63,305 nucleotides of DNA. Origin: a virus. The translations under genes and the position numbers were made by a program. The notes under the pieces are model-generated. The model saw nothing but the letters and a program-made list of their open reading frames with translations. It did no database searches and had not been told where the DNA came from. Shown here piece by piece: positions 1 to 63,305 of this stretch. The stretch spans positions 1 to 63,305 of the IMG/VR virus record IMGVR_UViG_3300032087_001789; one strand, given 5' to 3'. Numbering within the stretch: the first letter of the stretch is position 1; every line of letters begins with the position of its first letter.

Positions 1-91
1 AACCCGAATCCGAAACGGAATCCCAAACCCCCTACCCCCGATGTTTACCGATTTGGTCAAAATAGTTTTAGGTTTTTGGTCACACGGGCGA
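1..91. repeat. Terminal direct repeat, left copy
   Basis: These 91 bases are identical to 63215-63305. An exact odd-length overlap at both contig ends is typical of a circular assembly closed on a k-mer, so the molecule is probably circular or circularly permuted with a unit of about 63,214 bp. A true 91-bp packaging repeat is possible but less likely. Confidence 0.95.
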
Positions 92-251
92 AGCGTGGGG
101 ACTATCACACCACCCCCTTTGCCCCACCTTTGGAAGTCTACCCATCTACCCCTCTATCGGGAATGCCTATGCCTACTGCGATAGCGCCTCGAGTCTGCGA
201 GTCTATCACCTGACCTCACCCCCTGACCTCTTCGGGTGTGTATAAGTATTG

Positions 252-288
252 CGTTAATATATGGGCAATCCACGCTAATAAATGGGCA
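252..288 (+). repeat. Iteron-like direct repeat pair
   Basis: Two 16-mers, CGTTAATATATGGGCA (252-267) and CGCTAATAAATGGGCA (273-288), match at 14 of 16 positions and start exactly 21 bp apart, two helical turns. An A/T-rich core repeated in phase is what a protein-bound iteron at a replication origin looks like. No third perfect copy was seen. Confidence 0.4.
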
Positions 289-405
289 TCGACCCTATCG
301 GGTAGGTTCAGTATTTACGGGGGATGCAGGGCGCTCGTACCCCGTGGATATTGACACTTTTGGTAATGTCCCAATGTGACCTTTTATGTTTTAGGAAAAA
401 CACCT

Positions 406-791
406 CTGTATCCCAATGTTTATGGGGGTTCACGAATTGGCTCTTCGATTAAAGGTCAATCAGTCCTTTTATATTCTGTATCCCTTTGTTTACGGGGCTT
501 TACCTTGTGCGGATTAAGTTCCATCGGTACACCTATACTCTTTTTGACATATGCAACCCCTCTTTTCGGTATTTGGTCTGTGTTCCACGGCTGTATCCCT
601 TTGGTGGCTTGGGTTTCACGGGTTATTAACAACGATGAAAAAAAATAAAATAATTTGTAACTCGCTGAACATCAGAGGGTTTAACTCTTGTCAAGTGTTT
701 TTTTTGGGTTTGTGGATTTGAGTAGGTATAAAATACCAATTTTCACTTTTTTTGGATTTTTTTTCGATGGGCTTGAAATCTTCTGTATCCC
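406..791 (+). repeat. Dispersed CTGTATCCC repeats
   Basis: CTGTATCCC occurs at 406, 476, 591 and 783. The first two extend into a longer shared block, CTGTATCCC-NN-TGTTTAYGGGG, exactly 70 bp apart. The role is unknown; protein-binding sites or RNA motifs are both possible. Confidence 0.45.
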
Positions 792-1153
792 GCTGTGGGC
801 TTGGGATAGAGGGCATTTCCTCGCGCGGGTCATATTAAGGCGATTTGGGGGTCTATTTTTTTTGGGGTTGCGTGGTATTGCTTTTTCGACCTACATTGCG
901 AATGTCAATCGGAAGGGTTGAGAGGGCGAGAGCCTCACATAAGAAGACCGACACCGAGACATCGAGGCAGAGATGCTGACTTCCCCGAGGGGATGCCGAT
1001 GTTACCGAGCCGATTCTGTTGCAGGACTAACAGATAAGCCACCCCGTAAGCCGAGCACCACGCTCAACGGATACTTGACCAACACCCACACCGCTTCGAG
1101 GTACGGATGAACGCTGAGAGTAGCAACCGCTATTGTATTACACAGACTCAGTC

Positions 1154-1315
1154 AGTAAGCCTACCGCAAAGCCATACGGACTGAACGAACAGAGCACCTT
1201 GGATGCAGGATGCACGAACGAACACCACGAACAGAAAACGGGATTCAGCAATGAGTACCGCAGTAGTAATGGTTAGTAGGGCTACCGCAAGAGTTCACAA
1301 GTAAGTCCACCGCAG
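1154..1315 (+). repeat. Repeats ending in ACCGCA in non-coding region
   Basis: Related 15-mers AGTAAGCCTACCGCA (1154-1168), AGTAGGGCTACCGCA (1276-1290) and AGTAAGTCCACCGCA (1301-1315), plus a partial copy GAGTACCGCA near 1254, lie in a stretch without an open frame. They may be repeated elements of a structured RNA or binding sites. Confidence 0.4.
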
Positions 1316-1441
1316 TACGAAAGTGAGGGTCTGTTGCTTAGACCGAGAACGAGAACATCGCTACGAGGTGCGTACCAAGGTGCGCTCCAAAATCCTCTAT
1401 GTAGAGTCAGTATCAAAGCGTAGGTCTTTGACCCATTCCCG

Positions 1442-1545
1442 TGGGGTGTGTGTTGAGTCTCTCAGTACCGAAAGTGTTACGTAGAGTATGCGATTAGAGA
1501 ACGAGATGTCAAAGCACGGCAGAGCGAGACTGCCCACCCTACCTA
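1442..1545 (+). ncRNA. tRNA-like structure 0 (large form), upstream of first gene
   Basis: A 7-bp closing stem TGGGGTG (1442-1448) / CACCCTA (1535-1541) is directly abutted by a 5-bp hairpin GGCAG-AGCGAGA-CTGCC (1518-1534) with a 7-nt loop, as a T-arm abuts an acceptor stem. After the stem comes C then CTA (1542-1545), the same N-CTA tail as in the other copies. About 69 nt lie between the 5' stem strand and the T-arm-like hairpin. It is followed by the start-proximal hairpin at 1550-1565. The fold was found by eye and has not been computed. Confidence 0.35.
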
Positions 1546-1549
1546 ACCC

Positions 1550-1580
1550 GAGCCACCCACGGCTCACAAATTCAATTGCT
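1550..1580 (+). promoter_or_regulatory. Start-proximal hairpin element, copy 1
   Basis: Stem GAGCC (1550-1554) / GGCTC (1561-1565) with loop ACCCAC is followed by the 15-nt spacer ACAAATTCAATTGCT and the ATG at 1581. Two further copies, before 2528 and 4002, have different stem bases, an ACCAC loop and the same 15-nt spacing. It probably governs translation initiation in place of a Shine-Dalgarno sequence. Confidence 0.55.
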
Positions 1581-1751
1581 ATGTACACAGCGACATTAGT
1601 TTACACAACCCCTATCTATGGTGGGGTTGAGCGTGTGAAACTCACTAAAAGAGGGGACAAATTCTTGGTAAAGGCGTTTATAAACTACCAAAGAAGTGTC
1701 CTACCAAGCGATGCAACCATTGTCTACGACTGCATCGTAAAGTCTAACTAA
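1581..1751 (+). CDS. Small hypothetical protein (56 aa)
   Basis: No family is recognised. The protein starts MYTATLVYTT and has mixed beta-prone, slightly basic sequence. The ATG at 1581 is chosen over the in-frame ATG at 1488 because the conserved hairpin plus 15-nt spacer found before two other genes ends exactly here, and because a structured element occupies 1442-1565. It is the first gene of the plus-strand early region. The tRNA-like structure at 1757 begins five bases after its stop codon. Confidence 0.6.
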   Translation: MYTATLVYTTPIYGGVERVKLTKRGDKFLVKAFINYQRSVLPSDATIVYDCIVKSN

Positions 1752-1756
1752 GACAA

Positions 1757-1813
1757 GGGTAGTGATAGACTGAGATAAGGTCTATGCCGAGGTCGTGCTC
1801 GGACTACCCCCTA
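1757..1813 (+). ncRNA. tRNA-like structure 1
   Basis: Acceptor-like stem GGGTAGT (1757-1763) / ACTACCC (1803-1809); central hairpin ATAGAC-9 nt-GTCTAT (1765-1785); T-arm-like hairpin CCGAG-GTCGTG-CTCGG (1787-1802) abutting the 3' acceptor strand; then C and CTA. All three helices are fully paired. The copy at 3910 keeps all three with paired base changes, which argues that the RNA fold is selected. It sits five bases after the stop of the first gene and 27 bases before the next start. Confidence 0.6.
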
Positions 1814-1839
1814 ATATAAATCCACTAAAATCAAGTGTT

Positions 1840-2079
1840 ATGGCTAAGGTCACAAGAAGCACCTCGGGTGCTAAGTTCCTTTCAAATAAGGACAAATTCG
1901 ATGCGGTTCAATTCGCAGATTTCAATGTAAACCACAAACCTGCAGGAGGTCGTGCTGAGCGCCTCGCAATGAAACAGAGACTCGCAGAGGCAAAGGCTCT
2001 GTTGAGCGCTCCAAAAGAGGTAGTATCTGTAGGGTACGTTGAGGTAAAGTCTAACCTAAAATTCGCTTACGCAGTATGA
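1840..2079 (+). CDS. Small basic hypothetical protein (79 aa)
   Basis: The product begins MAKVTRSTSGAKF and is rich in Lys, Arg and Ala, with a likely helical middle (about residues 33-52). No family is recognised. The ATG at 1840 is preferred to the in-frame ATG at 1795 because the latter lies inside the tRNA-like structure at 1757-1809. It overlaps the next gene by four bases, so the two are probably translationally coupled. Confidence 0.65.
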   Translation: MAKVTRSTSGAKFLSNKDKFDAVQFADFNVNHKPAGGRAERLAMKQRLAEAKALLSAPKEVVSVGYVEVKSNLKFAYAV

Positions 2080-2351
2080 GTCTCAAGAGCAACATCTTCA
2101 AGGTATTGGTGGAAACACCAAAGACACAATTGTACGGCATAATGGGTACGGGTACGAGCCACGAGTTCTACCCTATCCGCTATGTAAGTAGCCTCATCCA
2201 ATTGCATATGGATGAGAACGAGGTAGAGAAAGTAGGCGATGACCCGAAATTGGTGCAACTGATAGAACTCTATAGCGATATCTGTGCTCAGTTCACGCAG
2301 GGCGATTCTGCCGTTCAAGGAAGTATTCTAAGTCTAACCAAAAATCTGTAA
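2076..2351 (+). CDS. Hypothetical protein (91 aa)
   Basis: No family is recognised. The sequence is slightly acidic with a helical C-terminal half (about residues 50-90). Its ATG overlaps the TGA of the preceding gene. It is followed by a 176-base gap filled with hairpins before the AAA+ ATPase gene. Early phage proteins of this size often act on host functions, but nothing here shows which. Confidence 0.65.
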   Translation: MSLKSNIFKVLVETPKTQLYGIMGTGTSHEFYPIRYVSSLIQLHMDENEVEKVGDDPKLVQLIELYSDICAQFTQGDSAVQGSILSLTKNL

Positions 2352-2384
2352 TCGTATGTTAACACTATGTGTAGCAACTTTAGT

Positions 2385-2430
2385 AGTAGAGTCTTCGGTT
2401 CTACTATACTTGGGGCGTAAGTAACCCCAA
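2385..2430 (+). other. Two consecutive hairpins in the AAA+ gene leader
   Basis: AGTAGA (2385-2390) / TCTACT (2400-2405) encloses a TTCG-containing loop. TTGGGG (2410-2415) / CCCCAA (2425-2430) encloses nine bases. Together with the next two elements they fill the whole leader with structure. No T-run follows, so simple termination is unlikely. Confidence 0.4.
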
Positions 2431-2431
2431 C

Positions 2432-2483
2432 GGGTATAACGGCTTTAGGTCGGGGCAGTTTCAAGGGACTGCGATACCCCCTA
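2432..2483 (+). ncRNA. tRNA-like structure 2
   Basis: Acceptor-like stem GGGTAT (2432-2437) / ATACCC (2474-2479), with the seventh pair A.G; short arm CGGC-TTTAG-GTCG (2440-2452); T-arm-like hairpin GCAGT-TTCAAGGG-ACTGC (2455-2472) whose loop begins TTCAA as in true T loops; then C and CTA (2480-2483). It precedes the start-proximal hairpin of the AAA+ ATPase gene. It is weaker than copies 1 and 3 because of the mismatch and the 4-bp arm. Confidence 0.45.
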
Positions 2484-2497
2484 ATTTATTTTTAACC

Positions 2498-2527
2498 GAC
2501 CCACCACGGGTCACAAATTCAATGCGT
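2498..2527 (+). promoter_or_regulatory. Start-proximal hairpin element, copy 2
   Basis: Stem GACCC (2498-2502) / GGGTC (2508-2512) with loop ACCAC, then the 15-nt spacer ACAAATTCAATGCGT and the ATG at 2528. The spacer shares its first eleven bases with copy 1. The stem bases differ from the other copies but stay paired. Confidence 0.6.
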
Positions 2528-3898
2528 ATGCGTTTTGTAGCAGATGTATGGGCTGTAGCCCAAATGAGTCTCGAGTTCAATAGAACTGAGGTATTGTGTA
2601 TGGCTGAAAAGAGCCAAGACTTATTCCGTAAAGCAGGTATCAATACCGCATCAACGGGTAAGATGAGCACCAAACAAGCGGTGCGTAAAATCGGTGCAGG
2701 TAGCAATCGTGAGTATAGCGAAAAGTATGGTACTGAGTTCATCAAGTTCATCGTGGGTTTCCGCAAGGCTGACAACACAATGTCGGTCTTCTACGAGGAT
2801 GACAATGGCGAGAGCCAAGTAGCGACATTCGCCACCCACGAGTTCTCTCAAGATGAGGGGCAGAGATTTACCCTCGGAACTTGGAACTACGCCATTCGCC
2901 AAGTGAAAGCAATCCGTGATGAGATGCTGAGATTCGCCACCTACGTTAGAGGCGAGGAAGAGAAAACACAACCGCAGACTGAGTCTGCACAAACCACACA
3001 AACTATGCAAGGACAAGACCCTATGCAGATGCTGACCCAAGCGTTGGCGATGATGTCTCAAAGTGGGGCATCAGTAGATGAGGCTCAAGTAGAGGCTATC
3101 GTTGAGCGTAAACTCAAGGATATCAAGCCCACCAAGGTTGAGGTCGTGACTGCGACTGCGACCAAGCGTGTTGAGACTGCACACAAGTCATTCGCTGATG
3201 CGGTGGCGCTTGTGGGTATGAAGAAGAACATCGCCTTGATTGGCGAGGCAGGAAGCGGTAAGTCTCACGGGGCTATTCAAATGGCTCGTGCCTTAGACTT
3301 AGACTATGTCGTTGAGTCTTGTCACGGCAAGATGCAGTCGTTCGATTTGGTTGGTGCTATCAGCCCGACAACGGGCGAGTACATCAGCACGAAATTGCGT
3401 GATGCATACGAGAATGGTAAGGTGCTCATCCTCGATGAGTTTGACCGCTCAAATACTGAGACTACCATTGCCTTGAATGGTATCCTTGCAGGGGACTGCT
3501 ACGGATTCCCCGATGGAATGGTTGAGCGCCACGCTGACTTCCGTGTGATTGCTTGTCAAAACACATTCGGTACGGGGGCATCTAAGACTTACGCCTCGGC
3601 TAAGCCTCAAGATGGTTCTACGCTCACTCGTTTCACTCGCATTGAGTGGAATATCGACACCAAGTTAGAGAAAGCGATTTGTGGCGATACTGAGGCTACT
3701 CGTGTAGTTCAGTCTATCCGCAAGAATGCTAAGGATAATGGCTACGACCAAATCCTTATCACGCCTCGCCAAGCGATTGACTGCAACCAAATGGTTGATA
3801 GCCTCGGTTGGACATTGAAGAAGGCTGTTGAGTTCTCTTGTTTGAACGGGCTTCCTGCAGATGTCAAGAAGCGTTTGTTGAATGGCGTATCACTATAA
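2528..3898 (+). CDS. MoxR/CobS-like AAA+ ATPase
   Basis: A 456-aa protein with an N-terminal region of unknown role, a Gln/Thr-rich linker (about 148-168) and a C-terminal AAA+ domain. Walker A is GEAGSGKS (about 239-246), Walker B VLILDE (about 299-304), a sensor-1-like ACQNT follows, and TLTRFTR may supply arginine fingers. MoxR/CobS-type ATPases remodel partner proteins, often ones with VWA domains. The next gene may encode the partner. The ATG at 2528 is chosen over 2522 because it keeps the 15-nt spacing from the leader hairpin; a later Met (MAEKSQ, 2600) is also possible. Similar cobS-like genes occur in many lytic phages, where their role is unproven. Confidence 0.85.
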   Translation: MRFVADVWAVAQMSLEFNRTEVLCMAEKSQDLFRKAGINTASTGKMSTKQAVRKIGAGSNREYSEKYGTEFIKFIVGFRKADNTMSVFYEDDNGESQVATFATHEFSQDEGQRFTLGTWNYAIRQVKAIRDEMLRFATYVRGEEEKTQPQTESAQTTQTMQGQDPMQMLTQALAMMSQSGASVDEAQVEAIVERKLKDIKPTKVEVVTATATKRVETAHKSFADAVALVGMKKNIALIGEAGSGKSHGAIQMARALDLDYVVESCHGKMQSFDLVGAISPTTGEYISTKLRDAYENGKVLILDEFDRSNTETTIALNGILAGDCYGFPDGMVERHADFRVIACQNTFGTGASKTYASAKPQDGSTLTRFTRIEWNIDTKLEKAICGDTEATRVVQSIRKNAKDNGYDQILITPRQAIDCNQMVDSLGWTLKKAVEFSCLNGLPADVKKRLLNGVSL

Positions 3899-3900
3899 CG
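3891..3900 (+). repeat. CACTATAACG motif, copy 1
   Basis: This 10-mer spans the end of the AAA+ gene. It recurs at 6371-6380 and 12880-12889 and, inverted, at 19801-19810. Here and at 6371 it extends to CACTATAACGATTCGC. Its TATAAC core resembles a sigma70-type -10 box. It lies 10 bp upstream of tRNA-like structure 3. Confidence 0.4.
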
Positions 3901-3909
3901 ATTCGCTAA

Positions 3910-3967
3910 GGGTAGCGGACTGACTGCAACAAGGTCAGCGCTGAGGTCGTGCTCGGGCTACCCACTA
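3910..3967 (+). ncRNA. tRNA-like structure 3
   Basis: Acceptor-like stem GGGTAGC (3910-3916) / GCTACCC (3957-3963); central hairpin CTGAC-9 nt-GTCAG (3920-3938); T-arm-like hairpin CTGAG-GTCGTG-CTCGG (3941-3956) abutting the acceptor; then A and CTA (3964-3967). Compared with the copy at 1757, the last acceptor pair changes T-A to C-G, the central helix is rewritten but stays paired, and one T-arm pair changes C-G to T-G, while the loop GTCGTG and the tail N-CTA are unchanged. That pattern is covariation. Confidence 0.6.
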
Positions 3968-3973
3968 TTAACC

Positions 3974-4001
3974 GCCCACCACGGGCACAATACAATGCTA
4001 T
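3974..4001 (+). promoter_or_regulatory. Start-proximal hairpin element, copy 3
   Basis: Stem GCCC (3974-3977) / GGGC (3983-3986) with loop ACCAC, then the 15-nt spacer ACAATACAATGCTAT and the ATG at 4002. It has the same order and spacing as the elements before 1581 and 2528. Confidence 0.6.
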
Positions 4002-4931
4002 ATGCGTTACGAAATCAAAGAAGACTACAAGACAGATTACCGCCACTCACGGAAAGGTAAACTGACCCTCACGCAGACTACATTCAGCGAGTTTGTTGAG
4101 ATGTCGAACCGAGAGGATGTCGAGCATTCCGATTGGGGTTCGGACTGCCGTGAAACGGGTTCGTTCTACGGCAACATCGGGTCGTACGAAGAGATGTATG
4201 ATGCGTGTTACAACGGAATGGGCGTGAAGAAAATGCTCAAGGCTCGTGCAGACTTGGGTGCGCTACTCAACCACGAGGTTGAAGAGCCACGCAAGGCGGT
4301 TGTGGGCGAGGCGCTCAATGTCGGGGCGTATTGCAACGGCAACCCGTTCCACTACTACAAGGATGCGGATGAGTTCGCTAAGCCTCGTGTACACATCGTG
4401 TACAGCACCAATGCGGTTGCAGGTGTGAGCGCTACGCAGTTCACACGACACGGGGGTGCGATTTGCGCCCTTGTTGACCAACTCGCTCAGCAGGTTGATG
4501 TGAAGATTAGTCTGTACATCAGCAACGAGAGTGTGTTCGGGGGTAACGGATGTCAAGTCGTGACTATCAAAGACTACGAAGATGTGGTCGATGTGCCTCG
4601 TGTATCCGCTACGGCTCATCCGAGTTTCTTCCGCAGAATTGGGTTCACTTGGTTTGAGAATGCAAGTAAGTTAATTCACTCGAGTATACGCTCGGGGTAT
4701 GGCGGTAGCCGTACGGGATATCAGCGTAGCAAGTACATCATCAGCGATGATGACTTCCGTGATTGGGTCGGGATGAACAACGATGAAATGGTTGTCGACT
4801 TCCCTGCACCCGATGAGGAGCAGTTCCGTGACAACGGCAGAACGGCACATTGGTTGAAGACTGCTATCAGCACCATTGAGAATGGTGTGCAGTCTAATGA
4901 AAACATTGTAAAACTATTCGGCTTATGCTAA
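4002..4931 (+). CDS. DUF7192-like phage protein, putative AAA+ partner
   Basis: A 309-aa protein. The stretch from about residue 96 (RKAVVGEALNVGAYCNGNPF) through VHIVYSTNAVAGVSATQFTR to GAICALVDQLAQQVDVKISL resembles the phage DUF7192 family as I remember it: a conserved G-x-x-x-[ND]-V-x-A-Y-x-x-G-x-P block followed by an alternating beta/alpha segment like part of a Rossmann or VWA fold. Its place directly after a MoxR/CobS-like ATPase suggests the ATPase acts on it, as CobS acts with CobT. That pairing is inference. It has its own tRNA-like element and start hairpin, so it may be translated independently. Overlaps the next gene by seven bases. Confidence 0.6.
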   Translation: MRYEIKEDYKTDYRHSRKGKLTLTQTTFSEFVEMSNREDVEHSDWGSDCRETGSFYGNIGSYEEMYDACYNGMGVKKMLKARADLGALLNHEVEEPRKAVVGEALNVGAYCNGNPFHYYKDADEFAKPRVHIVYSTNAVAGVSATQFTRHGGAICALVDQLAQQVDVKISLYISNESVFGGNGCQVVTIKDYEDVVDVPRVSATAHPSFFRRIGFTWFENASKLIHSSIRSGYGGSRTGYQRSKYIISDDDFRDWVGMNNDEMVVDFPAPDEEQFRDNGRTAHWLKTAISTIENGVQSNENIVKLFGLC

Positions 4932-5179
4932 ACTTCAAATTATTGGAAGGGGGCTACCACGGAAGGTTGGTAGCCCACAAGGAAACGGGATTGATTGGTC
5001 GCATCCGTGACAAGACCTACAACCTCTTCTACGAGGTGGACTTCGAGCGTGATGAGTACGAGATGGAAATGCTCGAGGACAATCCCTATAGCCACTTCAC
5101 ATTGGAAGAGGCAGTACAATACAACCCTTTCCCTAATCGCAAATTCTGTAAGGGGGAAGACCTAATCCTTTTAGACTAA
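4925..5179 (+). CDS. Acidic hypothetical protein (84 aa)
   Basis: An acidic small protein (many Glu and Asp, e.g. ERDEYEMEMLEDN at about 41-53) whose N-terminal 35 residues look beta-rich. No family is recognised. The start overlaps the end of the preceding gene by seven bases, and the next gene begins four bases after its stop, so it is part of a tightly packed operon. Small acidic early proteins can be DNA mimics, but nothing here proves that. Confidence 0.65.
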   Translation: MLNFKLLEGGYHGRLVAHKETGLIGRIRDKTYNLFYEVDFERDEYEMEMLEDNPYSHFTLEEAVQYNPFPNRKFCKGEDLILLD

Positions 5180-5183
5180 CATT

Positions 5184-5486
5184 ATGAGAGATGTAATCGT
5201 GGGCACACTTATGCTATCGAGTGGGGTATGGTTCTCACTTGGATTCGCCTACACAGACTTCGGTATGCTGTGGGTTGCGGTAGTCTTCGCACTACTGACC
5301 TTTGGTTTCTGCATCGCAGAGGCTATCTACAAGCGCAACTACAAGTCGTACGATGTACAGACTTACGAGTGCATTCGCTATGGCGATGAGTTCTTCCTAA
5401 AGGATGAACACGGGTCGGTACGCCCAAGCAATCGTGCCGAGGTATCTAAACTTTATTCTAAAAATCAAATCACAAAATTCAAATGA
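5184..5486 (+). CDS. Small membrane protein (100 aa)
   Basis: Two hydrophobic segments (about residues 4-24 and 28-48) form a membrane hairpin, followed by a soluble basic tail with YKRNYKSYD. No family is recognised. It overlaps the next gene by four bases (ATGA). It is an early gene, so a lysis role is unlikely; exclusion or host membrane modification would be typical guesses without evidence. Confidence 0.65.
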   Translation: MRDVIVGTLMLSSGVWFSLGFAYTDFGMLWVAVVFALLTFGFCIAEAIYKRNYKSYDVQTYECIRYGDEFFLKDEHGSVRPSNRAEVSKLYSKNQITKFK

Positions 5487-5686
5487 AAAACGCTATCAAC
5501 TACGACTTCGGGTCGCTAAACATTCAATCATTCTACGATTCTGCAACTGAGGTTGCTAAGTCTGTCATCCGTTGGGATGGCGCTATTATGGAAACGCTAA
5601 AGTACAAAGCCTCATCTTCGGATGATGCAATCGACCAAGCGGTACGCTACGCAACTGAATACGCACAACTTCAAATCGTTGGGTAA
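5483..5686 (+). CDS. Hypothetical protein (67 aa)
   Basis: A small, mostly helical protein with no recognised family. Its ATG overlaps the preceding stop, and its last base is the first base of the next gene's ATG (TAATG). The gene is kept because of this tight packing and codon use matching its neighbours. Confidence 0.6.
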   Translation: MKNAINYDFGSLNIQSFYDSATEVAKSVIRWDGAIMETLKYKASSSDDAIDQAVRYATEYAQLQIVG

Positions 5687-5889
5687 TGGATACAAATACA
5701 GAATTATACTTAGACTACTACTTCAGCGGTAGTGACCAAGAACTCAATGACATACTGATGACATTGGGCGAGATTGTTAGAGAGCAACTCTATCGAACGG
5801 GAACGGCAAAGGTGGATGTTCAGACTCTTATGGAGGGTGCTGACCCGCACGATTTTTACGATTGGGTAGACCAACAAAGACTGATGTAA
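5686..5889 (+). CDS. Acidic hypothetical protein (67 aa)
   Basis: A small acidic helical protein beginning MDTNTELYLDYY. No family is recognised. Its start overlaps the preceding stop by one base and the next start follows one base after its stop, so it is inside the operon. Confidence 0.6.
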   Translation: MDTNTELYLDYYFSGSDQELNDILMTLGEIVREQLYRTGTAKVDVQTLMEGADPHDFYDWVDQQRLM

Positions 5890-5890
5890 T

Positions 5891-6070
5891 ATGGCTATAA
5901 CGAAAGAAATGTGGTTCGCCTACCGAGCCGTACAAGATGCAGGGTACTACAATATGTTTGACCCGAGGGCGTTGGCTTTGGCTAACGAGATGAACGATTT
6001 GGATATGACCAAGCAACAATGGTCATTCATACAGACTAACTATTCTAAACTCAAAGAGACTTATGAGTAA
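5891..6070 (+). CDS. DUF5049-like small protein (59 aa)
   Basis: A short gene beginning MAITKEMWFAYRAVQDAG, then NMFD and a C-terminal YSKLKETYE. The order W-x-A-Y-x-x-V-x-x-x-G-x-x-NMFD, a central helix, then a Y-x-x-L-x-x-Y end recalls small phage proteins of the DUF5049 type. Function unknown. It starts one base after the preceding stop and overlaps the next gene by eight bases. Confidence 0.6.
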   Translation: MAITKEMWFAYRAVQDAGYYNMFDPRALALANEMNDLDMTKQQWSFIQTNYSKLKETYE

Positions 6071-6290
6071 GACAATCCGAGTGGCTATGCGAGTCACACA
6101 AATCCACGAATGTTGGTGTGAGGTCGAGGTTACCGACCAACAATTCGAAGACTACTGCAACAATGTTGCAGACCCCGTAGACTTCCTTACCGATGAGGAT
6201 GTCGAAAAGGTATACCAAGAGTCGGGTCAGTTTGACCTTGACTTCCAAGAAGAGACTACGGAAATCCTATGGGATGACCATATGGTCTAA
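6063..6290 (+). CDS. Acidic hypothetical protein (75 aa)
   Basis: The product begins MSKTIRVAMRVTQIHECWCEVEVTD, a likely beta hairpin, followed by an acidic helical part. No family is recognised. It overlaps the preceding gene by eight bases. The last A of its TAA stop is also the first base of the tRNA-like structure at 6290-6357, so cleavage 5' of that structure would leave an mRNA ending just before or within its stop codon. Confidence 0.65.
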   Translation: MSKTIRVAMRVTQIHECWCEVEVTDQQFEDYCNNVADPVDFLTDEDVEKVYQESGQFDLDFQEETTEILWDDHMV

Positions 6291-6357
6291 GCGTGTATGG
6301 TACTCTTGTCCGAGCATTGCTCCAAGAGGTCGGGCGGTTCGATTCCGCCCCACGCTA
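6290..6357 (+). ncRNA. tRNA-like structure 4 (no D-arm)
   Basis: Acceptor AGCGTGT (6290-6296) / CCACGCT (6350-6356) pairs at six of seven positions. The T arm GGCGG-TTCGATT-CCGCC (6333-6349) has a canonical 7-nt TTCGATT loop and abuts the acceptor; discriminator A is at 6357. Between them is no D arm but one long hairpin, CTCTTG/CAAGAG with an inner GAGC/GCTC. I could not fit a standard 5-bp, 7-nt anticodon arm. It is followed by CTC rather than CCA. It could also be a decayed tRNA, but the intact helices argue against that. Confidence 0.55.
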
Positions 6358-6362
6358 CTCAG

Positions 6363-6433
6363 CAATCGTTCACTATAACGATTCGCCCTCAGCGACCCTG
6401 CCTCAAGTGGTTATAATAATGCAGGATAGAGGG
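6363..6433 (+). promoter_or_regulatory. Structured leader of small membrane protein gene
   Basis: Hairpin AATCGTT-CACTAT-AACGATT (about 6364-6383) contains the second copy of CACTATAACG (6371-6380). It is followed by a long nested stem CCCTC/GAGGG (6386-6390, 6429-6433) enclosing CCTGC/GCAGG (6397-6401, 6421-6425). The stretch 6358-6468 has no gene. The next ATG is at 6469. Confidence 0.4.
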
Positions 6434-6468
6434 TAACAACTTTTATTCACTAATCTTAATTTAATCTT

Positions 6469-6606
6469 ATGGATTACTTCACTCTCGAAGAGATGGCGTT
6501 TCTGTTTAGACTACACCCACTCTTCCCTTATTGGTTGGCGGTTACTTGTTTAGCCGTAATCGGATTATTAATGCCTAAAATGAAAAAGCAAAATGATAGA
6601 GACTAA
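6469..6606 (+). CDS. Small single-pass membrane protein (45 aa)
   Basis: The product begins MDYFTLEEMAF, has a hydrophobic span at about residues 18-36 and ends in a charged tail KMKKQNDRD. No family is recognised. The gene overlaps the next by 14 bases. It follows the structured leader after tRNA-like structure 4, so it may be the first gene of a new mRNA segment. Confidence 0.55.
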   Translation: MDYFTLEEMAFLFRLHPLFPYWLAVTCLAVIGLLMPKMKKQNDRD

Positions 6607-7021
6607 GGAAACGATTCTCGAGTATTGGTTCGGGATGAAACTCAAGCGCCACGGATACCAACCCGAGGCAAGGACACGGAACGCACTTGACAAGTGGTTC
6701 ATCGAGAAAGGTTACAAGCCTATGCACCGAGCATATAGCGAACACTTTTCCGAATACTACAACGAGAACAACCAAAAGGCAATCTTCGTTGATGAGATAG
6801 ACTACTTTGATGATGCGATTATATGCGCTGAGGCTTGGGTCTTGATTTGGAGCAAAGAGAGATGTCAATACTTCTTCGCACCTTACGGGGCGGTTAGAGA
6901 TGTGGGCATCCATTGGGGGCATCGTGAGATTACCTACACAGACAAGGACAACTCAACCGAGAAGGACTTGCAGAAAACTTTAGAAACACTAATTGATTTA
7001 ACTTTGGCTTATGAACTTTGA
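6593..7021 (+). CDS. Hypothetical protein (142 aa)
   Basis: A soluble protein rich in aromatic residues (W, Y and F throughout, e.g. EAWVLIWSKE at about 79-88). No family is recognised. It starts inside the preceding small membrane protein gene and overlaps the next gene by 11 bases, so all three are probably co-translated. Confidence 0.65.
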   Translation: MIETKETILEYWFGMKLKRHGYQPEARTRNALDKWFIEKGYKPMHRAYSEHFSEYYNENNQKAIFVDEIDYFDDAIICAEAWVLIWSKERCQYFFAPYGAVRDVGIHWGHREITYTDKDNSTEKDLQKTLETLIDLTLAYEL

Positions 7022-7385
7022 TGACATTATGAACGGGGGACTGAACCCCGAAGAGAGACTCGGTAGAGACATTACCGAGGTCTACGAACTCGACACCGAG
7101 AAGACTAAACGCAATGTCTTCGACTTGGTAAAACTTATGCAGTCCGAGGATGTTATGGACTCGGATATCATCGACACCGCTATGTCCGTTACGACAGACT
7201 CGAAAGAGTTAGCGGTCACGATGCACTTGGTAATGAAGGCTGTTATCAGCGACCTTATGGATTCGTTTGATGAGGCAGGGACATTGCTCGATATGACTCG
7301 TGAGTGTATAGAGGAAATGGGCGATGATGTTGCTGAGCAATACGCATCGTTGATGATGTCTAAGATTATTAGAAAGGGTCTATAG
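7011..7385 (+). CDS. Acidic helical hypothetical protein (124 aa)
   Basis: A Met- and Asp/Glu-rich, predicted all-helical protein beginning MNFDDIMNGG. No family is recognised. It overlaps the preceding gene by 11 bases and is followed by a 94-base gap containing two hairpins, which suggests its 3' end marks a transcript boundary or processing point. Confidence 0.65.
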   Translation: MNFDDIMNGGLNPEERLGRDITEVYELDTEKTKRNVFDLVKLMQSEDVMDSDIIDTAMSVTTDSKELAVTMHLVMKAVISDLMDSFDEAGTLLDMTRECIEEMGDDVAEQYASLMMSKIIRKGL

Positions 7386-7423
7386 CCCTCGTGTGCGTGT
7401 GTGCGCACTATGAATATATATAT

Positions 7424-7460
7424 GTAGTGAGAGTAGCATATATGCTACTACTCTCACTAC
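7424..7460 (+). other. 13-bp perfect hairpin between genes
   Basis: GTAGTGAGAGTAG (7424-7436) pairs perfectly with CTACTCTCACTAC (7448-7460) around an 11-nt loop CATATATGCTA. A smaller hairpin GTGCG/CGCAC lies just upstream (about 7393-7408). No T-run follows, so this is more likely an mRNA stabiliser, nuclease site or protein-binding inverted repeat than a classical terminator. Confidence 0.6.
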
Positions 7461-7479
7461 TCAAAGACTATATATCACA

Positions 7480-7779
7480 ATGAGTAAGATAAATAATCTA
7501 CGGCTAACAGAATGGATGGTATCGGTTATGGAAAGCGGTGCATCCTATGAAATCTTGTTTCTCTACGAGGATGATGATGGCTCTACCAAGGTGTTGGAAG
7601 AGGGTGCTCACTACTACTCTGTTGAGGGCAATACTGCGGTGCTAAGCGTTGCAGATGAACAGACTATCGAGATATGGGAAGACAACAAGTCTAATGGTAT
7701 TGAGAATAATCTGTTTACCGACTATGAGTCGGTTACTAAGTATTGGGGAATGATTCCTATCAGCGATTTTAGAAACTAA
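7480..7779 (+). CDS. Acidic hypothetical protein (99 aa)
   Basis: A beta-rich acidic protein (EILFLYEDDDG at about 24-34). No family is recognised. It stands 19 bases downstream of the strong hairpin at 7424-7460, and the next gene follows after ten bases. Confidence 0.65.
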   Translation: MSKINNLRLTEWMVSVMESGASYEILFLYEDDDGSTKVLEEGAHYYSVEGNTAVLSVADEQTIEIWEDNKSNGIENNLFTDYESVTKYWGMIPISDFRN

Positions 7780-7789
7780 ACTAAACACT

Positions 7790-8164
7790 ATGACAGAAGG
7801 GCTTTATGCTATCGTTGTAGACCCACGCAAGGGTCTGCGACTTGAACACTTGCCGAACGGAAAGGCGAGTCTCAAAGAATTGTATTCAATCATTGGATGC
7901 GATATTGTAGAACTATCCGTGCTGACCAAAAACGGATTGGAATTGTATGTTGATGAAGAAGGCTTTGTCAATGGTAGCGCCAACAACATTGGCGTGTTCC
8001 AACTGCAGGATGCCGATGGCGAACGCCTTGGGCAAGTAATGTATGCAGGTATCGGGGTTATCCTTGAGGTTGACCACGAGTTCGATGAGTCTATCGGCTT
8101 CGAGAAAGAGAGAGCCGAACAGATTATGGAATCGCTAATCGTACAGACTGCGATTGCACTTTAA
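7790..8164 (+). CDS. DUF3846-like protein
   Basis: A 124-aa protein with the DUF3846 pattern: an N-terminal strand with DPRKG (residues 11-15), LKELYSIIGCDIVELSVLT (about 28-46), then a conserved VDEEGF (about 54-59) and N-x-x-N. DUF3846 proteins are common in phages and plasmids, but their function is not established. It ends 30 bases before the signal-peptide protein gene. Confidence 0.7.
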   Translation: MTEGLYAIVVDPRKGLRLEHLPNGKASLKELYSIIGCDIVELSVLTKNGLELYVDEEGFVNGSANNIGVFQLQDADGERLGQVMYAGIGVILEVDHEFDESIGFEKERAEQIMESLIVQTAIAL

Positions 8165-8194
8165 CCCTAACTTTAATTCAATAAATAAATCTCA

Positions 8195-8941
8195 ATGAAA
8201 AAGTTTCTTGTATTGGCTTTAGCAGTAGCCACAACAACTGCATTCGCTCAAGGTAACCCGAACGGAAACGGGAACGGCAATGGTAACAAGTCTTCCTCTG
8301 TGAAGATTACGATTAAGGACAACGACAAGAATGTCAACAAGAATCGTAACAAGAATGTGAATCGTAACAACAACAAGAATGTTAATACGAACACCAACAC
8401 GAATACCAACACCAACACGAATACCAACACCAACTCGAATAGCAATGTGAACTTCAACTCTGCCGAGGGTGGGTACTCTGTATCGGATGCCGTGTCAGCC
8501 TCTAACAATGCGGTTGATGTGTACAACGACAACTCAACTATCGTAGAGAAGCAACTCAACGATGGGCTACAGACTATGGTCGGGGTTGGCGTGATTGTGA
8601 ACGCAAGTGCTAACCTCATCGAGTCTGTTGGCTCAGCCAACTACAACTTTGCCTTGGCTACCCAAGTTCGCAACGAGACTTACGCTACCTATCAACTTGG
8701 TCGTGTTGAGACTCTGTTGAACGGACAGAGCCGAGAGCAACTGACATCTAAACAATGGAACAAGGTTCAGCGCATTATCGCCAAGGGCGGTAAGACTGAG
8801 AAACTTGAGAGTGGGTACAAGGTTGTCTACTTCAAGGGTAAGTATCGCTACGACCTAACGATTGATGTGAACCCTGCTCGTATTGATGTAGGCGAAGGCT
8901 ACGAACCTGCCTTTTGGCTGACTAAGACCTTGATTCATTAA
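8195..8941 (+). CDS. Secreted Asn-rich low-complexity protein (248 aa)
   Basis: An N-terminal signal peptide (MKKF plus a hydrophobic core, likely cut after AFA at residue 18) is followed by GNGNGNGN, a Lys/Asn-rich run and an (NT)n tract at about residues 63-80 encoded by near-perfect 6-bp repeats (about 8382-8440). From about residue 95 a non-repetitive C-terminal domain follows, with little similarity to anything I recognise. Export to the periplasm or surface by an early phage gene suggests altering the host envelope or blocking superinfection; this is inference. It reads like a host-derived gene. Confidence 0.7.
   Translation: MKKFLVLALAVATTTAFAQGNPNGNGNGNGNKSSSVKITIKDNDKNVNKNRNKNVNRNNNKNVNTNTNTNTNTNTNTNTNSNSNVNFNSAEGGYSVSDAVSASNNAVDVYNDNSTIVEKQLNDGLQTMVGVGVIVNASANLIESVGSANYNFALATQVRNETYATYQLGRVETLLNGQSREQLTSKQWNKVQRIIAKGGKTEKLESGYKVVYFKGKYRYDLTIDVNPARIDVGEGYEPAFWLTKTLIH
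8382..8440 (+). repeat. Short tandem repeat coding for Asn-Thr
   Basis: Units of AAYACC and AACACG alternate about nine times inside the secreted protein gene. The tract is prone to length change by slippage, in multiples of six bases that keep the frame. Confidence 0.6.
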
Positions 8942-8994
8942 TCACGGCAAACATAAAAATACTTTGCCGAGGTGCTTGTGATTCACACTTCGGC
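8940..8994 (+). promoter_or_regulatory. Mutually exclusive hairpins upstream of erf-like gene
   Basis: Fold 1: AATCAC/GTGATT (8940-8945, 8978-8983) encloses GGCAAA/TTTGCC (8946-8951, 8963-8968). Fold 2: a 7-bp stem GCCGAGG (8966-8972) / CTTCGGC (8988-8994) with a TGTG-ATT-CACA hairpin (8977-8987) abutting its 3' strand. The two folds share bases 8966-8968 and 8978-8983, so they compete, as in attenuators and riboswitches. Fold 2 resembles the tRNA-like minihelices but lacks a T-type loop and the N-CTA tail. Confidence 0.35.
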
Positions 8995-9039
8995 TCGGTA
9001 TATTAGTAGAAACGAATCACTAACTAAAACCACTTTTCT

Positions 9040-9612
9040 ATGAGTAAACTAAACTCAGCGCTCATCAAAGTTCAGTCGGAACTTAAAGCGCCAAAGAATC
9101 AGCGTAACAACTTCGGTAACTACAACTACCGCTCTGCTGAGGACATCCTCGAGGCGGTCAAGCCGTTGCTGAATGCGAATGGTTTGTCAATGACTATCAC
9201 AGACTCTGTTCAAGAGTTAGGTGGTATGGTTGTCATCACGGCTACGGCTACAATCACAGATGGTACTGACTCTGTATCGGCATCTGCTCAAGCAGGTGTT
9301 GACCCTAACCGCAAAGGTATGGACATCGCTCAGTCATTTGGTTCTTCATCTTCTTACGCTCGTAAGTACGCTATGAACGGACTTCTGTTGATTGATGACA
9401 CCAAGGATGCTGATGCGACTAACACGCACGGAAAGACTGCCTCAAGCCGTCCTGCACAATCTCAGTCTTCGGACAACGATTGGTTCGGTAAGGCTATCGA
9501 GTACATCAAGTCTGCATCCGACAAGTCACAAGCATACGATATGGTAGCATCTAAGTACGGAGCGACTGCGAGTGAGAAGCAGTTATCTGCACTTAAAAAG
9601 TTTGTTAAGTAA
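9040..9612 (+). CDS. erf: ERF-family single-strand annealing protein
   Basis: A 190-aa protein with ERF superfamily hallmarks: an N-terminal helix, then FGNYNYRSAEDILEAVKPLL (25-44), a beta sheet segment, and GSSSSYARKYAM (101-112) followed by acidic DD-x-KDAD. ERF proteins (P22 Erf and relatives) anneal complementary single strands and promote recombination and circularisation of phage DNA. The C-terminal 50 residues form a separate small helical domain. The RecE-like nuclease two genes on and the SSB-like protein after it complete a recombination module. The stop overlaps the next start by one base. Confidence 0.9.
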   Translation: MSKLNSALIKVQSELKAPKNQRNNFGNYNYRSAEDILEAVKPLLNANGLSMTITDSVQELGGMVVITATATITDGTDSVSASAQAGVDPNRKGMDIAQSFGSSSSYARKYAMNGLLLIDDTKDADATNTHGKTASSRPAQSQSSDNDWFGKAIEYIKSASDKSQAYDMVASKYGATASEKQLSALKKFVK

Positions 9613-10082
9613 TGATAAAGGTTCTTAAAGTATTAGCCATCATTGTAGGTGGCTTTATGGGAATTATTGTTTTTACTGCAGCGTTTTTAGTATTCACGGG
9701 TGGGAGCATTGATGCTCCTGCCCCTGCAGAAAAAGATGTTGTTGAATCCAATGACACGAGAAACGAGTATCAAAGAAAGTTAGACTCTTTGAACTACGAG
9801 CAAGTAGCGTACTCTGTTCTCGAAGACTATGCAAGAAATTTGGTAAAGAGTAATGGTCACGCCAACTACAAGCCAATCTTCGGTAGCAGGTTTTCCAACT
9901 ACGCAATCGTAGGTTATAGTTTCAAAGCGGACAACATCTACGGACAGACTCGAGAGTATGTAATTACCTGCTCTGTTAGTTATGCTTACTTGGCTGAGAA
10001 ATACACAGATGAGCAGTTAGAGATGTACGGGTTACCTAAACCTAAACTCGAGATTACTAACATTCAAGTAGTAGAAAGATAG
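9612..10082 (+). CDS. Membrane-anchored hypothetical protein (156 aa)
   Basis: One N-terminal hydrophobic span (about residues 3-29), then a short proline/alanine linker and a soluble domain of about 115 residues with Tyr-rich strands. No family is recognised. It sits oddly between the annealing protein and the nuclease of the recombination module, overlapping the first by one base and lying one base before the second, so it is co-expressed with them. Confidence 0.65.
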   Translation: MIKVLKVLAIIVGGFMGIIVFTAAFLVFTGGSIDAPAPAEKDVVESNDTRNEYQRKLDSLNYEQVAYSVLEDYARNLVKSNGHANYKPIFGSRFSNYAIVGYSFKADNIYGQTREYVITCSVSYAYLAEKYTDEQLEMYGLPKPKLEITNIQVVER

Positions 10083-10083
10083 T

Positions 10084-10887
10084 ATGCAGTTTGCAAAAGC
10101 AATTCAAGACAAAACGGGGAAGGGGTATGTAAGTGCCTCTTCTCTTAAATACGCTATCACGGGTAGCAAGGACTTCGATATGATGGCTTGGGAACTCAAT
10201 ATGAAAGGAGAACTCAAGAAAACATCTAAGGCATTCACATTCGGTGGATTCTACGATAGTCTGTTGCTTACACCCGAGGATACTTGGGAACGCTATGTCG
10301 TTCTACAAGATGATGAGATTTGTGCTGAGATTGGCGGTAAGAACCCTCGTGCTACTAAACGCTACAAAGAGTGGAAGGAAGAGCAGATGGGCGACAAGGA
10401 ATTGATTACTGCAGTCGAGCATAATGTCGCAAAGGTTATGGTCAACAGACTAAAGTCTTCCGAGGTGGTTGACTACGAAACGGGCGAGGTTACAAACTTG
10501 GCTCAGTTCATCGCAGGTACACCTCAGCAGGAGTTCAACACTTGGATTGGAGATGTGCCCGTACGAGGCTTCTTAGATGTCTTAGGCGATGGATTCATCA
10601 CAGATGTCAAAACCTCATCACGCAGTCTGTCTCAGTTCAAGTGGGATGTTCGTGATTACAACTACGACCTACAAGCGTGGATATACTGCGAGGTCTACGG
10701 CATCCAAGACTTCTATTGGTTGGTACAGACTAAGGACAAGCCATATACTTGTGGTCTGTTCAAGGCTTCTGCCGAGACATTGGAAAGTGGTCGTAACAAG
10801 TTCTACGATGCGGTGGGTAACATCAGCGAGTGGTTGATTGAGTCCCCAAAAGATACTAACACCTTTGCCGTTCAAGGCACAATCTAA
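10084..10887 (+). CDS. RecE-like / PD-(D/E)XK exonuclease
   Basis: A 267-aa nuclease resembling the C-terminal domain of RecE (exonuclease VIII) and phage PDDEXK_1 nucleases. FGGFYDSLL (53-61) lies where the family usually has a G-x-x-x-H motif. D165 in RGFLD and D174-V-K176 form the metal-binding D...(D/E)xK core, and Q197-x-x-x-Y201 is the following QxxxY motif. It would resect double-stranded ends 5' to 3' to make single strands for the ERF protein. The pairing with an annealing protein and a downstream SSB-like gene supports the call. Confidence 0.8.
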   Translation: MQFAKAIQDKTGKGYVSASSLKYAITGSKDFDMMAWELNMKGELKKTSKAFTFGGFYDSLLLTPEDTWERYVVLQDDEICAEIGGKNPRATKRYKEWKEEQMGDKELITAVEHNVAKVMVNRLKSSEVVDYETGEVTNLAQFIAGTPQQEFNTWIGDVPVRGFLDVLGDGFITDVKTSSRSLSQFKWDVRDYNYDLQAWIYCEVYGIQDFYWLVQTKDKPYTCGLFKASAETLESGRNKFYDAVGNISEWLIESPKDTNTFAVQGTI

Positions 10888-10888
10888 T

Positions 10889-11275
10889 ATGGATATGTTT
10901 AAACTTCAAATTATCATTCGTAGCGTAAAGCGTACGTTTGCGAATGCGTTCTTAGGTGGGTATGTTCCTACCTACAATACTGCAACTATCAAGCATCTGC
11001 TTGAGGCAGTATATCGAATGTACGGGGTGGACTACACCGAACCACAATTCGGTCACAACACCAATGTACTGAAACAATCACTTGTTGTATTGTTGAATGA
11101 GAGTGGACAATTCGAGACTGATACAGAATTGACTGAGGCTTTGTTACAAGCAGGGGTTGCCCAACGAGGGTTTAGCCGTCGCAATGTGACACACCTCATC
11201 AATACTATGGGCGACACCCCAACTGACGGATTGTTTTACAATATGTTCGTTCAACGTGTTCAATCAATTCTTTAA
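10889..11275 (+). CDS. Hypothetical protein in recombination cluster (128 aa)
   Basis: A soluble, helical protein with no recognised family. The ATG at 10889 is chosen rather than the in-frame ATG at 10838 because the latter would overlap the nuclease gene by 50 bases. A second Met follows two codons later. It lies between the nuclease and the SSB-like gene, so a role in replication or recombination is plausible. Confidence 0.6.
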   Translation: MDMFKLQIIIRSVKRTFANAFLGGYVPTYNTATIKHLLEAVYRMYGVDYTEPQFGHNTNVLKQSLVVLLNESGQFETDTELTEALLQAGVAQRGFSRRNVTHLINTMGDTPTDGLFYNMFVQRVQSIL

Positions 11276-11295
11276 TCTTTTAAACAGAAAACAAA

Positions 11296-11610
11296 ATGGC
11301 TGATTACCAAAACAACAACCCACTTGTGGGATTCGTAAACGCACCACGCACAGAGGTTCGTATTTCATTTACTGAGGCAGAACTAAATGACCTCAAGAAC
11401 TACCTAACGGGTAAAGAGACTAAGCGTGTGTACTTGACCATCAAGAGTGGCGAGAAGAAAGACAAGAGCGGTACTTACCAAATCTGTTCAGTCTACGACC
11501 CTCGTGCTAACGGGCAAGGCTCACAAGCATCTCAGCAGTACGCTCAATCACAAGGCGCTCCTGCACCGACTCAAGCAAATCCAACTCAATCGGCTGACTT
11601 GCCGTTCTAA
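11296..11610 (+). CDS. SSB-like protein with acidic LPF tail
   Basis: A 104-aa protein with a compact N-terminal part (about residues 18-70), a Gln/Pro/Ala-rich disordered linker and a C-terminal SADLPF. A disordered linker ending in acidic residues plus P-F is how bacterial SSB proteins recruit partners. The domain is too short for a standard 110-residue OB fold, so it may be a minimal or divergent ssDNA-binding protein or an SSB-tail mimic. Its context after ERF and RecE-like genes fits ssDNA handling. Confidence 0.5.
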   Translation: MADYQNNNPLVGFVNAPRTEVRISFTEAELNDLKNYLTGKETKRVYLTIKSGEKKDKSGTYQICSVYDPRANGQGSQASQQYAQSQGAPAPTQANPTQSADLPF

Positions 11611-11634
11611 AATTAATTTACAATTCATTAGGAA

Positions 11635-11659
11635 TTGGATTATTGTTTGACTATATTTG
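11635..11659 (+). promoter_or_regulatory. Bacteroidota-type promoter before lipoprotein gene
   Basis: The -7 element TATATTTG is at 11652-11659. A TTG at 11635-11637 is only 14 bp upstream, shorter than the usual 19-20, so the -33 match is weak. Transcription would start at about 11665, inside the hairpin that follows. Confidence 0.5.
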
Positions 11660-11660
11660 T

Positions 11661-11684
11661 GCCCCTGCGAGAAATCGTGGGGGC
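11661..11684 (+). other. 10-bp hairpin with GAAA tetraloop
   Basis: GCCCCTGCGA (11661-11670) pairs at all ten positions (two G-U) with TCGTGGGGGC (11675-11684) around a GAAA loop, then GCTTTTA. It could be the terminator of the recombination cluster, but it begins two bases after a promoter -7 box, so it would also sit at the 5' end of the new transcript. Confidence 0.6.
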
Positions 11685-11691
11685 GCTTTTA

Positions 11692-11733
11692 CGAGAAGGA
11701 TAGGCGTACGGGGTTCGATTCCCTGCTTCTTGA
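11692..11733 (+). ncRNA. tRNA-like structure 5 (acceptor plus T-arm minihelix)
   Basis: Acceptor CGAGAAG (11692-11698) / CTTCTTG (11726-11732) is fully paired with one G-U. T arm CGGGG-TTCGATT-CCCTG (11709-11725) has the canonical TTCGATT loop and abuts the acceptor. The whole D and anticodon region is only 10 nt. Discriminator A is at 11733, then CAA. Such minihelices are known minimal RNase P substrates. It might instead be the relic of a tRNA with an internal deletion. Confidence 0.55.
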
Positions 11734-11751
11734 CAAATTAAATTAAATACT

Positions 11752-12168
11752 ATGAAAAAGTTCATTTCATTTGTAGCGTTGGCTACATTGCTGTCTTGCA
11801 CGGCACAACCACGAGTATTAGATATAGAATACGGAGCGTACTCTGTCGATTGGATTGCCGTTGAGGAATCGGGATGGGCAGGTGGCGTTGACTTCGACAC
11901 AACCATCCTCAGTCTGTGCGAGATTAGATTCGACTACGGGCAGATGTACACATTGGTGGATGGCGTGATTCAACCCGTACCTACGATGGGATTCATCTAC
12001 GAGACTAAGTTTGACTTTATGGTAGAACTGAGAGGGGACATCCTACAGATTGGTCTTGAGGAATGGGTAGTCGTTGAGACACCATTCGGATTTGAATTGA
12101 CACGCACTACCAACTACAATGGTATGGGCGTTCATTATCACACAATGCGATTAACAGAAATCAAATGA
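11752..12168 (+). CDS. Putative lipoprotein (138 aa)
   Basis: A signal peptide (MKKFISFVALATLLSC) ends in a lipobox L-L-S-C with Cys16 as the lipidated residue. The mature part is beta-rich with no recognised family. A phage-encoded lipoprotein made early could act in superinfection exclusion at the host surface, as known for lipoproteins of some other phages; here that is inference. It has its own promoter at 11652 and the hairpin/tRNA-like leader. Overlaps the next gene by four bases. Confidence 0.75.
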   Translation: MKKFISFVALATLLSCTAQPRVLDIEYGAYSVDWIAVEESGWAGGVDFDTTILSLCEIRFDYGQMYTLVDGVIQPVPTMGFIYETKFDFMVELRGDILQIGLEEWVVVETPFGFELTRTTNYNGMGVHYHTMRLTEIK

Positions 12169-12503
12169 AAGCACTAACTAAAGTTCTCGCCAACTTCTTG
12201 TACGCAGAAGGTATGGGGGATATCAGCGAAATCACAGACACGACCTTTTGGATTGAGGGTCAGCGCAAGAACCGAGTAGAGGTATTCCATACGCACCTCG
12301 GCAGTAGCGTAGACTTATCATCCGCTTGTCTGTGTGCAGACTTCCTGCTTCTCGCTTTGCTTGACAAAACGGGAGACAATGTGATTCTGTTGCGTACAGA
12401 TAAAGTGAAAGAGCAAATGGTTGACGGCTCTATCAAACTCGTTGACCTCGCAGATATAATTGTATACAGATGGGCAGTAGAGTTCTTACCGCAGAAAACC
12501 TAA
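12165..12503 (+). CDS. Hypothetical protein (112 aa)
   Basis: A soluble alpha/beta protein with no recognised family; the middle SSACLCADFLLLALLDK (about 52-68) is hydrophobic but is more likely a buried helix than a membrane span. It overlaps the preceding gene by four bases and the next by 34 bases in another frame. Confidence 0.6.
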   Translation: MKALTKVLANFLYAEGMGDISEITDTTFWIEGQRKNRVEVFHTHLGSSVDLSSACLCADFLLLALLDKTGDNVILLRTDKVKEQMVDGSIKLVDLADIIVYRWAVEFLPQKT

Positions 12504-12745
12504 ACATAGAGTTCCACAGAGACAGACTGATTTGGAAGGCGTTGGTTCATTACGGACTACATCACGGAGATTCAGCCAAGGCTCTTGGGCTTACAGAGAA
12601 AGGACTGCAACTAATCTTAGATAAAAAACCCAACTTATGGAAAAGCGCACAATATACCTGCATCGAATTGAATATAGATATAAGAAAGGGAAAGGCTTCA
12701 ATGTTCGGGAAACGGAAATCTGCTCTGTCTGTAAAACGGCAATAG
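12470..12745 (+). CDS. Small HTH-containing protein, C-terminus overlapping the next gene
   Basis: Residues about 22-50 (KALVHYGLHHGDSAKALGL, then TEKGLQLIL) look like a Fis-type helix-turn-helix, so this may be a small DNA-binding regulator. The last third (from about residue 56) is encoded in a 109-base stretch shared out of frame with the next gene and reads like unselected sequence. Either the overlap is real or the true 3' end is altered by frameshifting. The start overlaps the preceding gene by 34 bases. Confidence 0.5.
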   Translation: MGSRVLTAENLNIEFHRDRLIWKALVHYGLHHGDSAKALGLTEKGLQLILDKKPNLWKSAQYTCIELNIDIRKGKASMFGKRKSALSVKRQ

Positions 12746-12909
12746 AGATGAACAAGACCCCACGTGTTGTGGTCACGCTCAAGGCTGAGGCATTCGGCAT
12801 CAAGTCTGTTGCCTACAAGACACCGAACAACCTATGGGTAACCAAGGTGCTCGAGTCCAAGCCTATCAGCGAATCTTTTCACTATAACGATGACAACTAT
12901 GATTCTTAA
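12637..12909 (+). CDS. Hypothetical protein with CxxC (90 aa)
   Basis: A basic N-terminal part followed by C-S-V-C at about residues 29-32, a possible half zinc site, and a beta-rich C-terminus. No family is recognised. It overlaps the HTH gene by 109 bases and the sigma-like gene by 20. The third copy of CACTATAACG (12880-12889) lies in its last codons, directly before the sigma-like start. Confidence 0.55.
   Translation: MEKRTIYLHRIEYRYKKGKGFNVRETEICSVCKTAIEMNKTPRVVVTLKAEAFGIKSVAYKTPNNLWVTKVLESKPISESFHYNDDNYDS
12880..12889 (+). repeat. CACTATAACG motif, copy 3
   Basis: An exact copy of the 10-mer ends one base upstream of the ATG of the sigma-like gene at 12890. Its placement between coding ends and starts is shared with the copies at 3891 and 6371. 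Confidence 0.4.
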
Positions 12910-13615
12910 ACCCAACCGACTTATAGACTTCTTCCCCGATGACAATCGCTTCCTGCATTTTGTCGCCAAGAAGAACGGTCTATTCTTCCTCAACGATGAT
13001 GATGTCGAGTCTGCAAGGTTCTTTGCCCTGCAGTCTGTTATGCGACTTGTCAACTCGGAGTATGAGTTTGAGGATGAGAAACATCTCTACTCTGTTGTGG
13101 AGATGAACGTACTGCGAGGTATCTACAGAATGATTGAGTGGAACTCATCTAACAAGAACTCGCAAGACATACGCCCCGAGAGTGACTTCATCGGGTCGGA
13201 TGATGAAGAGGGTCTACACACCCACATTACGACTGCACGTGCAGATGTCAAAGACTACGACAACACACTCGAGTTCATCGAGGAAGTAGCGCAGGAAATC
13301 TTAGATGACATTGGGTACGCAGTTTATGAATTGACATTGGGCGATGTCGCACGTAAGGATATATCCGAGCGCTTGGGCATCAGCACCGAGGCGGTTCGCC
13401 AACGTCAAAAGAGCAACATCAAAAAATTAAAGAAATACTACGACAAGTATGAGAATGACCAAAAAGATATTCGACAGACTCGTGCAGAAATACGAGGAAG
13501 AGTTCGACCTAAACCCACTAAAAAAATCAAGGCAACGGAACTTTCTTATTCCACGGCAAGTGCTTTTCTACGTACTCAATACGAAATTCCATTTGCACTT
13601 TCAGACCTTGAGTGA
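12890..13615 (+). CDS. RNA polymerase sigma-like factor
   Basis: A 241-aa protein. Residues about 140-185 (YELTLGDVARKDISERLGIS then TEAVRQRQKSNIKKLK) match sigma70 region 4: a helix-turn-helix with the usual LGIS-x-x-x-V-R-x-R pattern. The N-terminal part (to about residue 90) could be a diverged region 2. It probably directs host RNA polymerase to middle or late phage promoters. The last 55 residues are encoded in a 167-base stretch shared with the DnaA-C-like gene and look unselected, so the functional protein may end near residue 187. A Met at codon 4 is an alternative start. Confidence 0.7.
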   Translation: MTTMILKPNRLIDFFPDDNRFLHFVAKKNGLFFLNDDDVESARFFALQSVMRLVNSEYEFEDEKHLYSVVEMNVLRGIYRMIEWNSSNKNSQDIRPESDFIGSDDEEGLHTHITTARADVKDYDNTLEFIEEVAQEILDDIGYAVYELTLGDVARKDISERLGISTEAVRQRQKSNIKKLKKYYDKYENDQKDIRQTRAEIRGRVRPKPTKKIKATELSYSTASAFLRTQYEIPFALSDLE

Positions 13616-13889
13616 TTGGACGGGTTGGGAAAGAACGGTCTGCTACAACTCGATGAGACGAGTGCAGGACGGAATTGATATCCGTGATGGAGCGTACGTA
13701 GACGAAATAAATAAATGGGCGCTTGTTTTCGAGGCGATGACGGGGTATATTAACGTAACCTCGAAACTCGTTGAGGACAAGTCTGTTAGCGCTGAGGCAT
13801 CTATCATCAAGTTCCTTGAAGAGTTCGACAAGACGACATCACTCGACATCTTGTATAACGTTGTAAACACTATCCGCAATGACAGATAA
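13449..13889 (+). CDS. DnaA C-terminal-like DNA-binding protein
   Basis: A 146-aa protein. Residues about 27-75 (SRQRNFLIPRQVLFYVL through DWTGWERTVCYNSMRRV) resemble the DnaA C-terminal domain: an arginine-rich start, a long helix, then a helix-turn-helix with a GxxRTVxxxSxRRV signature close to DnaA's. There is no ATPase domain, so it may bind an origin or compete with host DnaA rather than melt DNA. The start at 13449 (or the Met at 13455) lies 167 bases inside the sigma-like open frame. It lies just upstream of replication genes. Confidence 0.6.
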   Translation: MRMTKKIFDRLVQKYEEEFDLNPLKKSRQRNFLIPRQVLFYVLNTKFHLHFQTLSDWTGWERTVCYNSMRRVQDGIDIRDGAYVDEINKWALVFEAMTGYINVTSKLVEDKSVSAEASIIKFLEEFDKTTSLDILYNVVNTIRNDR

Positions 13890-14352
13890 ACAAAGAAAGG
13901 ATACGAAGATATTCCAAGGAGTGTTGATGTATTTCCCTAACGCTATCCGTGAGGTAGCCAAGTGTAGTCTCGCATCAAACAGACAGCACAACGGAGATGC
14001 ACCGCTCTATTGGGATATGAGTAAATCTAAGGATGAACTTGGTAGTCTAACACGCCACCTCGTTGACCTTGCCTCGGGAGAGGAATACGATGAGGATGGA
14101 ACGCTCAACCTTGCGAAGATTGCGTGGAGAGCGCTTGGCGCATTGGAGCGACATCTAACGGGCGATGAGTCCTTTGAGAATGAAAACTTTTACAAAGAAT
14201 TAAAATCCACAGACAATGGCGAAGAAAGAACCGAGAGTAACGATGTTTCAGTCAGTCTTCAAGACCGACAAGCCGTATCATATAACCCTTACGACTGCAC
14301 TCAAACGCATAGCGGAGGGGTCATCCAAGGATACGATACAAGCCGTACGTGA
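13879..14352 (+). CDS. DUF5664-like (dATP/dGTP diphosphohydrolase N-terminal-like) protein
   Basis: A 157-aa protein with FPNAIREVAKCS (about 19-30), a conserved W (45), RHLVDLASGEEYDEDGTLN (about 59-77) and WRALGALERHL (about 83-93). This order fits DUF5664, annotated as the N-terminal part of phage dATP/dGTP diphosphohydrolases that alter nucleotide pools. The RHL...D residues would be catalytic or metal-binding. The final 45 residues lie in a 137-base out-of-frame overlap with the primase-helicase gene and are probably not conserved. Confidence 0.55.
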   Translation: MTDKQRKDTKIFQGVLMYFPNAIREVAKCSLASNRQHNGDAPLYWDMSKSKDELGSLTRHLVDLASGEEYDEDGTLNLAKIAWRALGALERHLTGDESFENENFYKELKSTDNGEERTESNDVSVSLQDRQAVSYNPYDCTQTHSGGVIQGYDTSRT

Positions 14353-16051
14353 CGGAGACAAGAAGAAGAAGACGGAGTTACCCGTAGTTCTGTTCTCGGG
14401 GGAGTTTACTTCCCGTGAGGATGACCAAATCATTTCGCATAGCGGACTGATTGTACTCGACTTCGACCACATTGATGTAGAGGCGTACAAGAACATTCTC
14501 TGTACGGATGACCACATACTTGCGTGTTGGGTTTCCCCGAGTGGGGATGGACTCAAGGCGCTTGTGCGTATCAGCAACCCCGAGCGTCATCGTGACCACT
14601 TCCGTGCCCTTATCCAATACTTCGACAAGCAGTACAACTTGGAACTCGATTCATCGGGTGCTAACGAGTCTCGTGCTTGTTTCGAGTCTTGGGATGAGCA
14701 TATCTGTATCAAGGAAGATGCACAGACCTTTGGTGGTATGCTGTCCGATGAGGGCGCTACCCGTAACCAAAACGCCACTCTACTTGAGGGAGACTTCACA
14801 GACTATCAAAAACTAAACATCGCTGCGAGAATGATTCGTACTGCGGTGGATGGCGAGAAGCACTCTACTCTGTTGAAGGCTTCGATTCTGTGTGGTGGTT
14901 ACATCGGTGCAGGTCGTATGGAAGAGGCTGAGGCTATCCGAGTCCTCGAGCGTGAGATTGAGAAGCACGACATCGACTCTATCGACACGGCACGTAACAC
15001 AATACGTGATGGTATCGAGCAGGGTAAACAACTTCCTATCCGTGAGGTTATGGATGTTGAGAACGAGATTCAGCGTGAGCAACTTATCGAGTCTACCGAT
15101 ATGTCATTCGTATCTTCGGATGATGAGGATATGGCTTGGATTAACGCACTCGCTGAGGGCAAACTTCAACTCGGACTCACAACGGGCAACGCTAAACTTG
15201 ATGAACACTTCCGCTACAAGAAAGAGTTCTTTATCTTCAACGGACACTCGAACGTAGGTAAGACTACGATGGCTCTGTATATGATGGTCAACGCATCTAT
15301 GCGACACGATTGGAAATGGCTCATCTACTCTGCAGAGAATAAGACTGCAAGTATCAAAGCCAAACTGATGCAGTTCGCAGGTAACAAGAGACTCGAGAAG
15401 ATGTCCTACCACGAACGCAAGTTCTTATACGAGTGGGTCAACAAACACTTCGTAGTCATTAGCAACAAGCAAGTCTACACTTACTACGACTTGATTATCT
15501 TCGCTGAGAAGATGATTAAAAATGGCGGTATCGACGGATTCTTCGTAGACCCGTACAACTCGTTAAAGATAGACTTGAGTGGTCGTAACCAAATCGGTGT
15601 ACACCAATACCACTACGAGGCGGCAAGTGAGTTCCTAACCTTTGCTAACAAGCACGACATTGCGGTGTGGCTTAACACCCACGCAGTAACAGAGGCACAG
15701 AGACGCAAGGGGGAAGACGGCTTACCAATCGCCCCGTTCGCTGAGGATACTGAAGGCGGTGGACTTTTCGTGAATAGAGCCGATGCGTTCGCCACATTCC
15801 ACAGAAAAATTCAGCACCCCGAACCACATATGCGTAGAACGATGGAGTTCCACGTACGTAAGGTTCGTGAGGTTGAGACGGGCGGTAAGCCTACGGGATA
15901 CCTTGAGCCATTGATGTTTGAATTGAATGGTTCAATGACTGCGTTCTCTATCGGTGGTCGACCTTTGTTCGATGACCTATTTACTTCGCAGAACGGAAAG
16001 CAGACCGAGGCAGAGTTACCTCAGCCTACGGACTTGCAAAACGTGTTTTAA
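14216..16051 (+). CDS. Primase-helicase (BT4734/VirE_N primase-like plus RecA-like ATPase)
   Basis: A 611-aa fusion. The N-terminal domain (about 50-170) has LDFD (81-84), SPSGDGLKALV (107-117) and a later ESRACFESWD, the pattern of the BT4734-like (VirE_N) domain of the archaeo-eukaryotic primase group, common in Bacteroidota elements. The C-terminal domain has Walker A GHSNVGKT (343-350), Walker B GFFVDP (441-446, Asp445) and NTHAVTEAQR, as in DnaB-like/RecA-fold helicases. It would unwind and prime at the phage fork. The start lies 137 bases inside the preceding open frame. Confidence 0.8.
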   Translation: MAKKEPRVTMFQSVFKTDKPYHITLTTALKRIAEGSSKDTIQAVRDGDKKKKTELPVVLFSGEFTSREDDQIISHSGLIVLDFDHIDVEAYKNILCTDDHILACWVSPSGDGLKALVRISNPERHRDHFRALIQYFDKQYNLELDSSGANESRACFESWDEHICIKEDAQTFGGMLSDEGATRNQNATLLEGDFTDYQKLNIAARMIRTAVDGEKHSTLLKASILCGGYIGAGRMEEAEAIRVLEREIEKHDIDSIDTARNTIRDGIEQGKQLPIREVMDVENEIQREQLIESTDMSFVSSDDEDMAWINALAEGKLQLGLTTGNAKLDEHFRYKKEFFIFNGHSNVGKTTMALYMMVNASMRHDWKWLIYSAENKTASIKAKLMQFAGNKRLEKMSYHERKFLYEWVNKHFVVISNKQVYTYYDLIIFAEKMIKNGGIDGFFVDPYNSLKIDLSGRNQIGVHQYHYEAASEFLTFANKHDIAVWLNTHAVTEAQRRKGEDGLPIAPFAEDTEGGGLFVNRADAFATFHRKIQHPEPHMRRTMEFHVRKVREVETGGKPTGYLEPLMFELNGSMTAFSIGGRPLFDDLFTSQNGKQTEAELPQPTDLQNVF

Positions 16052-16068
16052 TTCTGTAACTTAGATGT

Positions 16069-16542
16069 ATGAGAAGGTATAACAGAAAGAAGAAAACGGG
16101 TGCGGTAAAGTCGAAGAAGAAATCTATTGACGGCATTACCTTTGCATCTTCTCTTGAGGCTTATACCTACTCTAAGTTAAAGGATAGTGGTTTAGACTTT
16201 GAATATGAGGGCGAATCTTTCGAGGTTCTGCCCTCGTTCAAGTTTATGGGTACATACTTGTCCTCATCCCCGAAGAAGAAAGAACTTACAGACAAGACGG
16301 GTAAGGTTGTACGTGCTATCACGTATACGCCCGACTTCGTGAGCCATACTCACAAGTTCATCATCGAGACTAAGGGCTTTGTACCGAGCAACCACTCGTT
16401 TCCGTTGCGTTGGAAACTATTCCTATCCTATTTGAATAACAATGATATGGGAGACTACAAGGTCTTCCTGCCTAAGAATCAAGGTCAAGTAGATGACCTA
16501 ATTAAAATCATCACAGATGAGCAACCCACAATCTTTGACTAA
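16069..16542 (+). CDS. PD-(D/E)XK endonuclease, DUF1064-like
   Basis: A 157-aa protein with a basic N-terminus, FASSLEAYTYSKL with Glu30, TYTPDF with Asp89 and IIETKGF with Glu100 and Lys102. This is the E...PD...ExK order of DUF1064 and phage Holliday-junction-resolvase-like endonucleases. It probably resolves branched or concatemeric DNA before packaging. It overlaps the next gene by 26 bases. Confidence 0.7.
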   Translation: MRRYNRKKKTGAVKSKKKSIDGITFASSLEAYTYSKLKDSGLDFEYEGESFEVLPSFKFMGTYLSSSPKKKELTDKTGKVVRAITYTPDFVSHTHKFIIETKGFVPSNHSFPLRWKLFLSYLNNNDMGDYKVFLPKNQGQVDDLIKIITDEQPTIFD

Positions 16543-16738
16543 ACAAGAGGTCTTTGAGTTCCAAAAGAGAACCATTGACCGCATCGCAAACTACGTGTAT
16601 GACTTGGAGGACAATCTGTCCGAAGGTGGATGCACAGACTTAGCACACGCTAAATCGGAAACCGCTTGGCTAAAGAAAGCCATTGAGGTTGAACTTGAAG
16701 GTATCGTATCAATCGTAGAAGAATTTCACGGGATATGA
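16517..16738 (+). CDS. Hypothetical helical protein (73 aa)
   Basis: Predicted all-helical, acidic, with no recognised family. It starts 26 bases inside the endonuclease gene and overlaps the next gene by four bases (ATGA), so it is translationally linked to both. Confidence 0.6.
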   Translation: MSNPQSLTKQEVFEFQKRTIDRIANYVYDLEDNLSEGGCTDLAHAKSETAWLKKAIEVELEGIVSIVEEFHGI

Positions 16739-16917
16739 TATTGCTAAAAGTGTTGGGCACGATATGGCTACTCGCCTCGTTCGTGTACACCGCTACTCTA
16801 ATTGACGTAAAGGCTTTCCCGTTCCGTCCGAAGATGGACTTGGGTAAAACTCTAACATACCTTGTAATGATTACGTGGTTCGTAATCGCATTGCATTGGT
16901 TCTACAATCTGTTCTAA
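16735..16917 (+). CDS. Small two-span membrane protein (60 aa)
   Basis: Hydrophobic spans at about residues 2-22 and 39-58 are joined by a short basic loop. No family is recognised. It overlaps the preceding gene by four bases, and the next gene starts two bases after its TAA. Confidence 0.6.
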   Translation: MILLKVLGTIWLLASFVYTATLIDVKAFPFRPKMDLGKTLTYLVMITWFVIALHWFYNLF

Positions 16918-16918
16918 G

Positions 16919-17365
16919 ATGGCTAAACGATTTGAACGTCCCGAGGATATTGCTCGTGAACTCAAAGCAGTACGGCTATTCCTATCGGGCAGAGACGATT
17001 TGACTCCTAACAAACTTGACCCACACGAGATAGACTTCGCCATAAGTAAAGGCGGTCAGTCTGTTGCGTACATCGAGGTAAAGGGCGTGAAGAAAGTCAA
17101 GTCGGTATACGACAAGCACACACCCGTTGTTGCAATCAAGAAACTTACCTCACTACAGAAATATGTTAACGAGCGCAAGTGTCCACACGTATACATAGCG
17201 TGGGCATATAGCGACGGCATCAAATACGCAAAGGTAACAGACTTGAAAGGCATCATCCGTTGGGGTGGGCAGTTTAAACCAAGAGAGGGGTCTGTCAATG
17301 ACCACGAACTTATGTTCGAGGACAACGGCACAGACTTCACAATCAAAACTTATGAATCTATCTAA
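16919..17365 (+). CDS. PD-(D/E)XK nuclease-like protein (148 aa)
   Basis: EIDFAISKGGQSVAYIEVKG (about 37-56) gives D39 and E53-V-K55, a typical core of restriction-like endonucleases, preceded by a possible Glu in the first helix. It is a second such nuclease near the endonuclease at 16069. The role may be repair, recombination or host DNA attack. The C-terminal half is beta-rich. The call rests on the motif only. Confidence 0.6.
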   Translation: MAKRFERPEDIARELKAVRLFLSGRDDLTPNKLDPHEIDFAISKGGQSVAYIEVKGVKKVKSVYDKHTPVVAIKKLTSLQKYVNERKCPHVYIAWAYSDGIKYAKVTDLKGIIRWGGQFKPREGSVNDHELMFEDNGTDFTIKTYESI

Positions 17366-18086
17366 ATTTAATATGAAAGAGATTAGACCACGCCTTTATG
17401 GGGCAAAGAAAACAAATCACGAGTATTTCAACAATGACGAGAATCGTGTATTGATTATCGGGGACTTACACGCCCCGTTTGACTTGGACGAGTATTTCGA
17501 CCATTGTGTTGAGACTTACGAGCGCTTCAATTGTAACAAGGTTGTATTCATTGGAGACGTAATTGACAACCACTACTCTTCGTATCACGAGACTGATGCG
17601 AATGGTATGGGCGGTGCAGAGGAACTTGAGTTGGCTATCAACAGACTACGTCGTTGGTACGAGAAATTCCCTAACGCTTGGGTAACTATCGGTAACCACG
17701 ATAGAATCATTATGCGTAAGGCACAGAGTTCAGCCGTACCTGCTAAGTGGATTAAGTCTTACAAAGAGGTTCTTGAAACACCTAATTGGGAGTTCGTTAC
17801 CTCGGTAGACATTGACGACGTACACTACATTCACGGAGAAGGCGGTACTGCTAAGACTAAGTCTAAAGCAGATATGCGCTCTACGGTGCAGGGTCACTTG
17901 CACACACAAGCGTACGTTGAGTATGCGGTGGGCGCACGTTCACGCATCTTCGGGATGCAGGTAGGATGTGGTATCGACCACGAGTCTTACGCTATGGCTT
18001 ACGCTAAGGCAGGTAAGAAACCTGCGATTGCGTGTGGCGTAGTTCTCGGTGGACATACTGCGTTGGTAGTCCCTGCTCGTTTATGA
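17352..18086 (+). CDS. Calcineurin-like metallophosphoesterase
   Basis: A 244-aa protein with the full metallophosphoesterase motif set: GDLH (37-40), GDVID (68-72), GNHD (114-117) and GHLH (171-174). Such enzymes hydrolyse phosphodiesters (nucleic acids, cyclic nucleotides) using two metal ions. Phage members may act on DNA ends or nucleotides; the substrate here is unknown. ATG 17352 overlaps the preceding stop by 14 bases; ATG 17373 is an alternative. The in-frame upstream ATG at 17265 is unlikely because it lies deep inside the nuclease gene. Confidence 0.85.
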   Translation: MNLSKFNMKEIRPRLYGAKKTNHEYFNNDENRVLIIGDLHAPFDLDEYFDHCVETYERFNCNKVVFIGDVIDNHYSSYHETDANGMGGAEELELAINRLRRWYEKFPNAWVTIGNHDRIIMRKAQSSAVPAKWIKSYKEVLETPNWEFVTSVDIDDVHYIHGEGGTAKTKSKADMRSTVQGHLHTQAYVEYAVGARSRIFGMQVGCGIDHESYAMAYAKAGKKPAIACGVVLGGHTALVVPARL

Positions 18087-18187
18087 GTCTGTTAATTAAG
18101 TATTACACCATTGTGACCCTCGTAGGATTTGCTACGGGGGTTGTTCTTTGGTGGCTACAGAAAGACGAAAAAAATGACGGGCATTGA
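18083..18187 (+). CDS. Tiny single-span membrane protein (34 aa)
   Basis: The product begins MSLLIKYYTIVTLVGFATG, with one hydrophobic span (about residues 8-25) and a charged tail. The ATG overlaps the phosphoesterase stop (ATGA), and the next tiny gene starts 14 bases before its end. Short membrane peptides in overlapping pairs are common in phages; their roles here are unknown. Confidence 0.5.
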   Translation: MSLLIKYYTIVTLVGFATGVVLWWLQKDEKNDGH

Positions 18188-18266
18188 TTGGATTATCGCA
18201 ATAGTCGTTGTAGTATTGTGGAACGGGTACTTAGTGTACCAAATGAAAAAAGATAAAGATGTATAA
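18174..18266 (+). CDS. Tiny single-span membrane protein (30 aa)
   Basis: The product begins MTGIDWIIAIVVVVLWNGY, with one hydrophobic N-terminal span and a Lys/Asp tail KKDKDV. It overlaps the genes on both sides (14 and 8 bases), which supports translation by coupling. Confidence 0.5.
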   Translation: MTGIDWIIAIVVVVLWNGYLVYQMKKDKDV

Positions 18267-18579
18267 AGCAACAATCAAAGATTTACACGAAGCGTACATC
18301 AAGGGGTACGTGGATGGACTGCGAGGCAGAGAGCCTTTAGCAGACGGACAAGCCGTAGTGAGTTACCTTATGGGTTCACTATCGGATATAAACAAGACGG
18401 GTGCGTATGGTGTAGAAACATCGGAAGCATATCAATCGTGGCAGACCGAAATCATCAACAAAGAGATTGAGGACTTCTACAACGATAATATGGATACAGA
18501 GGAACGCCTCATCACGCCACGTGACCCATTTGGAGAGCATTTTAGTATTAACGATTCATCAGCAAAAGAAAAACTATGA
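18259..18579 (+). CDS. Hypothetical protein (106 aa)
   Basis: A soluble helical acidic protein (LHEAYIKGYVDGLRG at about 9-23). No family is recognised. It overlaps the preceding gene by eight bases and the next by four. Confidence 0.6.
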   Translation: MYKATIKDLHEAYIKGYVDGLRGREPLADGQAVVSYLMGSLSDINKTGAYGVETSEAYQSWQTEIINKEIEDFYNDNMDTEERLITPRDPFGEHFSINDSSAKEKL

Positions 18580-18914
18580 AACCATTTGCAACAGAAGTAA
18601 CCCTCGTCGCTGACGGGGACTTCAAACTTTATCAAGTAAAGTGGGTTGATTCCCACGGAAACGAGCAAGAGACTGCGGCTCGAGGTCATAATATGCAGTC
18701 TGCATTGGACACCGTGCTGCGTCAAAAGACCGCAGACAAGATTAAGTCTGTCCCGCTATTCGCTTGGATAGTGATTTACTTCGCAGCAATGGGTGGGTTT
18801 GCCTACTCGACACTATATGCACCCGTGCCTATCTTAGCATTGCTATTAGGCTTCGCAGGTTTGTTGGGAACGGCTTATTCGTTTGTCCAACGCTACTTCC
18901 GATATACAGAATAA
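18576..18914 (+). CDS. Membrane protein with soluble N-domain (112 aa)
   Basis: A beta-rich soluble N-terminal part of about 60 residues is followed by two hydrophobic spans (about 61-79 and 81-103) and a short basic tail. No family is recognised. It is the last gene before a promoter at 18920, so an operon may end here. Confidence 0.6.
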   Translation: MKPFATEVTLVADGDFKLYQVKWVDSHGNEQETAARGHNMQSALDTVLRQKTADKIKSVPLFAWIVIYFAAMGGFAYSTLYAPVPILALLLGFAGLLGTAYSFVQRYFRYTE

Positions 18915-18919
18915 TTTCG

Positions 18920-18927
18920 TATATTTG
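18920..18927 (+). promoter_or_regulatory. Bacteroidota-type promoter (-7 TATATTTG)
   Basis: TATATTTG lies just after the stop at 18914 and upstream of the small genes 19002-19798. The -33 region falls inside the preceding gene and no clear TTG is seen at the expected distance. The hairpin at 18946 would lie in the leader. Confidence 0.5.
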
Positions 18928-18945
18928 AAAGTTCTTGAGATGAGA

Positions 18946-18970
18946 GGGGGATGCTTCGGTGTCCCCCTTT
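18946..18970 (+). terminator. 9-bp UUCG hairpin (terminator or attenuator)
   Basis: GGGGGATGC (18946-18954) pairs at all nine positions with GTGTCCCCC (18959-18967) around TTCG, followed by TTTGTTGT. It resembles an intrinsic terminator with a short T-run. It lies between the promoter at 18920 and the gene at 19002, so it may attenuate that transcript or end the upstream operon. Confidence 0.6.
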
Positions 18971-19001
18971 GTTGTCTCTATGTTTAACGAAATCCAAAAT
19001 T

Positions 19002-19238
19002 ATGGGAAAAGTATCAATTGACCCCAATCGCTACATTAAGCGCAATGTCACAAAACTAAAGCACAAGTGGTATAGACTATATACCTCGTTCACGATAAGA
19101 AACGGTAGCATCTACCTAATAGAGAACAAGATGTACCAAGTGTGGAACGGAAGATACACTCTCATAGGAGAGGTCGATGACTTGATTTGCGATGGGGATT
19201 TAACTACGATACCAACTTCAGCAATTACAAATCCTTAA
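19002..19238 (+). CDS. Basic hypothetical protein (78 aa)
   Basis: The product begins MGKVSIDPNRYIKRNVTKLK and is basic and beta-rich in the middle. No family is recognised. The ATG at 19002 is chosen because an in-frame ATG at 18951 falls in the terminator-like hairpin. Confidence 0.6.
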   Translation: MGKVSIDPNRYIKRNVTKLKHKWYRLYTSFTIRNGSIYLIENKMYQVWNGRYTLIGEVDDLICDGDLTTIPTSAITNP

Positions 19239-19250
19239 ATAACAAAAACA

Positions 19251-19370
19251 ATGACAGACTTTGAATTAGACGGAGACTTCGCAGACTTCGTAGACCAACT
19301 TGCTAATGACGAAAAGAACGAGAATGCTTGTAGCATAGACAACCCCGAGTGTGAGGCTTGTGGCTCGTAA
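19251..19370 (+). CDS. Tiny acidic Cys-containing protein (39 aa)
   Basis: Begins MTDFELDGDFADFVDQ and ends with C-S-I-D-N-P-E-C-E-A-C, three cysteines that could bind metal. The next gene, four bases on, begins with C-x-x-C repeats, so the two may form one zinc site together or be split parts of one protein. Confidence 0.5.
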   Translation: MTDFELDGDFADFVDQLANDEKNENACSIDNPECEACGS

Positions 19371-19373
19371 TCT

Positions 19374-19583
19374 ATGTGTATGCAATGTAAAGGGATGTGC
19401 GAGTCTTGTAAGGCTGAGTACATCAACAGACGACTCCACCAATGCGCTAATCTGTTTGCGAACTTGGGAACAGACTCAACCCAAAGTGAACGGGACGAAG
19501 CGTACGCTGAAGAAGAGCGTCTGCTTAAAGAAATTATGCAAGTAGACTTGGAAAAAGGTAAGCGACTCCTTAATTTAGAGTAA
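19374..19583 (+). CDS. Small putative zinc-binding protein (69 aa)
   Basis: The N-terminus MCMQCKGMCESCKAEY has cysteines at residues 2, 5, 9 and 12 (C-x2-C-x3-C-x2-C), a likely zinc knuckle, followed by a helical, charged C-terminus. No family is recognised. It begins three bases after the preceding stop. Confidence 0.6.
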   Translation: MCMQCKGMCESCKAEYINRRLHQCANLFANLGTDSTQSERDEAYAEEERLLKEIMQVDLEKGKRLLNLE

Positions 19584-19594
19584 AAGCAATACAT

Positions 19595-19798
19595 ATGCCG
19601 AACTACAGACATAAAGAAACGGGCGAGGTCAAACGCTTCGCTCAAATCAGAATCACGTGGAACTCGGACGGCTCGAAGACTGAGACTTGTCTAACCACGG
19701 GCGAGAGCCTCTTAGAGAATTGGGATTTCATTCCGCCTAACGGAGAATGGAATGTCAAGATGAAGAAAGCCGCACGAGATGGCGGTGGATTGCGCTAA
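19595..19798 (+). CDS. Small hypothetical protein (67 aa)
   Basis: A short basic beta-rich protein beginning MPNYRHKETGEVKRFAQ, with no recognised family. It is the last plus-strand gene before the convergent zone. The inverted CACTATAACG copy (19801) and the sixth tRNA-like structure (19814) begin 3 and 16 bases after its stop. Confidence 0.6.
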   Translation: MPNYRHKETGEVKRFAQIRITWNSDGSKTETCLTTGESLLENWDFIPPNGEWNVKMKKAARDGGGLR

Positions 19799-19800
19799 AG

Positions 19801-19810
19801 CGTTATAGTG
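19801..19810 (-). repeat. CACTATAACG motif, inverted copy
   Basis: CGTTATAGTG on the plus strand is the exact reverse complement of the 10-mer at 3891, 6371 and 12880. It lies between the last early gene and the sixth tRNA-like structure. Confidence 0.4.
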
Positions 19811-19813
19811 AAC

Positions 19814-19866
19814 ACTCTGTGACAACCCTCGGGGTTGCTTAGGTTCGTGACCTACACAGAGTTCTA
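19814..19866 (+). ncRNA. tRNA-like structure 6 at the end of the early region
   Basis: Acceptor ACTCTGT (19814-19820) / ACAGAGT (19856-19862), extendable to 8 bp; central hairpin CAACCC-TCG-GGGTTG (19823-19837); T-arm-like hairpin TAGG-TTCGTGA-CCTA (19840-19854) with a 7-nt TTCG loop; then T and CTA (19863-19866). No plus-strand gene follows, so a 3'-end role fits better than a leader role. Confidence 0.5.
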
Positions 19867-19920
19867 AGTCAATCGCACGACTATAAATTGCAAACACACC
19901 CACGGGAATGGGACACAAAA

Positions 19921-19946
19921 AGAAAGGGGCTAACGCCCCTTCTTAC
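19921..19946. terminator. Bidirectional terminator between converging gene blocks
   Basis: GGGGC (19926-19930) pairs with GCCCC (19935-19939) around TAAC, flanked by AAAAAGAAA on the left and TTCTT on the right, so it works as a stem plus U-run on either strand. It lies between the ends of the early (19798) and late (20041) blocks. Confidence 0.75.
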
Positions 19947-20040
19947 ATTCATTACAATTGCACTCACGTCTTAGGACGGGTGCTGTCGGACAATACTGAC
20001 GTTTATCGTTAGTAGTCTGTTTCTTTTTTCTTTTCATATA

Positions 20041-20442
20041 TTACTTCTTATTCCAAACACGAATCGCTTTCTCAACACCACGGCTACCAATGTAGAACGA
20101 GATGTAGGAAACGTAAACGGTTTCGATAAGAGGTAAGTATGCTTCTTTGATTTGGAAAGCACCAAGGTTTCCGTCCAAGAAAATCATAAGCAGGACAATG
20201 ATAGTCCATATCATAAAGCCTATAGGACGTACTGACTTAGCGAACCAATTGTCGGAGTTCATATCAGCCTTGAGGCGCTCTGTTAACTGCTCTTCGTAGT
20301 AACGCTCCTCTGCTTGAATCTCCTCTTCTGTTAGTTTGTACTCGTCGATAAGTTCTGCAACTTTCTCGATGCCGCCACCTTCTTTGATGGTAGTCTGCAC
20401 ACCGCTAACGAGTCCTTTGAGTAACATAGCAATCTTATTCAT
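20041..20442 (-). CDS. Holin-like membrane protein (133 aa)
   Basis: An amphipathic N-terminal half rich in Glu/Lys is followed by SVRPIGFMIWTIIVLLMIFLD (about 70-90) and a second hydrophobic stretch VYVSYISFYIGSRGVEKA (about 110-127). The V-R-P-x-x-x-x-x-W before the first span and the G-S-R-G-x-E-K after the second recall 3TM phage holins (GTA_holin type). It would permeabilise the inner membrane for the amidase at 42250. It is the last late gene, one base after the giant protein gene. The call rests on topology and these short motifs. Confidence 0.55.
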   Translation of the reverse strand: MNKIAMLLKGLVSGVQTTIKEGGGIEKVAELIDEYKLTEEEIQAEERYYEEQLTERLKADMNSDNWFAKSVRPIGFMIWTIIVLLMIFLDGNLGAFQIKEAYLPLIETVYVSYISFYIGSRGVEKAIRVWNKK

Positions 20443-20443
20443 A

Positions 20444-23400
20444 TCAGTCTCTGTTTAAAATTAATACCATTTTTACTAATGCTCCTTCGCCTTCTTTGAG
20501 GGCGTAGTATTTTAAGAGGTCTTGCTCGAATGCTTTAGCCTCTTCTGTTGTCATTGACTTCATTACCTTCTTAGCGATGACTGCGGCATCACGTGGGTCT
20601 TGAGCCATCTTGTTGATATCACGGATAGTATTGATATACTTGTTGCTCGGTAGTTTGTCAGCCTCTACAGACTTGACCACCTTGTTTCCGATGATGGACT
20701 CGACACGACCCTCGATACCCGTTGGGTTGTCTCCGACCATACCTTCTACCGTTTCTTGAAGCAACTTAGTACCCTTTTCTCCTTCGTTGATAATCATACG
20801 ACCAATAGCCTCATTCTCGTTAGTGATACCACGCTCACCGATTTGACGCTCTCTTCTCTTGATTACTTGAATAGACTCCTTAGAGAATAGACCCGTGAAC
20901 GCACCCGTAGTCAACAGACTCAACTTAGCAGTCTCTAAGTTCATCATCTTCTTAGCATCCTCTGTAGATAGATACTTGGTAGTACCAAATGATGTTACGT
21001 AGTGAGGGTTGTCTTCACTCAATGTGCTTAGATTCTTAATAGATAGTGCGTATTCCGATATCATATCCCCGTATACACCTGCTGATTTCAACCACGTCAA
21101 CCAAGACGCATCCCCACGACCCACACTACTGAAGATTGGTAGACCATTAGCACGTTCCCACGCTTTGTAGTTCTCCCAAAAATCTCTATCCTCAAAGTCG
21201 TGTTCTCCATCCGAGAACGCTGTGTAGCCCACCAAGTTCAACATCTTAGTGTACATAGACTCCATAACCCCGATAGGTAGAACCAATGGGTTCATATCGG
21301 TAGCCATACCTTTCAAGAACATCTTCAAAGAGAACTCTCTGTCGAACCAAGAGTCTTCCTCTTCTCCTTCTCCGCCAATCAAAGAACCTGCAAGACCATT
21401 GATTATCGGAACGATAACGAACTGAGACATTGCGTGGAACGCAGCAACCTCGAGCGCAGTACCGCCAATAGACTTGGCTGCATTTGCTCTTGTCTCTCCT
21501 TTTCCTAAGTTACGGAAGTCTAACGCAAGGTTAATCTTCTTGTTGAGTAGGAAGTTAGCAAACGGCATAACCAACATTTGAATAACCGCAGCCACCTGTG
21601 AAGAGTTTAGTCTGTTGAAGTCTGACTTGTCGCGCTTCGTAGAAACGTTTTGGTCTTTCGCTACCATCGTAGATGCGTATGCACTTGCGCCCTCGTCGAT
21701 GTTTGCACCCCATTCAGCCCAAACCTCATCGCTGACCTGCCCATTGAAGCCATTCTCTTTACGCATATAACTCTCGTAGTACATCAACCAAGATGCAGTA
21801 GCCGCAACCTTATCGGTGTTACGTAGCGCAGCCGTAGACGCATCAAAGAATCCTTTACGCATACGCTTCCAACTATTCTTCTCAGCAAGAGCGTTACCCT
21901 CTACGGTAGCGTTAACAGTCTCTTTAATGTAGTCACGCTGACCGATGTCCGCTTGAGCCAAGATAGTGCGCTGTCCTTCGTTGTATTTACCCGTAGTGGC
22001 TGTCATAACGTACCCCAACAAGTGTAGTGGGTTACCACCTTCTATTATGGTGTTCATAATAGCCGAAGACTGCTTCAAGATTTGATTGAACACACCACCG
22101 AAGTAGTACAATACCGTTAGGTTGTTCATCTCGTTTGCAAACTTAGCCAAGTTAGTACCGAGCATTTGGTCTGTTGACCTTGCAACTGCGATATCATCAG
22201 TCAAGAACTGAACTATCTTGCGACGCATATCTCGTCTGTCTTGTGGGTCACGTACAACTTTTTTGAACTGCTCATTAGACTCAGAAGTCATAGCAGACAC
22301 TTTAGCAACGCTATATGCCGTGCGAGTCTTAACCTCATTTTGCCTGTACGTTCTGCTCAATGAAGAGTAGAAGTTCATATCAATGTATCTCGTCTTGCTA
22401 CCCATAGCGTTCTCATTACGCTCGTAGGTAGATGACGCTTGTCTGTTTGCTTTACTTAGATTGTAAGAGTTAAAGGCTGACTGAATGTTAGCCATATCGT
22501 CTTGAATCTTAGTGATGTCATCGTTCGTAGAGCCTACTGCACGGAATCCAATCGGCAGGTAGTTCTCTTCCTCTTTGAAGTTCATACCGAGGAACTCCTC
22601 AGCATAACGCTTGACCGCCTTGCCTTGTCTCTTAAAACGAGAGCGCAATTGGTCAATCATCTTCATCATATTCTTATCGGACTCGAGTTCCTTAACGATA
22701 GCGTTATAGTTCTTTTTCTTACCATTCTCGGTGTAGAACACAGAATCCAAAGTCTCTCTAATCTCTTTTCTTTGATTTTTACCCTTACCTCTTAGTCTAC
22801 CACCGCTACTCCAACGTGGGTCGTTAGACAGACTCAACTCAAAGTTAGCAATCACCTGAGCCAAATACTGAGTCTGATTCACGCCTTCAGGCTTCTGAGT
22901 CAGGACAGAGTAAATCTGCATACGTACCTGAGATGCTATCGAAGTCTGTCCGAACTGCTTAGCCAACTTGATGAGGTCTTGGTTGAAGTCCTCTGCAATT
23001 TTATCAGCCAAAGATGCTTCGTTACGTAGCGATGAGAATCCTGAGATTTCCATAAACTTAGCGATACGAGCCTCGGATGACTTGAAGATACGACGCATAA
23101 ACGTAGGCGTGTTCTCGAAACGAGATGACACCCAATGCAACGGAGTCTTCTTAGCAGTCTCTCTTGACTGCAGACCAAGTGCTTTCAGCGCTTTGTTTCC
23201 GTCGTTCTTAGCAACTGCAGATGCAGCCAATGCGTTGATACCCAATGCCTTACCGTTTACAGCGAAGTCATACATAGCGAACTCTAAACGCTTCAACTCT
23301 AACGGAGTCAGCGCATCCATTCTGCTCTTGACTATTGATGCTGCAACGTCGTCTTCCATCTCTTCGGTGATACCAAAAATGGCGGCGAAGTTAGGGTTAG

Positions 23401-26400
23401 ACTCGTATAGTCTGCGGAAGTTCAGGAACGTTGGGATGATAGCCTCATCTATGATGACTTGTCTGTTCTTGTTCAACTGCTCCTCCTTGGCTTCAGCGTA
23501 CAACTCCAATGCCGCCTCGAAGTCGTTAATATCGTTGAGGTCAAGCCCCATTTCATCAGCGATGGCGGTTAGTTTTTTCTGTACACCCTTGAGTTCTTTC
23601 TCGTTGATTTGACGCATCAAACCTTCGTACTCAGTAACCCAATCTGTTCCATTCTCAAAGGCTAAGTCTGCAGCCTTTTCAACTAACTGTTTCTCCTGTA
23701 GGGATACCTCTTCTACCTTTAGTCTCTCGAAGATTTCGTTGAAGTATACCTTCGCGCGACGCATATCTACTTTTCCTAAACCTTCAATCTCAACATAAGG
23801 ATTAGATAATTCACCCTTTCTTACTGAGACAGATTTAGTAGAGATATTCAAGTCTTTGATTGTATCCTCTAATAACTGTAAACTCTCTGCACTTAGTAGA
23901 GCAGGGTTAATACTTGTAATATCAAGAATCTGTTCTGCATAACTAATGAGAGGACTACGTGATGTAGGTTTTAGTTTTTTAAATCTGTTTCTTAAATCTT
24001 TTTGTGCTTTCTCTACACGCTTCAATTGGTTGATGTAATCGTTAAGACCTTTAGCATCCATCTGCTTCTCTACAATCTTAACAACTTTGTCAACAACAGA
24101 GTTCAGTACCTCGTATCTAATATCGGGGTCAACAGCATTACGACCTTTCATCTTAGCAACCTTGGCTGCAGTACGAATCAACTGAGCAACCTGAGTAGGC
24201 TTAATCTCTACCCCTGCTTCTTTGATGACACGAATCATCTCGTTGATAATGTTTCTGTTTACCTTCTTCTCTGTCTTGAGGACAGCCGCTAATTTCTTAC
24301 GTAGGTCTTTAGCCTTGCTTGACTCAGCCTTACGCTCTGCTTTGCGCTTCGCAGCCAACTGAGCAGAACGCTCACGAGTTCCCTCTTTCCAACCTTGCTT
24401 AACGCCTCTTGCATTCTGTGATGCTTTAGCGTAGATAAGGTTAGCATCAGCACGGCTCATACCCTTAGCACGTAATGAGGCGATGATATCAGCCTTCTTT
24501 TCGCCGAGTAGGATGCGCTGTGCAATGCTTGTAATGATTGTAGATTGGAAGAAGACTCCTGCCTTACGCTTAGTCTCGGGGTTAACAGACTCCTGCATAT
24601 CCTTGAAAGATACACCCTCAATCTCAGCGGCACGTTCCAATACCATACCAACAGGTAGGGACAGCATTTCAAAATTACCCTCCTTGTTTTTAAACTCACG
24701 AACCTTAGCATTTCCTTCTTCGGTCAACTGAGTCGCAGCCTCTTGTAAGACATTCATACGACCCTCTAAAGTCTGACCAACGATTAGAGACTCTAATAAT
24801 GTTTTTCCATCGTAAGAAGTACCTGCATCAGAAACAATACGCTTCAATGATTTGTCTCCCGCTTTTTCTGCAGAGACATAACCGCTTTTTGCTGTGAGTC
24901 TGTCTGCTAAATAAGTCTTGCCCTGCCCTCTTAGTCTTCCTGCAACACTACGTATAATGTCTCCTTTTGCTTTGTTGCGTTTTTTCTCGTCTTCGATGGC
25001 GTTAATTTCGTCAACTTGCGCTTGGGTTAACTCCCCTGCCTCAACCAATAGTTCTAATTGTTGCTTACCCGAAAGTTTGACTTCTGTTGTAGTAGATGCT
25101 GACAGGTCGGCAATTTGATATATGTTATCCTTTCTGTTAGCAATACCAAGAGCCTTACCTTTAATATCTGTGCTGTATGTGGAGTGATTTCCGTCTTGGG
25201 TAACTACTCTCCCGTCAGCGTCTCTTTCAAACTCGTAGAACGCATAGATGTCTCCCGTGGTAAACTCGTTTTCAACCAAGTATCCGTCTCGCATATCGTT
25301 TTGATAATCGAAATCAGACTTCATTCCCAAGTTCTCCATAAAGGCTTTCATCTCACCACTTGTGGTTAAGAACATATCCAAGCCGCTCATTCTGTCTCCT
25401 TTAGACTCCTCTAAATAAGAATCAAGTGTGTCGTGCTTTGCGATTTCTTCCATAAAGTTACCTCGACCCTCTTTCTTATCCTCTTTGGACTCTTTGTAAA
25501 TTGCAGCAGGTTTTTTACCGTTTTCTGCTAAACTATTATAGAAGAATTTGATAGCCTGTAATGGGTCTGTAAATCCTTCAGTTGGAACATCTATGTTAAA
25601 CTTCTTACCACGAGCAGGAAACTCAATAGACTTTCCTTTGTTTCTATTGAACGCTTCCATTAACTCCGTGTAGACCACCCTTGATGTACCTTTGTAGAAT
25701 CTGTGACCCGTTTCAGGTTTACCTGATACAATAGCAACGATGTCAGCATCTTTCACAAGACCTTGAACCTCGTTGTTGTTTTTGTTAGTAGCCCATACCA
25801 CTCCCTTGTCTGTGTTAGCAGGGTCTTGAGAGAATGATATACCACCCTCTAACTCAATCTTAGTACCATCTAACGTGGTGTAAGTACCACGAGCAGATTG
25901 GTCACCCATCCAAAATAGAATCTTAGGTGGTCTGCCGTTTTCTTTCTCGAAGTTCTGTACTACTGTAGCAAGGTTTGTGAACTTTGTATCCTCGTTAATG
26001 AACGAACCTGCAAAGGTCTTGCCCTTAGCAACCTTGATAGTAGCCTTTTTAACCTTAGCCATAAGTTTAGACTTAACGGGATGCTGAAGCGCCCCTTGGC
26101 TATTGTCATCTTTTAGTTTGTTTTCCGATAGTTGGAAGAATACATTTGCAGACCTTTGATTTACGTTTGCAGCATCAATGTAAGTCTTAGTTGTATTCTG
26201 TGATGTTACATCTACAATAGCATCTAAGATAGAAGTACCTTCAACAACACCGAAGTCTCCGTATACCGTCTTGATTAGATTAGCAACCATTGCCTTGAAA
26301 GCATCAAACAGAGTAGACCCTGTGAGGGTAAACCCTTTGCTCTCTATGAGGTTTTGAGTCTTGCTATCTAACGGGATACTACCGATAGTCTGTTGGAATC

Positions 26401-29400
26401 TTAGGTTAGAGAATGCCTCTGCGACAAACTCGTGCACGTCGGTAAACCCATACTGCCCCAAAAGCGACTCAGAGCGTTCGTCTTGGCTGTTCTCTATGAA
26501 TGACTTAGCGTCAGCCATAAGAGCATCCAAAGTCTCTCTAAACGCAGGATTACTCTCAAGTTGCAACGAGGTAAATCCGTGAATTGCTTCGTGTAGCAAT
26601 GTTGATGCAAAGTCGTTAAAGTTCTTTACACCTTCAGAGCCTTGGTTTACGACAATAGTATTGTCTAAGTAAGGATTCCAAAAACCATATAGTTTAGTAT
26701 TCTCTTCTTGGAATATGTGGTCTGACAAAGAACCATCATCTACGATTACGTTCATCTTGTTTAGGATGCCCATATTCTTTAAAACTTTCAAGCCATCCAA
26801 TGTGTCTTGGTCAATGTTTTCAGAAGACATACTATCGTCAAGCAATGAGTTCACTACATCAAGTGCAGAGAATCCCGACTGCTGAACTCCAAACAACAAT
26901 GTGTTTCTATACCAATTACCCCAAGCCTTAGACTCCTCGTTAAGTTCGAGTTTCTCGTGCTGTTGGATAATGTTGTCAATGTTCTTTTCTGTTACGCTTC
27001 TTTTCGCTGTGTCAGGGTTTACATTAGGCGTTAGTCCGAATCTTTCGTTTAGCCAATTACCCATAAGGGTGTTAGAGGTGTTAACTTGGAAGAATGTACC
27101 TTCCTTGACCTTACTCTCTCCGAATCGACCCATAGTCTCAGTAAGCATCTGCCCCGATTGGAAGTCACCTGCTACAGACTCGACATATTTGGCGAACTGT
27201 GAGAACGTACCGTTACGCTTTAGGTTGATACCAAGGACAGCGCCAACAGTTTTACGCAGACTCTCCATACCCGCACGGACAACACTTGCCCCTGCTCCCT
27301 CCATAGAGATGTCTCCTACAGCGATATCCGCAGCCATTTCAGCGAATGTTTCCTCGATAGCCAAGGCTTCACCGCCTTGCTTCATAGCCGCTCTGTATAT
27401 TTGGACATACTTAGCACGAGTCGCTCTATCCATACCATTGAATGCTGCGTCTATAAATCGCTTAGCATACTTAGGGTCTACCTTGCGTAGAATCTTGTGG
27501 AATCCTTCGTGGAATGCTGTGTTGTTCTGAGCCATATTCGCCATAATGTGAATAGACCCATCCTCAGCCATATAAAAACCGTTAGAACCTGCAAGAGTCT
27601 GTTTGTCTACTCCTGAGATTGCTTCAGCGTCGTCTAAGTTTTTGTGCAAGAATACCTTGCCTTCGCCTTTAAACACGTTAGCCACATTTTTAATGCCTCG
27701 CATAAGTGGTGTGTCAGGCAGTTCTGTATTTTCATCAACCTCTATACTCGTAGTCATACCGCCTACAAATTCAGAGTTTGCTTGTTTTTGCGCTTTCATT
27801 TCAGCGATTTGAGGCTCATACTTGGCTTCAATCGCTTTGATAGAGTTGTATTGTTCTTTTGCTTCCGCACGTAGACGCGCTCTTTCCTCTTTGCTTAGGC
27901 TTTTTTCTTGGCGTAACCTACGCATATTCTCAGAAAGCCCTTGATTTAATTCTACGGTACGCTGAGCATCCTCGTCTGTGTATTGTTCGTAGACGCCTTC
28001 CATTTCGGTCTGCATCTGAATCTCCAACTTAGACAGAGTTTTGAGTTTAGTCTGTATCGCTTCGCGTCTTCTTGCGTCTGTAGTATTGCGTAGTTCCTCA
28101 GCAAGTTTCTGTTTGTTATTGCGAATCTTAATAAGGTCGCTACGCAAACCACCAAAGCCCATAGCAGAAACACCTGCGGTAAGAAGACCACGTCCTTGGA
28201 TAGCCGCTTTGACAGATGTAGAACCTGCACCCATACCAAACCCTACAATAGCAGAGTCAAGCAATTCATAGATGTTAGGCATCTCTTCGTCGTTTGCAAT
28301 GGAGTGAACCACGCCCGAACCAACGGTTGCAATAATCTCTTCTACAGCCTCTTCAGAACCTTGCTTTACGAATTTAAGACCTGCATCTTTTGCAAAGTCT
28401 CTTAGTTCCTTGGACAGCAAACCTTTCTTAAACAGAGTCTGCTTAATCTCTTGACGGCTCATATTTGCAAAAGCACCTTTACCTGCAAGTGCTTTAATAT
28501 CCGATGCAAACACACGCTCAGAGAACAATTCAACAGCGGCATCTCCAAGAGCCATAGTGAATGCTGTTCCATCGTCCATATGTTTTCCGTACGTGTCAGC
28601 CCAAGTTCTACCAAACGTAGACAGACCCATAAATGCAGAAGAACTCCATAACATAACAGAGTTACCCAACCCACGTGTAAAGTATGCTACTGCCGCTTGT
28701 GCTATCAACTGAGGTGCAGTCTGAGCGGCTTGGTGATAGAACATAGCACGAGCAGCCCTAAGGTTTCCTTCTGCAAGGTTTTCCGAAACGCCTTTTGATA
28801 TTTCGTCGTCCGTTAAGTCCCAACCTTCTTTTAGGTTGGCTTGACTACGGAATGAGTTGTCGTACATATCTACTGCAGCGCCGTGTCTGTCGTACAGAGA
28901 TTGGAAACTGTTTCCCAAGTCCATAACACCCGTACCAAAGTCGTACATAAAGTTACCGAAAGCACCAAGATTATCATCCCACCATTCAGCGTCTTCTACA
29001 TCTTCTGCGTATCTTTTTGCATTGTATCTGCTAATAACTTGCAGTTCCCCGAAAGTTTGTCGTGTAGGCTCTCCGATAAACTCGCCTGTGCGAAGGTCTA
29101 TTATATCATCAGGGGTAGGTTCGTGACCAATATTAAGCATCTCTTTGACGGTTGTTGAGTAATATTCCCCTTTCTTATGTACAGCAGACTCGTCAAATAC
29201 ATTTCCCCCCTCGTCAAGAAACTCATTTAAAAGCCAAACAGAAGGTTCTGTCCCTCCATAATATTCATTGTGTAACTCAATTTTATCGTCGTAAGCCGCT
29301 AAAAGTGCTTTATCTCCGTTTATTTGTCCCCCCTGTAATTGGCGCACAAGCCTAATAACATCTTCTTTGCTTTCCGCTTGACGGATAGCCTTAACCATAA

Positions 29401-30205
29401 TGTCTAACTTACCGTTTGCGTCTTTTACAAATGGAGGCTGATGTTGAGACGGATGAGGATGTGTATACTCAAGGGCATTTAATGGAAGAAACATATTACC
29501 ATTTGCTACAACGGTAGCATCAGTATATGCTGTACCAAATTCATCTGTTTGACTCCATTTAGAGTAGGGTATGTTTTTGTCCCAATCTTCGTTACCTGCG
29601 TGGTACTTAAAATAACGGTCTACCCAAAATTCTTCTGCTATTTGGAGTTGCGATAAACTGTGTTCAAGATGACGACTTCCATATGATATTTCAAGTAATT
29701 GTTTCTCCCTGTAATCCTCGAGAGACATACCTGCTTCCATTGCCCTGTATTCTTCGTCGGTCAATTCAGCATATTTAATGGTAGGGTCGACTTCAACCTC
29801 GTGCTTTAAAATAGCGGTTGCATCTCTTACACCACGGGGGTCTGATTCTGCATATTCACGTGCAGCCTCAGTCCAATAATCAGTCTTTTCGGTAGACTCC
29901 GAAGTAGATTCTTCCAATAGAGAATCCAATGAAGATTCTGCTGAAGTAGAGTCCAAAGAATCTTCCACGAAGGACGAGTCTGAATTTTTTTTTTCAGACC
30001 CTATGCCGACTTTAGAGAAAAAGTCTTGTTGTGATACATCATCTTGGAACGTGTCGTCGGTAGTGCCTATGTAGTCGTAAATCTGTTCTGCATATTCGGT
30101 ATCGCTCATTTTCTGAGCAAAGTCCTCAAACGAAACGTCTTGAGAATATGTTTCGTCTTGTTTGGATATATAACTATATAGTTCTTCTAAGTATTCCTCG
30201 TTCAT
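20444..30205 (-). CDS. Giant polyvalent / internal virion protein (3253 aa)
   Basis: One 9.76-kb frame. ATG 30205 (MNEEYLEELYSYIS) is chosen; a TTG nine codons upstream overlaps the promoter. Acidic Ser-rich N-terminus; zincin-like FHEGFH near residue 900 and LLHEAIHGF near 1205; long Lys/Glu/Ala-rich coiled coils at about 1900-2300; a C-terminal region (about 2700-2850, NQILKQSSAIMNTIIEGGNP) like LPD38-type domains of phage polyvalent proteins; hydrophobic stretches near 2950-3000. Such proteins are packaged and ejected, processing or crossing the host envelope. It follows two internal-protein genes as in podoviruses. No RNA polymerase motif was seen, unlike the giant N4 protein. Confidence 0.75.
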   Translation of the reverse strand: MNEEYLEELYSYISKQDETYSQDVSFEDFAQKMSDTEYAEQIYDYIGTTDDTFQDDVSQQDFFSKVGIGSEKKNSDSSFVEDSLDSTSAESSLDSLLEESTSESTEKTDYWTEAAREYAESDPRGVRDATAILKHEVEVDPTIKYAELTDEEYRAMEAGMSLEDYREKQLLEISYGSRHLEHSLSQLQIAEEFWVDRYFKYHAGNEDWDKNIPYSKWSQTDEFGTAYTDATVVANGNMFLPLNALEYTHPHPSQHQPPFVKDANGKLDIMVKAIRQAESKEDVIRLVRQLQGGQINGDKALLAAYDDKIELHNEYYGGTEPSVWLLNEFLDEGGNVFDESAVHKKGEYYSTTVKEMLNIGHEPTPDDIIDLRTGEFIGEPTRQTFGELQVISRYNAKRYAEDVEDAEWWDDNLGAFGNFMYDFGTGVMDLGNSFQSLYDRHGAAVDMYDNSFRSQANLKEGWDLTDDEISKGVSENLAEGNLRAARAMFYHQAAQTAPQLIAQAAVAYFTRGLGNSVMLWSSSAFMGLSTFGRTWADTYGKHMDDGTAFTMALGDAAVELFSERVFASDIKALAGKGAFANMSRQEIKQTLFKKGLLSKELRDFAKDAGLKFVKQGSEEAVEEIIATVGSGVVHSIANDEEMPNIYELLDSAIVGFGMGAGSTSVKAAIQGRGLLTAGVSAMGFGGLRSDLIKIRNNKQKLAEELRNTTDARRREAIQTKLKTLSKLEIQMQTEMEGVYEQYTDEDAQRTVELNQGLSENMRRLRQEKSLSKEERARLRAEAKEQYNSIKAIEAKYEPQIAEMKAQKQANSEFVGGMTTSIEVDENTELPDTPLMRGIKNVANVFKGEGKVFLHKNLDDAEAISGVDKQTLAGSNGFYMAEDGSIHIMANMAQNNTAFHEGFHKILRKVDPKYAKRFIDAAFNGMDRATRAKYVQIYRAAMKQGGEALAIEETFAEMAADIAVGDISMEGAGASVVRAGMESLRKTVGAVLGINLKRNGTFSQFAKYVESVAGDFQSGQMLTETMGRFGESKVKEGTFFQVNTSNTLMGNWLNERFGLTPNVNPDTAKRSVTEKNIDNIIQQHEKLELNEESKAWGNWYRNTLLFGVQQSGFSALDVVNSLLDDSMSSENIDQDTLDGLKVLKNMGILNKMNVIVDDGSLSDHIFQEENTKLYGFWNPYLDNTIVVNQGSEGVKNFNDFASTLLHEAIHGFTSLQLESNPAFRETLDALMADAKSFIENSQDERSESLLGQYGFTDVHEFVAEAFSNLRFQQTIGSIPLDSKTQNLIESKGFTLTGSTLFDAFKAMVANLIKTVYGDFGVVEGTSILDAIVDVTSQNTTKTYIDAANVNQRSANVFFQLSENKLKDDNSQGALQHPVKSKLMAKVKKATIKVAKGKTFAGSFINEDTKFTNLATVVQNFEKENGRPPKILFWMGDQSARGTYTTLDGTKIELEGGISFSQDPANTDKGVVWATNKNNNEVQGLVKDADIVAIVSGKPETGHRFYKGTSRVVYTELMEAFNRNKGKSIEFPARGKKFNIDVPTEGFTDPLQAIKFFYNSLAENGKKPAAIYKESKEDKKEGRGNFMEEIAKHDTLDSYLEESKGDRMSGLDMFLTTSGEMKAFMENLGMKSDFDYQNDMRDGYLVENEFTTGDIYAFYEFERDADGRVVTQDGNHSTYSTDIKGKALGIANRKDNIYQIADLSASTTTEVKLSGKQQLELLVEAGELTQAQVDEINAIEDEKKRNKAKGDIIRSVAGRLRGQGKTYLADRLTAKSGYVSAEKAGDKSLKRIVSDAGTSYDGKTLLESLIVGQTLEGRMNVLQEAATQLTEEGNAKVREFKNKEGNFEMLSLPVGMVLERAAEIEGVSFKDMQESVNPETKRKAGVFFQSTIITSIAQRILLGEKKADIIASLRAKGMSRADANLIYAKASQNARGVKQGWKEGTRERSAQLAAKRKAERKAESSKAKDLRKKLAAVLKTEKKVNRNIINEMIRVIKEAGVEIKPTQVAQLIRTAAKVAKMKGRNAVDPDIRYEVLNSVVDKVVKIVEKQMDAKGLNDYINQLKRVEKAQKDLRNRFKKLKPTSRSPLISYAEQILDITSINPALLSAESLQLLEDTIKDLNISTKSVSVRKGELSNPYVEIEGLGKVDMRRAKVYFNEIFERLKVEEVSLQEKQLVEKAADLAFENGTDWVTEYEGLMRQINEKELKGVQKKLTAIADEMGLDLNDINDFEAALELYAEAKEEQLNKNRQVIIDEAIIPTFLNFRRLYESNPNFAAIFGITEEMEDDVAASIVKSRMDALTPLELKRLEFAMYDFAVNGKALGINALAASAVAKNDGNKALKALGLQSRETAKKTPLHWVSSRFENTPTFMRRIFKSSEARIAKFMEISGFSSLRNEASLADKIAEDFNQDLIKLAKQFGQTSIASQVRMQIYSVLTQKPEGVNQTQYLAQVIANFELSLSNDPRWSSGGRLRGKGKNQRKEIRETLDSVFYTENGKKKNYNAIVKELESDKNMMKMIDQLRSRFKRQGKAVKRYAEEFLGMNFKEEENYLPIGFRAVGSTNDDITKIQDDMANIQSAFNSYNLSKANRQASSTYERNENAMGSKTRYIDMNFYSSLSRTYRQNEVKTRTAYSVAKVSAMTSESNEQFKKVVRDPQDRRDMRRKIVQFLTDDIAVARSTDQMLGTNLAKFANEMNNLTVLYYFGGVFNQILKQSSAIMNTIIEGGNPLHLLGYVMTATTGKYNEGQRTILAQADIGQRDYIKETVNATVEGNALAEKNSWKRMRKGFFDASTAALRNTDKVAATASWLMYYESYMRKENGFNGQVSDEVWAEWGANIDEGASAYASTMVAKDQNVSTKRDKSDFNRLNSSQVAAVIQMLVMPFANFLLNKKINLALDFRNLGKGETRANAAKSIGGTALEVAAFHAMSQFVIVPIINGLAGSLIGGEGEEEDSWFDREFSLKMFLKGMATDMNPLVLPIGVMESMYTKMLNLVGYTAFSDGEHDFEDRDFWENYKAWERANGLPIFSSVGRGDASWLTWLKSAGVYGDMISEYALSIKNLSTLSEDNPHYVTSFGTTKYLSTEDAKKMMNLETAKLSLLTTGAFTGLFSKESIQVIKRRERQIGERGITNENEAIGRMIINEGEKGTKLLQETVEGMVGDNPTGIEGRVESIIGNKVVKSVEADKLPSNKYINTIRDINKMAQDPRDAAVIAKKVMKSMTTEEAKAFEQDLLKYYALKEGEGALVKMVLILNRD

Positions 30206-30231
30206 GATGTCATCATTTGTTTCTGATAACA

Positions 30232-30239
30232 CAAATATA
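30232..30239 (-). promoter_or_regulatory. Promoter -7 (TATATTTG) of giant protein gene
   Basis: TATATTTG on the minus strand ends 26 bases before the ATG at 30205. Its final TTG is the start of a longer in-frame extension, which is therefore unlikely to be used. Confidence 0.6.
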
Positions 30240-30266
30240 CGAAAAAACTATTTAAAAAACAACCTA

Positions 30267-31736
30267 TTAACGTGGTGCTTTATTAGACTTTTCGGGGTCT
30301 GTATACTTACCTTTACCACCTGCTTGTTCAAACGCATTCTGCTTTAGTTGTGGTATTTGTCCTGCAGGAATACCTGCACTTGCAGCACTAAGCGGCACTA
30401 TATTAGCCTCCATTGTCGCCAATAAAGCCGCAGCATCTCCGCCTTCTTCAATTTTAGTCAAAATGTCAGGGCTTGGTTGGTATTCTACTGCAAAAAATTC
30501 ATACGTATCATCGCTTTTTTTCTGAGCCAACACACCGCCTACAATAACCTTTTTACTACCCGAACCACGTGGACGGAGTTTCATACCCTCCATAGAAGAA
30601 TAACCAATTGTAGAGCCTTCTAAATGCTCCATTGCGTTATCCTTGATTTTAATGTCACCGCCTATTGCCTCTTCTGCTGTAGCGCCTCTACTTAATGCGT
30701 AGTCTTTATTAGGGTCGTATCCTTCACCTTTAACTCCTGCAGCATAATTATCTACCTCAGAAAAGTTTGTACCTTTTTTAGCCTTAGCAGCAACAGCGTC
30801 GTAGTACAATTCGTATCCACGTTCTACTATGCTGTTTTCCATATAGTAAGCCTCTTCTGCTTGAGCCAATGCAACAGGGTTATTGATAAATCTTCTGTCT
30901 GCTCTTAGGGCTTCAATGTCATCTCCGTATTGGTCGGTAAGTTCGCGACCATACTCTCTCATTTCTTGGAATTTAGCCGTCTGTTGTGTAGCAAGGTCAG
31001 TTGTACCAAAGTAATCAGCCATTACCTGAGCCTCGACAGCCTCTCTAAAGTCTGTGTTGCCGTGCATTTGGCTTTCATACAATGCTTGAATAGCAGCATC
31101 TTTCTTTTCTACGTTTATCTCGGCTTTATCTTCTCCTTCTATTCGCCCACTTTTATGTGTGGTGCTAAAAGCGGTACGCTCGTAAGAAGCGTTAATAACA
31201 TTAGTAGCGTCAACACCAATAAAGTCCGCCATATTTTTTTCCACCTCAAGAAATGTTGGCGCTTCAAATAAAAGGTTGTCTGTACTTATTTGACCGTCGT
31301 TGTTGGATGTAAATGCAGTAGCATTTTGATGCTCTCTATAATATCTTTCGTAACGCTCGGGGTCACGATTGTACTCTGCCGTTTTTTTAAACTCAGCAAA
31401 AGTATTAAAATGTTGCAATGACGCAGTCTGAGAAGTTTTAGCCAAACGAGAAGCCTTGTCCATAGCCAAACGCGCTCTTTGTGCATCTTCAGGGTTGCGA
31501 GTTTTTTGTGCAAGAGCAGATAATTCCATTGCATTTTCTACTTGCTCGTTTATGTAAGGCTTATCAACTTCTCTAATACCTTGGGTGTCAATGCTTTCGT
31601 ATAGGGTCGCGTTGTCCTTCACAAACTGTTGTTTGCGTTGTCTTCTCGCTTCGTCCATAAACAACCCTGTCTGTCCGAGTTTTGTAAAATCGAATACAGT
31701 TGTACTTTGTCCTAAACCTGTTGTACCGTCAGCCAT
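30267..31736 (-). CDS. Putative internal virion protein, coiled-coil (489 aa)
   Basis: A Lys/Glu/Ala/Gln-rich, largely helical protein (MDEARRQRKQQFVKDNATLY at about 27-46) without membrane spans or known domain. Its position between the Ala/Gly-rich internal protein and the giant polyvalent protein matches the T7 gp14-gp15-gp16 order of ejected proteins, so it may be the gp15-like component. The start overlaps the preceding gene's stop by one base. Confidence 0.5.
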   Translation of the reverse strand: MADGTTGLGQSTTVFDFTKLGQTGLFMDEARRQRKQQFVKDNATLYESIDTQGIREVDKPYINEQVENAMELSALAQKTRNPEDAQRARLAMDKASRLAKTSQTASLQHFNTFAEFKKTAEYNRDPERYERYYREHQNATAFTSNNDGQISTDNLLFEAPTFLEVEKNMADFIGVDATNVINASYERTAFSTTHKSGRIEGEDKAEINVEKKDAAIQALYESQMHGNTDFREAVEAQVMADYFGTTDLATQQTAKFQEMREYGRELTDQYGDDIEALRADRRFINNPVALAQAEEAYYMENSIVERGYELYYDAVAAKAKKGTNFSEVDNYAAGVKGEGYDPNKDYALSRGATAEEAIGGDIKIKDNAMEHLEGSTIGYSSMEGMKLRPRGSGSKKVIVGGVLAQKKSDDTYEFFAVEYQPSPDILTKIEEGGDAAALLATMEANIVPLSAASAGIPAGQIPQLKQNAFEQAGGKGKYTDPEKSNKAPR

Positions 31737-32554
31737 TACTTAAATCTTTTCTTTTTTAATAGATTGCGGAAGTATTTAGACTCCTTCTTAATAGCCTTGG
31801 CTTGAGTAGGGTTCAAAATAATTTCGTTGCCTGTTGCCTCGCCTATTTTTTCTCCGTCTTGTACTAAGTCGATAGGGTTTTTAGCGTGTGAAAATTCTCC
31901 TTGTGTTTTACCGCCTTTCTTTCCGTTTAACGAACCACCTTTGGCGTATCCATCAAACGAACCTGCAGACTGCTGAAAACCACCTGCGGCAGCACCAATA
32001 CCACCACCAATGTTAGCCAATGCCGCTTGTTTAGCAGCATCCGCAGCGGTATATTGCATACGGAATCTGTTTTCTTTTAGTCCTTGGTTTTGAGCCTGAG
32101 CAGCACCTAATGTTTGTAGGGCGGTCATTTCGCGTTGTCTCTGAGCGTCCTGCGCCTGAACCTCTGCAGCGTTAGCGGCAGTAACCTGCGACTGAAGACC
32201 ACCCAATAAAGCACGACCACCTGCTTTGCTTAGAGCATCTGTAGAGGTTGCTAAACGACGATTAATAGCCTGAGTCTGCTGACGTAAGGCTGCTTGGTCT
32301 AAGGCTCTCTGAGCGTATTCCTCATATGCTGATGGTAAGCGTAGTGACGGCGCACCTGCTAATAACTCATCCATTTGAGCGTTAGCCTTCTTGAGTTGGT
32401 TCATACCATATATGGTCTGACCAATACCTGCTACAGCCTGTAAAGCACCACCAACAAAAGCACCACCCGATGCACCCGTTGCTGCTCCTGCAACCGCCTT
32501 GCCGACGTTACCGCCAAGCCCATACTTTACTCCGTCTTTTTTTCTTACCTTCAT
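31736..32554 (-). CDS. Putative internal virion / ejection pore protein (272 aa)
   Basis: The N-terminus is basic, then Gly/Ala-rich (VGKAVAGAATGASGGAFVGG at about 17-36) with membrane-active potential, followed by Ala/Gln-rich helices and a Gly/Lys-rich C-terminus with an FxxAKNPIDLVQDG motif. This resembles T7 gp14-like ejected proteins in size, composition and position before a coiled-coil protein and a giant protein. Its promoter's -7 element ends only eight bases before the ATG. Confidence 0.5.
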   Translation of the reverse strand: MKVRKKDGVKYGLGGNVGKAVAGAATGASGGAFVGGALQAVAGIGQTIYGMNQLKKANAQMDELLAGAPSLRLPSAYEEYAQRALDQAALRQQTQAINRRLATSTDALSKAGGRALLGGLQSQVTAANAAEVQAQDAQRQREMTALQTLGAAQAQNQGLKENRFRMQYTAADAAKQAALANIGGGIGAAAGGFQQSAGSFDGYAKGGSLNGKKGGKTQGEFSHAKNPIDLVQDGEKIGEATGNEIILNPTQAKAIKKESKYFRNLLKKKRFK

Positions 32555-32562
32555 ACCAATTG

Positions 32563-32570
32563 CAAATATA
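32563..32570 (-). promoter_or_regulatory. Promoter -7 (TATATTTG), near-leaderless
   Basis: TATATTTG ends eight bases upstream of the ATG at 32554. As initiation normally occurs about 5-7 bases after this element, the transcript would start at or within a few bases of the start codon. Confidence 0.6.
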
Positions 32571-32574
32571 CGAA

Positions 32575-35500
32575 TTATTGTTGACTATTGTTGTGTAATC
32601 CGCTTTCTGACGTGTGTGCAGACACAGCAAATAGTTCAAATGCCGTAGCATCATTAAATGTTAGTTTGACCTCAGCGTAAGCGCCTCTGATTGGGTCGCC
32701 ATCTACTGATGCGCCTTTTACAGCAATCTCATCTCCTGCCGTTACAGCCCCTGCATTTGACATAGACAATACACGAGGACTAACAAGGCTGTCTGCAGTA
32801 ACTCCTGCAATCTGTGTGAACACACCCGCGTCAAGTTTGTAGACATCTCCACCGAGTCTAAAAGGTAGTCTGTTTACTTTAGCCTTCATAGTTATCTCAG
32901 GGTCATTCTCCGACTGTACCTCGCCGAGAACTACAAACTGAGAAGTACCTTCCTCACGTGGTACGTGACCGTAGTACACTCCCTCTTTCAAAGAGAATAA
33001 GCCTTCAGGCATAGATACCTCTTGGTCTATAGTAGTAATAGTAGCAGACGGGTTAGCGGTAGCATCCACTCCGATTGCGTTGTATACCTTACGAGAAGTA
33101 GGGTCTTGGTTGAATACAGCCTCAATGTACGCATCGTACTGAAGCCCAAAGAACGAACCATATATAGAGTTTTGTTCCGCTTCCCATACTTGATTGTCTC
33201 TTATTTGGAAGAATCTGTTACCAAGTGTTCCGTAGAACGTTCCTGTGTAGTCTACAAACGTAGTAAACTTATCAAGACCAACAGAGTATACCAAAGACTT
33301 AGTATTGGTAAGTGGTTTATTTTGTAAAGAGAATAGTACCTCTTTGTTTTCTTTATCATATCCAATAGACACATAGTATCCATCAGCATCAGCCAACATA
33401 GACTTGCTACGCTCATCAACAAAAGTTGATACGCTTTTGTCTGAAAGTAGGTTGACACCCTGCTCTGTTAATGCAACAATCTTAGAGCGAGTAACGTCTA
33501 CTAAGTATACAGTACCGTCAGCCTTCAGGAATGCCGTGCGGTCTTCGTTGATACCAAAGTTACCGCCATAGTGTTGCTGTAGACCCAAAATGTCTGTAGA
33601 CTGAGTAACAAACTCTGAACCTGTACCCGTAGCGAGTATTTGACGGCTTACAGGAATACGAGACACTTTGTCGGATTGAAGCACCATTATACTGTCAGAC
33701 ATATCACAAAGACCGAAAATTCCACCATAGTTCATTTCGTAGTCTGCAAAGTTTGCAAGACTATTGTTAAACGAAGAAAGGTTTGTTTGTGCGCTATCCG
33801 CTAACTGAGGCTCTGAATAAGTAAGAGAAGATATTCTGTGGTGTTCTCTTTCATTGTTTATCACAGCGTAAGGTTTACCGCCCAAGTCTCCTTTTGTGTT
33901 TTTATCGTAATCAGAATACTGAATAGACTCAACGTATCTTAGGTTGTCACTAAGGGTATCGTCGGAAGCATTCGTAAACTTAATGTTTCTTTGTTTGTAC
34001 CAAGCGTTACCCTGCTTTAAATTATGGGTATTGCCTATATCTGTGCTTACTTCATACTTGCCCTCAATTGCTCTGTATATCTTGGTAGTCTGTTCTTTTT
34101 TAGGTGTGTATATTTCTACAATACACTCGCTATCCCAAAGGTCTGTATTTGCATCTACTGCGTCTCTGTTAAAGTCACTGTATGAAGCGTTTTTCAAAAG
34201 AAGAAAGTCACCTGTAGATTCAAAGTCGCTATGACCGTGACCTGTAGGAAATATGTTTGTATCTAATGTAGTTAGTCCTACTACATCAAAGATATAGTCT
34301 TTAGGGTATATTGTACTATCCCCATCTTTGTATGACAAGATTCTTAACTTGTCACCTTCTGTAAATGAGTATGTTAAGTCAGCGCCGCCATCTCCGCCTG
34401 AGTAGGATTGGTCTTTACCCTGCAGAGTTCTAAGACCAAGGTATATAGCCTCTGAATTACCTGCCTCATTGTCGGAGTTGTCTACAACATATGCGTGACC
34501 AACAGAGTATTGGATATAGTCCTCTATAGAGTTACCACCGCTGTATACATAGAAAAATCTTCTAAGGTCTGAGTCAAGTCCTGATGCTGTAAAACTAACA
34601 TCTACTGATGCGCTTCCTAATTCATCGGGATTTCTTTCGCCCAATGTAGGTATATATACAGAACCCAACTCTTGAACACCCGTAGTTCTTCCGTATTCGT
34701 CTTCAAAAACAACTCCAAAGGAGTGAGACTCACCCGCTTTAAACGTTTGGTTGTCGTGAGATATGTAAGCAACAGACTGACCATCCTCTGTAGTCCAACT
34801 ACCTATTGTGCCTGTTGTAATTCCACTTGTTATGTTTAGACTTGATTTTAGGTCATCTCTGTTAACGCCACCACTTGCTACTCTTGCAGTACGAACATTA
34901 AATGACTCTAATTCAAATGTTATATCAATCCCCGTAGATGTAGTTGAAGCACTAATGGAAAAAGTTGCAGTACCTGCAAAATACAACGAGTAAGACGTAG
35001 AAGAAATTGTAATAACCGTTGACTGTGTAGGCTCTATAGCAACTTCAAATGTCTCGTTGTTAAGGGCATTTGCTAACTTAGTTCTAAAGTTAGATATATC
35101 CGTAGGTGCTGTAATTGTTTTAGACTTAAATATATCAGCAGTACCAAGCCCAAGTCTGACTATAACTGTATCAGTACCAACCAAAGCACCATTTGTTTGT
35201 CTAAGTTCTACGTCGTGTGTACTTGAAGTATTTACCACGGGATTAAGACCTATCTTAGCCATCTTAAACTTAGTAATAGTCTCTATGTCCGTAGAGCCAT
35301 CTATAAGTTTTTCAACCTCTGAAGTATCTATACTAACAACTGTAGGTGAATACGTTGTAGACTCTGTCATTCTTGGAGTCTCAAGAGAAGAGTCCAATAC
35401 AGCAGTCAACGTAGGGGTCAATGTAGGTTTATTGAATCCCTCTGTATAATTACCATAAATTAGTCGGTTAGCCGTAATTGTCTGAGCCTTAGCAGTTTTA

Positions 35501-36426
35501 GGTACTGCATCTTGCAGTTTGTTGTATTCAGCGTCAGACACAACAGCGTAAGAGCCATCGTTGTAAAAGTCTACACCATTAAACAATTCCGAATAACTGT
35601 ACTCACCAACATAGTACATAGTGTTGTCATAAACATCTCTAAAAAATAGTCTTAGGTTTGGTATAGTAGAACCTAACCCCATACCTAAAGTTCCGCCGCC
35701 AATCTGCACCTCTATCTTGTTGAAGTTAGAGTCGTAAGCAGCGCCATCAAAACCATTGTTAAGAGTATTAAATCCCACTGTATTTTCAGAGTATTCTCCA
35801 ATAGCAGAAACCTCTCCGTCTCTGTATACGTATTGAAGGGCAAACTGAAAAGACTTACCTGCGATGTCGTTAGACTTTTTACTTGAGTCTGTTGTGTAGG
35901 ATACGATAGGCGCAAAGGGACTTGGCTTCATAACAGACGCTTCGTTTTGGCTGCTTGGATAAGAGCCTACTGCTACCGTTGTGTCTACGTTTATCTTCTG
36001 AGGCTTTTCTACACCGTCTGTAAAGTACAAGTGAAGTTCCTCATCAATTACCATACCATCAATATGCAATGGCTCACCTGACAAAAGGATGTTGGCGGAT
36101 TCAATGATTTTAGTAAATGTACTACTACCCTGCTCTAACTCGTATACAGTGTGTGTACCAACGCTTCCGTGTACAAATACAAAGAACCTGTTAGTACCCT
36201 CGTGTTCGTAGCAACCGACTATAGTGTTTGTGTTGCCTATAAAAGAGTATCCCAATCCATTACCTGTCAGGTTAGTGTTACCTGCGATATTCTTAACTAC
36301 ACCTTGGTTACCATCATCATCAGCAGATATACGCACGTTTTGTGCGTCAATCATCTCCTGTGCAGCGATAATACGGCTATCGTTATCTAAGTTTAGATAG
36401 CGAGGTGTAAGGGTATTGATGCCCAT
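32575..36426 (-). CDS. Large tail / stabilisation-like structural protein (1283 aa)
   Basis: Beta-rich throughout with many Ser/Thr/Asp repeats and no signal or membrane span. The N-terminus (LNLDNDSRIIAAQEMIDAQN then VRISADDDGNQG) matches the opening of podoviral tail-stabilisation/tail-tubular proteins as I recall them, in which similar short motifs bind the connector. The middle may form a propeller-like nozzle. It follows two connector-like genes six bases apart, consistent with a tail hub or nozzle. Length is greater than T7 gp12 (about 790 aa) and nearer to crAss-like tail proteins. Confidence 0.5.
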   Translation of the reverse strand: MGINTLTPRYLNLDNDSRIIAAQEMIDAQNVRISADDDGNQGVVKNIAGNTNLTGNGLGYSFIGNTNTIVGCYEHEGTNRFFVFVHGSVGTHTVYELEQGSSTFTKIIESANILLSGEPLHIDGMVIDEELHLYFTDGVEKPQKINVDTTVAVGSYPSSQNEASVMKPSPFAPIVSYTTDSSKKSNDIAGKSFQFALQYVYRDGEVSAIGEYSENTVGFNTLNNGFDGAAYDSNFNKIEVQIGGGTLGMGLGSTIPNLRLFFRDVYDNTMYYVGEYSYSELFNGVDFYNDGSYAVVSDAEYNKLQDAVPKTAKAQTITANRLIYGNYTEGFNKPTLTPTLTAVLDSSLETPRMTESTTYSPTVVSIDTSEVEKLIDGSTDIETITKFKMAKIGLNPVVNTSSTHDVELRQTNGALVGTDTVIVRLGLGTADIFKSKTITAPTDISNFRTKLANALNNETFEVAIEPTQSTVITISSTSYSLYFAGTATFSISASTTSTGIDITFELESFNVRTARVASGGVNRDDLKSSLNITSGITTGTIGSWTTEDGQSVAYISHDNQTFKAGESHSFGVVFEDEYGRTTGVQELGSVYIPTLGERNPDELGSASVDVSFTASGLDSDLRRFFYVYSGGNSIEDYIQYSVGHAYVVDNSDNEAGNSEAIYLGLRTLQGKDQSYSGGDGGADLTYSFTEGDKLRILSYKDGDSTIYPKDYIFDVVGLTTLDTNIFPTGHGHSDFESTGDFLLLKNASYSDFNRDAVDANTDLWDSECIVEIYTPKKEQTTKIYRAIEGKYEVSTDIGNTHNLKQGNAWYKQRNIKFTNASDDTLSDNLRYVESIQYSDYDKNTKGDLGGKPYAVINNEREHHRISSLTYSEPQLADSAQTNLSSFNNSLANFADYEMNYGGIFGLCDMSDSIMVLQSDKVSRIPVSRQILATGTGSEFVTQSTDILGLQQHYGGNFGINEDRTAFLKADGTVYLVDVTRSKIVALTEQGVNLLSDKSVSTFVDERSKSMLADADGYYVSIGYDKENKEVLFSLQNKPLTNTKSLVYSVGLDKFTTFVDYTGTFYGTLGNRFFQIRDNQVWEAEQNSIYGSFFGLQYDAYIEAVFNQDPTSRKVYNAIGVDATANPSATITTIDQEVSMPEGLFSLKEGVYYGHVPREEGTSQFVVLGEVQSENDPEITMKAKVNRLPFRLGGDVYKLDAGVFTQIAGVTADSLVSPRVLSMSNAGAVTAGDEIAVKGASVDGDPIRGAYAEVKLTFNDATAFELFAVSAHTSESGLHNNSQQ

Positions 36427-36432
36427 AGACTA

Positions 36433-37239
36433 TTAGTATTTTGGAGATTGCTTGAAGTTCTTGCGAATCACATTCAATGCTTCTTCTTTGCTGAATGCGT
36501 TCATACGAGACTTAGCAATTCTCAGTTCGTTGTAGTAGTTCTGACGAGCCATCTGCTTCTCAACAGCAGGTACATTAGACTTACGCTGAATGAGTTTTAA
36601 GTAGATGTAGTTACGTAGCGCCTCTTCTGCATAAACGTGTACAGATGGGTTAGTGCTACGCGCCTCATCAGCGATGTATTCAACGACAACGTCCTCGATT
36701 ACGACAGATGAGTTTAGTTCGAGTCTGTTCTGCTCGTAGTTCAAACGGTAGTGTCCGATTCCCTTACCGCCACCATAACCGTAGGTACGACCTTCTGCAG
36801 ACTCGTATAAGTATTGACGGTGTTCGTAGTTGTCTGCGTTGTCTCCACCAATGTTGTTGATAACCGTGGTAGACGCTTCTCTATCGTAGACTCCGTCGCT
36901 ATCGCTGTCAATAGGATTACCAAAAGAGTCTTCCTTGTATTGCTGAGCGATGTTAATGTTTTTGTTTTCTTTTAGGACGTACACAATGCCGTCAGACCCT
37001 GCAACAGCAACACGTAACAAACCAACAAAGTCATCAGGTAGGTCAACTGTATTGTTGTCAGATACCTCAAGACTTAGGGACTTTACACGCTTCATTACAT
37101 CGAAGCCCATTTCACGAATACCACGCAAAGCCAATTGATGCACGTGGTAGTCTGCTACGTTTGATACGTAGTCGTCCTCTGATAGTGTTAGCAAGAAGTC
37201 ATTTACAACCTCTTTTACTGTTACAGTGTTACGAGCCAT
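36433..37239 (-). CDS. Putative head-tail connector / ring protein (268 aa)
   Basis: Starts MARNTVTVKEVVNDFLLTLS, a helical adaptor-like N-terminus, then a beta-rich middle and a helical C-terminus (YAEEALRNYIYLKLIQRKSN). The pattern N-terminal helix, LPDDFVGLLRVAV, then VVEYIADE and C-terminal helices is common in connector proteins of Bacteroidota podoviruses. Overlaps the preceding connector gene by one base and lies six bases before the large tail gene. Confidence 0.45.
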   Translation of the reverse strand: MARNTVTVKEVVNDFLLTLSEDDYVSNVADYHVHQLALRGIREMGFDVMKRVKSLSLEVSDNNTVDLPDDFVGLLRVAVAGSDGIVYVLKENKNINIAQQYKEDSFGNPIDSDSDGVYDREASTTVINNIGGDNADNYEHRQYLYESAEGRTYGYGGGKGIGHYRLNYEQNRLELNSSVVIEDVVVEYIADEARSTNPSVHVYAEEALRNYIYLKLIQRKSNVPAVEKQMARQNYYNELRIAKSRMNAFSKEEALNVIRKNFKQSPKY

Positions 37240-37994
37240 TATCTTCTAATCATTTTCTGTTGGTCTTCGGAAGTTCCATATTGGAATATGTCTGCTTGAC
37301 GAAGATTGATTCCTATTAGTTTCGCCAACTCAAGAACCAAATCAGGCACATAGTGAGACGGCAACTCAAAGTCTACAGATGTGTTTACATCGTACACCTC
37401 TACTCCGTTAGCGTCTGTAGTGTACCCAAACTTAGGCAACAGCGCAGTCTGAGCGTCTGTAACAGGGTTGATACCCTCGGGTTGCTTATAGTAGCGAACT
37501 TTAATCTTTCTAATTGATGTCGGGAACACTTGGATGTTCTGCGACACAAGTGCTACAGGGTTGTCCTCTGTAGGCACAGATAGTGTAGACTGAAGAATCA
37601 TATCAATCTTTTCCTCGTCATACACCGCTTGGATTCTGTTAGATGTAGTTTGGTCTAAGAACCAATCTCCACTTGTAGTCATGGAGATAATACGTGCAAG
37701 GTCTTCAGGCTTCGTAAAAGAGCCTAAATCGTTGCTTGGAGAGGTTAGGGTCGCAGACTTAGAGAAGTGCGCTAAATCCTCTTGTATTTGCTTTACACGG
37801 TTCTTATCACGACCTGCATCAACCTGACGAATAGATTTACGCTTATTATCTTGAAGTTCTTCAAATAATCCGTTGTAAACCTTTTGTTGTGCGATACCTG
37901 CGAATGCGTTGAATTGAGCAGGACTAATCATCCCTCTCTCGTCTTTATTCGCTAAGTCTTTGATAATGTTATATACCTCGTAAACAGAAGCCAT
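37239..37994 (-). CDS. Putative head-tail connector / ring protein (251 aa)
   Basis: Begins MASVYEVYNIIKDLANKDER, with helices carrying GMISPAQFNAFAGIAQQKVYNGLFEEL at about 21-47 and a C-terminal LVLELAKLIGINLRQADIFQ. The short helical start and the YY-K-Q-P strand resemble ring proteins of crAss-like phages. The call rests on order (after the capsid genes, before the tail gene) and on these features. Confidence 0.45.
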   Translation of the reverse strand: MASVYEVYNIIKDLANKDERGMISPAQFNAFAGIAQQKVYNGLFEELQDNKRKSIRQVDAGRDKNRVKQIQEDLAHFSKSATLTSPSNDLGSFTKPEDLARIISMTTSGDWFLDQTTSNRIQAVYDEEKIDMILQSTLSVPTEDNPVALVSQNIQVFPTSIRKIKVRYYKQPEGINPVTDAQTALLPKFGYTTDANGVEVYDVNTSVDFELPSHYVPDLVLELAKLIGINLRQADIFQYGTSEDQQKMIRR

Positions 37995-38016
37995 TTGTTA
38001 TTTGCTTTATTATATG

Positions 38017-38024
38017 CAAATATA
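38017..38024 (-). promoter_or_regulatory. Promoter -7 (TATATTTG) of connector-tail operon
   Basis: TATATTTG ends 22 bases before the ATG at 37994, immediately after the terminator of the upstream gene, so the connector and tail genes have their own promoter. Confidence 0.6.
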
Positions 38025-38025
38025 C

Positions 38026-38055
38026 GAAAAAAAAGAAGAGCCACCCGTAGGTGAC
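38026..38055 (-). terminator. Terminator after basic-tailed structural gene
   Basis: On the minus strand GTCACC (38055-38050) pairs with GGTGGC (38045-38040) around TACG, followed by TTCTTTTTTTT. It ends the transcript from 38888 just before the next promoter. Confidence 0.65.
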
Positions 38056-38084
38056 CCTTCAAGAACTCTAATCGAGTTATCGGA

Positions 38085-38888
38085 CTATAGACTGTCAATT
38101 TGGCGTTGCAGTTCATCACGAACTGTGTTGCCACGCTCAGTCATTAGGAAGCGAGTAAATGTCTCAACTGTATTCTGTCCCATCGGAGTAGGAGAGATAA
38201 GTGCGTTATTGTCACCCCAATACATACCATCGGGTTTTGCAACCAAGATTTGGAAGTCAATCGCAGTAAGTACGTCAGCCTTAATCTGTACTACAGGGCT
38301 TGAGAACAAGTCCATAAAGTTTTTAGGGTTAGACTTAGCGAACTTCAACAACTCTTTCTTAATCTCAACAGACGACATCTCGCTGTCAATACCGTATGAT
38401 AGTACCATAGGCATCAACTCTTCAAGTGATGTAGAGCGGATAAGACCGATAGCGTCGTGTACCAAGAACTCGTTTTCTACGTCTTGTTCTGCGGTAGACT
38501 CGTTGTTTACCTCTTGGAAAATCTTACCACCATTCGCTACGTTAGCAGGGTGCATACGCAAGTAAGCCAAGAGTTCAGGTTGACTTGGAAGAACCATCAA
38601 TGCTTTGTCACGGAAAACGATAGTCTCGCGACGTGCAGACTGAGACTGCTCATCTACGAAGATAGAACGCTCACCACGTGCATAACGAATTTCACGGTTG
38701 TACCCTTGCTCTTCGTCAAATACAATAATGTTCTTCTGAGGAATTTTGTAATAGATACCACCACCCTTTACAACAGAAAAGACGGTTGGTTTCGGTGCAG
38801 ACTTCTTTTTGGCTACGGGGCGCTTTGCCGCTGCTTTAGCCTTTGCTGCAGGTTTCTTTGCGCTTGTGCGCTTAACTGTATCAGCCAT
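38085..38888 (-). CDS. Structural protein with histone H1-like basic tail (267 aa)
   Basis: The first 38 residues are an Ala/Lys/Pro-rich tail (KKPAAKAKAAAKRPVAKKKS at about 11-30) like eukaryotic and bacterial H1-type proteins. The rest is a mixed alpha/beta domain with no recognised family (GGIYYKIPQKNIIVFDEEQ at about 44-62). Between the capsid gene and the connector genes, it may coat packaged DNA or be a minor capsid protein. It has its own promoter and terminator. Confidence 0.5.
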   Translation of the reverse strand: MADTVKRTSAKKPAAKAKAAAKRPVAKKKSAPKPTVFSVVKGGGIYYKIPQKNIIVFDEEQGYNREIRYARGERSIFVDEQSQSARRETIVFRDKALMVLPSQPELLAYLRMHPANVANGGKIFQEVNNESTAEQDVENEFLVHDAIGLIRSTSLEELMPMVLSYGIDSEMSSVEIKKELLKFAKSNPKNFMDLFSSPVVQIKADVLTAIDFQILVAKPDGMYWGDNNALISPTPMGQNTVETFTRFLMTERGNTVRDELQRQIDSL

Positions 38889-38916
38889 AATAAAATAGAA
38901 TTAAATAATTATAATG

Positions 38917-38924
38917 CAAATATA
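38917..38924 (-). promoter_or_regulatory. Promoter -7 (TATATTTG) of basic-tailed structural gene
   Basis: TATATTTG ends 28 bases before the ATG at 38888, immediately after the capsid-gene terminator. Confidence 0.6.
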
Positions 38925-38935
38925 CAAAATGTTTT

Positions 38936-38966
38936 ATAAAAAAGAAAGCCCCCCGAATGGGAGGCT
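38936..38966 (-). terminator. Terminator after major capsid gene
   Basis: On the minus strand AGCCTCCC (38966-38959) pairs with GGGGGGCT (38954-38947) around ATTC with one G-U, followed by TTCTTTTTT. A strong intrinsic terminator 25 bases past the capsid stop. Confidence 0.75.
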
Positions 38967-38990
38967 CTCATTAATCTATGTTGTTAAGAA

Positions 38991-40307
38991 TTACTTCTTC
39001 AACAATACGTGACGGTTAGCCGCACGAGTAATCAAGTTACACTCAGAACGGTAGTTGAACTGTACGCTATCTTCAGTTGCATTCTTAGCACCCAAGATAG
39101 AACCTGTCATCCAATGCTCCATTTCACGAGAGTATCCGTTAGTAGCCTTGTAGTTGATTTCCAAAGCAGGTGCTTTCTCACCTGTCTTAGCATCAGCAAC
39201 TTTAGCCATAGGAATCATTACACCTGCGAAGTCAGCGTCAGCCAACAACGTTGGGTCGTTCAACAATTTGAAGTCGTGCTTGTGGAAAGTGTAACCACCA
39301 CGAGAGAATGTGCGGAAGCCAAGAGCAACAGCCATATCCTTGTCATTGTTGAAAGCACCAAATTGACCTGCGATACCTGCAGTAGTACCTGCAGAAACAC
39401 CTTGAGCAACCATATCGTCGATAGCCAAGTCAGTTGCGCGGTCTACGTACATAGCGTACTCAGCAGCACCACCTTGCTTGTCCAATTCAACTACGATAGC
39501 ATCAACGTCAGCCAAAGAAGCGAAGTCAGCATCAGCACCTGAAGCAACGATACCACGGTCTTCGATAGCAGCGAAGTAACCTTCAGAACCTGAGATTCCG
39601 CTAACAGCAGAAGTCTTCTCGCCCAAAAGAAGCATCATTTCGCGCTTGTCCAAGAAACGTTGACGTGTGTCAGCCTCAGACTTAACGTACCAACGGTAGT
39701 CGCCGTTACCCAAGTCAATCCAACCGATGTTAGTTGCTTGTGAACCGCTTACCTTGTAAACCTCTTTCATAATCATGAATGGGTTAGTACGCTTAACAAC
39801 GTTAGCCTCGAAAGAACCGCTTGGTTGGTCAGAACCCTGAGCGTACAAGTTACCGATAACAGCCAATGAAACTGCAGCGTTGTCAGAAAGTGACAATGTA
39901 GCAGAACCATCAAGAGCAACCAAAGTGATTTGGTTACCTGTGATATCAGAAACGTAGAAACGGTCAGAACCGCTCAACAATACGTCGTTCTCACGACATA
40001 CGATAGCGTCACTGTTAGTACCAACTTCGATGATAAGACCTGTAGTCCCATCAGTCAATGCAGTTTGCTTTTGGTGCAAACGTGCTTCTTCCCAATACTG
40101 TACCTCATCAGCAACAGCCTGTGCTTTAACAGCACCAACCATTTGCAAGAATCCTGTGATACCTTGGTTTCCGTAAGTCTTAACAAGAGCCTCACGGTTA
40201 TCAGGTTTATTAACCTCGTCGATGTAGTCACCGAGTGAAACATACTTGGTCATATCCAAGTTACGAATAAGAGCGGGGTTAAAGTCGCTCGGAGAAGTAA
40301 AAGCCAT
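38991..40307 (-). CDS. Major capsid protein (438 aa)
   Basis: A 438-aa protein following a highly acidic scaffold-like gene and ending at a strong terminator. It begins MAFTSPSDFNPALIRNLDMT and has even Ala/Val/Gly-rich composition typical of capsid shells. Alternating helical and beta segments with a long central helix (AVKAQAVADEVQYWEEARLH at about 59-78) fit an HK97-like fold of the Bacteroidota-phage type. No motif proves it; the call rests on length, composition, regular codon use and scaffold-MCP order. Confidence 0.7.
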   Translation of the reverse strand: MAFTSPSDFNPALIRNLDMTKYVSLGDYIDEVNKPDNREALVKTYGNQGITGFLQMVGAVKAQAVADEVQYWEEARLHQKQTALTDGTTGLIIEVGTNSDAIVCRENDVLLSGSDRFYVSDITGNQITLVALDGSATLSLSDNAAVSLAVIGNLYAQGSDQPSGSFEANVVKRTNPFMIMKEVYKVSGSQATNIGWIDLGNGDYRWYVKSEADTRQRFLDKREMMLLLGEKTSAVSGISGSEGYFAAIEDRGIVASGADADFASLADVDAIVVELDKQGGAAEYAMYVDRATDLAIDDMVAQGVSAGTTAGIAGQFGAFNNDKDMAVALGFRTFSRGGYTFHKHDFKLLNDPTLLADADFAGVMIPMAKVADAKTGEKAPALEINYKATNGYSREMEHWMTGSILGAKNATEDSVQFNYRSECNLITRAANRHVLLKK

Positions 40308-40338
40308 TTTTTTGTATTATTTAGTTAGGCATTAAACA

Positions 40339-41538
40339 TTAAAATTTCAGTCGCAGAGTATCATCGCCACCCTGCAGGGCATTTAGTATTTGTTGGCGAA
40401 CCTTGTCCTCAGACGAAGACGCGCTCGTTGCATTAGAACTTGGCGTTACATTAGATGGGTTAACCGCTTGTTTAACTACATTTGATGTTCCTGCACTAAT
40501 ACCCTGCTTGTATGCAGCGTCTACAATGCTTTCAATGTTGTCAATTAAAGTACGGTGTACATTTAATTTTGCAAAGTCCCAATTGCCTGAGTCGTCTACG
40601 TATTGGTCGAAGTATTCGTCCAAACTCGCTTGGCTTTGTTTCAAAGAAGACTTGTACGAGTCTGTCAATCCGAAAGAGAAAGTATCATCCTTTCCTACGC
40701 TAAATTCAAGCGCTTCCATATCGTCAACCTGTGCACTCATCTGACTAATCCACTCAGCCGTAATAGGCGATTCAATTTCCGCAGGTTCTTCAGATGCTGT
40801 CTCCTTAGCGATAGGGGCTTTGTAAGACTCGCGCAATCCTTCTAATTCCTTACGGGCATTTCGGGCATCCATCGACAACTGCAACTTACCTAATCGTGCA
40901 TCCTGCTCTCCGTGTACATCTTCGTCCAACTTGTACTTGTTGTCAAGTAGTAAGTCAGCGTCAGAGTCTGACAGGTCAGGATACTGTTGCTTTAGTTGTT
41001 GGCGCATTACCGTGATGTCATCCATTTCGGATGGGTTCATCGCTTGGTAAGTAAACCAATCTTGCGGGTCACGACCCGTCTCAGCAACAAAGTCTGCAAT
41101 AGCCTTAACACGTGGGTCAAGTTCAGTTGCTTCTGTCTGCGTATTTAGTCTCTCTAACAATGAATCTTTAGACAGTCCGTCGAAGCCAAGCATTTCGCCT
41201 ACGGCTTGGAACAGCATATCCTCATACTCCTCATCAGAGATGTTATCTTCCTCGGTATCGTTGCTATAAGACTCCTCGTAAGAATCGTCTTTAAGAAGTT
41301 CCTTTTCAATTTCATCTAAAGGTTCTTCTGCAACCTCCACCTCAGTAGATGGTGTTTCTTCATTTTCAAGAACGTCAGTCTCTTCAACATTCTCAACAGC
41401 CTCTTCGGTCTGTTCAGTCTGTTCGGTAGACTCTACCTGCTCTTCGTTTGTCGCTTCTTCACCTGTTAAAAAACTTGGTGGCGTACTACTTAGGTTAATA
41501 CCTAATTCTTCCGCAGCGCTTTCAAATTCGTTAGCCAT
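40339..41538 (-). CDS. Scaffolding-like acidic protein (399 aa)
   Basis: The N-terminal 105 residues are extremely acidic (repeated E-x-T-E-Q and V-E-E). The middle is helical (about 130-280) and the C-terminus is Ser/Asn-rich with a helical end (VRQQILNALQGG). This composition and its position 31 bases upstream of the capsid gene are typical of scaffolding proteins, which guide shell assembly and then leave. A protease domain was not seen. Confidence 0.65.
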   Translation of the reverse strand: MANEFESAAEELGINLSSTPPSFLTGEEATNEEQVESTEQTEQTEEAVENVEETDVLENEETPSTEVEVAEEPLDEIEKELLKDDSYEESYSNDTEEDNISDEEYEDMLFQAVGEMLGFDGLSKDSLLERLNTQTEATELDPRVKAIADFVAETGRDPQDWFTYQAMNPSEMDDITVMRQQLKQQYPDLSDSDADLLLDNKYKLDEDVHGEQDARLGKLQLSMDARNARKELEGLRESYKAPIAKETASEEPAEIESPITAEWISQMSAQVDDMEALEFSVGKDDTFSFGLTDSYKSSLKQSQASLDEYFDQYVDDSGNWDFAKLNVHRTLIDNIESIVDAAYKQGISAGTSNVVKQAVNPSNVTPSSNATSASSSEDKVRQQILNALQGGDDTLRLKF

Positions 41539-41573
41539 AATTAAATAGAATTAGTTTCTCTTGCAAAGATAGT

Positions 41574-41581
41574 AAAAATTA
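41574..41581 (-). promoter_or_regulatory. Promoter -7 (TATCTTTG) of scaffold-capsid operon
   Basis: TATCTTTG on the minus strand ends 35 bases before the ATG at 41538. It is back to back with the plus-strand promoter at 41611-41641 that drives the lysis island. Confidence 0.6.
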
Positions 41582-41610
41582 TTTTCTTTATTCTAATTTA
41601 CAGAAGGTAC

Positions 41611-41641
41611 TTGTTTTTTACAAGAAGAATCCGTATCTTTG
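41611..41641 (+). promoter_or_regulatory. Bacteroidota promoter of lysis island
   Basis: TTG at 41611-41613 and TATCTTTG at 41634-41641, 20 bp apart, match the TTG-N19/20-TAnnTTTG consensus. The first gene starts at 41672. Confidence 0.7.
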
Positions 41642-41671
41642 AATTGTTACTAATCATAATATATTATCAAA

Positions 41672-42001
41672 ATGAAGAATTTGTTATATACTCTATTTCT
41701 AATCTGTATTTGTTTTGTTGAGAGTAATGGTGGTATAGAGAACAATATATCGTATGATGTTGCGCCCACGGATTCTGTGTGGTACACGGTAATAAACGCT
41801 TGGGAATCTGAAGTGACTAAAGAGCAATACGACTTAATGGATTACTTTACGTTAGAAAGAGCGGACTCAATTTGGTTAGAGTACGAAGATGGATGGGAAG
41901 CGTTGTTTATCACTAATGCAATGTTTGATACCATTTTGGTACACGAGGTTAGCCCTGAAGGTAGAGTAGGATATCAATTTTTAATTTGGACTGAGGAATG
42001 A
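41672..42001 (+). CDS. Small exported protein (109 aa)
   Basis: The N-terminal hydrophobic segment MKNLLYTLFLICICFVESNG is a signal peptide or anchor. Its cysteines at residues 12 and 14 give no clear lipobox. The mature part is acidic and aromatic. No family is recognised. It begins the plus-strand island that ends with the amidase, so it may assist lysis (spanin-like or regulatory). Stop and next start overlap (ATGA). Confidence 0.6.
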   Translation: MKNLLYTLFLICICFVESNGGIENNISYDVAPTDSVWYTVINAWESEVTKEQYDLMDYFTLERADSIWLEYEDGWEALFITNAMFDTILVHEVSPEGRVGYQFLIWTEE

Positions 42002-42123
42002 GAAATGTTACACTAAAGGAAGACAAACCTAAGAAAAAGCGTAAAGGAGTTCACGCAAAGTCAAAGAACTCTAAAAGCAAAAACAGCAAGAACTATGTCA
42101 AGCGAAGTAGAGGACAGGGATAA
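41998..42123 (+). CDS. Very basic small protein (41 aa)
   Basis: The product begins MRNVTLKEDKPKKKRKGV, continues HAKSKNSKSKNSKNY and ends VKRSRGQG. Lys, Arg, Ser and Asn make up most of it. Similar K-x-S-K-x-S-K-N-Y-K-x-x-Y-R-G-Q-G tails occur in small proteins of Bacteroidota phages; their function is unknown. ATGA overlap with the preceding gene; the next gene starts within its 3' end. Confidence 0.6.
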   Translation: MRNVTLKEDKPKKKRKGVHAKSKNSKSKNSKNYVKRSRGQG

Positions 42124-42253
42124 AATCTTACAAGAGCGTTACGCAAGTATGAGCAACGCAAGACTCGAGGGAGAAACTTTTGAGGAGTACAAAGAAAGAC
42201 GCAGGGCGACAAACGCAATGCTAAAGCAATATCTTAAAGGCAGACGACTATGA
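42095..42253 (+). CDS. Small charged helical protein (52 aa)
   Basis: The product begins MSSEVEDRDKILQERYASMS and ends LKGRRL. It is highly charged and predicted helical throughout. It overlaps the preceding gene by 29 bases and the amidase gene by four (ATGA), which supports it being translated. No family is recognised. Confidence 0.55.
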   Translation: MSSEVEDRDKILQERYASMSNARLEGETFEEYKERRRATNAMLKQYLKGRRL

Positions 42254-42663
42254 GGAATATCAAAGAAGTAATCATCCATTGTTCAGCAACAGTTGAAGGA
42301 AAAGACTTTGATGTTAACGACATTGACCGTTGGCATCGAGATAGAGGGTGGAATGGGTGTGGATACCACTATGTAATTAAGTTAGATGGTACTATCCAAG
42401 CAGGTAGACCGCTTGACAAAATTGGCGCTCACACAAAAGGAAGAAACCAAGGTAGCATCGGTATTTGTTATATCGGTGGTGTAGATGAAAACATTGACGC
42501 TAAAGACACAAGGACAGAAGCACAGAAGATTTCAATGCAACGTTTAGTATCTGCTATTAATGTTTTGTTTGGTGGAAATATCAAGGTGTATGGACACCGA
42601 GAGTTTGCGAGAAAGGCTTGTCCCTCGTTTGAGGTCAAGGATGAGTTCTCAGCATATAGATAA
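42250..42663 (+). CDS. N-acetylmuramoyl-L-alanine amidase (endolysin)
   Basis: A 137-aa amidase_2 enzyme like T7 lysozyme. H10 in IIHCSAT, H116 in YGHREF and C124 in KACPSF match the three zinc ligands; Y39 and K122 match the T7 catalytic Tyr46 and Lys128. It cuts the bond between MurNAc and the stem peptide, releasing virions once the holin opens the membrane. There is no signal peptide, so it needs a holin. An intrinsic terminator follows eight bases after the stop. Confidence 0.92.
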   Translation: MRNIKEVIIHCSATVEGKDFDVNDIDRWHRDRGWNGCGYHYVIKLDGTIQAGRPLDKIGAHTKGRNQGSIGICYIGGVDENIDAKDTRTEAQKISMQRLVSAINVLFGGNIKVYGHREFARKACPSFEVKDEFSAYR

Positions 42664-42670
42664 CAAGAAA

Positions 42671-42691
42671 GGGGCATCGCCCCTTTTTTTT
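42671..42691 (+). terminator. Terminator after amidase gene
   Basis: GGGGC (42671-42675) pairs with GCCCC (42679-42683) around ATC, followed by eight T. It ends the plus-strand island just before the converging minus-strand gene at 42690. Confidence 0.85.
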
Positions 42692-43160
42692 ATGACAGGG
42701 GTCCGCGGTCTAAGTTGTGGATATCACCCTGTAGTGGATTAATAAGCATTGGTGGAGCAACAATCCTGCTACCTATATTCGCTGTTCTTTTAAAGATTCT
42801 ACCGATGGCTTTCATTCTTGGGCTTTGAGCGGCGCTTTTCATTAGGTTGAATGCAGGGCTTGTTCTAATAGCACGAGTTATGTCGCTAACCCTGACGCTA
42901 CTTGAAGCATCATCTGCTATATTTGTAGCAATCTCCCCAAAACCTTTTGCTTTCTCGGCAGTAGGTATTTGATTCTTAAACCCTATTAGTGGTTTAGCAG
43001 TAACAGTAACCTCGGGAATCATAGTAGTATTCTCAGGTATACCTTGGCTAACCTCTTCTACGTACTTTTTACGGGCAACGTCAATTTTAGCCTTTTGTTT
43101 CTGTTTGTTTCTCCTAATCATCTGCTTTTGCAGTTTAGGATTTTTTGTACCCTTGCTCAT
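42690..43160 (-). CDS. Basic hypothetical protein, possible virion component (156 aa)
   Basis: The N-terminal 40 residues are very basic (KLQKQMIRRNKQKQKAK at about 9-25), then VTVTAKPL and a helical region. No family is recognised. It is the last of a row of small basic proteins transcribed from 45278. Overlaps the preceding gene by four bases. Its end faces the amidase terminator. Confidence 0.55.
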   Translation of the reverse strand: MSKGTKNPKLQKQMIRRNKQKQKAKIDVARKKYVEEVSQGIPENTTMIPEVTVTAKPLIGFKNQIPTAEKAKGFGEIATNIADDASSSVRVSDITRAIRTSPAFNLMKSAAQSPRMKAIGRIFKRTANIGSRIVAPPMLINPLQGDIHNLDRGPLS

Positions 43161-43396
43161 CGTCTAAACCTTCTAACTAATTCAGCAATCTTTTTTGGTT
43201 GCTTTACAAACTGCTTACCCTTTTTGTTTCCTTTGGCTTTTGCTCTATTTGTGGCTGCTTTCTGAGCAGGGGTCAATGCAGCCCAAGCCGCAGCAGGTAA
43301 ATACCTTTTCTTACCCTCAGACTTAGAGCCATCAGATGTAGTCCAACGCTGTGCTGTCCATTTGCGTAGTGAACGCTGTGATTTTGAAAGAGCCAT
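43157..43396 (-). CDS. DUF5872-like basic protein (79 aa)
   Basis: The sequence MALSKSQRSLRKWTAQRW..., then KKRYLPAAAWAALTPAQKAA, then GNKKGKQFVKQPKKIAELV closely follows the layout of phage and algal-virus DUF5872 proteins: a K/R-S-Q-x-S-L-x-x-W start, a RYLP-A box and a KGKQFVxQPKKIA end. Function is unknown; basic charge suggests a nucleic-acid-binding virion protein. Confidence 0.65.
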   Translation of the reverse strand: MALSKSQRSLRKWTAQRWTTSDGSKSEGKKRYLPAAAWAALTPAQKAATNRAKAKGNKKGKQFVKQPKKIAELVRRFRR

Positions 43397-43983
43397 TAGT
43401 TTGTATAGCCTCCGCCGTTCTTCTTGTACAGCGAAGCAAGTAGTTGTGCTTTACGAGCAGACCATTGTCCTGCACGACCACCCTTAGTACCCGCCTTAAT
43501 TCTTTCAAACAGTCTTTTACGCATAGCAGGTTTTGTGTAGTTACCTGCTTCGTTTACCTTAGACTTAGCCTTACCACCTTTGTCGAACTTAGCATACATA
43601 TGCGTGTTTCCTTCTTTATCTTTAGTAAACTTGTATTCAGCATTAGTGTGCTTACCGTGATGTTCGGCTTTTTTAGCCATTAATACGTTTGAATTTTTAG
43701 AGGATGCTATTTTTTCATAGCCTTCAAAACCGCCTTCTACCTTACCGCCGCCCTTAAATGTTTTGTATCCATTCTTTTCACGGGCAGACTTGAGTTTTTT
43801 ACGAGCAGAATCTGCGCTAATCATCTTACCACCAAACTCGAACTTGGGTTTGTTGTCGTTTTTTTTGTACGGGTCTTCGTGACCATAGCCCTGCTTAGCA
43901 AGACGCAAGTGGTCTTTCATAGTATTAGCCTTGACAGACTTCTTACCCTTGTACATCATATGTGGTTTGAACTTGTTAGACAT
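43396..43983 (-). CDS. Lys/Gly-rich basic protein (195 aa)
   Basis: Contains repeated K-G-G-K and Y-K-G-K patterns and a C-terminal block GNYTKPAMRKRLFERIKAG followed by RAGQWSARKAQLLASLYKK, which is widespread in phage small basic proteins. Probably packaged or virion-associated. Overlaps both neighbours by one base. Confidence 0.6.
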   Translation of the reverse strand: MSNKFKPHMMYKGKKSVKANTMKDHLRLAKQGYGHEDPYKKNDNKPKFEFGGKMISADSARKKLKSAREKNGYKTFKGGGKVEGGFEGYEKIASSKNSNVLMAKKAEHHGKHTNAEYKFTKDKEGNTHMYAKFDKGGKAKSKVNEAGNYTKPAMRKRLFERIKAGTKGGRAGQWSARKAQLLASLYKKNGGGYTN

Positions 43984-44237
43984 TATTTCTTTGCTCTGTT
44001 TTTAGACTTGGTAATTACACGTAGGTTACCCATACTGTTGTTCATAGGGTTTCCGTCTACGTGGTCTACATCCATACCGTCGTTAGGAGAAACACGTCCC
44101 TTACTTTGCAGTTTGCGACGCGCTCTCATACGACTTGCGATTTTATGAAGATTAAGTCCGTTATATGCTTTGTCGTACTTTTTCTTCTTATCACGAGCCT
44201 TTTTATTATTCTTGTAATATAAGGCTGTTTTCTTCAT
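43983..44237 (-). CDS. Small HNH-type endonuclease-like protein (84 aa)
   Basis: A basic N-terminus is followed by GMDVDHVDGNPMNNSMGNLR (54-73) and a K-S-x-N-R-x-K end. D-H (58-59), N63 and N71 fit an HNH core. It is short, so only the core is present. It may cut DNA during packaging, as HNH proteins near terminases do, but it lies far from the terminase here. Overlaps both neighbours by one base. Confidence 0.65.
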   Translation of the reverse strand: MKKTALYYKNNKKARDKKKKYDKAYNGLNLHKIASRMRARRKLQSKGRVSPNDGMDVDHVDGNPMNNSMGNLRVITKSKNRAKK

Positions 44238-44638
44238 TACTTTTTCTTAGGTAGTTTACCACCCACGAAGTATCTCTTACCTCTATTACTTTTTACAGTA
44301 ACACCTGCTTTAGCGGCACGTGATGTAAGAGCGCCTTCTTCGTCTCTTCCCACTTCGCCTACTCCTTGAACTTGCTTAGAACTTCTAATTCTTTGAGCGC
44401 GTCCTGCGTCTCCTGATTGTTCAGCGCCACGAGCATTTTTCTCTTTGAATGTGTCGCTTTGAATTTGAGCGGCTTCTTTTTTAGCCAATTCTCTCAGACG
44501 CTTTAACTCTTCCATCATAGCGGCTTTTTTTTCAGGGTCTTTTTCTGCTCTAATTTGAGCCTTCAAAGCCTCGATACGTGCAGGATAAGTTTTTTTGGTG
44601 TTGGTCATTTTACCACCTTCGTTATACTTAATCTTCAT
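44237..44638 (-). CDS. Basic coiled-coil protein (133 aa)
   Basis: A Lys/Glu/Ala helix (about 18-70) is followed by a Gly/Ser/Arg-rich, likely disordered tail ending RYFVGGKLPKKK. No family is recognised. A later in-frame Met (residue 11) is an alternative start. One-base overlap with the preceding gene. Confidence 0.55.
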   Translation of the reverse strand: MKIKYNEGGKMTNTKKTYPARIEALKAQIRAEKDPEKKAAMMEELKRLRELAKKEAAQIQSDTFKEKNARGAEQSGDAGRAQRIRSSKQVQGVGEVGRDEEGALTSRAAKAGVTVKSNRGKRYFVGGKLPKKK

Positions 44639-44994
44639 TATTTCTTATGATTTAAGATTTCGTTGATTGTTTTTAACTTTATATTTTCCGCTTCCAAGTC
44701 AGAGACACGTTCGCCCATAGACTTGATTTCAGCGCGGAGTGTAGCATTCTCCATTTTGAGGTCTACAATTTCCTTCATTAACTCTTCGTGCTTCAGTTCT
44801 AATCCTTTGTACGCGACTAATAAATCTTCTGCTCTTTCTTGCAACAGTTTAATGGTTTCATCTTTAGCGACGAGTACATTGTCAGACTTGTCAGACTTGT
44901 GTCTGTATACCTTCCAATAGTAGTCAAACGCCTTTGTCGATGTGATACCAACCACCAAAGCGGTCAATGCAGAAAACATATTATCCATTACCAC
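44638..44994 (-). CDS. Membrane-anchored coiled-coil protein, spanin-like (118 aa)
   Basis: A single N-terminal hydrophobic segment (about residues 6-20) is followed by a long heptad-rich helix (about 45-115). This is the shape of an i-spanin (Rz), which joins inner and outer membranes during lysis, but no o-spanin lipoprotein gene is nested or adjacent. It could instead be a virion coiled-coil protein. The start overlaps the preceding gene by seven bases. Confidence 0.5.
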   Translation of the reverse strand: MVMDNMFSALTALVVGITSTKAFDYYWKVYRHKSDKSDNVLVAKDETIKLLQERAEDLLVAYKGLELKHEELMKEIVDLKMENATLRAEIKSMGERVSDLEAENIKLKTINEILNHKK

Positions 44995-45278
44995 TTTACT
45001 TTATTAGCCCAATACGCCGCAGATAGTTTACCTTTTGCGATATTTCTTCTGTGACGCGCTTTGAACGATGCACGTTTCTTTTTCATTCTGTCAGACTCAC
45101 CTGCTTTAGGCTTACCTGCTGTAGACGCTCCTTGCTCACCGAAACGGATTAGTTTTGTCGTGCTGCCCTCCTTAGCCAAAACGATGTGTGACTTTTTAGG
45201 GTGCTGAGGTGTACGCTTAGGTTTGTTTACCCCCGCTAATCTATGTTTCTTGAGTAGGTTTTTTATTCTGTTGTCCAT
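44988..45278 (-). CDS. DUF6321-like basic protein (96 aa)
   Basis: The layout is NRIKNLLKKH, then V-N-K-P-K-R-T-P-x-H-P-x-K-S-H-I-V-L-A-K-E-G, then KLIRFGEQG, and SFKARH...AKGKLSAAYWANKVKW. This matches the small proteins annotated as DUF6321 (KSH-VVLAKEG, LIRFGQQG, YWANKVKW) that recur in phages. Function unknown. Its promoter's -7 element ends five bases before the ATG. Confidence 0.65.
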   Translation of the reverse strand: MDNRIKNLLKKHRLAGVNKPKRTPQHPKKSHIVLAKEGSTTKLIRFGEQGASTAGKPKAGESDRMKKKRASFKARHRRNIAKGKLSAAYWANKVKW

Positions 45279-45283
45279 AGATG

Positions 45284-45291
45284 CAAAGATA
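45284..45291 (-). promoter_or_regulatory. Promoter -7 (TATCTTTG), leaderless
   Basis: TATCTTTG is followed by CATCT and the ATG at 45278. A TTG at 45316-45314 lies 22 bp upstream, inside the preceding terminator hairpin. The mRNA would begin at or next to the AUG. Confidence 0.65.
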
Positions 45292-45293
45292 CA

Positions 45294-45324
45294 TAAAAAA
45301 AAGAAAAGGGGAGCAAAGCCCCCC
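45294..45324 (-). terminator. Terminator after coiled-coil gene
   Basis: On the minus strand a 7-bp stem GGGGGGC/GCTCCCC (one G-U) around TTT (45324-45308) is followed by TTTTCTTTTTTT. It overlaps the -33 region of the next promoter. Confidence 0.75.
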
Positions 45325-45370
45325 TTCGTATTCTAAGTGTAAAAACCACTAACCACAAAATCCACTTAGA

Positions 45371-45631
45371 TTATTCTTTATCAGGTTCAATTAGTTCACC
45401 TGTCTCTACGTTAATGTTAACGTTACCGTACTTTTCCATAAGTGTAGACTGCAATGCAGAAAGTTCCGATTGCACATTCTTCAACAGACTATTAGCCTCG
45501 CTGAACTGAAACTGAGCCTCAGCCAACTGACGCGCAAGAGAGTTGAACCTGCCCTCATTAGTACGCAATGATTCGATAGCCTTTACAAGACTTTCGTGTT
45601 CCTTCTTTGTTAGTTTTTTTGCTTTAGCCAT
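45371..45631 (-). CDS. Coiled-coil protein (86 aa)
   Basis: A nearly continuous helix with heptads (SLRTNEGRFNSLARQLAEAQ at about 17-36) ends in VNINVETGELIEPDKE. No family is recognised. Similar short coiled coils are common beside tail-fibre genes and may act as fibre chaperones or trimerisation factors. Its 3' end has a strong terminator. Confidence 0.6.
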   Translation of the reverse strand: MAKAKKLTKKEHESLVKAIESLRTNEGRFNSLARQLAEAQFQFSEANSLLKNVQSELSALQSTLMEKYGNVNINVETGELIEPDKE

Positions 45632-45691
45632 AACTAAATTAAATTTTAATGCTATGTAACTAATATACCGAAGGTATATTTAAAAAACAAG

Positions 45692-46660
45692 TTAATATGC
45701 TGTTCTTGTGGCACTGTTTGTAGAAACCGCAGGGAAAAGACCCGCAGAGTCTGCTGTATCAGAATCAAATGTAAATTCAGTAGCCAATCCTGTGCTAAAC
45801 GAATTTGCAGAGTCCGCTACTGTTCCTGAGTTGTACAAAGCAGAAACGTTAGAGGCAGACAAAGCAGAAGTAAATATCTTAACCTCATCTATATCTCCAA
45901 CAAATCCACCCGCAGTTGTAGTCGGATTGTGGTTGTTGTTACCCAAGGTAATATAATTTACCGCTCTTGTTGTTCTTGCTCCCGAACCTGCGCCTGAAGG
46001 CGACGTTACCTCTGTTGCATTCCAATAAAATGTAAAAGCATTTGCAGGTGTAGACTGAGAGGCATCGTACACAACAGTAAGCAAACAGAATCCATCGGAG
46101 TTTACGTTACCTCTATTTGTGCTTGACCAAAGTGTAGAGGCGCTTGTACCCAACCCCATAGAAGAGTTGTTTGCCTCTATTTCGTAGTTAAGAGTAAAGT
46201 TAACAGAGTTAGTTCTAAAACGTATAACAAACCTGTTACCGTTTTTATCGTATTGCAAGAAAAACCTATCTGTTGAAGTGGTATTGTTGGTAGACATATC
46301 CCAAAGAATTTGGTTTTGTTGTGCTGCTGCTGTAGCATCTTGTCTAACCCACATGGATATAGTTAGGTCTTGACTTGAACTCAAATTAAATGGAGATGTA
46401 AATGCAGATTTTTTTAACGCATTACCCCTAACGTAACTCAAGTGATGAGAGTTAGTGTAAGATGATGCGCTATGGTCGTATCCATACCATTCGCTAATTT
46501 GATGGGGTTCGGTGTTATTTGGATACAAAGCAGACGCTGTGTTTATTGTAGCATACGTTCCTGCAACCGCGTTTGCAAAACTAAACGTGGAAGAGGCGGT
46601 CTGCCCTATTTCTGATTGTATCTCAGAAACTTTTATTTGACCTGACGATTGTAGAGCCAT
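45692..46660 (-). CDS. LamG-domain receptor-binding protein (322 aa)
   Basis: A short N-terminal segment (IKVSEIQSEIG at about 9-19) resembles tail-attachment sequences. From about residue 95 to 285 there is a concanavalin/LamG-like sandwich: LTISMWVRQD, FLQYDKNGNRFVIRFR, then FVGDIDEVKIFTSALSASNV. Such domains bind glycans, so this probably contacts the host surface. Overlaps the S74 fibre gene by one base. Confidence 0.65.
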   Translation of the reverse strand: MALQSSGQIKVSEIQSEIGQTASSTFSFANAVAGTYATINTASALYPNNTEPHQISEWYGYDHSASSYTNSHHLSYVRGNALKKSAFTSPFNLSSSQDLTISMWVRQDATAAAQQNQILWDMSTNNTTSTDRFFLQYDKNGNRFVIRFRTNSVNFTLNYEIEANNSSMGLGTSASTLWSSTNRGNVNSDGFCLLTVVYDASQSTPANAFTFYWNATEVTSPSGAGSGARTTRAVNYITLGNNNHNPTTTAGGFVGDIDEVKIFTSALSASNVSALYNSGTVADSANSFSTGLATEFTFDSDTADSAGLFPAVSTNSATRTAY

Positions 46661-47883
46661 TATAGTCTGTTTTCTAAGTCGATTACCCTTTCCTCTAACT
46701 GAGCAATAATGTCCTGTTGTTCTTTGTTAGACTCAATAAGTAGTGCAATTAGTTTTTCGTAATCTACGGTTTTATATGATGTAGAACTATCATCTAAACC
46801 ACCTACCAATATAAGTTCCTTTTCGCGGACAATTGAAGGCACTACAGACTCAACCTCTTGTGCAATTAAACCTATCTCACGCTGCCCCTTACGGCTTCCC
46901 TTGCTCCAAGTGTACTCTACCCCCCTGAGTTGAGAAACCTTTTCAGAAGCGTTTTCAATAGTTTCTACGTCCTCTTTTAGACGCGCATCAGATATAGTAG
47001 AAGAATATGCAATAATATCTCCATCGCAATGTAACTCAGGTGCGCCGTCATTACGGAATGCACCTGCAATAGCGCCGTTAACAAAAAAGTCCATACGAGT
47101 ACCTGAACCCGCATCAAACTGAATGTAGTCGTTTGCACTGCTACCTACATAGGTAACGTCTCCGCGAAGGTCAGACTCCAAAGAAAATACCGTACCCGTT
47201 AAGTCGAGTCCTGCACCTGCTGTGTAGGTAGTATTTGTGTTTGTTGCGTTAATTGTAGTTCCTGTAATCGTAAGGTTGCTACCCGCTGTAAGCCAAGCGA
47301 ATGCACCTGCCGAGTCATCCCAAAATGCGATTCTATCAGCGTTAGGGTCTGCAAGACTTTGAAGCCCTAAGTGCTTTAATTGAATGTCAAATTCACCCGC
47401 ACCGTTGTTTGAAACATAAATACCATTAGACCCTGCAATTGTAACTGTTCCGCCGTCAGCAACAGCATTACTTGTACCAAAGCCGTCAGCGACATTAAAC
47501 TCGCTAAACGGGTAGGTAACAGCCGCAGAAGTAAGACCTGTAACGTGACCATTACTGTCCAATGTTACGTCCTGTATATATGTATTGCCTGAGTTGTTTA
47601 CACTTGATGCCGCTGTAATGTTAGGGTGCGCTGTTAGATATCTACCATCAAGGTTTACGGTTACCGCAGTCTGATTCTGAACCGTTAAGGTTACGACACC
47701 TGTTGTGGTGTTAAACGCAGCCGCGGTTACATAGTCGTTTGTATCTGTAGTACCTGAAGGTAGGTCTACCCAAGTTACAGTACCTGAGCCATTAGTCTGT
47801 AGAATCTGATTAGCAGAGCCGTCAGATAACGGTAGTGTAAAGTTAGGGGAAGACCCAACCTCGATGTTTTTTAGGAATTTCAT
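46660..47883 (-). CDS. Tail fibre with S74 self-cleaving chaperone domain
   Basis: A 407-aa protein with a Gly/Thr/Asn-rich beta-helical shaft (about 1-290) and a C-terminal peptidase S74 (endosialidase-type intramolecular chaperone) domain starting SDARLKED at about residue 298. Ser298 and Lys303 form the expected S-x4-K dyad; a coiled coil ends the protein. The domain helps the fibre trimerise, then cuts itself off. The N-terminal MKFLKNIEVGSS block is shared in part with the larger fibre at 47968. Confidence 0.85.
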   Translation of the reverse strand: MKFLKNIEVGSSPNFTLPLSDGSANQILQTNGSGTVTWVDLPSGTTDTNDYVTAAAFNTTTGVVTLTVQNQTAVTVNLDGRYLTAHPNITAASSVNNSGNTYIQDVTLDSNGHVTGLTSAAVTYPFSEFNVADGFGTSNAVADGGTVTIAGSNGIYVSNNGAGEFDIQLKHLGLQSLADPNADRIAFWDDSAGAFAWLTAGSNLTITGTTINATNTNTTYTAGAGLDLTGTVFSLESDLRGDVTYVGSSANDYIQFDAGSGTRMDFFVNGAIAGAFRNDGAPELHCDGDIIAYSSTISDARLKEDVETIENASEKVSQLRGVEYTWSKGSRKGQREIGLIAQEVESVVPSIVREKELILVGGLDDSSTSYKTVDYEKLIALLIESNKEQQDIIAQLEERVIDLENRL

Positions 47884-47901
47884 AGATATCTAATTGTACT
47901 G

Positions 47902-47909
47902 CAAATATA
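47902..47909 (-). promoter_or_regulatory. Promoter -7 (TATATTTG) of S74 fibre operon
   Basis: TATATTTG ends 18 bases before the ATG at 47883, directly after the terminator of the larger fibre gene. Confidence 0.6.
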
Positions 47910-47940
47910 CAAAAAAAGAAGGCGATGCACAAGCACCGCC
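47910..47940 (-). terminator. Terminator after large fibre gene
   Basis: On the minus strand GGCGGTGC (47940-47933) pairs at eight positions with GCATCGCC (47928-47921) around TTGT, followed by TTCTTTTTTT. An intrinsic terminator directly before the next promoter. Confidence 0.8.
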
Positions 47941-47967
47941 CTCTATGTATAGTAAACAAGTTATTTA

Positions 47968-50067
47968 TTATGCAATAACGCGCAACATAACTTTGTAATC
48001 CTGAGTTGCAGATGGAGCAGACCCAAAAGCAATTGTGATTGTGTTGTCACCATCTCTCTCTACATCTGCGTAAACAGTCTCGTAAGTAGCGCCTGTACCG
48101 TTATTACCGAAATCAACAACTTCAGCCATAACCATTCGTGTACCAAAGTTGTGAGTTAAACTAAACGAGGTAGTTGTAGCATCACCTGAAATAGTAAATA
48201 CTGCTTCACGGTCAGCACGGAATCGTTCAACACCCTCGGGGGTAACAACAAGAGAACTGCTTGTTCCTGCCGAAGCCTCTGACGTAGTAGCGAGTTCAAC
48301 ACCACCTACAACAGTTGTAGTCGCGTTTGGTAGAACATAGTTGTTTGCATCAGTAGCACCCGTGTAGCCAAGGTCAGCAAGAGTTACAGTACGAGTAGAT
48401 ACTGCGGTAGTGTGACCCAAGGTATTAACGGTAACACCATCAACAACTGTTGCGCCTGTTCCTGAAGCGTTGATTGCAGTCTGAGTTGGGTGAGCGTAGT
48501 TGTTAGCAGTAGTGCTAATTGTCAATGTTCCTGCGCTTTCCGCTACAGAGATAAGACCTGAGCCTGTAACTGTAATTGTATCTCCATTGGTAATTGCAGT
48601 AGAGTTAGTTCCGTCAGAAACATTGAACTCATCCATAGCACCTGTTCCTGCGCCAATGTCAGAAAGAACCTCAGCACCTGTACGGAAATCTACATTACCT
48701 GTAGCATCCAATACAAGGAACTTGTCTGTATCGACACCTGCGTTGACAACAGAATCCAATTGAAGAGTTCCGTCAACTTCAAGAGCGCCTGTACGAACAG
48801 CAGCAGTACCCGCAAGAGTCAACTCATTGTCAGCACCTGCTTCAACAGTTGTACCAAATACGAACTCGTCAGCAGACTCGTCCCAAATCATCGCTACATT
48901 AGTAGAAGTTCCGCGCTCCACTAATAGACCTGCATCTTCAGATGGAGTTCCTGTGAATCCGTGGTTAAGAACGAATAGACTATCTTCTACACGAACCTCT
49001 TCAGCGAGAGTTACAATGTGGTTACCCGAAACGGTCAAGTCACCGTTTACAGTCAAATCACCAACTGTAACCGCGTTAGTAGTAGTAGCACCACGACCTG
49101 TTACGCTGTCAAGAGTATCAGACTCAGACTGAAGGTAGCGACCATCCAAAGAAACAGAAGCACCTGCATTACCAACACCCGTTAGATTTAGCGTTCCTGA
49201 AGTAAATGTAGCACCACTAATGTAGTCAATATCATTGCTGTCATTAGCGGTAAATGTAATTGTATCAGTAGTTGCATTAGTAGTAATTGTCATATTACTT
49301 CCTGCAGCAAACGTCAATGTATCATCAGTAGCATCTGCAACTACACTTGTTTGACCTGAAACAGCAATAGTTTTAAAACCTGCGTCCTCGTCGCCAATCA
49401 ATAAGTAGCGACCATCTAATGACACACTTGCACCTGCGTTACCAACACCTGTAAGGTTAAGAGTACCACTTGCAAAAGATGCTGCGTTTACATAATCAAT
49501 GTCGTTGCTATCAGAAGCAGCGATTGTAATTACGTCACCTGATTCGCTAATAGTAACGTTAGAGCCACCCGCGATTTCGATACTGTCAGTACCTGAGCCT
49601 GAGCCACCTGCGGTCAAGACAATAGTAGATGAGTTTGCAGCACCCGCACCAACACTAACAGAATAAGTAGTATCCGTGTTAGTTACAGTTTCAGTAGATG
49701 TGCTAATAGTTTGTACGTGCCCATAAGTATCGAATGTGATACCGTCTACGTAAGTACGAGACGAGGCAGTAAGGTCAGAAACAGACGAAGTGTCTGCGTG
49801 AGCGATAGTTGGGTTAGTCGCTGTACCGCCAACAACGATAGATGAATCACCCGCCGTTACGGATGCAACCGCAGAAGTACCTGTAGCCAATTGCTCCCAA
49901 CTCGTTGCAGCAGCACCATCATTGTAGAATAGAGCGTCAAGCGTAGTTGAGTAGACAATCTGACCTTCCGTACCACTAAGGTTTCCGTCGGGGTTACCTG
50001 CATAGTTATGAATTACAGCGTTCTGCAACTCATTGCTTTGCAAGTCAAGATTGTTTAAGAATTTCAT
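47968..50067 (-). CDS. Large repetitive tail fibre (699 aa)
   Basis: Beta-rich with repeated blocks such as DSNDIDYVNAASFASGTLNL, occurring twice (also as DSNDIDYISGATFTSGTLNL), each followed by the identical block TGVGNAGASVSLDGRYL. The N-terminus MKFLNNLDLQSNELQN is like MKFLKNIEVGSS of the S74 fibre. The C-terminal domain (about 620-699) has FSLTHNFGTRMVMAEVVD and resembles fibre ends. The ATG at 50067 is chosen over a TTG two codons upstream. Probably a long trimeric fibre. Confidence 0.75.
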   Translation of the reverse strand: MKFLNNLDLQSNELQNAVIHNYAGNPDGNLSGTEGQIVYSTTLDALFYNDGAAATSWEQLATGTSAVASVTAGDSSIVVGGTATNPTIAHADTSSVSDLTASSRTYVDGITFDTYGHVQTISTSTETVTNTDTTYSVSVGAGAANSSTIVLTAGGSGSGTDSIEIAGGSNVTISESGDVITIAASDSNDIDYVNAASFASGTLNLTGVGNAGASVSLDGRYLLIGDEDAGFKTIAVSGQTSVVADATDDTLTFAAGSNMTITTNATTDTITFTANDSNDIDYISGATFTSGTLNLTGVGNAGASVSLDGRYLQSESDTLDSVTGRGATTTNAVTVGDLTVNGDLTVSGNHIVTLAEEVRVEDSLFVLNHGFTGTPSEDAGLLVERGTSTNVAMIWDESADEFVFGTTVEAGADNELTLAGTAAVRTGALEVDGTLQLDSVVNAGVDTDKFLVLDATGNVDFRTGAEVLSDIGAGTGAMDEFNVSDGTNSTAITNGDTITVTGSGLISVAESAGTLTISTTANNYAHPTQTAINASGTGATVVDGVTVNTLGHTTAVSTRTVTLADLGYTGATDANNYVLPNATTTVVGGVELATTSEASAGTSSSLVVTPEGVERFRADREAVFTISGDATTTSFSLTHNFGTRMVMAEVVDFGNNGTGATYETVYADVERDGDNTITIAFGSAPSATQDYKVMLRVIA

Positions 50068-50098
50068 TTGCAAAAAGTTTATGTTATATAACTATCTG

Positions 50099-50106
50099 CA
50101 AAGATA
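50099..50106 (-). promoter_or_regulatory. Promoter -7 (TATCTTTG) of large fibre gene
   Basis: TATCTTTG ends 31 bases before the ATG at 50067, directly beyond the stop of the preceding gene at 50113. Confidence 0.6.
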
Positions 50107-50112
50107 AGAAAA

Positions 50113-50478
50113 TTAGTTGAAGTAAGCCTTCCCTGAGAATTGACCGCGTACAATTAGTTTTACACTGTCATCGTCAATATATTCGACATCAGGGTACTGA
50201 GTCTGATTAAATGAGTCTACGATAGTTACAGAAGGCTTTTTCTTTAGGTTGTGCGTAATAGTAGTTTCCCACTCGCTACCGTTTGCAGTCCAATCGTTAA
50301 CGTTAATAGTAGCGGTAAAATGCTTGTCTGATGCTGCGGCTACACCTACAATAGACTGACGGTCAACAATAGAAATCTGACTCGGAGAGTTCTGAGATAC
50401 AGAAATAGACTGAGTAGGTTGCGTTACGGAAACGCTGTTACCTTTTGAGGGTACAGTTATGTTAGCAGTTATAGCCAT
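50113..50478 (-). CDS. Putative tail-fibre accessory protein (121 aa)
   Basis: A Ser/Thr/Val-rich N-terminus (MAITANITVPSKGNSVSVTQ) leads to a beta-rich C-terminal domain (HNLKKKPSVTIVDSFNQTQ at about 78-96, then SVKLIVRGQFSGKAYFN). The C-terminal form, HNL-x-K-x-P-x-V-x-x-V-D, is seen at the ends of many phage fibre proteins. Seven bases separate it from the preceding gene. Confidence 0.5.
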   Translation of the reverse strand: MAITANITVPSKGNSVSVTQPTQSISVSQNSPSQISIVDRQSIVGVAAASDKHFTATINVNDWTANGSEWETTITHNLKKKPSVTIVDSFNQTQYPDVEYIDDDSVKLIVRGQFSGKAYFN

Positions 50479-50485
50479 CTGACTA

Positions 50486-50854
50486 TTAGAGAGTTACGTC
50501 GTCAATAATTGTAAAAAGTCCGTAGAACCAAGTTGTTCTAACGCTATTGCCGTCGGTAGCCTGAAGGTCATACACAAAAGTACCCGACTCTACAGCAGCC
50601 ATATCCGTGTAGGACTTTGTCGCTGTCAATACTCCCTCGGGTGTTCCGCTAAAGTCCGCCATTAAAAACTCAAGTACAGGAGTACCTGTATCCTCATCGG
50701 TAGGACGTACATCAAGATTGAAATCGACATACTCGTCTAAGTTCAATCCTGCACCTGTAGAATCCTTGATTGTAATTACCAACTCGAACGTATCGCCCTT
50801 TCTGCAGGTGATGTCAAGTCTTTGTGCTATATCTAAATTTGCTTTCAACGCCAT
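50486..50854 (-). CDS. Putative baseplate/upper-fibre Ig-like protein (122 aa)
   Basis: Predicted beta sandwich: LDITCRKGDTFELVITIKD (about 13-31), VDFNLDVRPT, then a C-terminal FVYDLQATDGN...TWFYGLFTII. The pattern of a first strand R-G-D-T-F and a closing G-x-x-x-Y-D-L-Q recalls BppU/N-terminal fibre domains that attach receptor-binding proteins. Function by analogy only. The -7 element ends four bases before its ATG. Confidence 0.5.
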   Translation of the reverse strand: MALKANLDIAQRLDITCRKGDTFELVITIKDSTGAGLNLDEYVDFNLDVRPTDEDTGTPVLEFLMADFSGTPEGVLTATKSYTDMAAVESGTFVYDLQATDGNSVRTTWFYGLFTIIDDVTL

Positions 50855-50858
50855 AATG

Positions 50859-50866
50859 CAAAGGTA
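50859..50866 (-). promoter_or_regulatory. Promoter -7 (TACCTTTG), leaderless
   Basis: TACCTTTG is followed by CATT and the ATG at 50854, the shortest spacing in the window. The mRNA would begin on or next to the AUG. Confidence 0.6.
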
Positions 50867-50881
50867 CGAAAAATTACGTTA

Positions 50882-53800
50882 TTATAATCCGCTAATACTA
50901 ACAGTCTCAATGTCGTTAGACTGCATTCCAACAAAGTCTAATCTTCCGTTGGAGTTATCTGCGGGTTGTGCTTGATTGCGGATGTTATTATTAAACGAGT
51001 CATTAGTACCGTCACCCATAAGCCATATTTGAGTAGAACTACCTGAAGAGCCATCTCCTTTTGAGAAGTTAAAAGAAGTATTACTTGAACTCCACGGTAG
51101 TCTAAACGTCTGACCTATCTTGTAATCTGTCATCCATTGCATAGGGTTTACAATCATTTCTTCAATCTCTGCTGACGAAGGCATAAGTACGTTATTTTTC
51201 AACGTGGTAACAACCATACTCGCAACTTTACCGTGAAAGTTTCTGTTTGTTCCACGACCACCAATAGTAAAAGACCCAACTGTACCTGCCTGAAACTGTC
51301 TGTCCATTCTACCACCTGTGGAAACCCAATCAGAAGATGTAGACAGATTAGTTCCTGAACCCGAGGTAAAACTATCGCTTGAACCCATTAAACGAATGTC
51401 AAATGCAGCGGCTAAGTTAGCAGCAGTAGCATCTGTTCCGCTTAGGCGAGTACCGTTATGTGCAATATAAATTCCATACCAATTACCTGCTGTTAAAGTC
51501 CATCCTGTACCTGTATTCGCAGGGTGTATTAAGAACTCATTTAAAGCACCATCTCTACCCCAACCGAAGTACAGTTTGCCTGTAGCGTCTGTTCTTAAAT
51601 AAATGTTATCGTCCGTACTTCCTGCACCTTCACCTAAGTTCCAAATGTGTTGGTTAGATGAATTTTTGTCTGAACTAAATACAATCGCAGTAGCCCAAGG
51701 TTTACCTACAGTATACCCCGAAGTAGTTGGAGCGGATACCGTTACAGAAGTACCACCCATATAGATAGCATTTCTGTTTGTATCAGGATTCACCTGTTGC
51801 ATTCTTTCGTTACCTCCACTAAAGTCAATAGCCCTTGTCCAAGCAGTAGCGCTTGTTGATGCAGCGGGTAAAGCGTGTTCACTTATGCCCGACGTAGAAA
51901 TGTCAACCTGAGTATCAACAGCAGCGATTACTATAGTTTTAGATTCTGTTACAACCGTATCGTAAGTAGAAGTGTAAGTCCAAGAACCTCCATTAGCAGC
52001 CGTAGCCTCTGTATCCTTATTTGCAGAAGACAGATTGTAATTCGCTTCAAGAACACCTCCATCATTAGAAAGATAAAAGTCGTAACCCAAGTTGCTTGAG
52101 TAAGCGTGTGTAACTGCGCTATTTTCTGCCCCGTTTACAAGACGAGCAACTTTAACTTGGCTTGATGAAACGTATTCAAATCTAAAACCATTTGTAAAGT
52201 CTCCGTTACCAATAGTTCCCCATCCGCTTGATAGGTTACTTGCAAAGCCCACAAATACTTTGTCTCCTGACGCTTGTAGAGCGGGGAGAATGTTTGTAGT
52301 AACATACGAGTCTGTCATCTTAAATCTGTACCCATCTTGAACCGTGTCATCTACGGAAACCGCAGAACCATTATCAAGAGTGTCAGAGTCAACCAATGTA
52401 GCGCTGCCCGATATATGTGTGAATCCGCTAATCGGCGTAGCAGGTGCTGTTAAGTTATTGACAGTAAAAGTCAAAGTACCAACACTACTCCCGTAGTCGT
52501 TAGCCTTTGTTACTGTAATACTATAAACATCCGTAGGATTGCTTGTTGTATCTCCACTAACATCAGGAGCAGTACCCTGAAGATATCCTGTAGTAGAGTT
52601 AAACGCTAACCCCGCAGGAATGTTTGTTAAACTATAAGTAGCAACATCTCCTAAAGGTACAATTTGTAAGTTTACAGTTGCGCCCTCATCCACAGTAACA
52701 GACTGATTGAATTGAGATGGTACATATTCTGCATCGTCTCCCGTAGATATTTCATTATATGTAATACCCGCAGGTGGCGTTGGCGCTGAGTTTGCATCTA
52801 CAGCACCATATGTATTTGGTTTGTACCAAGTATTTATAGACGGTAATTCGTCAATCCAAGTGTGCTGAGTTGCAAATCCCGAACCCGATGAGGCAGTACC
52901 GTAAAGTTCATCTACGCTTTCTGCATCGGACTGATTATCAAACAATGGGTATGTATACTCACCATCAGGAGACTCAATGTAGTACCAAGTAAATGAAGCA
53001 CCAAGAACCTCTTCGTTTACAGTTGCGTTGCGAATACCGTTTAGTTCGTTAGCCAAAGGCATAATAGCAATCATTCTCAAGTCAGTACCTGTGGCTACAG
53101 CAGTAGCAGTACGACCAATGACTTCAAATGTTCCGTCTGTTTTCTCGTATGCAATATATCCACGACGGTCTTGGTCTAAACCTAATCTAAATGTTTCCTT
53201 AGTCTGAGGAGAGTTGTTAAAACCTGACTCAACAACCTTTCCGTATCCGTTGTCTGACGAGTCTGCAAACAAAAATGGACTGTTTTTTAGTCTAAGGTAA
53301 AGCATAGACTTAACAGCATTACCCGCAACATCAACATCTAAGTCTGCTACATCGTATGTAGTTTCATCAAATAGCCCAACGTAAATACCCTGACCTGCAG
53401 ACCAATCGCCTTGGTCTTGAGAAAACTCAAAGTATTCACCTGCTTCGCTAATTGTTTGATTTGAGTAAATACCATTAGATGTATCGAAGTTTCCTTGCTC
53501 TCTCGTAGAAGTGTACCCTAATGTAGCGCCTGAGCCTGTTTCTGTAATTCTGTCTCCATACACTGTAAATGTAGCAGAAGATGAGGTGGTAGTAGTTGAG
53601 GTGATTGTAGTACCTGTATCTGAGCCGATAGCACTTCCCGACAAAACTTCATTAAGCCTGTCTACACAGGCAGAAACTGTATTGAAACCTGTTACAGCCC
53701 CATCGTTTACAGAAACATTGTAGTGTCTTATATCCGTATAAATGCTTTTGTTTCCTCGTACAGTTTTAACATCTATAGTTCCGCTATCATTCGCAGACGC

Positions 53801-54193
53801 AACTAAAGAATTAACAGCGTGAATATCTCCATTGCTGAACAAGACCGTTGTATTTGTTGAGTCTCTTTGAGCGTCTAACAAGTCCAATTGGCTAAATGCA
53901 AAAGTACCTGTATTTGATACAACGTTTGCATTAAGTGTAATATAATCAGCCGCTGCAGACGGAGAGTCAAAATCATTTCCATCTTTATCTTGAAACGATG
54001 TATAAGGAATGCTGTAAAATTCATATACAGTAGTTCCTTCTTCTACGCTTCGTATATCGTTAATAACGTCAATGTTGTTGTCGTTGTCCTCATTGATTTG
54101 AGCAGATAAACAAGAGTTCCAATATACAGGGTTTGTAGACCCAATAAATGTAATACAGTTTCCTGCTTCGTTACGTGTTACTCTAATAGCCAT
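50882..54193 (-). CDS. Large adhesin-like tail protein with He_PIG and LamG-like domains (1103 aa)
   Basis: Beta-rich and multi-domain. Around residues 490-575 an Ig-like He_PIG domain is seen (VDEGATVNLQIVPLGDVATY then IPAGLAFNSTTGYLQGTAPD). The C-terminal 350 residues include a concanavalin-like segment (WATAIVFSSDKNSSNQHIWN then LYFGWGRDG). The N-terminal part may bind the tail. It probably serves as a receptor-binding or adhesin protein and is the longest in the fibre cluster. Confidence 0.65.
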   Translation of the reverse strand: MAIRVTRNEAGNCITFIGSTNPVYWNSCLSAQINEDNDNNIDVINDIRSVEEGTTVYEFYSIPYTSFQDKDGNDFDSPSAAADYITLNANVVSNTGTFAFSQLDLLDAQRDSTNTTVLFSNGDIHAVNSLVASANDSGTIDVKTVRGNKSIYTDIRHYNVSVNDGAVTGFNTVSACVDRLNEVLSGSAIGSDTGTTITSTTTTSSSATFTVYGDRITETGSGATLGYTSTREQGNFDTSNGIYSNQTISEAGEYFEFSQDQGDWSAGQGIYVGLFDETTYDVADLDVDVAGNAVKSMLYLRLKNSPFLFADSSDNGYGKVVESGFNNSPQTKETFRLGLDQDRRGYIAYEKTDGTFEVIGRTATAVATGTDLRMIAIMPLANELNGIRNATVNEEVLGASFTWYYIESPDGEYTYPLFDNQSDAESVDELYGTASSGSGFATQHTWIDELPSINTWYKPNTYGAVDANSAPTPPAGITYNEISTGDDAEYVPSQFNQSVTVDEGATVNLQIVPLGDVATYSLTNIPAGLAFNSTTGYLQGTAPDVSGDTTSNPTDVYSITVTKANDYGSSVGTLTFTVNNLTAPATPISGFTHISGSATLVDSDTLDNGSAVSVDDTVQDGYRFKMTDSYVTTNILPALQASGDKVFVGFASNLSSGWGTIGNGDFTNGFRFEYVSSSQVKVARLVNGAENSAVTHAYSSNLGYDFYLSNDGGVLEANYNLSSANKDTEATAANGGSWTYTSTYDTVVTESKTIVIAAVDTQVDISTSGISEHALPAASTSATAWTRAIDFSGGNERMQQVNPDTNRNAIYMGGTSVTVSAPTTSGYTVGKPWATAIVFSSDKNSSNQHIWNLGEGAGSTDDNIYLRTDATGKLYFGWGRDGALNEFLIHPANTGTGWTLTAGNWYGIYIAHNGTRLSGTDATAANLAAAFDIRLMGSSDSFTSGSGTNLSTSSDWVSTGGRMDRQFQAGTVGSFTIGGRGTNRNFHGKVASMVVTTLKNNVLMPSSAEIEEMIVNPMQWMTDYKIGQTFRLPWSSSNTSFNFSKGDGSSGSSTQIWLMGDGTNDSFNNNIRNQAQPADNSNGRLDFVGMQSNDIETVSISGL

Positions 54194-54990
54194 TATTTAG
54201 AAATTGTTACAAGCATTGATAAAGGTTGAATAAGCACAGGGTTATCTGCTTTAATAACAGGTAGTGCGATTGCATTAACATCTTCATTAGAAGCAAGATA
54301 CGCCGTTGAGGTTACACGCTGTAGTTTACTAACACCTACTGTTCCCTGACCAAAGAATGCAGTACCTCCTTGAAGGAAAAACTCAAATGTAATAGCATCA
54401 GTGTTGTCTCGTGTAGCCCACCATAGCCCTGTATCTACAGTGGTGTTTTGAATCTGTGGGATGATATTGTAGTCAAAACGAACAGACACTAAGTCTCCTA
54501 CAGATAGTCCATCCAAAGCGATAGTTCCTGTGTCTGTAATCTGATTACCCGTCATAGACGAAGAAGACCACCCGTCAAAAGTATAGTTGATAAGGGTTGT
54601 TGTTTTACCCGCAGGTAAGTGGTCACCACCAAACATACCGTATCCCTGCCAATTTGGGTTAGGCGTAGGGTCAGACCAATAAGGAGTGTCAACTGCTTGG
54701 TGAACAGTATTGCTCAATCCAAATCGAAGATAATCCCCATTGTCTGCGTTAGCCTGTGTGTAAGCGACTTGGTTTGTTGAATCCCAAACGTATCCCGTTA
54801 GGTCAGACTTCGCTTGGAAGCCACCTGTAAATTCGTACCCCGAAGCGTTAACAACCATTTCGAGGTCAGCCTTTTTGGTAGTACCTGAAGCAGCCTGTGT
54901 AGTGTCGTTGGTATCAACAACGGGCAGGAACATACCTGAACCGTCTACGTTCCCTACGTTTGATAATTGTGAAATCTTAGTATTAGCCAT
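54193..54990 (-). CDS. Tail fibre protein (265 aa)
   Basis: The N-terminus MANTKISQLSNVGNVDGSGM, then FLPVVDTNDTTQAASGTTKK, is the common K-I-S-Q-L opening of phage tail-fibre attachment regions. The rest is a beta-rich globular domain. Overlaps the adhesin gene by one base. One of several surface-binding proteins in this cluster. Confidence 0.65.
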   Translation of the reverse strand: MANTKISQLSNVGNVDGSGMFLPVVDTNDTTQAASGTTKKADLEMVVNASGYEFTGGFQAKSDLTGYVWDSTNQVAYTQANADNGDYLRFGLSNTVHQAVDTPYWSDPTPNPNWQGYGMFGGDHLPAGKTTTLINYTFDGWSSSSMTGNQITDTGTIALDGLSVGDLVSVRFDYNIIPQIQNTTVDTGLWWATRDNTDAITFEFFLQGGTAFFGQGTVGVSKLQRVTSTAYLASNEDVNAIALPVIKADNPVLIQPLSMLVTISK

Positions 54991-54991
54991 A

Positions 54992-55132
54992 TTATAGGTT
55001 TTCTCTAATTAAGTTATCGCCGTCTTCCTCTACTATGGGTTGACCGTCCTCTGTAGTCAAAAAACTAACATAGAGGTTTTGGTTGCCCATCTCGGTCATA
55101 TACTGTAGACCGAATGTAACCCCCAACAGCAT
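54992..55132 (-). CDS. Small hypothetical protein (46 aa)
   Basis: Begins MLLGVTFGLQYMTEMGNQNL and ends EEDGDNLIRENL. Its ATG overlaps the TAA of the preceding gene (TAATG) and its stop lies two bases before the next ATG. The perfect fit in the gap supports it as a real gene. No family is recognised. Confidence 0.6.
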   Translation of the reverse strand: MLLGVTFGLQYMTEMGNQNLYVSFLTTEDGQPIVEEDGDNLIRENL

Positions 55133-55395
55133 TACTTAATATATGCTAACAACTTACCTGTGCCGACTGATACGTTTGTGATGTTACCATAGATAATCAT
55201 CCCTTGTTGCAAGTCTTCTCCGTTTAGGTCGTCACCTGTCGCTGTGGTTAATACTGTGTTCGTTGTGTTTGATATGCAGTATACAGCACAATACGTTTCA
55301 CCTGCAGGTTTAGAAAACGTGTTATCTACAACACGGAATCCGTCCTGAGCAAAAGTCTGTCTGCGGTATTCTGATGGGTTCTGTAGGTTAGCCAT
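55132..55395 (-). CDS. Small structural-type protein (87 aa)
   Basis: Predicted beta-rich (TYCAVYCISNTTNTVLTTAT at about 34-53, then GMIIYGNITNVSVGTGKLLAY). This type of small beta protein next to portal genes is common in Bacteroidota phages and may decorate the head or tail. No family is recognised. Overlaps the portal stop by one base. Confidence 0.55.
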   Translation of the reverse strand: MANLQNPSEYRRQTFAQDGFRVVDNTFSKPAGETYCAVYCISNTTNTVLTTATGDDLNGEDLQQGMIIYGNITNVSVGTGKLLAYIK

Positions 55396-57821
55396 TATAG
55401 TCTATTTAGTGATGATAAGAAATCGTCGTCATCGTCGCTTTGCAACTCGCCTCTCTCGCCTTTGCGTTGAGAGATTAATTTAGACTGCTCTGTAGCCTGT
55501 TTTTTCACACGCTCGTCCTTGCGGTCTTCCTGCATAGTCTGAACCTCTTTTTTCATACTTGCACTCGCCTGAGCAATCTGTTGTGCGTTAGCACCTCTGA
55601 TTTTTTCGAGTTCAAGTTTAAATTGGTATTCCATCTGCATACGTTGCATTTCAAGTTGAGCCTCCATTTGCTTTTTCTGCATATCAAATTGAGCCTGAGT
55701 CTGAGCCACCTGCATATCTGCTTGTGCCTTAGCCGCTGTAGCCTGTTGTGCTGCTTGACTCTGCATCTGAGAGTTTTGAGCCGCCATATCTTGAATACGC
55801 TTGATGCGTTTAGCACGACGTACAATTAACAAGCGTTCTGCTTGGTCAATGTCTTTTAGTCTGCGAATTGCAATAGCATCTTCGATGTCAATTTCTTTTT
55901 GAGCCAACGCCTGTTGAATGTTAGCCTCCAAGTAAGCCTTGTCTGCGTCATCCATTTCAGTTGTAACGATAATACCAAAGTTGTACATAGGTAGTTTCTT
56001 AAACTCCTTTAATGTATCCATTGCGCTATTACCTACAGCCTTTTCGTAGGTTTTGTATAGGATGGAGTCGCTTGGTAGAATCTGTAAACACTTAATCACA
56101 TCCTCGACTACACGCTTGTAAAGAACAAGTGATGCGTGAGTAATGTCGTATAAGGCGTTATTCGCTGCTGACGCTTGTTGATTACGTACCCCGACCAAAG
56201 CATCGCTCTTAGGGGTAGAGCCATCAATAGCCTCGTTAACACCTGTTGCATCTCGAATCATACGAAGATAGTGGTTGTACAGACCAATCAATTCGTTGAT
56301 GTTTCGAATGGTGTTATTAATTTCTCGAATAGGTGGGTTTTGGAAACCGCCTTCAGGATTCTTAGAGCGGTAGTACATTACACCTGTTTGCTCGTAGATA
56401 TCCTGTAAATCAAGAGGAGAAAGTTCACCACCTGCACCCAACTGTACATTGTCAAGACCCTCGATGTCAATCATAATACCGTCAGGCTTAGCCTTAGCAA
56501 CGGCTTGTTGAATCTTCAAGTGTGTAATCTGTAGTTGGTCTGCAAACCCAATGATGCTCGTTACCATAGACTTCGGCATCATACGACGCAAGTTAGTAGC
56601 CACGATAGAGTAAGATAGCGTTGTGCGAGATAAGTCGTGGATGTTACGAGGTTGGTTATGCTTCTTACCATAGTTCAATAGTAAGTTAGCGCCGCTTACG
56701 TACAAACCGCCGTACAGACACATAGTCTTCATAAAGACAGGGTTGCGGTCATAAACAGACTGAGTAGGCATCTTGTACTCCTCACCTTTAAAGTAGAAGC
56801 CCATATTACCATACTTAGACATTTTCTCCTCATAGATTTGCTCGTCGAGTCCGATGAACTCAAAGTCAAGCACTTCTAATGAGTATTCGTCATAACCGTA
56901 TACTTGACGACCCGTGCGTTGGTCGTAATAATTCTTGCTTAGTTTACTTGCGTCGTTACCCCACTTGTTTTTAATTTGTGAAGCCACCTTGCTCCATTGC
57001 TCTTCATTTAGTTCGTTACCTGCAATACGCTTTAGTTCGTGGATTGTCATACGACGAATCTCACCTGCGTATACCAAGTCCTTCATAAACGGGTCTTCCG
57101 TGTAAGAGTGGATAAGGTGTGACGGGTCAACATAGCGCTCAACGATACCGTGGTTCGGGTCGTTCTCACGCTTGACAGCAGCCATACCTGTAACAACCAA
57201 GTCTTCGACGGCACGACGGAATGTAGAGTCGTTAAAGTCGTTCCATTCAAGTGTTAGGTTTGCTGCAATCTGTGCTGCAATCTCCGCAGCCACTTTGATG
57301 TTAGCATCCATAAAGATTTCTGCCTCTTCGGGAGTATCAGGAAGTGCGTCAACATCATCTTTAAGAGAAACACCCAAGTCCCGCATTTCTTTCAAGAAGT
57401 CTTTGTTCTCGATAGCGGCGCGTGTACGTGCTTTCTTCATTTCTTTTTCTCCGCGAGATAGCGGGTCGATAGCCTCTACGTTAGGGTAAGGCTTACGAGA
57501 TAGAATCTTGTTAACTACGATTTTTACGAACTTAGGTACAATAGGTACGGGAGTCCAATCCAAGTTCAACAGCGTACCCTGACCACCGTTGGGGTCAAGA
57601 CTGTTTAGGATTTGTTTGTAGATTTGAGTAGACTGCGTACCCTGAGCATAGTCACGAGCGCGTTCAAACTCCTTTAATCGTTTCTGATAAAGTGACGTGG
57701 TGGATTCTGTTCCACCCCATTGTCCCATAATAGCCTTAGCGTAGGCTGCACCGTACCCCTTTGACATTTTTTCAGCGGCTTTCGCTGTTGGGTCGGGGAA
57801 ATTACCATAGTTCTTATTCAT
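55395..57821 (-). CDS. Portal protein (808 aa)
   Basis: A large protein directly after the terminase. The wing region has helical repeats (EEAEIFMDANIKVAAEIAAQ near residue 157). The core contains GVNEAIDGSTPKSDALVGVR (about 533-552), like the A-T-x-I-N-x-x-x-x-G...S-x-x-x-x-x-x-R region of portal proteins. The C-terminal 150 residues are Gln/Ala-rich coiled coil, as in the barrel/tail extension of crAss-like portals of about 800 aa. It forms the DNA entry ring. The ATG at 57821 is preferred to a TTG three codons upstream. Confidence 0.8.
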   Translation of the reverse strand: MNKNYGNFPDPTAKAAEKMSKGYGAAYAKAIMGQWGGTESTTSLYQKRLKEFERARDYAQGTQSTQIYKQILNSLDPNGGQGTLLNLDWTPVPIVPKFVKIVVNKILSRKPYPNVEAIDPLSRGEKEMKKARTRAAIENKDFLKEMRDLGVSLKDDVDALPDTPEEAEIFMDANIKVAAEIAAQIAANLTLEWNDFNDSTFRRAVEDLVVTGMAAVKRENDPNHGIVERYVDPSHLIHSYTEDPFMKDLVYAGEIRRMTIHELKRIAGNELNEEQWSKVASQIKNKWGNDASKLSKNYYDQRTGRQVYGYDEYSLEVLDFEFIGLDEQIYEEKMSKYGNMGFYFKGEEYKMPTQSVYDRNPVFMKTMCLYGGLYVSGANLLLNYGKKHNQPRNIHDLSRTTLSYSIVATNLRRMMPKSMVTSIIGFADQLQITHLKIQQAVAKAKPDGIMIDIEGLDNVQLGAGGELSPLDLQDIYEQTGVMYYRSKNPEGGFQNPPIREINNTIRNINELIGLYNHYLRMIRDATGVNEAIDGSTPKSDALVGVRNQQASAANNALYDITHASLVLYKRVVEDVIKCLQILPSDSILYKTYEKAVGNSAMDTLKEFKKLPMYNFGIIVTTEMDDADKAYLEANIQQALAQKEIDIEDAIAIRRLKDIDQAERLLIVRRAKRIKRIQDMAAQNSQMQSQAAQQATAAKAQADMQVAQTQAQFDMQKKQMEAQLEMQRMQMEYQFKLELEKIRGANAQQIAQASASMKKEVQTMQEDRKDERVKKQATEQSKLISQRKGERGELQSDDDDDFLSSLNRL

Positions 57822-57824
57822 TTC

Positions 57825-57845
57825 GCACAAGATTATCTATTGTGC
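57825..57845 (-). promoter_or_regulatory. 5'-end hairpin of portal mRNA
   Basis: GCACAA (57845-57840 on the minus strand) pairs with TTGTGC (57830-57825) around nine bases. It begins on the base next to the -7 box and ends three bases before the portal ATG, so it would cover most of the leader and could limit translation. Confidence 0.45.
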
Positions 57846-57852
57846 AAAGATA
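57845..57852 (-). promoter_or_regulatory. Promoter -7 (TATCTTTG) of portal operon
   Basis: TATCTTTG ends 23 bases before the ATG at 57821, in the 42-base gap between terminase and portal genes. Confidence 0.6.
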
Positions 57853-57863
57853 AGAAAAATTCC

Positions 57864-59987
57864 CTAAGCGTTAGGCTTGTAACGTCTGAAGAACTTTTTG
57901 TCAGAAAAGTCAGCCTGTTTTACTTTTTTGGGTTTAATTTGTGCCGCGAGTAAACAGAGTCCTGAACTAATTGATAAATCGTATTTGGTACGATTGTCTA
58001 TACGGAAGCCAATCCAATCCTCTAAGGTTCTGTCGAGGTACATTCTACCCATTTCCCCTGTGTCCATATTCTCTCCCACATAATTATGTATATAGGATTC
58101 AATAGCCATAGCGTGAGCCTGAATTACTTCAGCCGAGTTAGAGGGGATACCCTTGGTTTTAGACTTACTTGCCGCCCCACCTAAGTGTGCGGGTCTGTCT
58201 AATAGATACTCGAGGTAGCCTCGCTCCTCAAAATAACGTGCAATACCGTACTTGTTGTTCTCTATAAGAATAGGATAGCCGAAGTACACAGCCGCCATTA
58301 ATACATCCTCGTAGAATATCTTAGCCATCGGTGGGCGTGAACAATACTCCGCAATAAACACATTACTTACATCGTTCATACTAAACTTGTTGTAGAAATG
58401 ACAAGCGCCTTTCGAGCCTCGTCCATCTACTGTAGCATCGAGGTCATAACTATCGACCCCGCCAACACCCTTGTTTCCGTGTGGTGCTGTCCAATGCCCG
58501 TTGCGGTGTTTTACCTTTACGTTTCTGTCGTCGTGCTTTGGCTGCCACGCTACTACCCAACGCCCCTGTGGGTCGGGCACAAACTCTACCTCTGTATCCA
58601 ATTGTCCGCCCTTCCATTGGAAGTTACCTGTTACGGTTGGCTTGGGGTACATTAGGTCGTTATGCTCCTTCTGCTCGTATATCTTACCAAGGTTAAACAG
58701 ACTACTTTCTACAGAGTCACGGAACGCTTCTTCTGCAGAGTAGGGGAACTGACGCACAACCTCGTTGAGTTCGTTAGCGTCATCCTTTAGGGCTTTACGT
58801 TCGTTGTTTAGATACGTACGTGCCCCCATCATAATCATCTCCCCATCCAAGGTTTCCATAGGCTTTGCAGGGTCTTCGATGATTGGGTTTCCAAACTTGT
58901 CGAAGAATCCTTCAAGCGCTTCGTAGGCAGGGATGAATATGCGGTAAAGCATAGAGCGTGTACGACCATTGGCGTTACGTTCTTTTGGGTCTGAGTCATT
59001 CCATAAGTCTTTATACTGCTGACCACCTTTGTTCATAGGGTTTACCGTAGACCCGACCAAAGCCGTACCTACAATCTTACGCCCTACAATCAAACAGGTT
59101 CTGTTGATACGCCAAGCCTCACGGATATCCGAGGGCTTTTCCCACTTACCTGCTTCGTCGAGAAATAAGTAGTATAAACGCTCACCATCATAAGCATTGT
59201 TCACCGTGTTCTTCCAATTAATTACGGTGTCGAGTGCTTCGCCGACAGTTGCTGTTTTATTGTTCTTTGTAATTTTCTTTGCGGGTTCTCGGAAAGCCAA
59301 CTCCATACGAGGGTTAGTTGAACCATCCTGAATAGGTTTGAAAAAGAATGGAAAGTGTTTATACATAGACACCACCTTTTTCATAAAGACGTTCTCCTGA
59401 GCATCCTTACCCGTCTTAGACATAATGCCTAATACTTTGTCTTTCGCTATTGTGCCCTCTGCTAACAGAGTAGCCACAGCCATATTGGTGTATCCCGAAC
59501 GACGACACTTGGTAAACAACTGTCCAACGCACCTTGGGTCTACACGACACGCCTCAGCGTGGATAAAAAGTTTTCTTTGGAATGCTAAATAGTCTCCGTA
59601 GAATGAGCCATCAATTTTGACCCATTGGAGCATAAAGTAATGGTTTCCTGTGATATAAGTCGCTTCACCGTTAATGTACATCCAAACACCTTCACGCCTA
59701 CGCTTAAACTCCCTTTCGATATATGCACTATAGGTTTTTCTAAAGTTACTCGGCTGTTGCGCCCACTCATCCATAGAACGAATCCCCTTGAGTGCTTCGG
59801 GGACACTTTGACGCACCCAATGCTGCTCAGACCTATGTAAATCGGAGAACAAAATCTCAGCATCATCAGGTTGTACAGGAAGTTGGATATACAGACCCTC
59901 CAATTCAATGATGTCCCCCATTGAATCGTTAGGGCATATATTAATGATTTCTTCTTCGTATCCATCTATTTGTTTAAGTCCCGCCAT
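57864..59987 (-). CDS. terL: Terminase large subunit
   Basis: A 707-aa packaging motor. KCRRSGYT (160-167) lies at the Walker A position as a divergent P-loop; LYYLFLDEAG (271-280, D277-E278) is Walker B with the catalytic Glu; VGGVDSYDLD (508-517, D512) starts the RNase H-like nuclease domain. It cuts and pumps DNA into the prohead through the portal, whose gene follows. The N-terminal 100 residues are unusually long, as in terminases of Bacteroidota podoviruses. No separate small subunit was recognised. Confidence 0.9.
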   Translation of the reverse strand: MAGLKQIDGYEEEIINICPNDSMGDIIELEGLYIQLPVQPDDAEILFSDLHRSEQHWVRQSVPEALKGIRSMDEWAQQPSNFRKTYSAYIEREFKRRREGVWMYINGEATYITGNHYFMLQWVKIDGSFYGDYLAFQRKLFIHAEACRVDPRCVGQLFTKCRRSGYTNMAVATLLAEGTIAKDKVLGIMSKTGKDAQENVFMKKVVSMYKHFPFFFKPIQDGSTNPRMELAFREPAKKITKNNKTATVGEALDTVINWKNTVNNAYDGERLYYLFLDEAGKWEKPSDIREAWRINRTCLIVGRKIVGTALVGSTVNPMNKGGQQYKDLWNDSDPKERNANGRTRSMLYRIFIPAYEALEGFFDKFGNPIIEDPAKPMETLDGEMIMMGARTYLNNERKALKDDANELNEVVRQFPYSAEEAFRDSVESSLFNLGKIYEQKEHNDLMYPKPTVTGNFQWKGGQLDTEVEFVPDPQGRWVVAWQPKHDDRNVKVKHRNGHWTAPHGNKGVGGVDSYDLDATVDGRGSKGACHFYNKFSMNDVSNVFIAEYCSRPPMAKIFYEDVLMAAVYFGYPILIENNKYGIARYFEERGYLEYLLDRPAHLGGAASKSKTKGIPSNSAEVIQAHAMAIESYIHNYVGENMDTGEMGRMYLDRTLEDWIGFRIDNRTKYDLSISSGLCLLAAQIKPKKVKQADFSDKKFFRRYKPNA

Positions 59988-60001
59988 TAGTGTACGATTT
60001 A

Positions 60002-60009
60002 CAAATATA
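60002..60009 (-). promoter_or_regulatory. Promoter -7 (TATATTTG) of terminase gene
   Basis: TATATTTG ends 14 bases before the terminase ATG at 59987. Confidence 0.6.
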
Positions 60010-60076
60010 TGTTTAATTTTTTACTTAAATACTTAAACAGAAGTCTCAGGAGTGACAAAATGTTAAAATATGGGCA

Positions 60077-60364
60077 TTACTTGCTAAATCGTTCAGCAAA
60101 TCCACCCGAGAAATCTTGCTTCTCTTCTATCTCCCCTGTCTCTTGTGCATTTTTTATCATTTGCTCTATCTCTTGTCGCATTACCAACATATCCTTAGCA
60201 TCTGATGTAGCCTGTTTAATTGATGCAAGTTCCGCCTTACGACCTGAGCCGTTTAGTTCAGAGTCAACAGGTTTCTTGATTTCCTCAATCATGTTGTTGA
60301 TAGCAATCTCTGTTGATTCCAATAGGCGTATTGCAGCCTCTAATGTGAAGTTCTTATTTGACAT
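60077..60364 (-). CDS. Helical hypothetical protein (95 aa)
   Basis: Predicted all-helical: FTLEAAIRLLESTEIAINNM (about 6-25), then a second coiled-coil-like helix and a C-terminal FSGGFAERFSK. Its place just upstream of terL, its size and its helical make-up fit a small terminase subunit, but no DNA-binding motif is visible. Overlaps the preceding gene by 11 bases. Confidence 0.5.
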   Translation of the reverse strand: MSNKNFTLEAAIRLLESTEIAINNMIEEIKKPVDSELNGSGRKAELASIKQATSDAKDMLVMRQEIEQMIKNAQETGEIEEKQDFSGGFAERFSK

Positions 60365-60947
60365 AAGCCGCGTAAATAAAGTCAGGCTTCATACGGAACA
60401 CCTGTGAGCCATCGGGCAGGGTAATTCTGTAGTCCGCATTCTGCTTATATATAACTAAGTCTCCAACCTCGATACCTGCTTCCTCTGTCCCTTCGCTCGG
60501 GTATAGTACAACAGCCTCGTTTTTAGTTTCAACCTTCTGAGTACCTAAGTATAAACCACTTGCAGATATAACCTCTTCCTCTACGTCAGGCACAGCCTCT
60601 AAGATTACCCAAGTTCCCAAAACGGTAACTGAACCGTCTTGATGGATAACCATATACGCCTGTCCCATAATTTCGGTTGGGTGGTATGCTACCAAGTAGC
60701 AGTCGTCCCCAAGACCAAACTTGTCAGGTTGTTGGTTGACGTGGTGGTGAAACACAAGCGTGTCCCCAATCTGTACTTTTTCAGGGATGTCCCACTTAGC
60801 GGGGATAGCCTTAATAGTACCATAAGAGATACGCCCCTCGAAATCATCAAAGCGCGTATCCTTAATCAAAGTTGTTCCGTCAGATAACTTAATATCGTCT
60901 TGGTATAGTTTACCAATCTCTACTACAAAGTCGTATAATGGTTTCAT
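60354..60947 (-). CDS. GroES-like / phage co-chaperonin-like protein (197 aa)
   Basis: Residues about 15-70 (QDDIKLSDGTTLIKDTRFDD, then GTIKAIP and VQIGDTLVFHHHV) follow the GroES/T4 gp31 barrel pattern: a target strand, a loop and a G-x-V...G-D-x-V motif. A second half (about 125-195, VGDLVIYKQNADYRI then VFRMKPDFIYAAYV) repeats the same V-G-D-x-V pattern, as if two GroES-like barrels were fused. It could cap host GroEL to fold the capsid protein. Overlaps the next gene by 11 bases. Confidence 0.55.
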   Translation of the reverse strand: MKPLYDFVVEIGKLYQDDIKLSDGTTLIKDTRFDDFEGRISYGTIKAIPAKWDIPEKVQIGDTLVFHHHVNQQPDKFGLGDDCYLVAYHPTEIMGQAYMVIHQDGSVTVLGTWVILEAVPDVEEEVISASGLYLGTQKVETKNEAVVLYPSEGTEEAGIEVGDLVIYKQNADYRITLPDGSQVFRMKPDFIYAAYVK

Positions 60948-61189
60948 TATCCTAAGTCAATATCGTATTCAACAATCACAGGCATACTGTCAATTGCTTT
61001 CCAAAGCAGTATACCGTCTTCGTTTTCAATGTAGATTAGAAAGCGTGAGCGTCCATACAATTGCTCGGCACGTCCGTCCTGAGTAATTGCGTGGATAGTT
61101 CCACCCCCGTAAATTGTTTGACCTACTACAAATGCAAACCCGTTCTTCGGGTCTTTACCGCAGATAATTTTTCTAATTGGAGTCTCCAT
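60947..61189 (-). CDS. Hypothetical protein (80 aa)
   Basis: A small beta-rich protein, METPIRKIICGKDPKNGFAF at the N-terminus and a central VGQTIYGGGTIHAITQD. No family is recognised. It overlaps the preceding gene by 17 bases and the GroES-like gene by one, so it is co-expressed with both. Confidence 0.6.
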   Translation of the reverse strand: METPIRKIICGKDPKNGFAFVVGQTIYGGGTIHAITQDGRAEQLYGRSRFLIYIENEDGILLWKAIDSMPVIVEYDIDLG

Positions 61190-61523
61190 CTTTGTCTGTG
61201 TTTTTATGGATAAAGTTCATCCAATCCTCAGAAGTCCAATCATCAGTATCCCTCAACTCACGAGGAATAGTAGGTGAATCCATCTGTTGAAAGTATGAAA
61301 CAGCAAGAGACAGAATCTCATCCAATTCATCTTCGTCAACTACTACGTAGTCCAATACCGTTTTTAGTTTTGCAGAGCCGTCTTCGTTTTGAGTGTATAC
61401 TCCACCCACGAATGCAGAAACCCATTGGTCTTCTAAGCCGTACTTCTGTACAAGGGCTTTGATGCCTTCAAGTTTCTCGGCTACCTCATCGAAGAACTCT
61501 TGAGGTGCTTCTTGATAATCCAT
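61173..61523 (-). CDS. Acidic hypothetical protein (116 aa)
   Basis: Highly acidic, with a beta hairpin in the middle (WVSAFVGGVYTQNEDGSAKL at about 34-53) and an acidic helical C-terminus. No family is recognised. First gene of the main late operon, transcribed away from the putative regulator at 61572. Confidence 0.6.
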   Translation of the reverse strand: MDYQEAPQEFFDEVAEKLEGIKALVQKYGLEDQWVSAFVGGVYTQNEDGSAKLKTVLDYVVVDEDELDEILSLAVSYFQQMDSPTIPRELRDTDDWTSEDWMNFIHKNTDKDGDSN

Positions 61524-61554
61524 CTTGTTTTTCTTTTAATTAAATTGTATATTA

Positions 61555-61562
61555 CAAATATA
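61555..61562 (-). promoter_or_regulatory. Promoter -7 (TATATTTG) of first late operon
   Basis: TATATTTG on the minus strand ends 31 bases before the ATG at 61523. It lies ten bases in front of the divergent gene at 61572, so a product of that gene could bind here to control both. Confidence 0.6.
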
Positions 61563-61571
61563 CGGAAAATT

Positions 61572-62000
61572 ATGCCGAAGAGCAAGGTACATAAGAAGAA
61601 GATAAACCGCGAGTTCCTACCGTTACAGGAAAAGTACGTGCGTCACAACGATATGAAGTATTGGAGTCTCGCCATTCGCGATATGGTCAAGTACACAGAC
61701 TTAACAAAAGCCGAGTTAGAGTTTCTGTTATATGTGTATGACTTGGAGTTTTTTGAGATTACTTGGGCGGCAGAATCCTATGGACAGTCTCGCAAGAAGT
61801 TATACGAAAGGATTATACTTCCGCTGAAGAAGAAAGGATACCTTGAGGAATACTTCAATCCAACCAAGCGTCGTGAAGACGTCGATGTACATTTCAACAT
61901 ACGGCGCAATGCTCAGAAGTTGTCTGTAAGTCATAAAGGGAGACACAACGTTCAGCGTCTTTATCGTAAGTTGTACGGAGAAGAGGAGATAAGGTATTAA
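61572..62000 (+). CDS. Putative winged-helix transcription regulator (142 aa)
   Basis: Basic, helical protein. TDLTKAELEFLLYVYDLEF (about 43-61), then a turn and GQSRKKLYERIILPLKKKGY (about 72-91), then a wing-like EEYFNPTKRREDVDVHFNIR. This matches the helix-turn-helix-wing order of MarR/replication-initiator-type DNA-binding proteins, including the K-K-G-Y/F-L-E-E motif before the wing. It is divergent from the first late operon, so it may regulate the early-late switch. The ATG at 61572 avoids an in-frame start inside the neighbouring gene. Converges with the gene at 61997. Confidence 0.6.
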   Translation: MPKSKVHKKKINREFLPLQEKYVRHNDMKYWSLAIRDMVKYTDLTKAELEFLLYVYDLEFFEITWAAESYGQSRKKLYERIILPLKKKGYLEEYFNPTKRREDVDVHFNIRRNAQKLSVSHKGRHNVQRLYRKLYGEEEIRY

Positions 62001-62209
62001 AAGAAATATCTCTCCTTTACCGTCCTTGCCCACTCTATACCTTGTCGGAAGGTGGAGTTTTCCACTTTCTTCAAGTCTTTTTTTAGTGCCTTCATAGGTG
62101 GAGGAGTGAATAAGATATATTCCAAACAGAAAAGACAGAAGCGAAGTTTTGTAGCGAACAAAACGGCTCCTGTATACTTCAGTCCCCAAACAATATAACG
62201 AAAGTCCAT
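61997..62209 (-). CDS. Small hydrophobic protein (70 aa)
   Basis: Begins MDFRYIVWGLKYTGAVLFAT, with a hydrophobic, Cys-containing first half (about residues 5-36) that may be one membrane span, then a basic tail. No family is recognised. The ATG at 62209 is used rather than a TTG inside the promoter. Its end overlaps the converging regulator gene by four bases. Confidence 0.55.
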   Translation of the reverse strand: MDFRYIVWGLKYTGAVLFATKLRFCLFCLEYILFTPPPMKALKKDLKKVENSTFRQGIEWARTVKERYFF

Positions 62210-62215
62210 ATATTG

Positions 62216-62223
62216 CAAAGGTA
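62216..62223 (-). promoter_or_regulatory. Promoter -7 (TACCTTTG), leaderless
   Basis: TACCTTTG is followed by CAATAT and the ATG at 62209, so the predicted transcript would begin within a base or two of the start codon. Confidence 0.55.
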
Positions 62224-62236
62224 CAAACTAATAACT

Positions 62237-62488
62237 TTATCTTTCTAACCATTTGTGGAGTTGTATGACAGGGTAGCCAATCCACCAACACACCGCCATA
62301 ACAGCCAACCACCTACCTGCTCGGGTAGCATCAAAGATTCTGATTTCCTCGTCTTTCAGACTGTCAAGTTCGAGTTCTTCCTTTTCCTCCTTAGTAAGTA
62401 TGCGAAAACATTTTTTCTGAATGCGAGAGGCTGCGAAGAAGTACAGCCCTGCTGCACCAATTGGTATTGAGAGTATTGTATAAATCAT
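62237..62488 (-). CDS. Small membrane protein (83 aa)
   Basis: A hydrophobic N-terminal span (MIYTILSIPIGAAGLYFFAA), an acidic middle (EEKEELELDSLKDEE at about 33-47) and a C-terminal span (WLAVMAVCWWIGYPVIQL at about 59-76). No family is recognised. Both ends in the membrane with a charged loop is compatible with an antiholin or similar, but it lies far from the amidase. Confidence 0.55.
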   Translation of the reverse strand: MIYTILSIPIGAAGLYFFAASRIQKKCFRILTKEEKEELELDSLKDEEIRIFDATRAGRWLAVMAVCWWIGYPVIQLHKWLER

Positions 62489-62503
62489 ATGCTACTAATA
62501 TAC

Positions 62504-62531
62504 AGAAAAGCCCCCACATACGCAAGGGCTT
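62504..62531 (-). terminator. Terminator-like hairpin before membrane protein gene
   Basis: On the minus strand AAGCCC (62531-62526) pairs with GGGCTT (62513-62508), followed by TTCTGT. The loop is 12 bases and the T-run is short, so it is weaker than the other late terminators. Confidence 0.5.
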
Positions 62532-62545
62532 CCCTCAGATACTTT

Positions 62546-62555
62546 TCACCTCCTT
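62546..62555 (-). other. Extended Shine-Dalgarno sequence without a gene
   Basis: The minus strand carries AAGGAGGTGA, matching ten bases of the anti-Shine-Dalgarno complement. Only a four-codon GTG frame follows before TGA. This is odd in a genome whose genes almost all lack Shine-Dalgarno sequences. A small hairpin GCGC-GAA-GCGC lies just upstream (62564-62574). Confidence 0.5.
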
Positions 62556-62610
62556 TCCTTTTAGCGCGAAGCGCGTTCCGAAATTTTCAATTCCGTACTT
62601 AAAGGTAAGA

Positions 62611-62627
62611 AAGAGTTATTAACTCTT
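62611..62627 (-). terminator. Palindromic hairpin at the end of the first late gene
   Basis: On the minus strand AAGAGT pairs with ACTCTT around TAATA, overlapping the stop codon at 62619, then TCTTACCTTT. It is a probable weak terminator or 3'-end stabiliser. Confidence 0.45.
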
Positions 62628-62783
62628 ATACATCTTGTCGAAGATAAAGAGCGCAACAGAAGTTGCTAATGTGAAGAACGCTGCTGTTAGTAGACGGTCT
62701 TGTTCCGCCACCAACAATGCTGTAGTAAAAGCACAGGTTACACCCCAACGGTACTCACCCCAAAATTTCTTTAGTGTTTCCAT
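62619..62783 (-). CDS. Small membrane protein (54 aa)
   Basis: Begins METLKKFWGEYRWGVTCAFT; two hydrophobic segments (about 14-26 and 32-49) with a charged tail DKMYKS. No family is recognised; size and shape would allow a holin. It has its own promoter at 62804. Confidence 0.6.
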   Translation of the reverse strand: METLKKFWGEYRWGVTCAFTTALLVAEQDRLLTAAFFTLATSVALFIFDKMYKS

Positions 62784-62803
62784 ATTAATCATTATTTATC
62801 ATA

Positions 62804-62811
62804 CAAAGATA
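62804..62811 (-). promoter_or_regulatory. Promoter -7 (TATCTTTG) of first late gene
   Basis: TATCTTTG ends 20 bases before the ATG at 62783. Confidence 0.6.
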
Positions 62812-63214
62812 CGAAACTGCCCATAATTTATCCAATTTAAGGCTTAACCTAAAAAAAGTTAGGAAAACAGCCTTCAATGTCAAAAATATGTTGTAACTTT
62901 GCCTCAATATCACAGCGAGAGCGTGAGTAACTTGTCTTTCTCATCCCTCGTTCTCCAAGTGGGGGGTCTTCGACATACCCACTAAATCATCACAAGTTTT
63001 AAGGGCTAATTGTATTCGGAGCGCACTTGCGTCATCCCCTCGTTAGAACAGACTCCATACCGTGGTTTCTGAAGTGCTTTCTTTGTGCGTAGCACCCTGT
63101 ACCCTTCCGCCTCCATAAAAATCCCGTTAGAAAGCGTTTAAATGGGTTTAGTAAAATGGAAAAAAGGTTGAGGTATAGAGAGTGTGGGGATTATATATAT
63201 ATACACACGCATCA
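62812..63214 (+). other. Non-coding right end with hairpins
   Basis: No gene is seen. After the plus-strand promoter come a nested stem CGAG/CTCG with TGAG/CTCA (62916-62950) and AGTGGG/CCCACT (62958-62983) enclosing GTC-TTC-GAC. An AT-rich stretch with TATATATATATA is at about 63192-63203. On the circle it joins the gene-poor region 1-1440. Confidence 0.45.
62894..62901 (+). promoter_or_regulatory. Plus-strand promoter of the early/leader region
   Basis: TAACTTTG fits TAnnTTTG. The -33 match upstream is weak. It points through the circular junction toward 1-1580, so it would drive a transcript with about 2 kb of untranslated, structured leader before the first early gene. Confidence 0.45.
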
Positions 63215-63305
63215 AACCCGAATCCGAAACGGAATCCCAAACCCCCTACCCCCGATGTTTACCGATTTGGTCAAAATAGTTTTAGGTTTTTGGTCACACG
63301 GGCGA
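63215..63305. repeat. Terminal direct repeat, right copy
   Basis: Identical to bases 1-91 and read as the assembly overlap that closes the circle. Confidence 0.95.

Follow-up and report, generated by a model that had tools for sequence, protein, structure and literature searches.

In the early region of a 63-kb IMG/VR virus record (63,305 nt, analysed in full and hereafter called the window), which represents a presumed phage of Bacteroidota, gene groups are headed by modules that join a tRNA-like fold, the tail N-CTA and a short leader hairpin at a near-fixed distance from the start codon. We consider it probable that these modules are mimics of pre-tRNA, at which the RNase P and/or RNase Z of the host cut the early transcript and leave defined 5' ends. 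This reading is based on the structure, covariation, repetition and geometry of the modules, on the rule followed by the 3' ends of host tRNA genes, and on tRNAs placed likewise in relatives of the phage.

Results

Besides ERF and a sigma-region-4 protein, the window encodes a muzzle protein of crAssvirus type, and its large terminase subunit has relatives in Flavobacterium and Cellulophaga phages. A search with the AAA ATPase (AAA_5) of gene 2528 (2528–3898, + strand) returned five related contigs with AAA identities from 79% to 61%, namely G001 (L002/L044), G002 (L003/L043), G003 (L004/L042, 65.6 kb), and L153 and L154 (61 kb); the same five were retrieved with the small protein of gene 1840. 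The comparison is thus based on six contigs, several of them fragments, which together hold 25 tRNA-like elements and 22 leader hairpins. An AAA profile scan of bacterial genome contigs found no relative. When IMG/VR was scanned with exact DNA patterns of the hairpin, most matches were unrelated and due to chance; the module carriers are only the phages retrieved by protein similarity. The idea that the 3262-aa protein is a virion RNA polymerase was rejected for want of any motif or family match.

The three modules of the initial annotation, before genes 1581, 2528 and 4002, were all found, and all features listed here with window coordinates lie on the + strand. In the first, tRNA-like element 1 (class I, 1442–1545), with homologues in all five relatives, comprises the tRNA-like part at 1442–1541 (acceptor TGGGGTG/CACCCTA, T-arm GGCAG-agcgaga-CTGCC), C1542 and CTA at 1543–1545; the leader hairpin GAGCC-ACCCAC-GGCTC (1550–1565) and the 15-nt leader ACAAATTCAATTGCT (1566–1580) follow, then ATG 1581. 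Element 3 (class IV, 2432–2483) is built from the tRNA-like part at 2432–2479 (acceptor GGGTATA/GATACCC, T-arm GCAGT-ttcaaggg-ACTGC), C2480 and CTA at 2481–2483, and leads through the hairpin GACCC-ACCAC-GGGTC (2498–2512) and the 15-nt leader ACAAATTCAATGCGT (2513–2527) to ATG 2528 of the AAA ATPase gene. Before the DUF7192 gene (4002–4931) stands element 4 (class II, 3910–3967), with the tRNA-like part at 3910–3963 (acceptor GGGTAGC/GCTACCC, T-arm CTGAG-gtcgtg-CTCGG), A3964 and CTA at 3965–3967, followed by the hairpin GCCC-ACCAC-GGGC (3974–3986), the 15-nt leader ACAATACAATGCTAT (3987–4001) and ATG 4002.

A fourth early tRNA-like element, overlooked in the annotation, precedes gene 1840. This element 2 (class II, 1757–1813) has the acceptor GGGTAGT/ACTACCC, a middle hairpin, the T-arm CCGAG-gtcgtg-CTCGG and C-CTA; it is followed by a non-standard and weaker variant leader hairpin, CACT-AAAATCA-AGTG plus TT (1823–1839, just 15 bits with the covariance model R2), and ATG 1840. 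An outcome that the initial annotation would count as refuting, genes kept with the stem, loop or spacing lost, occurs here in part: the tRNA-like element is retained, and the standard hairpin is absent in three of the six homologues (window, G001 and G002) and present in G003, L153 and L154.

The modules head gene groups and not each gene, and the genes after 1840 and 4002 have overlapping or closely spaced starts. Several of the tRNA-like folds sit shortly past the stop codons of upstream genes. G001 is without the first gene between two elements, and the elements may therefore recombine. In the early regions that were read, all five relatives have the module at the head of homologous genes; additional copies ahead of additional genes occur in some of them.

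Among the 22 copies of the leader hairpin, the stems are GAGCC, GACCC, GAGTC or GCCC, fully complemented, with the loop (N)ACC(C)AC, which in one copy is 7 nt long, and the 3' flank ACAAATT or similar; loop and flank are nearly invariant and the stem bases vary. All cells of the 19 aligned hairpin rows are paired and two of the five pairs covary, and in the leader of the AAA gene a C-G pair switches to G-C in the comparison of the window with L154. When the hairpins were folded in context, 20 of the 21 copies counted reached a formation probability of 0.98 or more (the L154 DUF7192 row was left out). Model R2, trained on the copies themselves, recovers all 22 at E of about 1e-7 or better in 141 kb, each of them ahead of an early gene; the next best match has E = 0.39, and no strong copy in the scan lay within a gene or in non-coding orientation. 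The distance from hairpin to ATG is 15 nt in 15 copies, 16 nt in four and 14 nt in three. The second and third of the annotated modules contain extra upstream ATGs, 9 and 8 nt past the hairpin; the downstream ATG was counted because relatives keep an ATG at 14–16 nt, some of them without the upstream one. The spacing of exactly 15 nt first given for the element is thus correct in the window with the downstream ATGs and has to be widened to 14–16 nt for the group.

The tRNA-like part was described by scanning outward from each leader for a 7-bp acceptor, a 5-bp T-stem, one free base and CTA. A 7-bp acceptor stacked on a 5-bp T-stem, with one unpaired base and CTA, is found in 24 of 25 leaders, and the 25th has CAA. 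Class I, at the first gene, has the loop AGCGARA, a long middle arm and possibly an extra pair of the preceding G with C73; class II has a 7-bp middle hairpin and the 6-nt loop [GA]TC[GA]TG; class III has a true TTCGANT T-loop, usually without D or anticodon arm; and class IV has an 8-nt loop. Judging by the sequences, the tRNA shape is what is kept, since four different sequence classes have the same geometry. Some elements, mainly of class III, are better drawn as 6 + 6 bp, the total still being 12 bp, and in the class III copy at the DUF7192 gene of G002 it is uncertain what the 3' acceptor strand pairs with.

Class II is the commonest; among nine distinct copies of it, 13 of 19 pairs, including all seven acceptor pairs, show a two-sided compensatory change in at least one copy. 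For example, the acceptor at the DUF7192 gene is GGGTAGC/GCTACCC in the window and AGTCTGC/GCAGACT in L154. The share of paired cells is 98.2%, a value biased towards structure since the copies were partly picked by geometry, and it falls to 31–41% when the partner is slid by 1–3 bases; the compensatory changes between homologous leaders are independent of that choice. The covariation score of 0.58 is attained by none of 500 shuffles; the value for shuffles is 0.24, and slid partners give no more than 0.12. The minihelix-NCTA pattern alone is common (1–3 per strand in shuffles), and it lies at most 20 nt from the leader hairpin in four of four window leaders. In wider sequence context the acceptor stem, in the 7-bp register that misfits class III, is not always the favoured fold. 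RNAalifold gave no convincing overall fold of the 900-nt upstream region beyond the first tRNA-like element.

With tRNA the elements share a 7-bp acceptor on a 5-bp T-stem, one discriminator base and C74. With pre-tRNA they share an acceptor/T-stem stack of ~12 bp, a T-loop-like loop, which departs from the canonical form in classes I, II and IV, and a 3' trailer that does not start with CC or CCA. Position +1, against this likeness, is often not G. The full cloverleaf of D, anticodon and T arms (RF00005/ARAGORN) is not present, and neither ARAGORN nor Rfam recognised the elements of the window as tRNA. In Rfam 15 no family was matched at the gathering score, the nearest weak echo being mascRNA-menRNA (E = 2.5; 19.8 bits against a cut-off of 42.5).

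Two further elements of the window have the T-loop TTCGATT. At 6290–6360 an element ending in A-CTC has as its counterpart in one relative, at the matching place, a tRNA-Tyr called by ARAGORN. At 11692–11736 a mini-tRNA (acceptor CGAGAAG/CTTCTTG, T-arm CGGGG-ttcgatt-CCCTG, A-CAA) is followed by attaaattaaatact and the ATG of gene 11752. Wider relatives (terminase identity of 62–67%) have intact tRNA-Arg genes and mini-tRNAs directly before protein genes, with 10–16 nt from the C74-N-N triplet to the ATG and typically an A/T-rich stretch such as AATTAAATTAAA in between, evidence that is positional in kind. A search with models R1 and R2 of 28 wider terminase relatives and the Elemovirus and MW202828 records gave nothing convincing, weak matches with E > 0.06 not being accepted, and the exact module is thus restricted to a small group.

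The known hosts of the terminase relatives are mostly those of Flavobacterium and Cellulophaga phages, and Flavobacteriia were therefore chosen as host stand-ins. In three such genomes, taken as stand-ins for the phage host, 35 of 35 distinct tRNA genes have C74 and four of 35 have CCA, the commonest 74–76 triplets being CAA, CTT and CTA. The rule for the phage ends (N, C, then not C) is the same as the rule for these tRNA genes. RNase P RNA was found in six of six flavobacterial-type genomes and RNase Z in three of three. Published enzymology is compatible with the processing of such elements: RNase P cleaves model substrates of acceptor, T-stem and T-loop (PMC11143913). RNase Z contacts the acceptor and T-arm and not the D-arm or anticodon loop, and it cuts after the discriminator, with CC or CCA trailers suppressing the reaction (PMC7479834); it clamps the elbow, and CCA acts as an antideterminant (PMC4919913). 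Towards aberrant pre-tRNAs the RNase Z of B. subtilis is unlike the archaeal enzymes (PMC7479834). C74 alone might slow RNase Z.

Discussion

The initial annotation regarded the modules as a selected RNA element, and this is strongly supported: homologous leaders keep stem, loop and spacing, and the covariation check proposed there yielded compensatory pairs in both the tRNA-like part and the hairpin. The composite of tRNA-like fold, N-CTA and hairpin is strongly supported as well, and it recurs in five relatives. That the hairpin might position ribosomes, as suggested there, is not the reading that asks for least. The tRNA-like portion, to which the annotation gave no function, obeys the rules of host pre-tRNA (a 12-bp stack, one discriminator, C74 without CCA), which points to processing of mRNA 5' ends.

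We propose that the modules probably punctuate a polycistronic transcript of the early phage genes. Their tRNA-like part would imitate host pre-tRNA and recruit the nucleases of tRNA maturation, RNase P acting on the 5' side and RNase Z on the 3' side, between N73 and CTA. The freed downstream mRNA would begin with CUA and have the conserved hairpin 6–17 nt (mostly 6–9) from the new 5' end, followed by the ACAAAUU leader and the AUG 14–16 nt past the hairpin, so that each gene group would receive a uniform 5' end carrying the hairpin. Since a 5'-monophosphate end, as cutting would leave, promotes mRNA decay, a 5' hairpin is a plausible shield; its most likely role would be to protect that end and/or to serve as a handle for joint translation of the gene group. 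A binding partner is also suggested by the near-invariance of loop and flank. As to origin, it seems somewhat likely that the modules are minimal tRNA mimics of several sequence origins, partly from real tRNA genes, that combine a cut-here mark with a hairpin leader.

Several other explanations have to be weighed against such cleavage. The fold and the ACCAC hairpin could remain uncut and bind a phage or host protein or the ribosome, setting early initiation jointly; the preserved 14–16 nt to the ATG, and a loop and flank that stay nearly invariant despite stem variation, are in line with this, but four sequence-unrelated classes with the same 7 + 5 bp and N-C74 ends, and real tRNAs likewise placed in relatives, would be left unexplained. 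We therefore regard translational control as unlikely for the whole module, although it may still hold for the hairpin by itself. A pairing between the ACCAC loop and the T-loop, examined by eye, was rejected because class III and one class II copy do not allow it. The folds near upstream stop codons would suit protection of upstream messages at their 3' ends, or pausing or termination of transcription with downstream genes having their own promoters; however, most copies have no U-run directly after the fold, a crude scan just upstream of modules 2–4 revealed no promoter-like site of Bacteroidota type, and the strict N-CTA and leader register would not be explained, which makes this reading improbable. 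Intrinsic terminators, T-boxes and known riboswitch leaders were likewise rejected, with no Rfam match and no U-run after most folds.

It is very hard to see the modules as decaying remnants of phage tRNA genes that are functionless at present. A tRNA-Tyr does stand in one relative where the window has a reduced element, and tRNA-Arg precedes genes in wider relatives, but the reading is contradicted by the compensatory changes in 13 of 19 pairs, which together with the precise repetition before gene groups show current selection. A DNA element (a site of replication, packaging or recombination) that merely resembles RNA is just as implausible: repeated palindromic stems and the absence of the first gene between two elements in G001 could be taken that way, but the modules are always on the coding strand just before ORFs, at a near-fixed distance from the ATG, and have tRNA geometry.

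Punctuation by tRNA-like folds agrees with several known systems in part. In mitochondria and in bacterial tRNA-mRNA co-transcripts, tRNA folds between genes lead to the release of mRNAs by tRNA-processing enzymes, and wider relatives of the phage set real tRNA genes in that way. The marks described here differ in being mostly mimics that lack D and/or anticodon arms, repeated before early gene groups and coupled to a standard 5' hairpin leader. The mascRNA/MEN-beta family (RF01684), in which mascRNA itself is a tRNA-like processing element, likewise has a tRNA-like acceptor and T-arm module within a long transcript, although it belongs to the 3' ends of eukaryotic lncRNA. Stem-loops of the ompA type stabilise the 5' ends of bacterial mRNAs and resemble the leader hairpin in lying near the mature 5' end, whereas the phage loop and flank are also nearly invariant and tRNA enzymes would be the makers of the phage end. 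Among phage RNAs, M3 RNA and the C4 antisense RNA are processed by RNase P (PMC11143913), and cutting by host RNase P is what we propose here too, but those RNAs are not described as repeated leaders of gene groups. A search of open-licence papers, in which absence is not proof, found no such phage tRNA-like leader element. The principle of tRNA-like folds as cut sites in transcripts is already known; repeated mimic-plus-hairpin cassettes in a phage early region appear to be undescribed.

If the proposal is true, tRNA mimics pared to about 45–105 nt would suffice for phage mRNA processing and would be natural minimal substrates for probing the requirements of RNase P and RNase Z in Bacteroidota, while expression work in bacteria that seldom use Shine-Dalgarno sites would gain a modular leader. 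It would also account for separate 5' ends among co-transcribed early genes. Relatives with intact tRNA genes directly before genes indicate a possible route from real tRNA to mimic. The phage would thus employ the tRNA-maturation enzymes of its host as an mRNA-processing system, a strategy mainly associated with mitochondria.

Discussion

A second type of hairpin recurs, with a stem ending in CGTT or GTT, a CACTAT(C) loop and a closing side of AAC(G), as in AATCGTT-CACTAT-AACGATT. It is located in the window at 3889-3905, 6364-6383 and, on the minus strand, 19810, and in two related contigs (L042 9137-9160 and L154 6438-6457); the stem bases differ between copies while their pairing is preserved. 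In some cases the hairpin overlaps the AAA ATPase stop codon.

In one relative, a tRNA-Tyr is called (L042 9038-9130), while the matching place in the window (6290-6357) and in the others holds a reduced tRNA-like element, so that together they possibly represent a series from tRNA to mimic. In the related phage G001 (contig L002, approx. 4130-4250), the leader of the small-protein gene 1840 directly follows the first tRNA-like element, and the first gene and the second tRNA-like element are absent, as if two tRNA-like elements had recombined.

A long conserved region common to all six phages lies 5' of the first module (window approx. 640-1441), in which no convincing gene was found. It contains strongly conserved blocks, e.g., TTGACCCATTCCCGTGGGG, that run up to the first tRNA-like element, and may be a structured early RNA that would have its 3' end set by the module.

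The 3262-aa protein gene (20444-30232, minus strand) gave no sequence match in Pfam, PHROG or PDB; its size is similar to that of an 11-kb structural gene of Elemovirus.

In many of the terminase relatives, tRNA-Arg(TCT) genes are found 13-19 nt upstream of protein-coding ATGs (e.g., L277 6585-6659, and also L185, L193, L194, L206, L216 and others), which may be true tRNA punctuation in phages.
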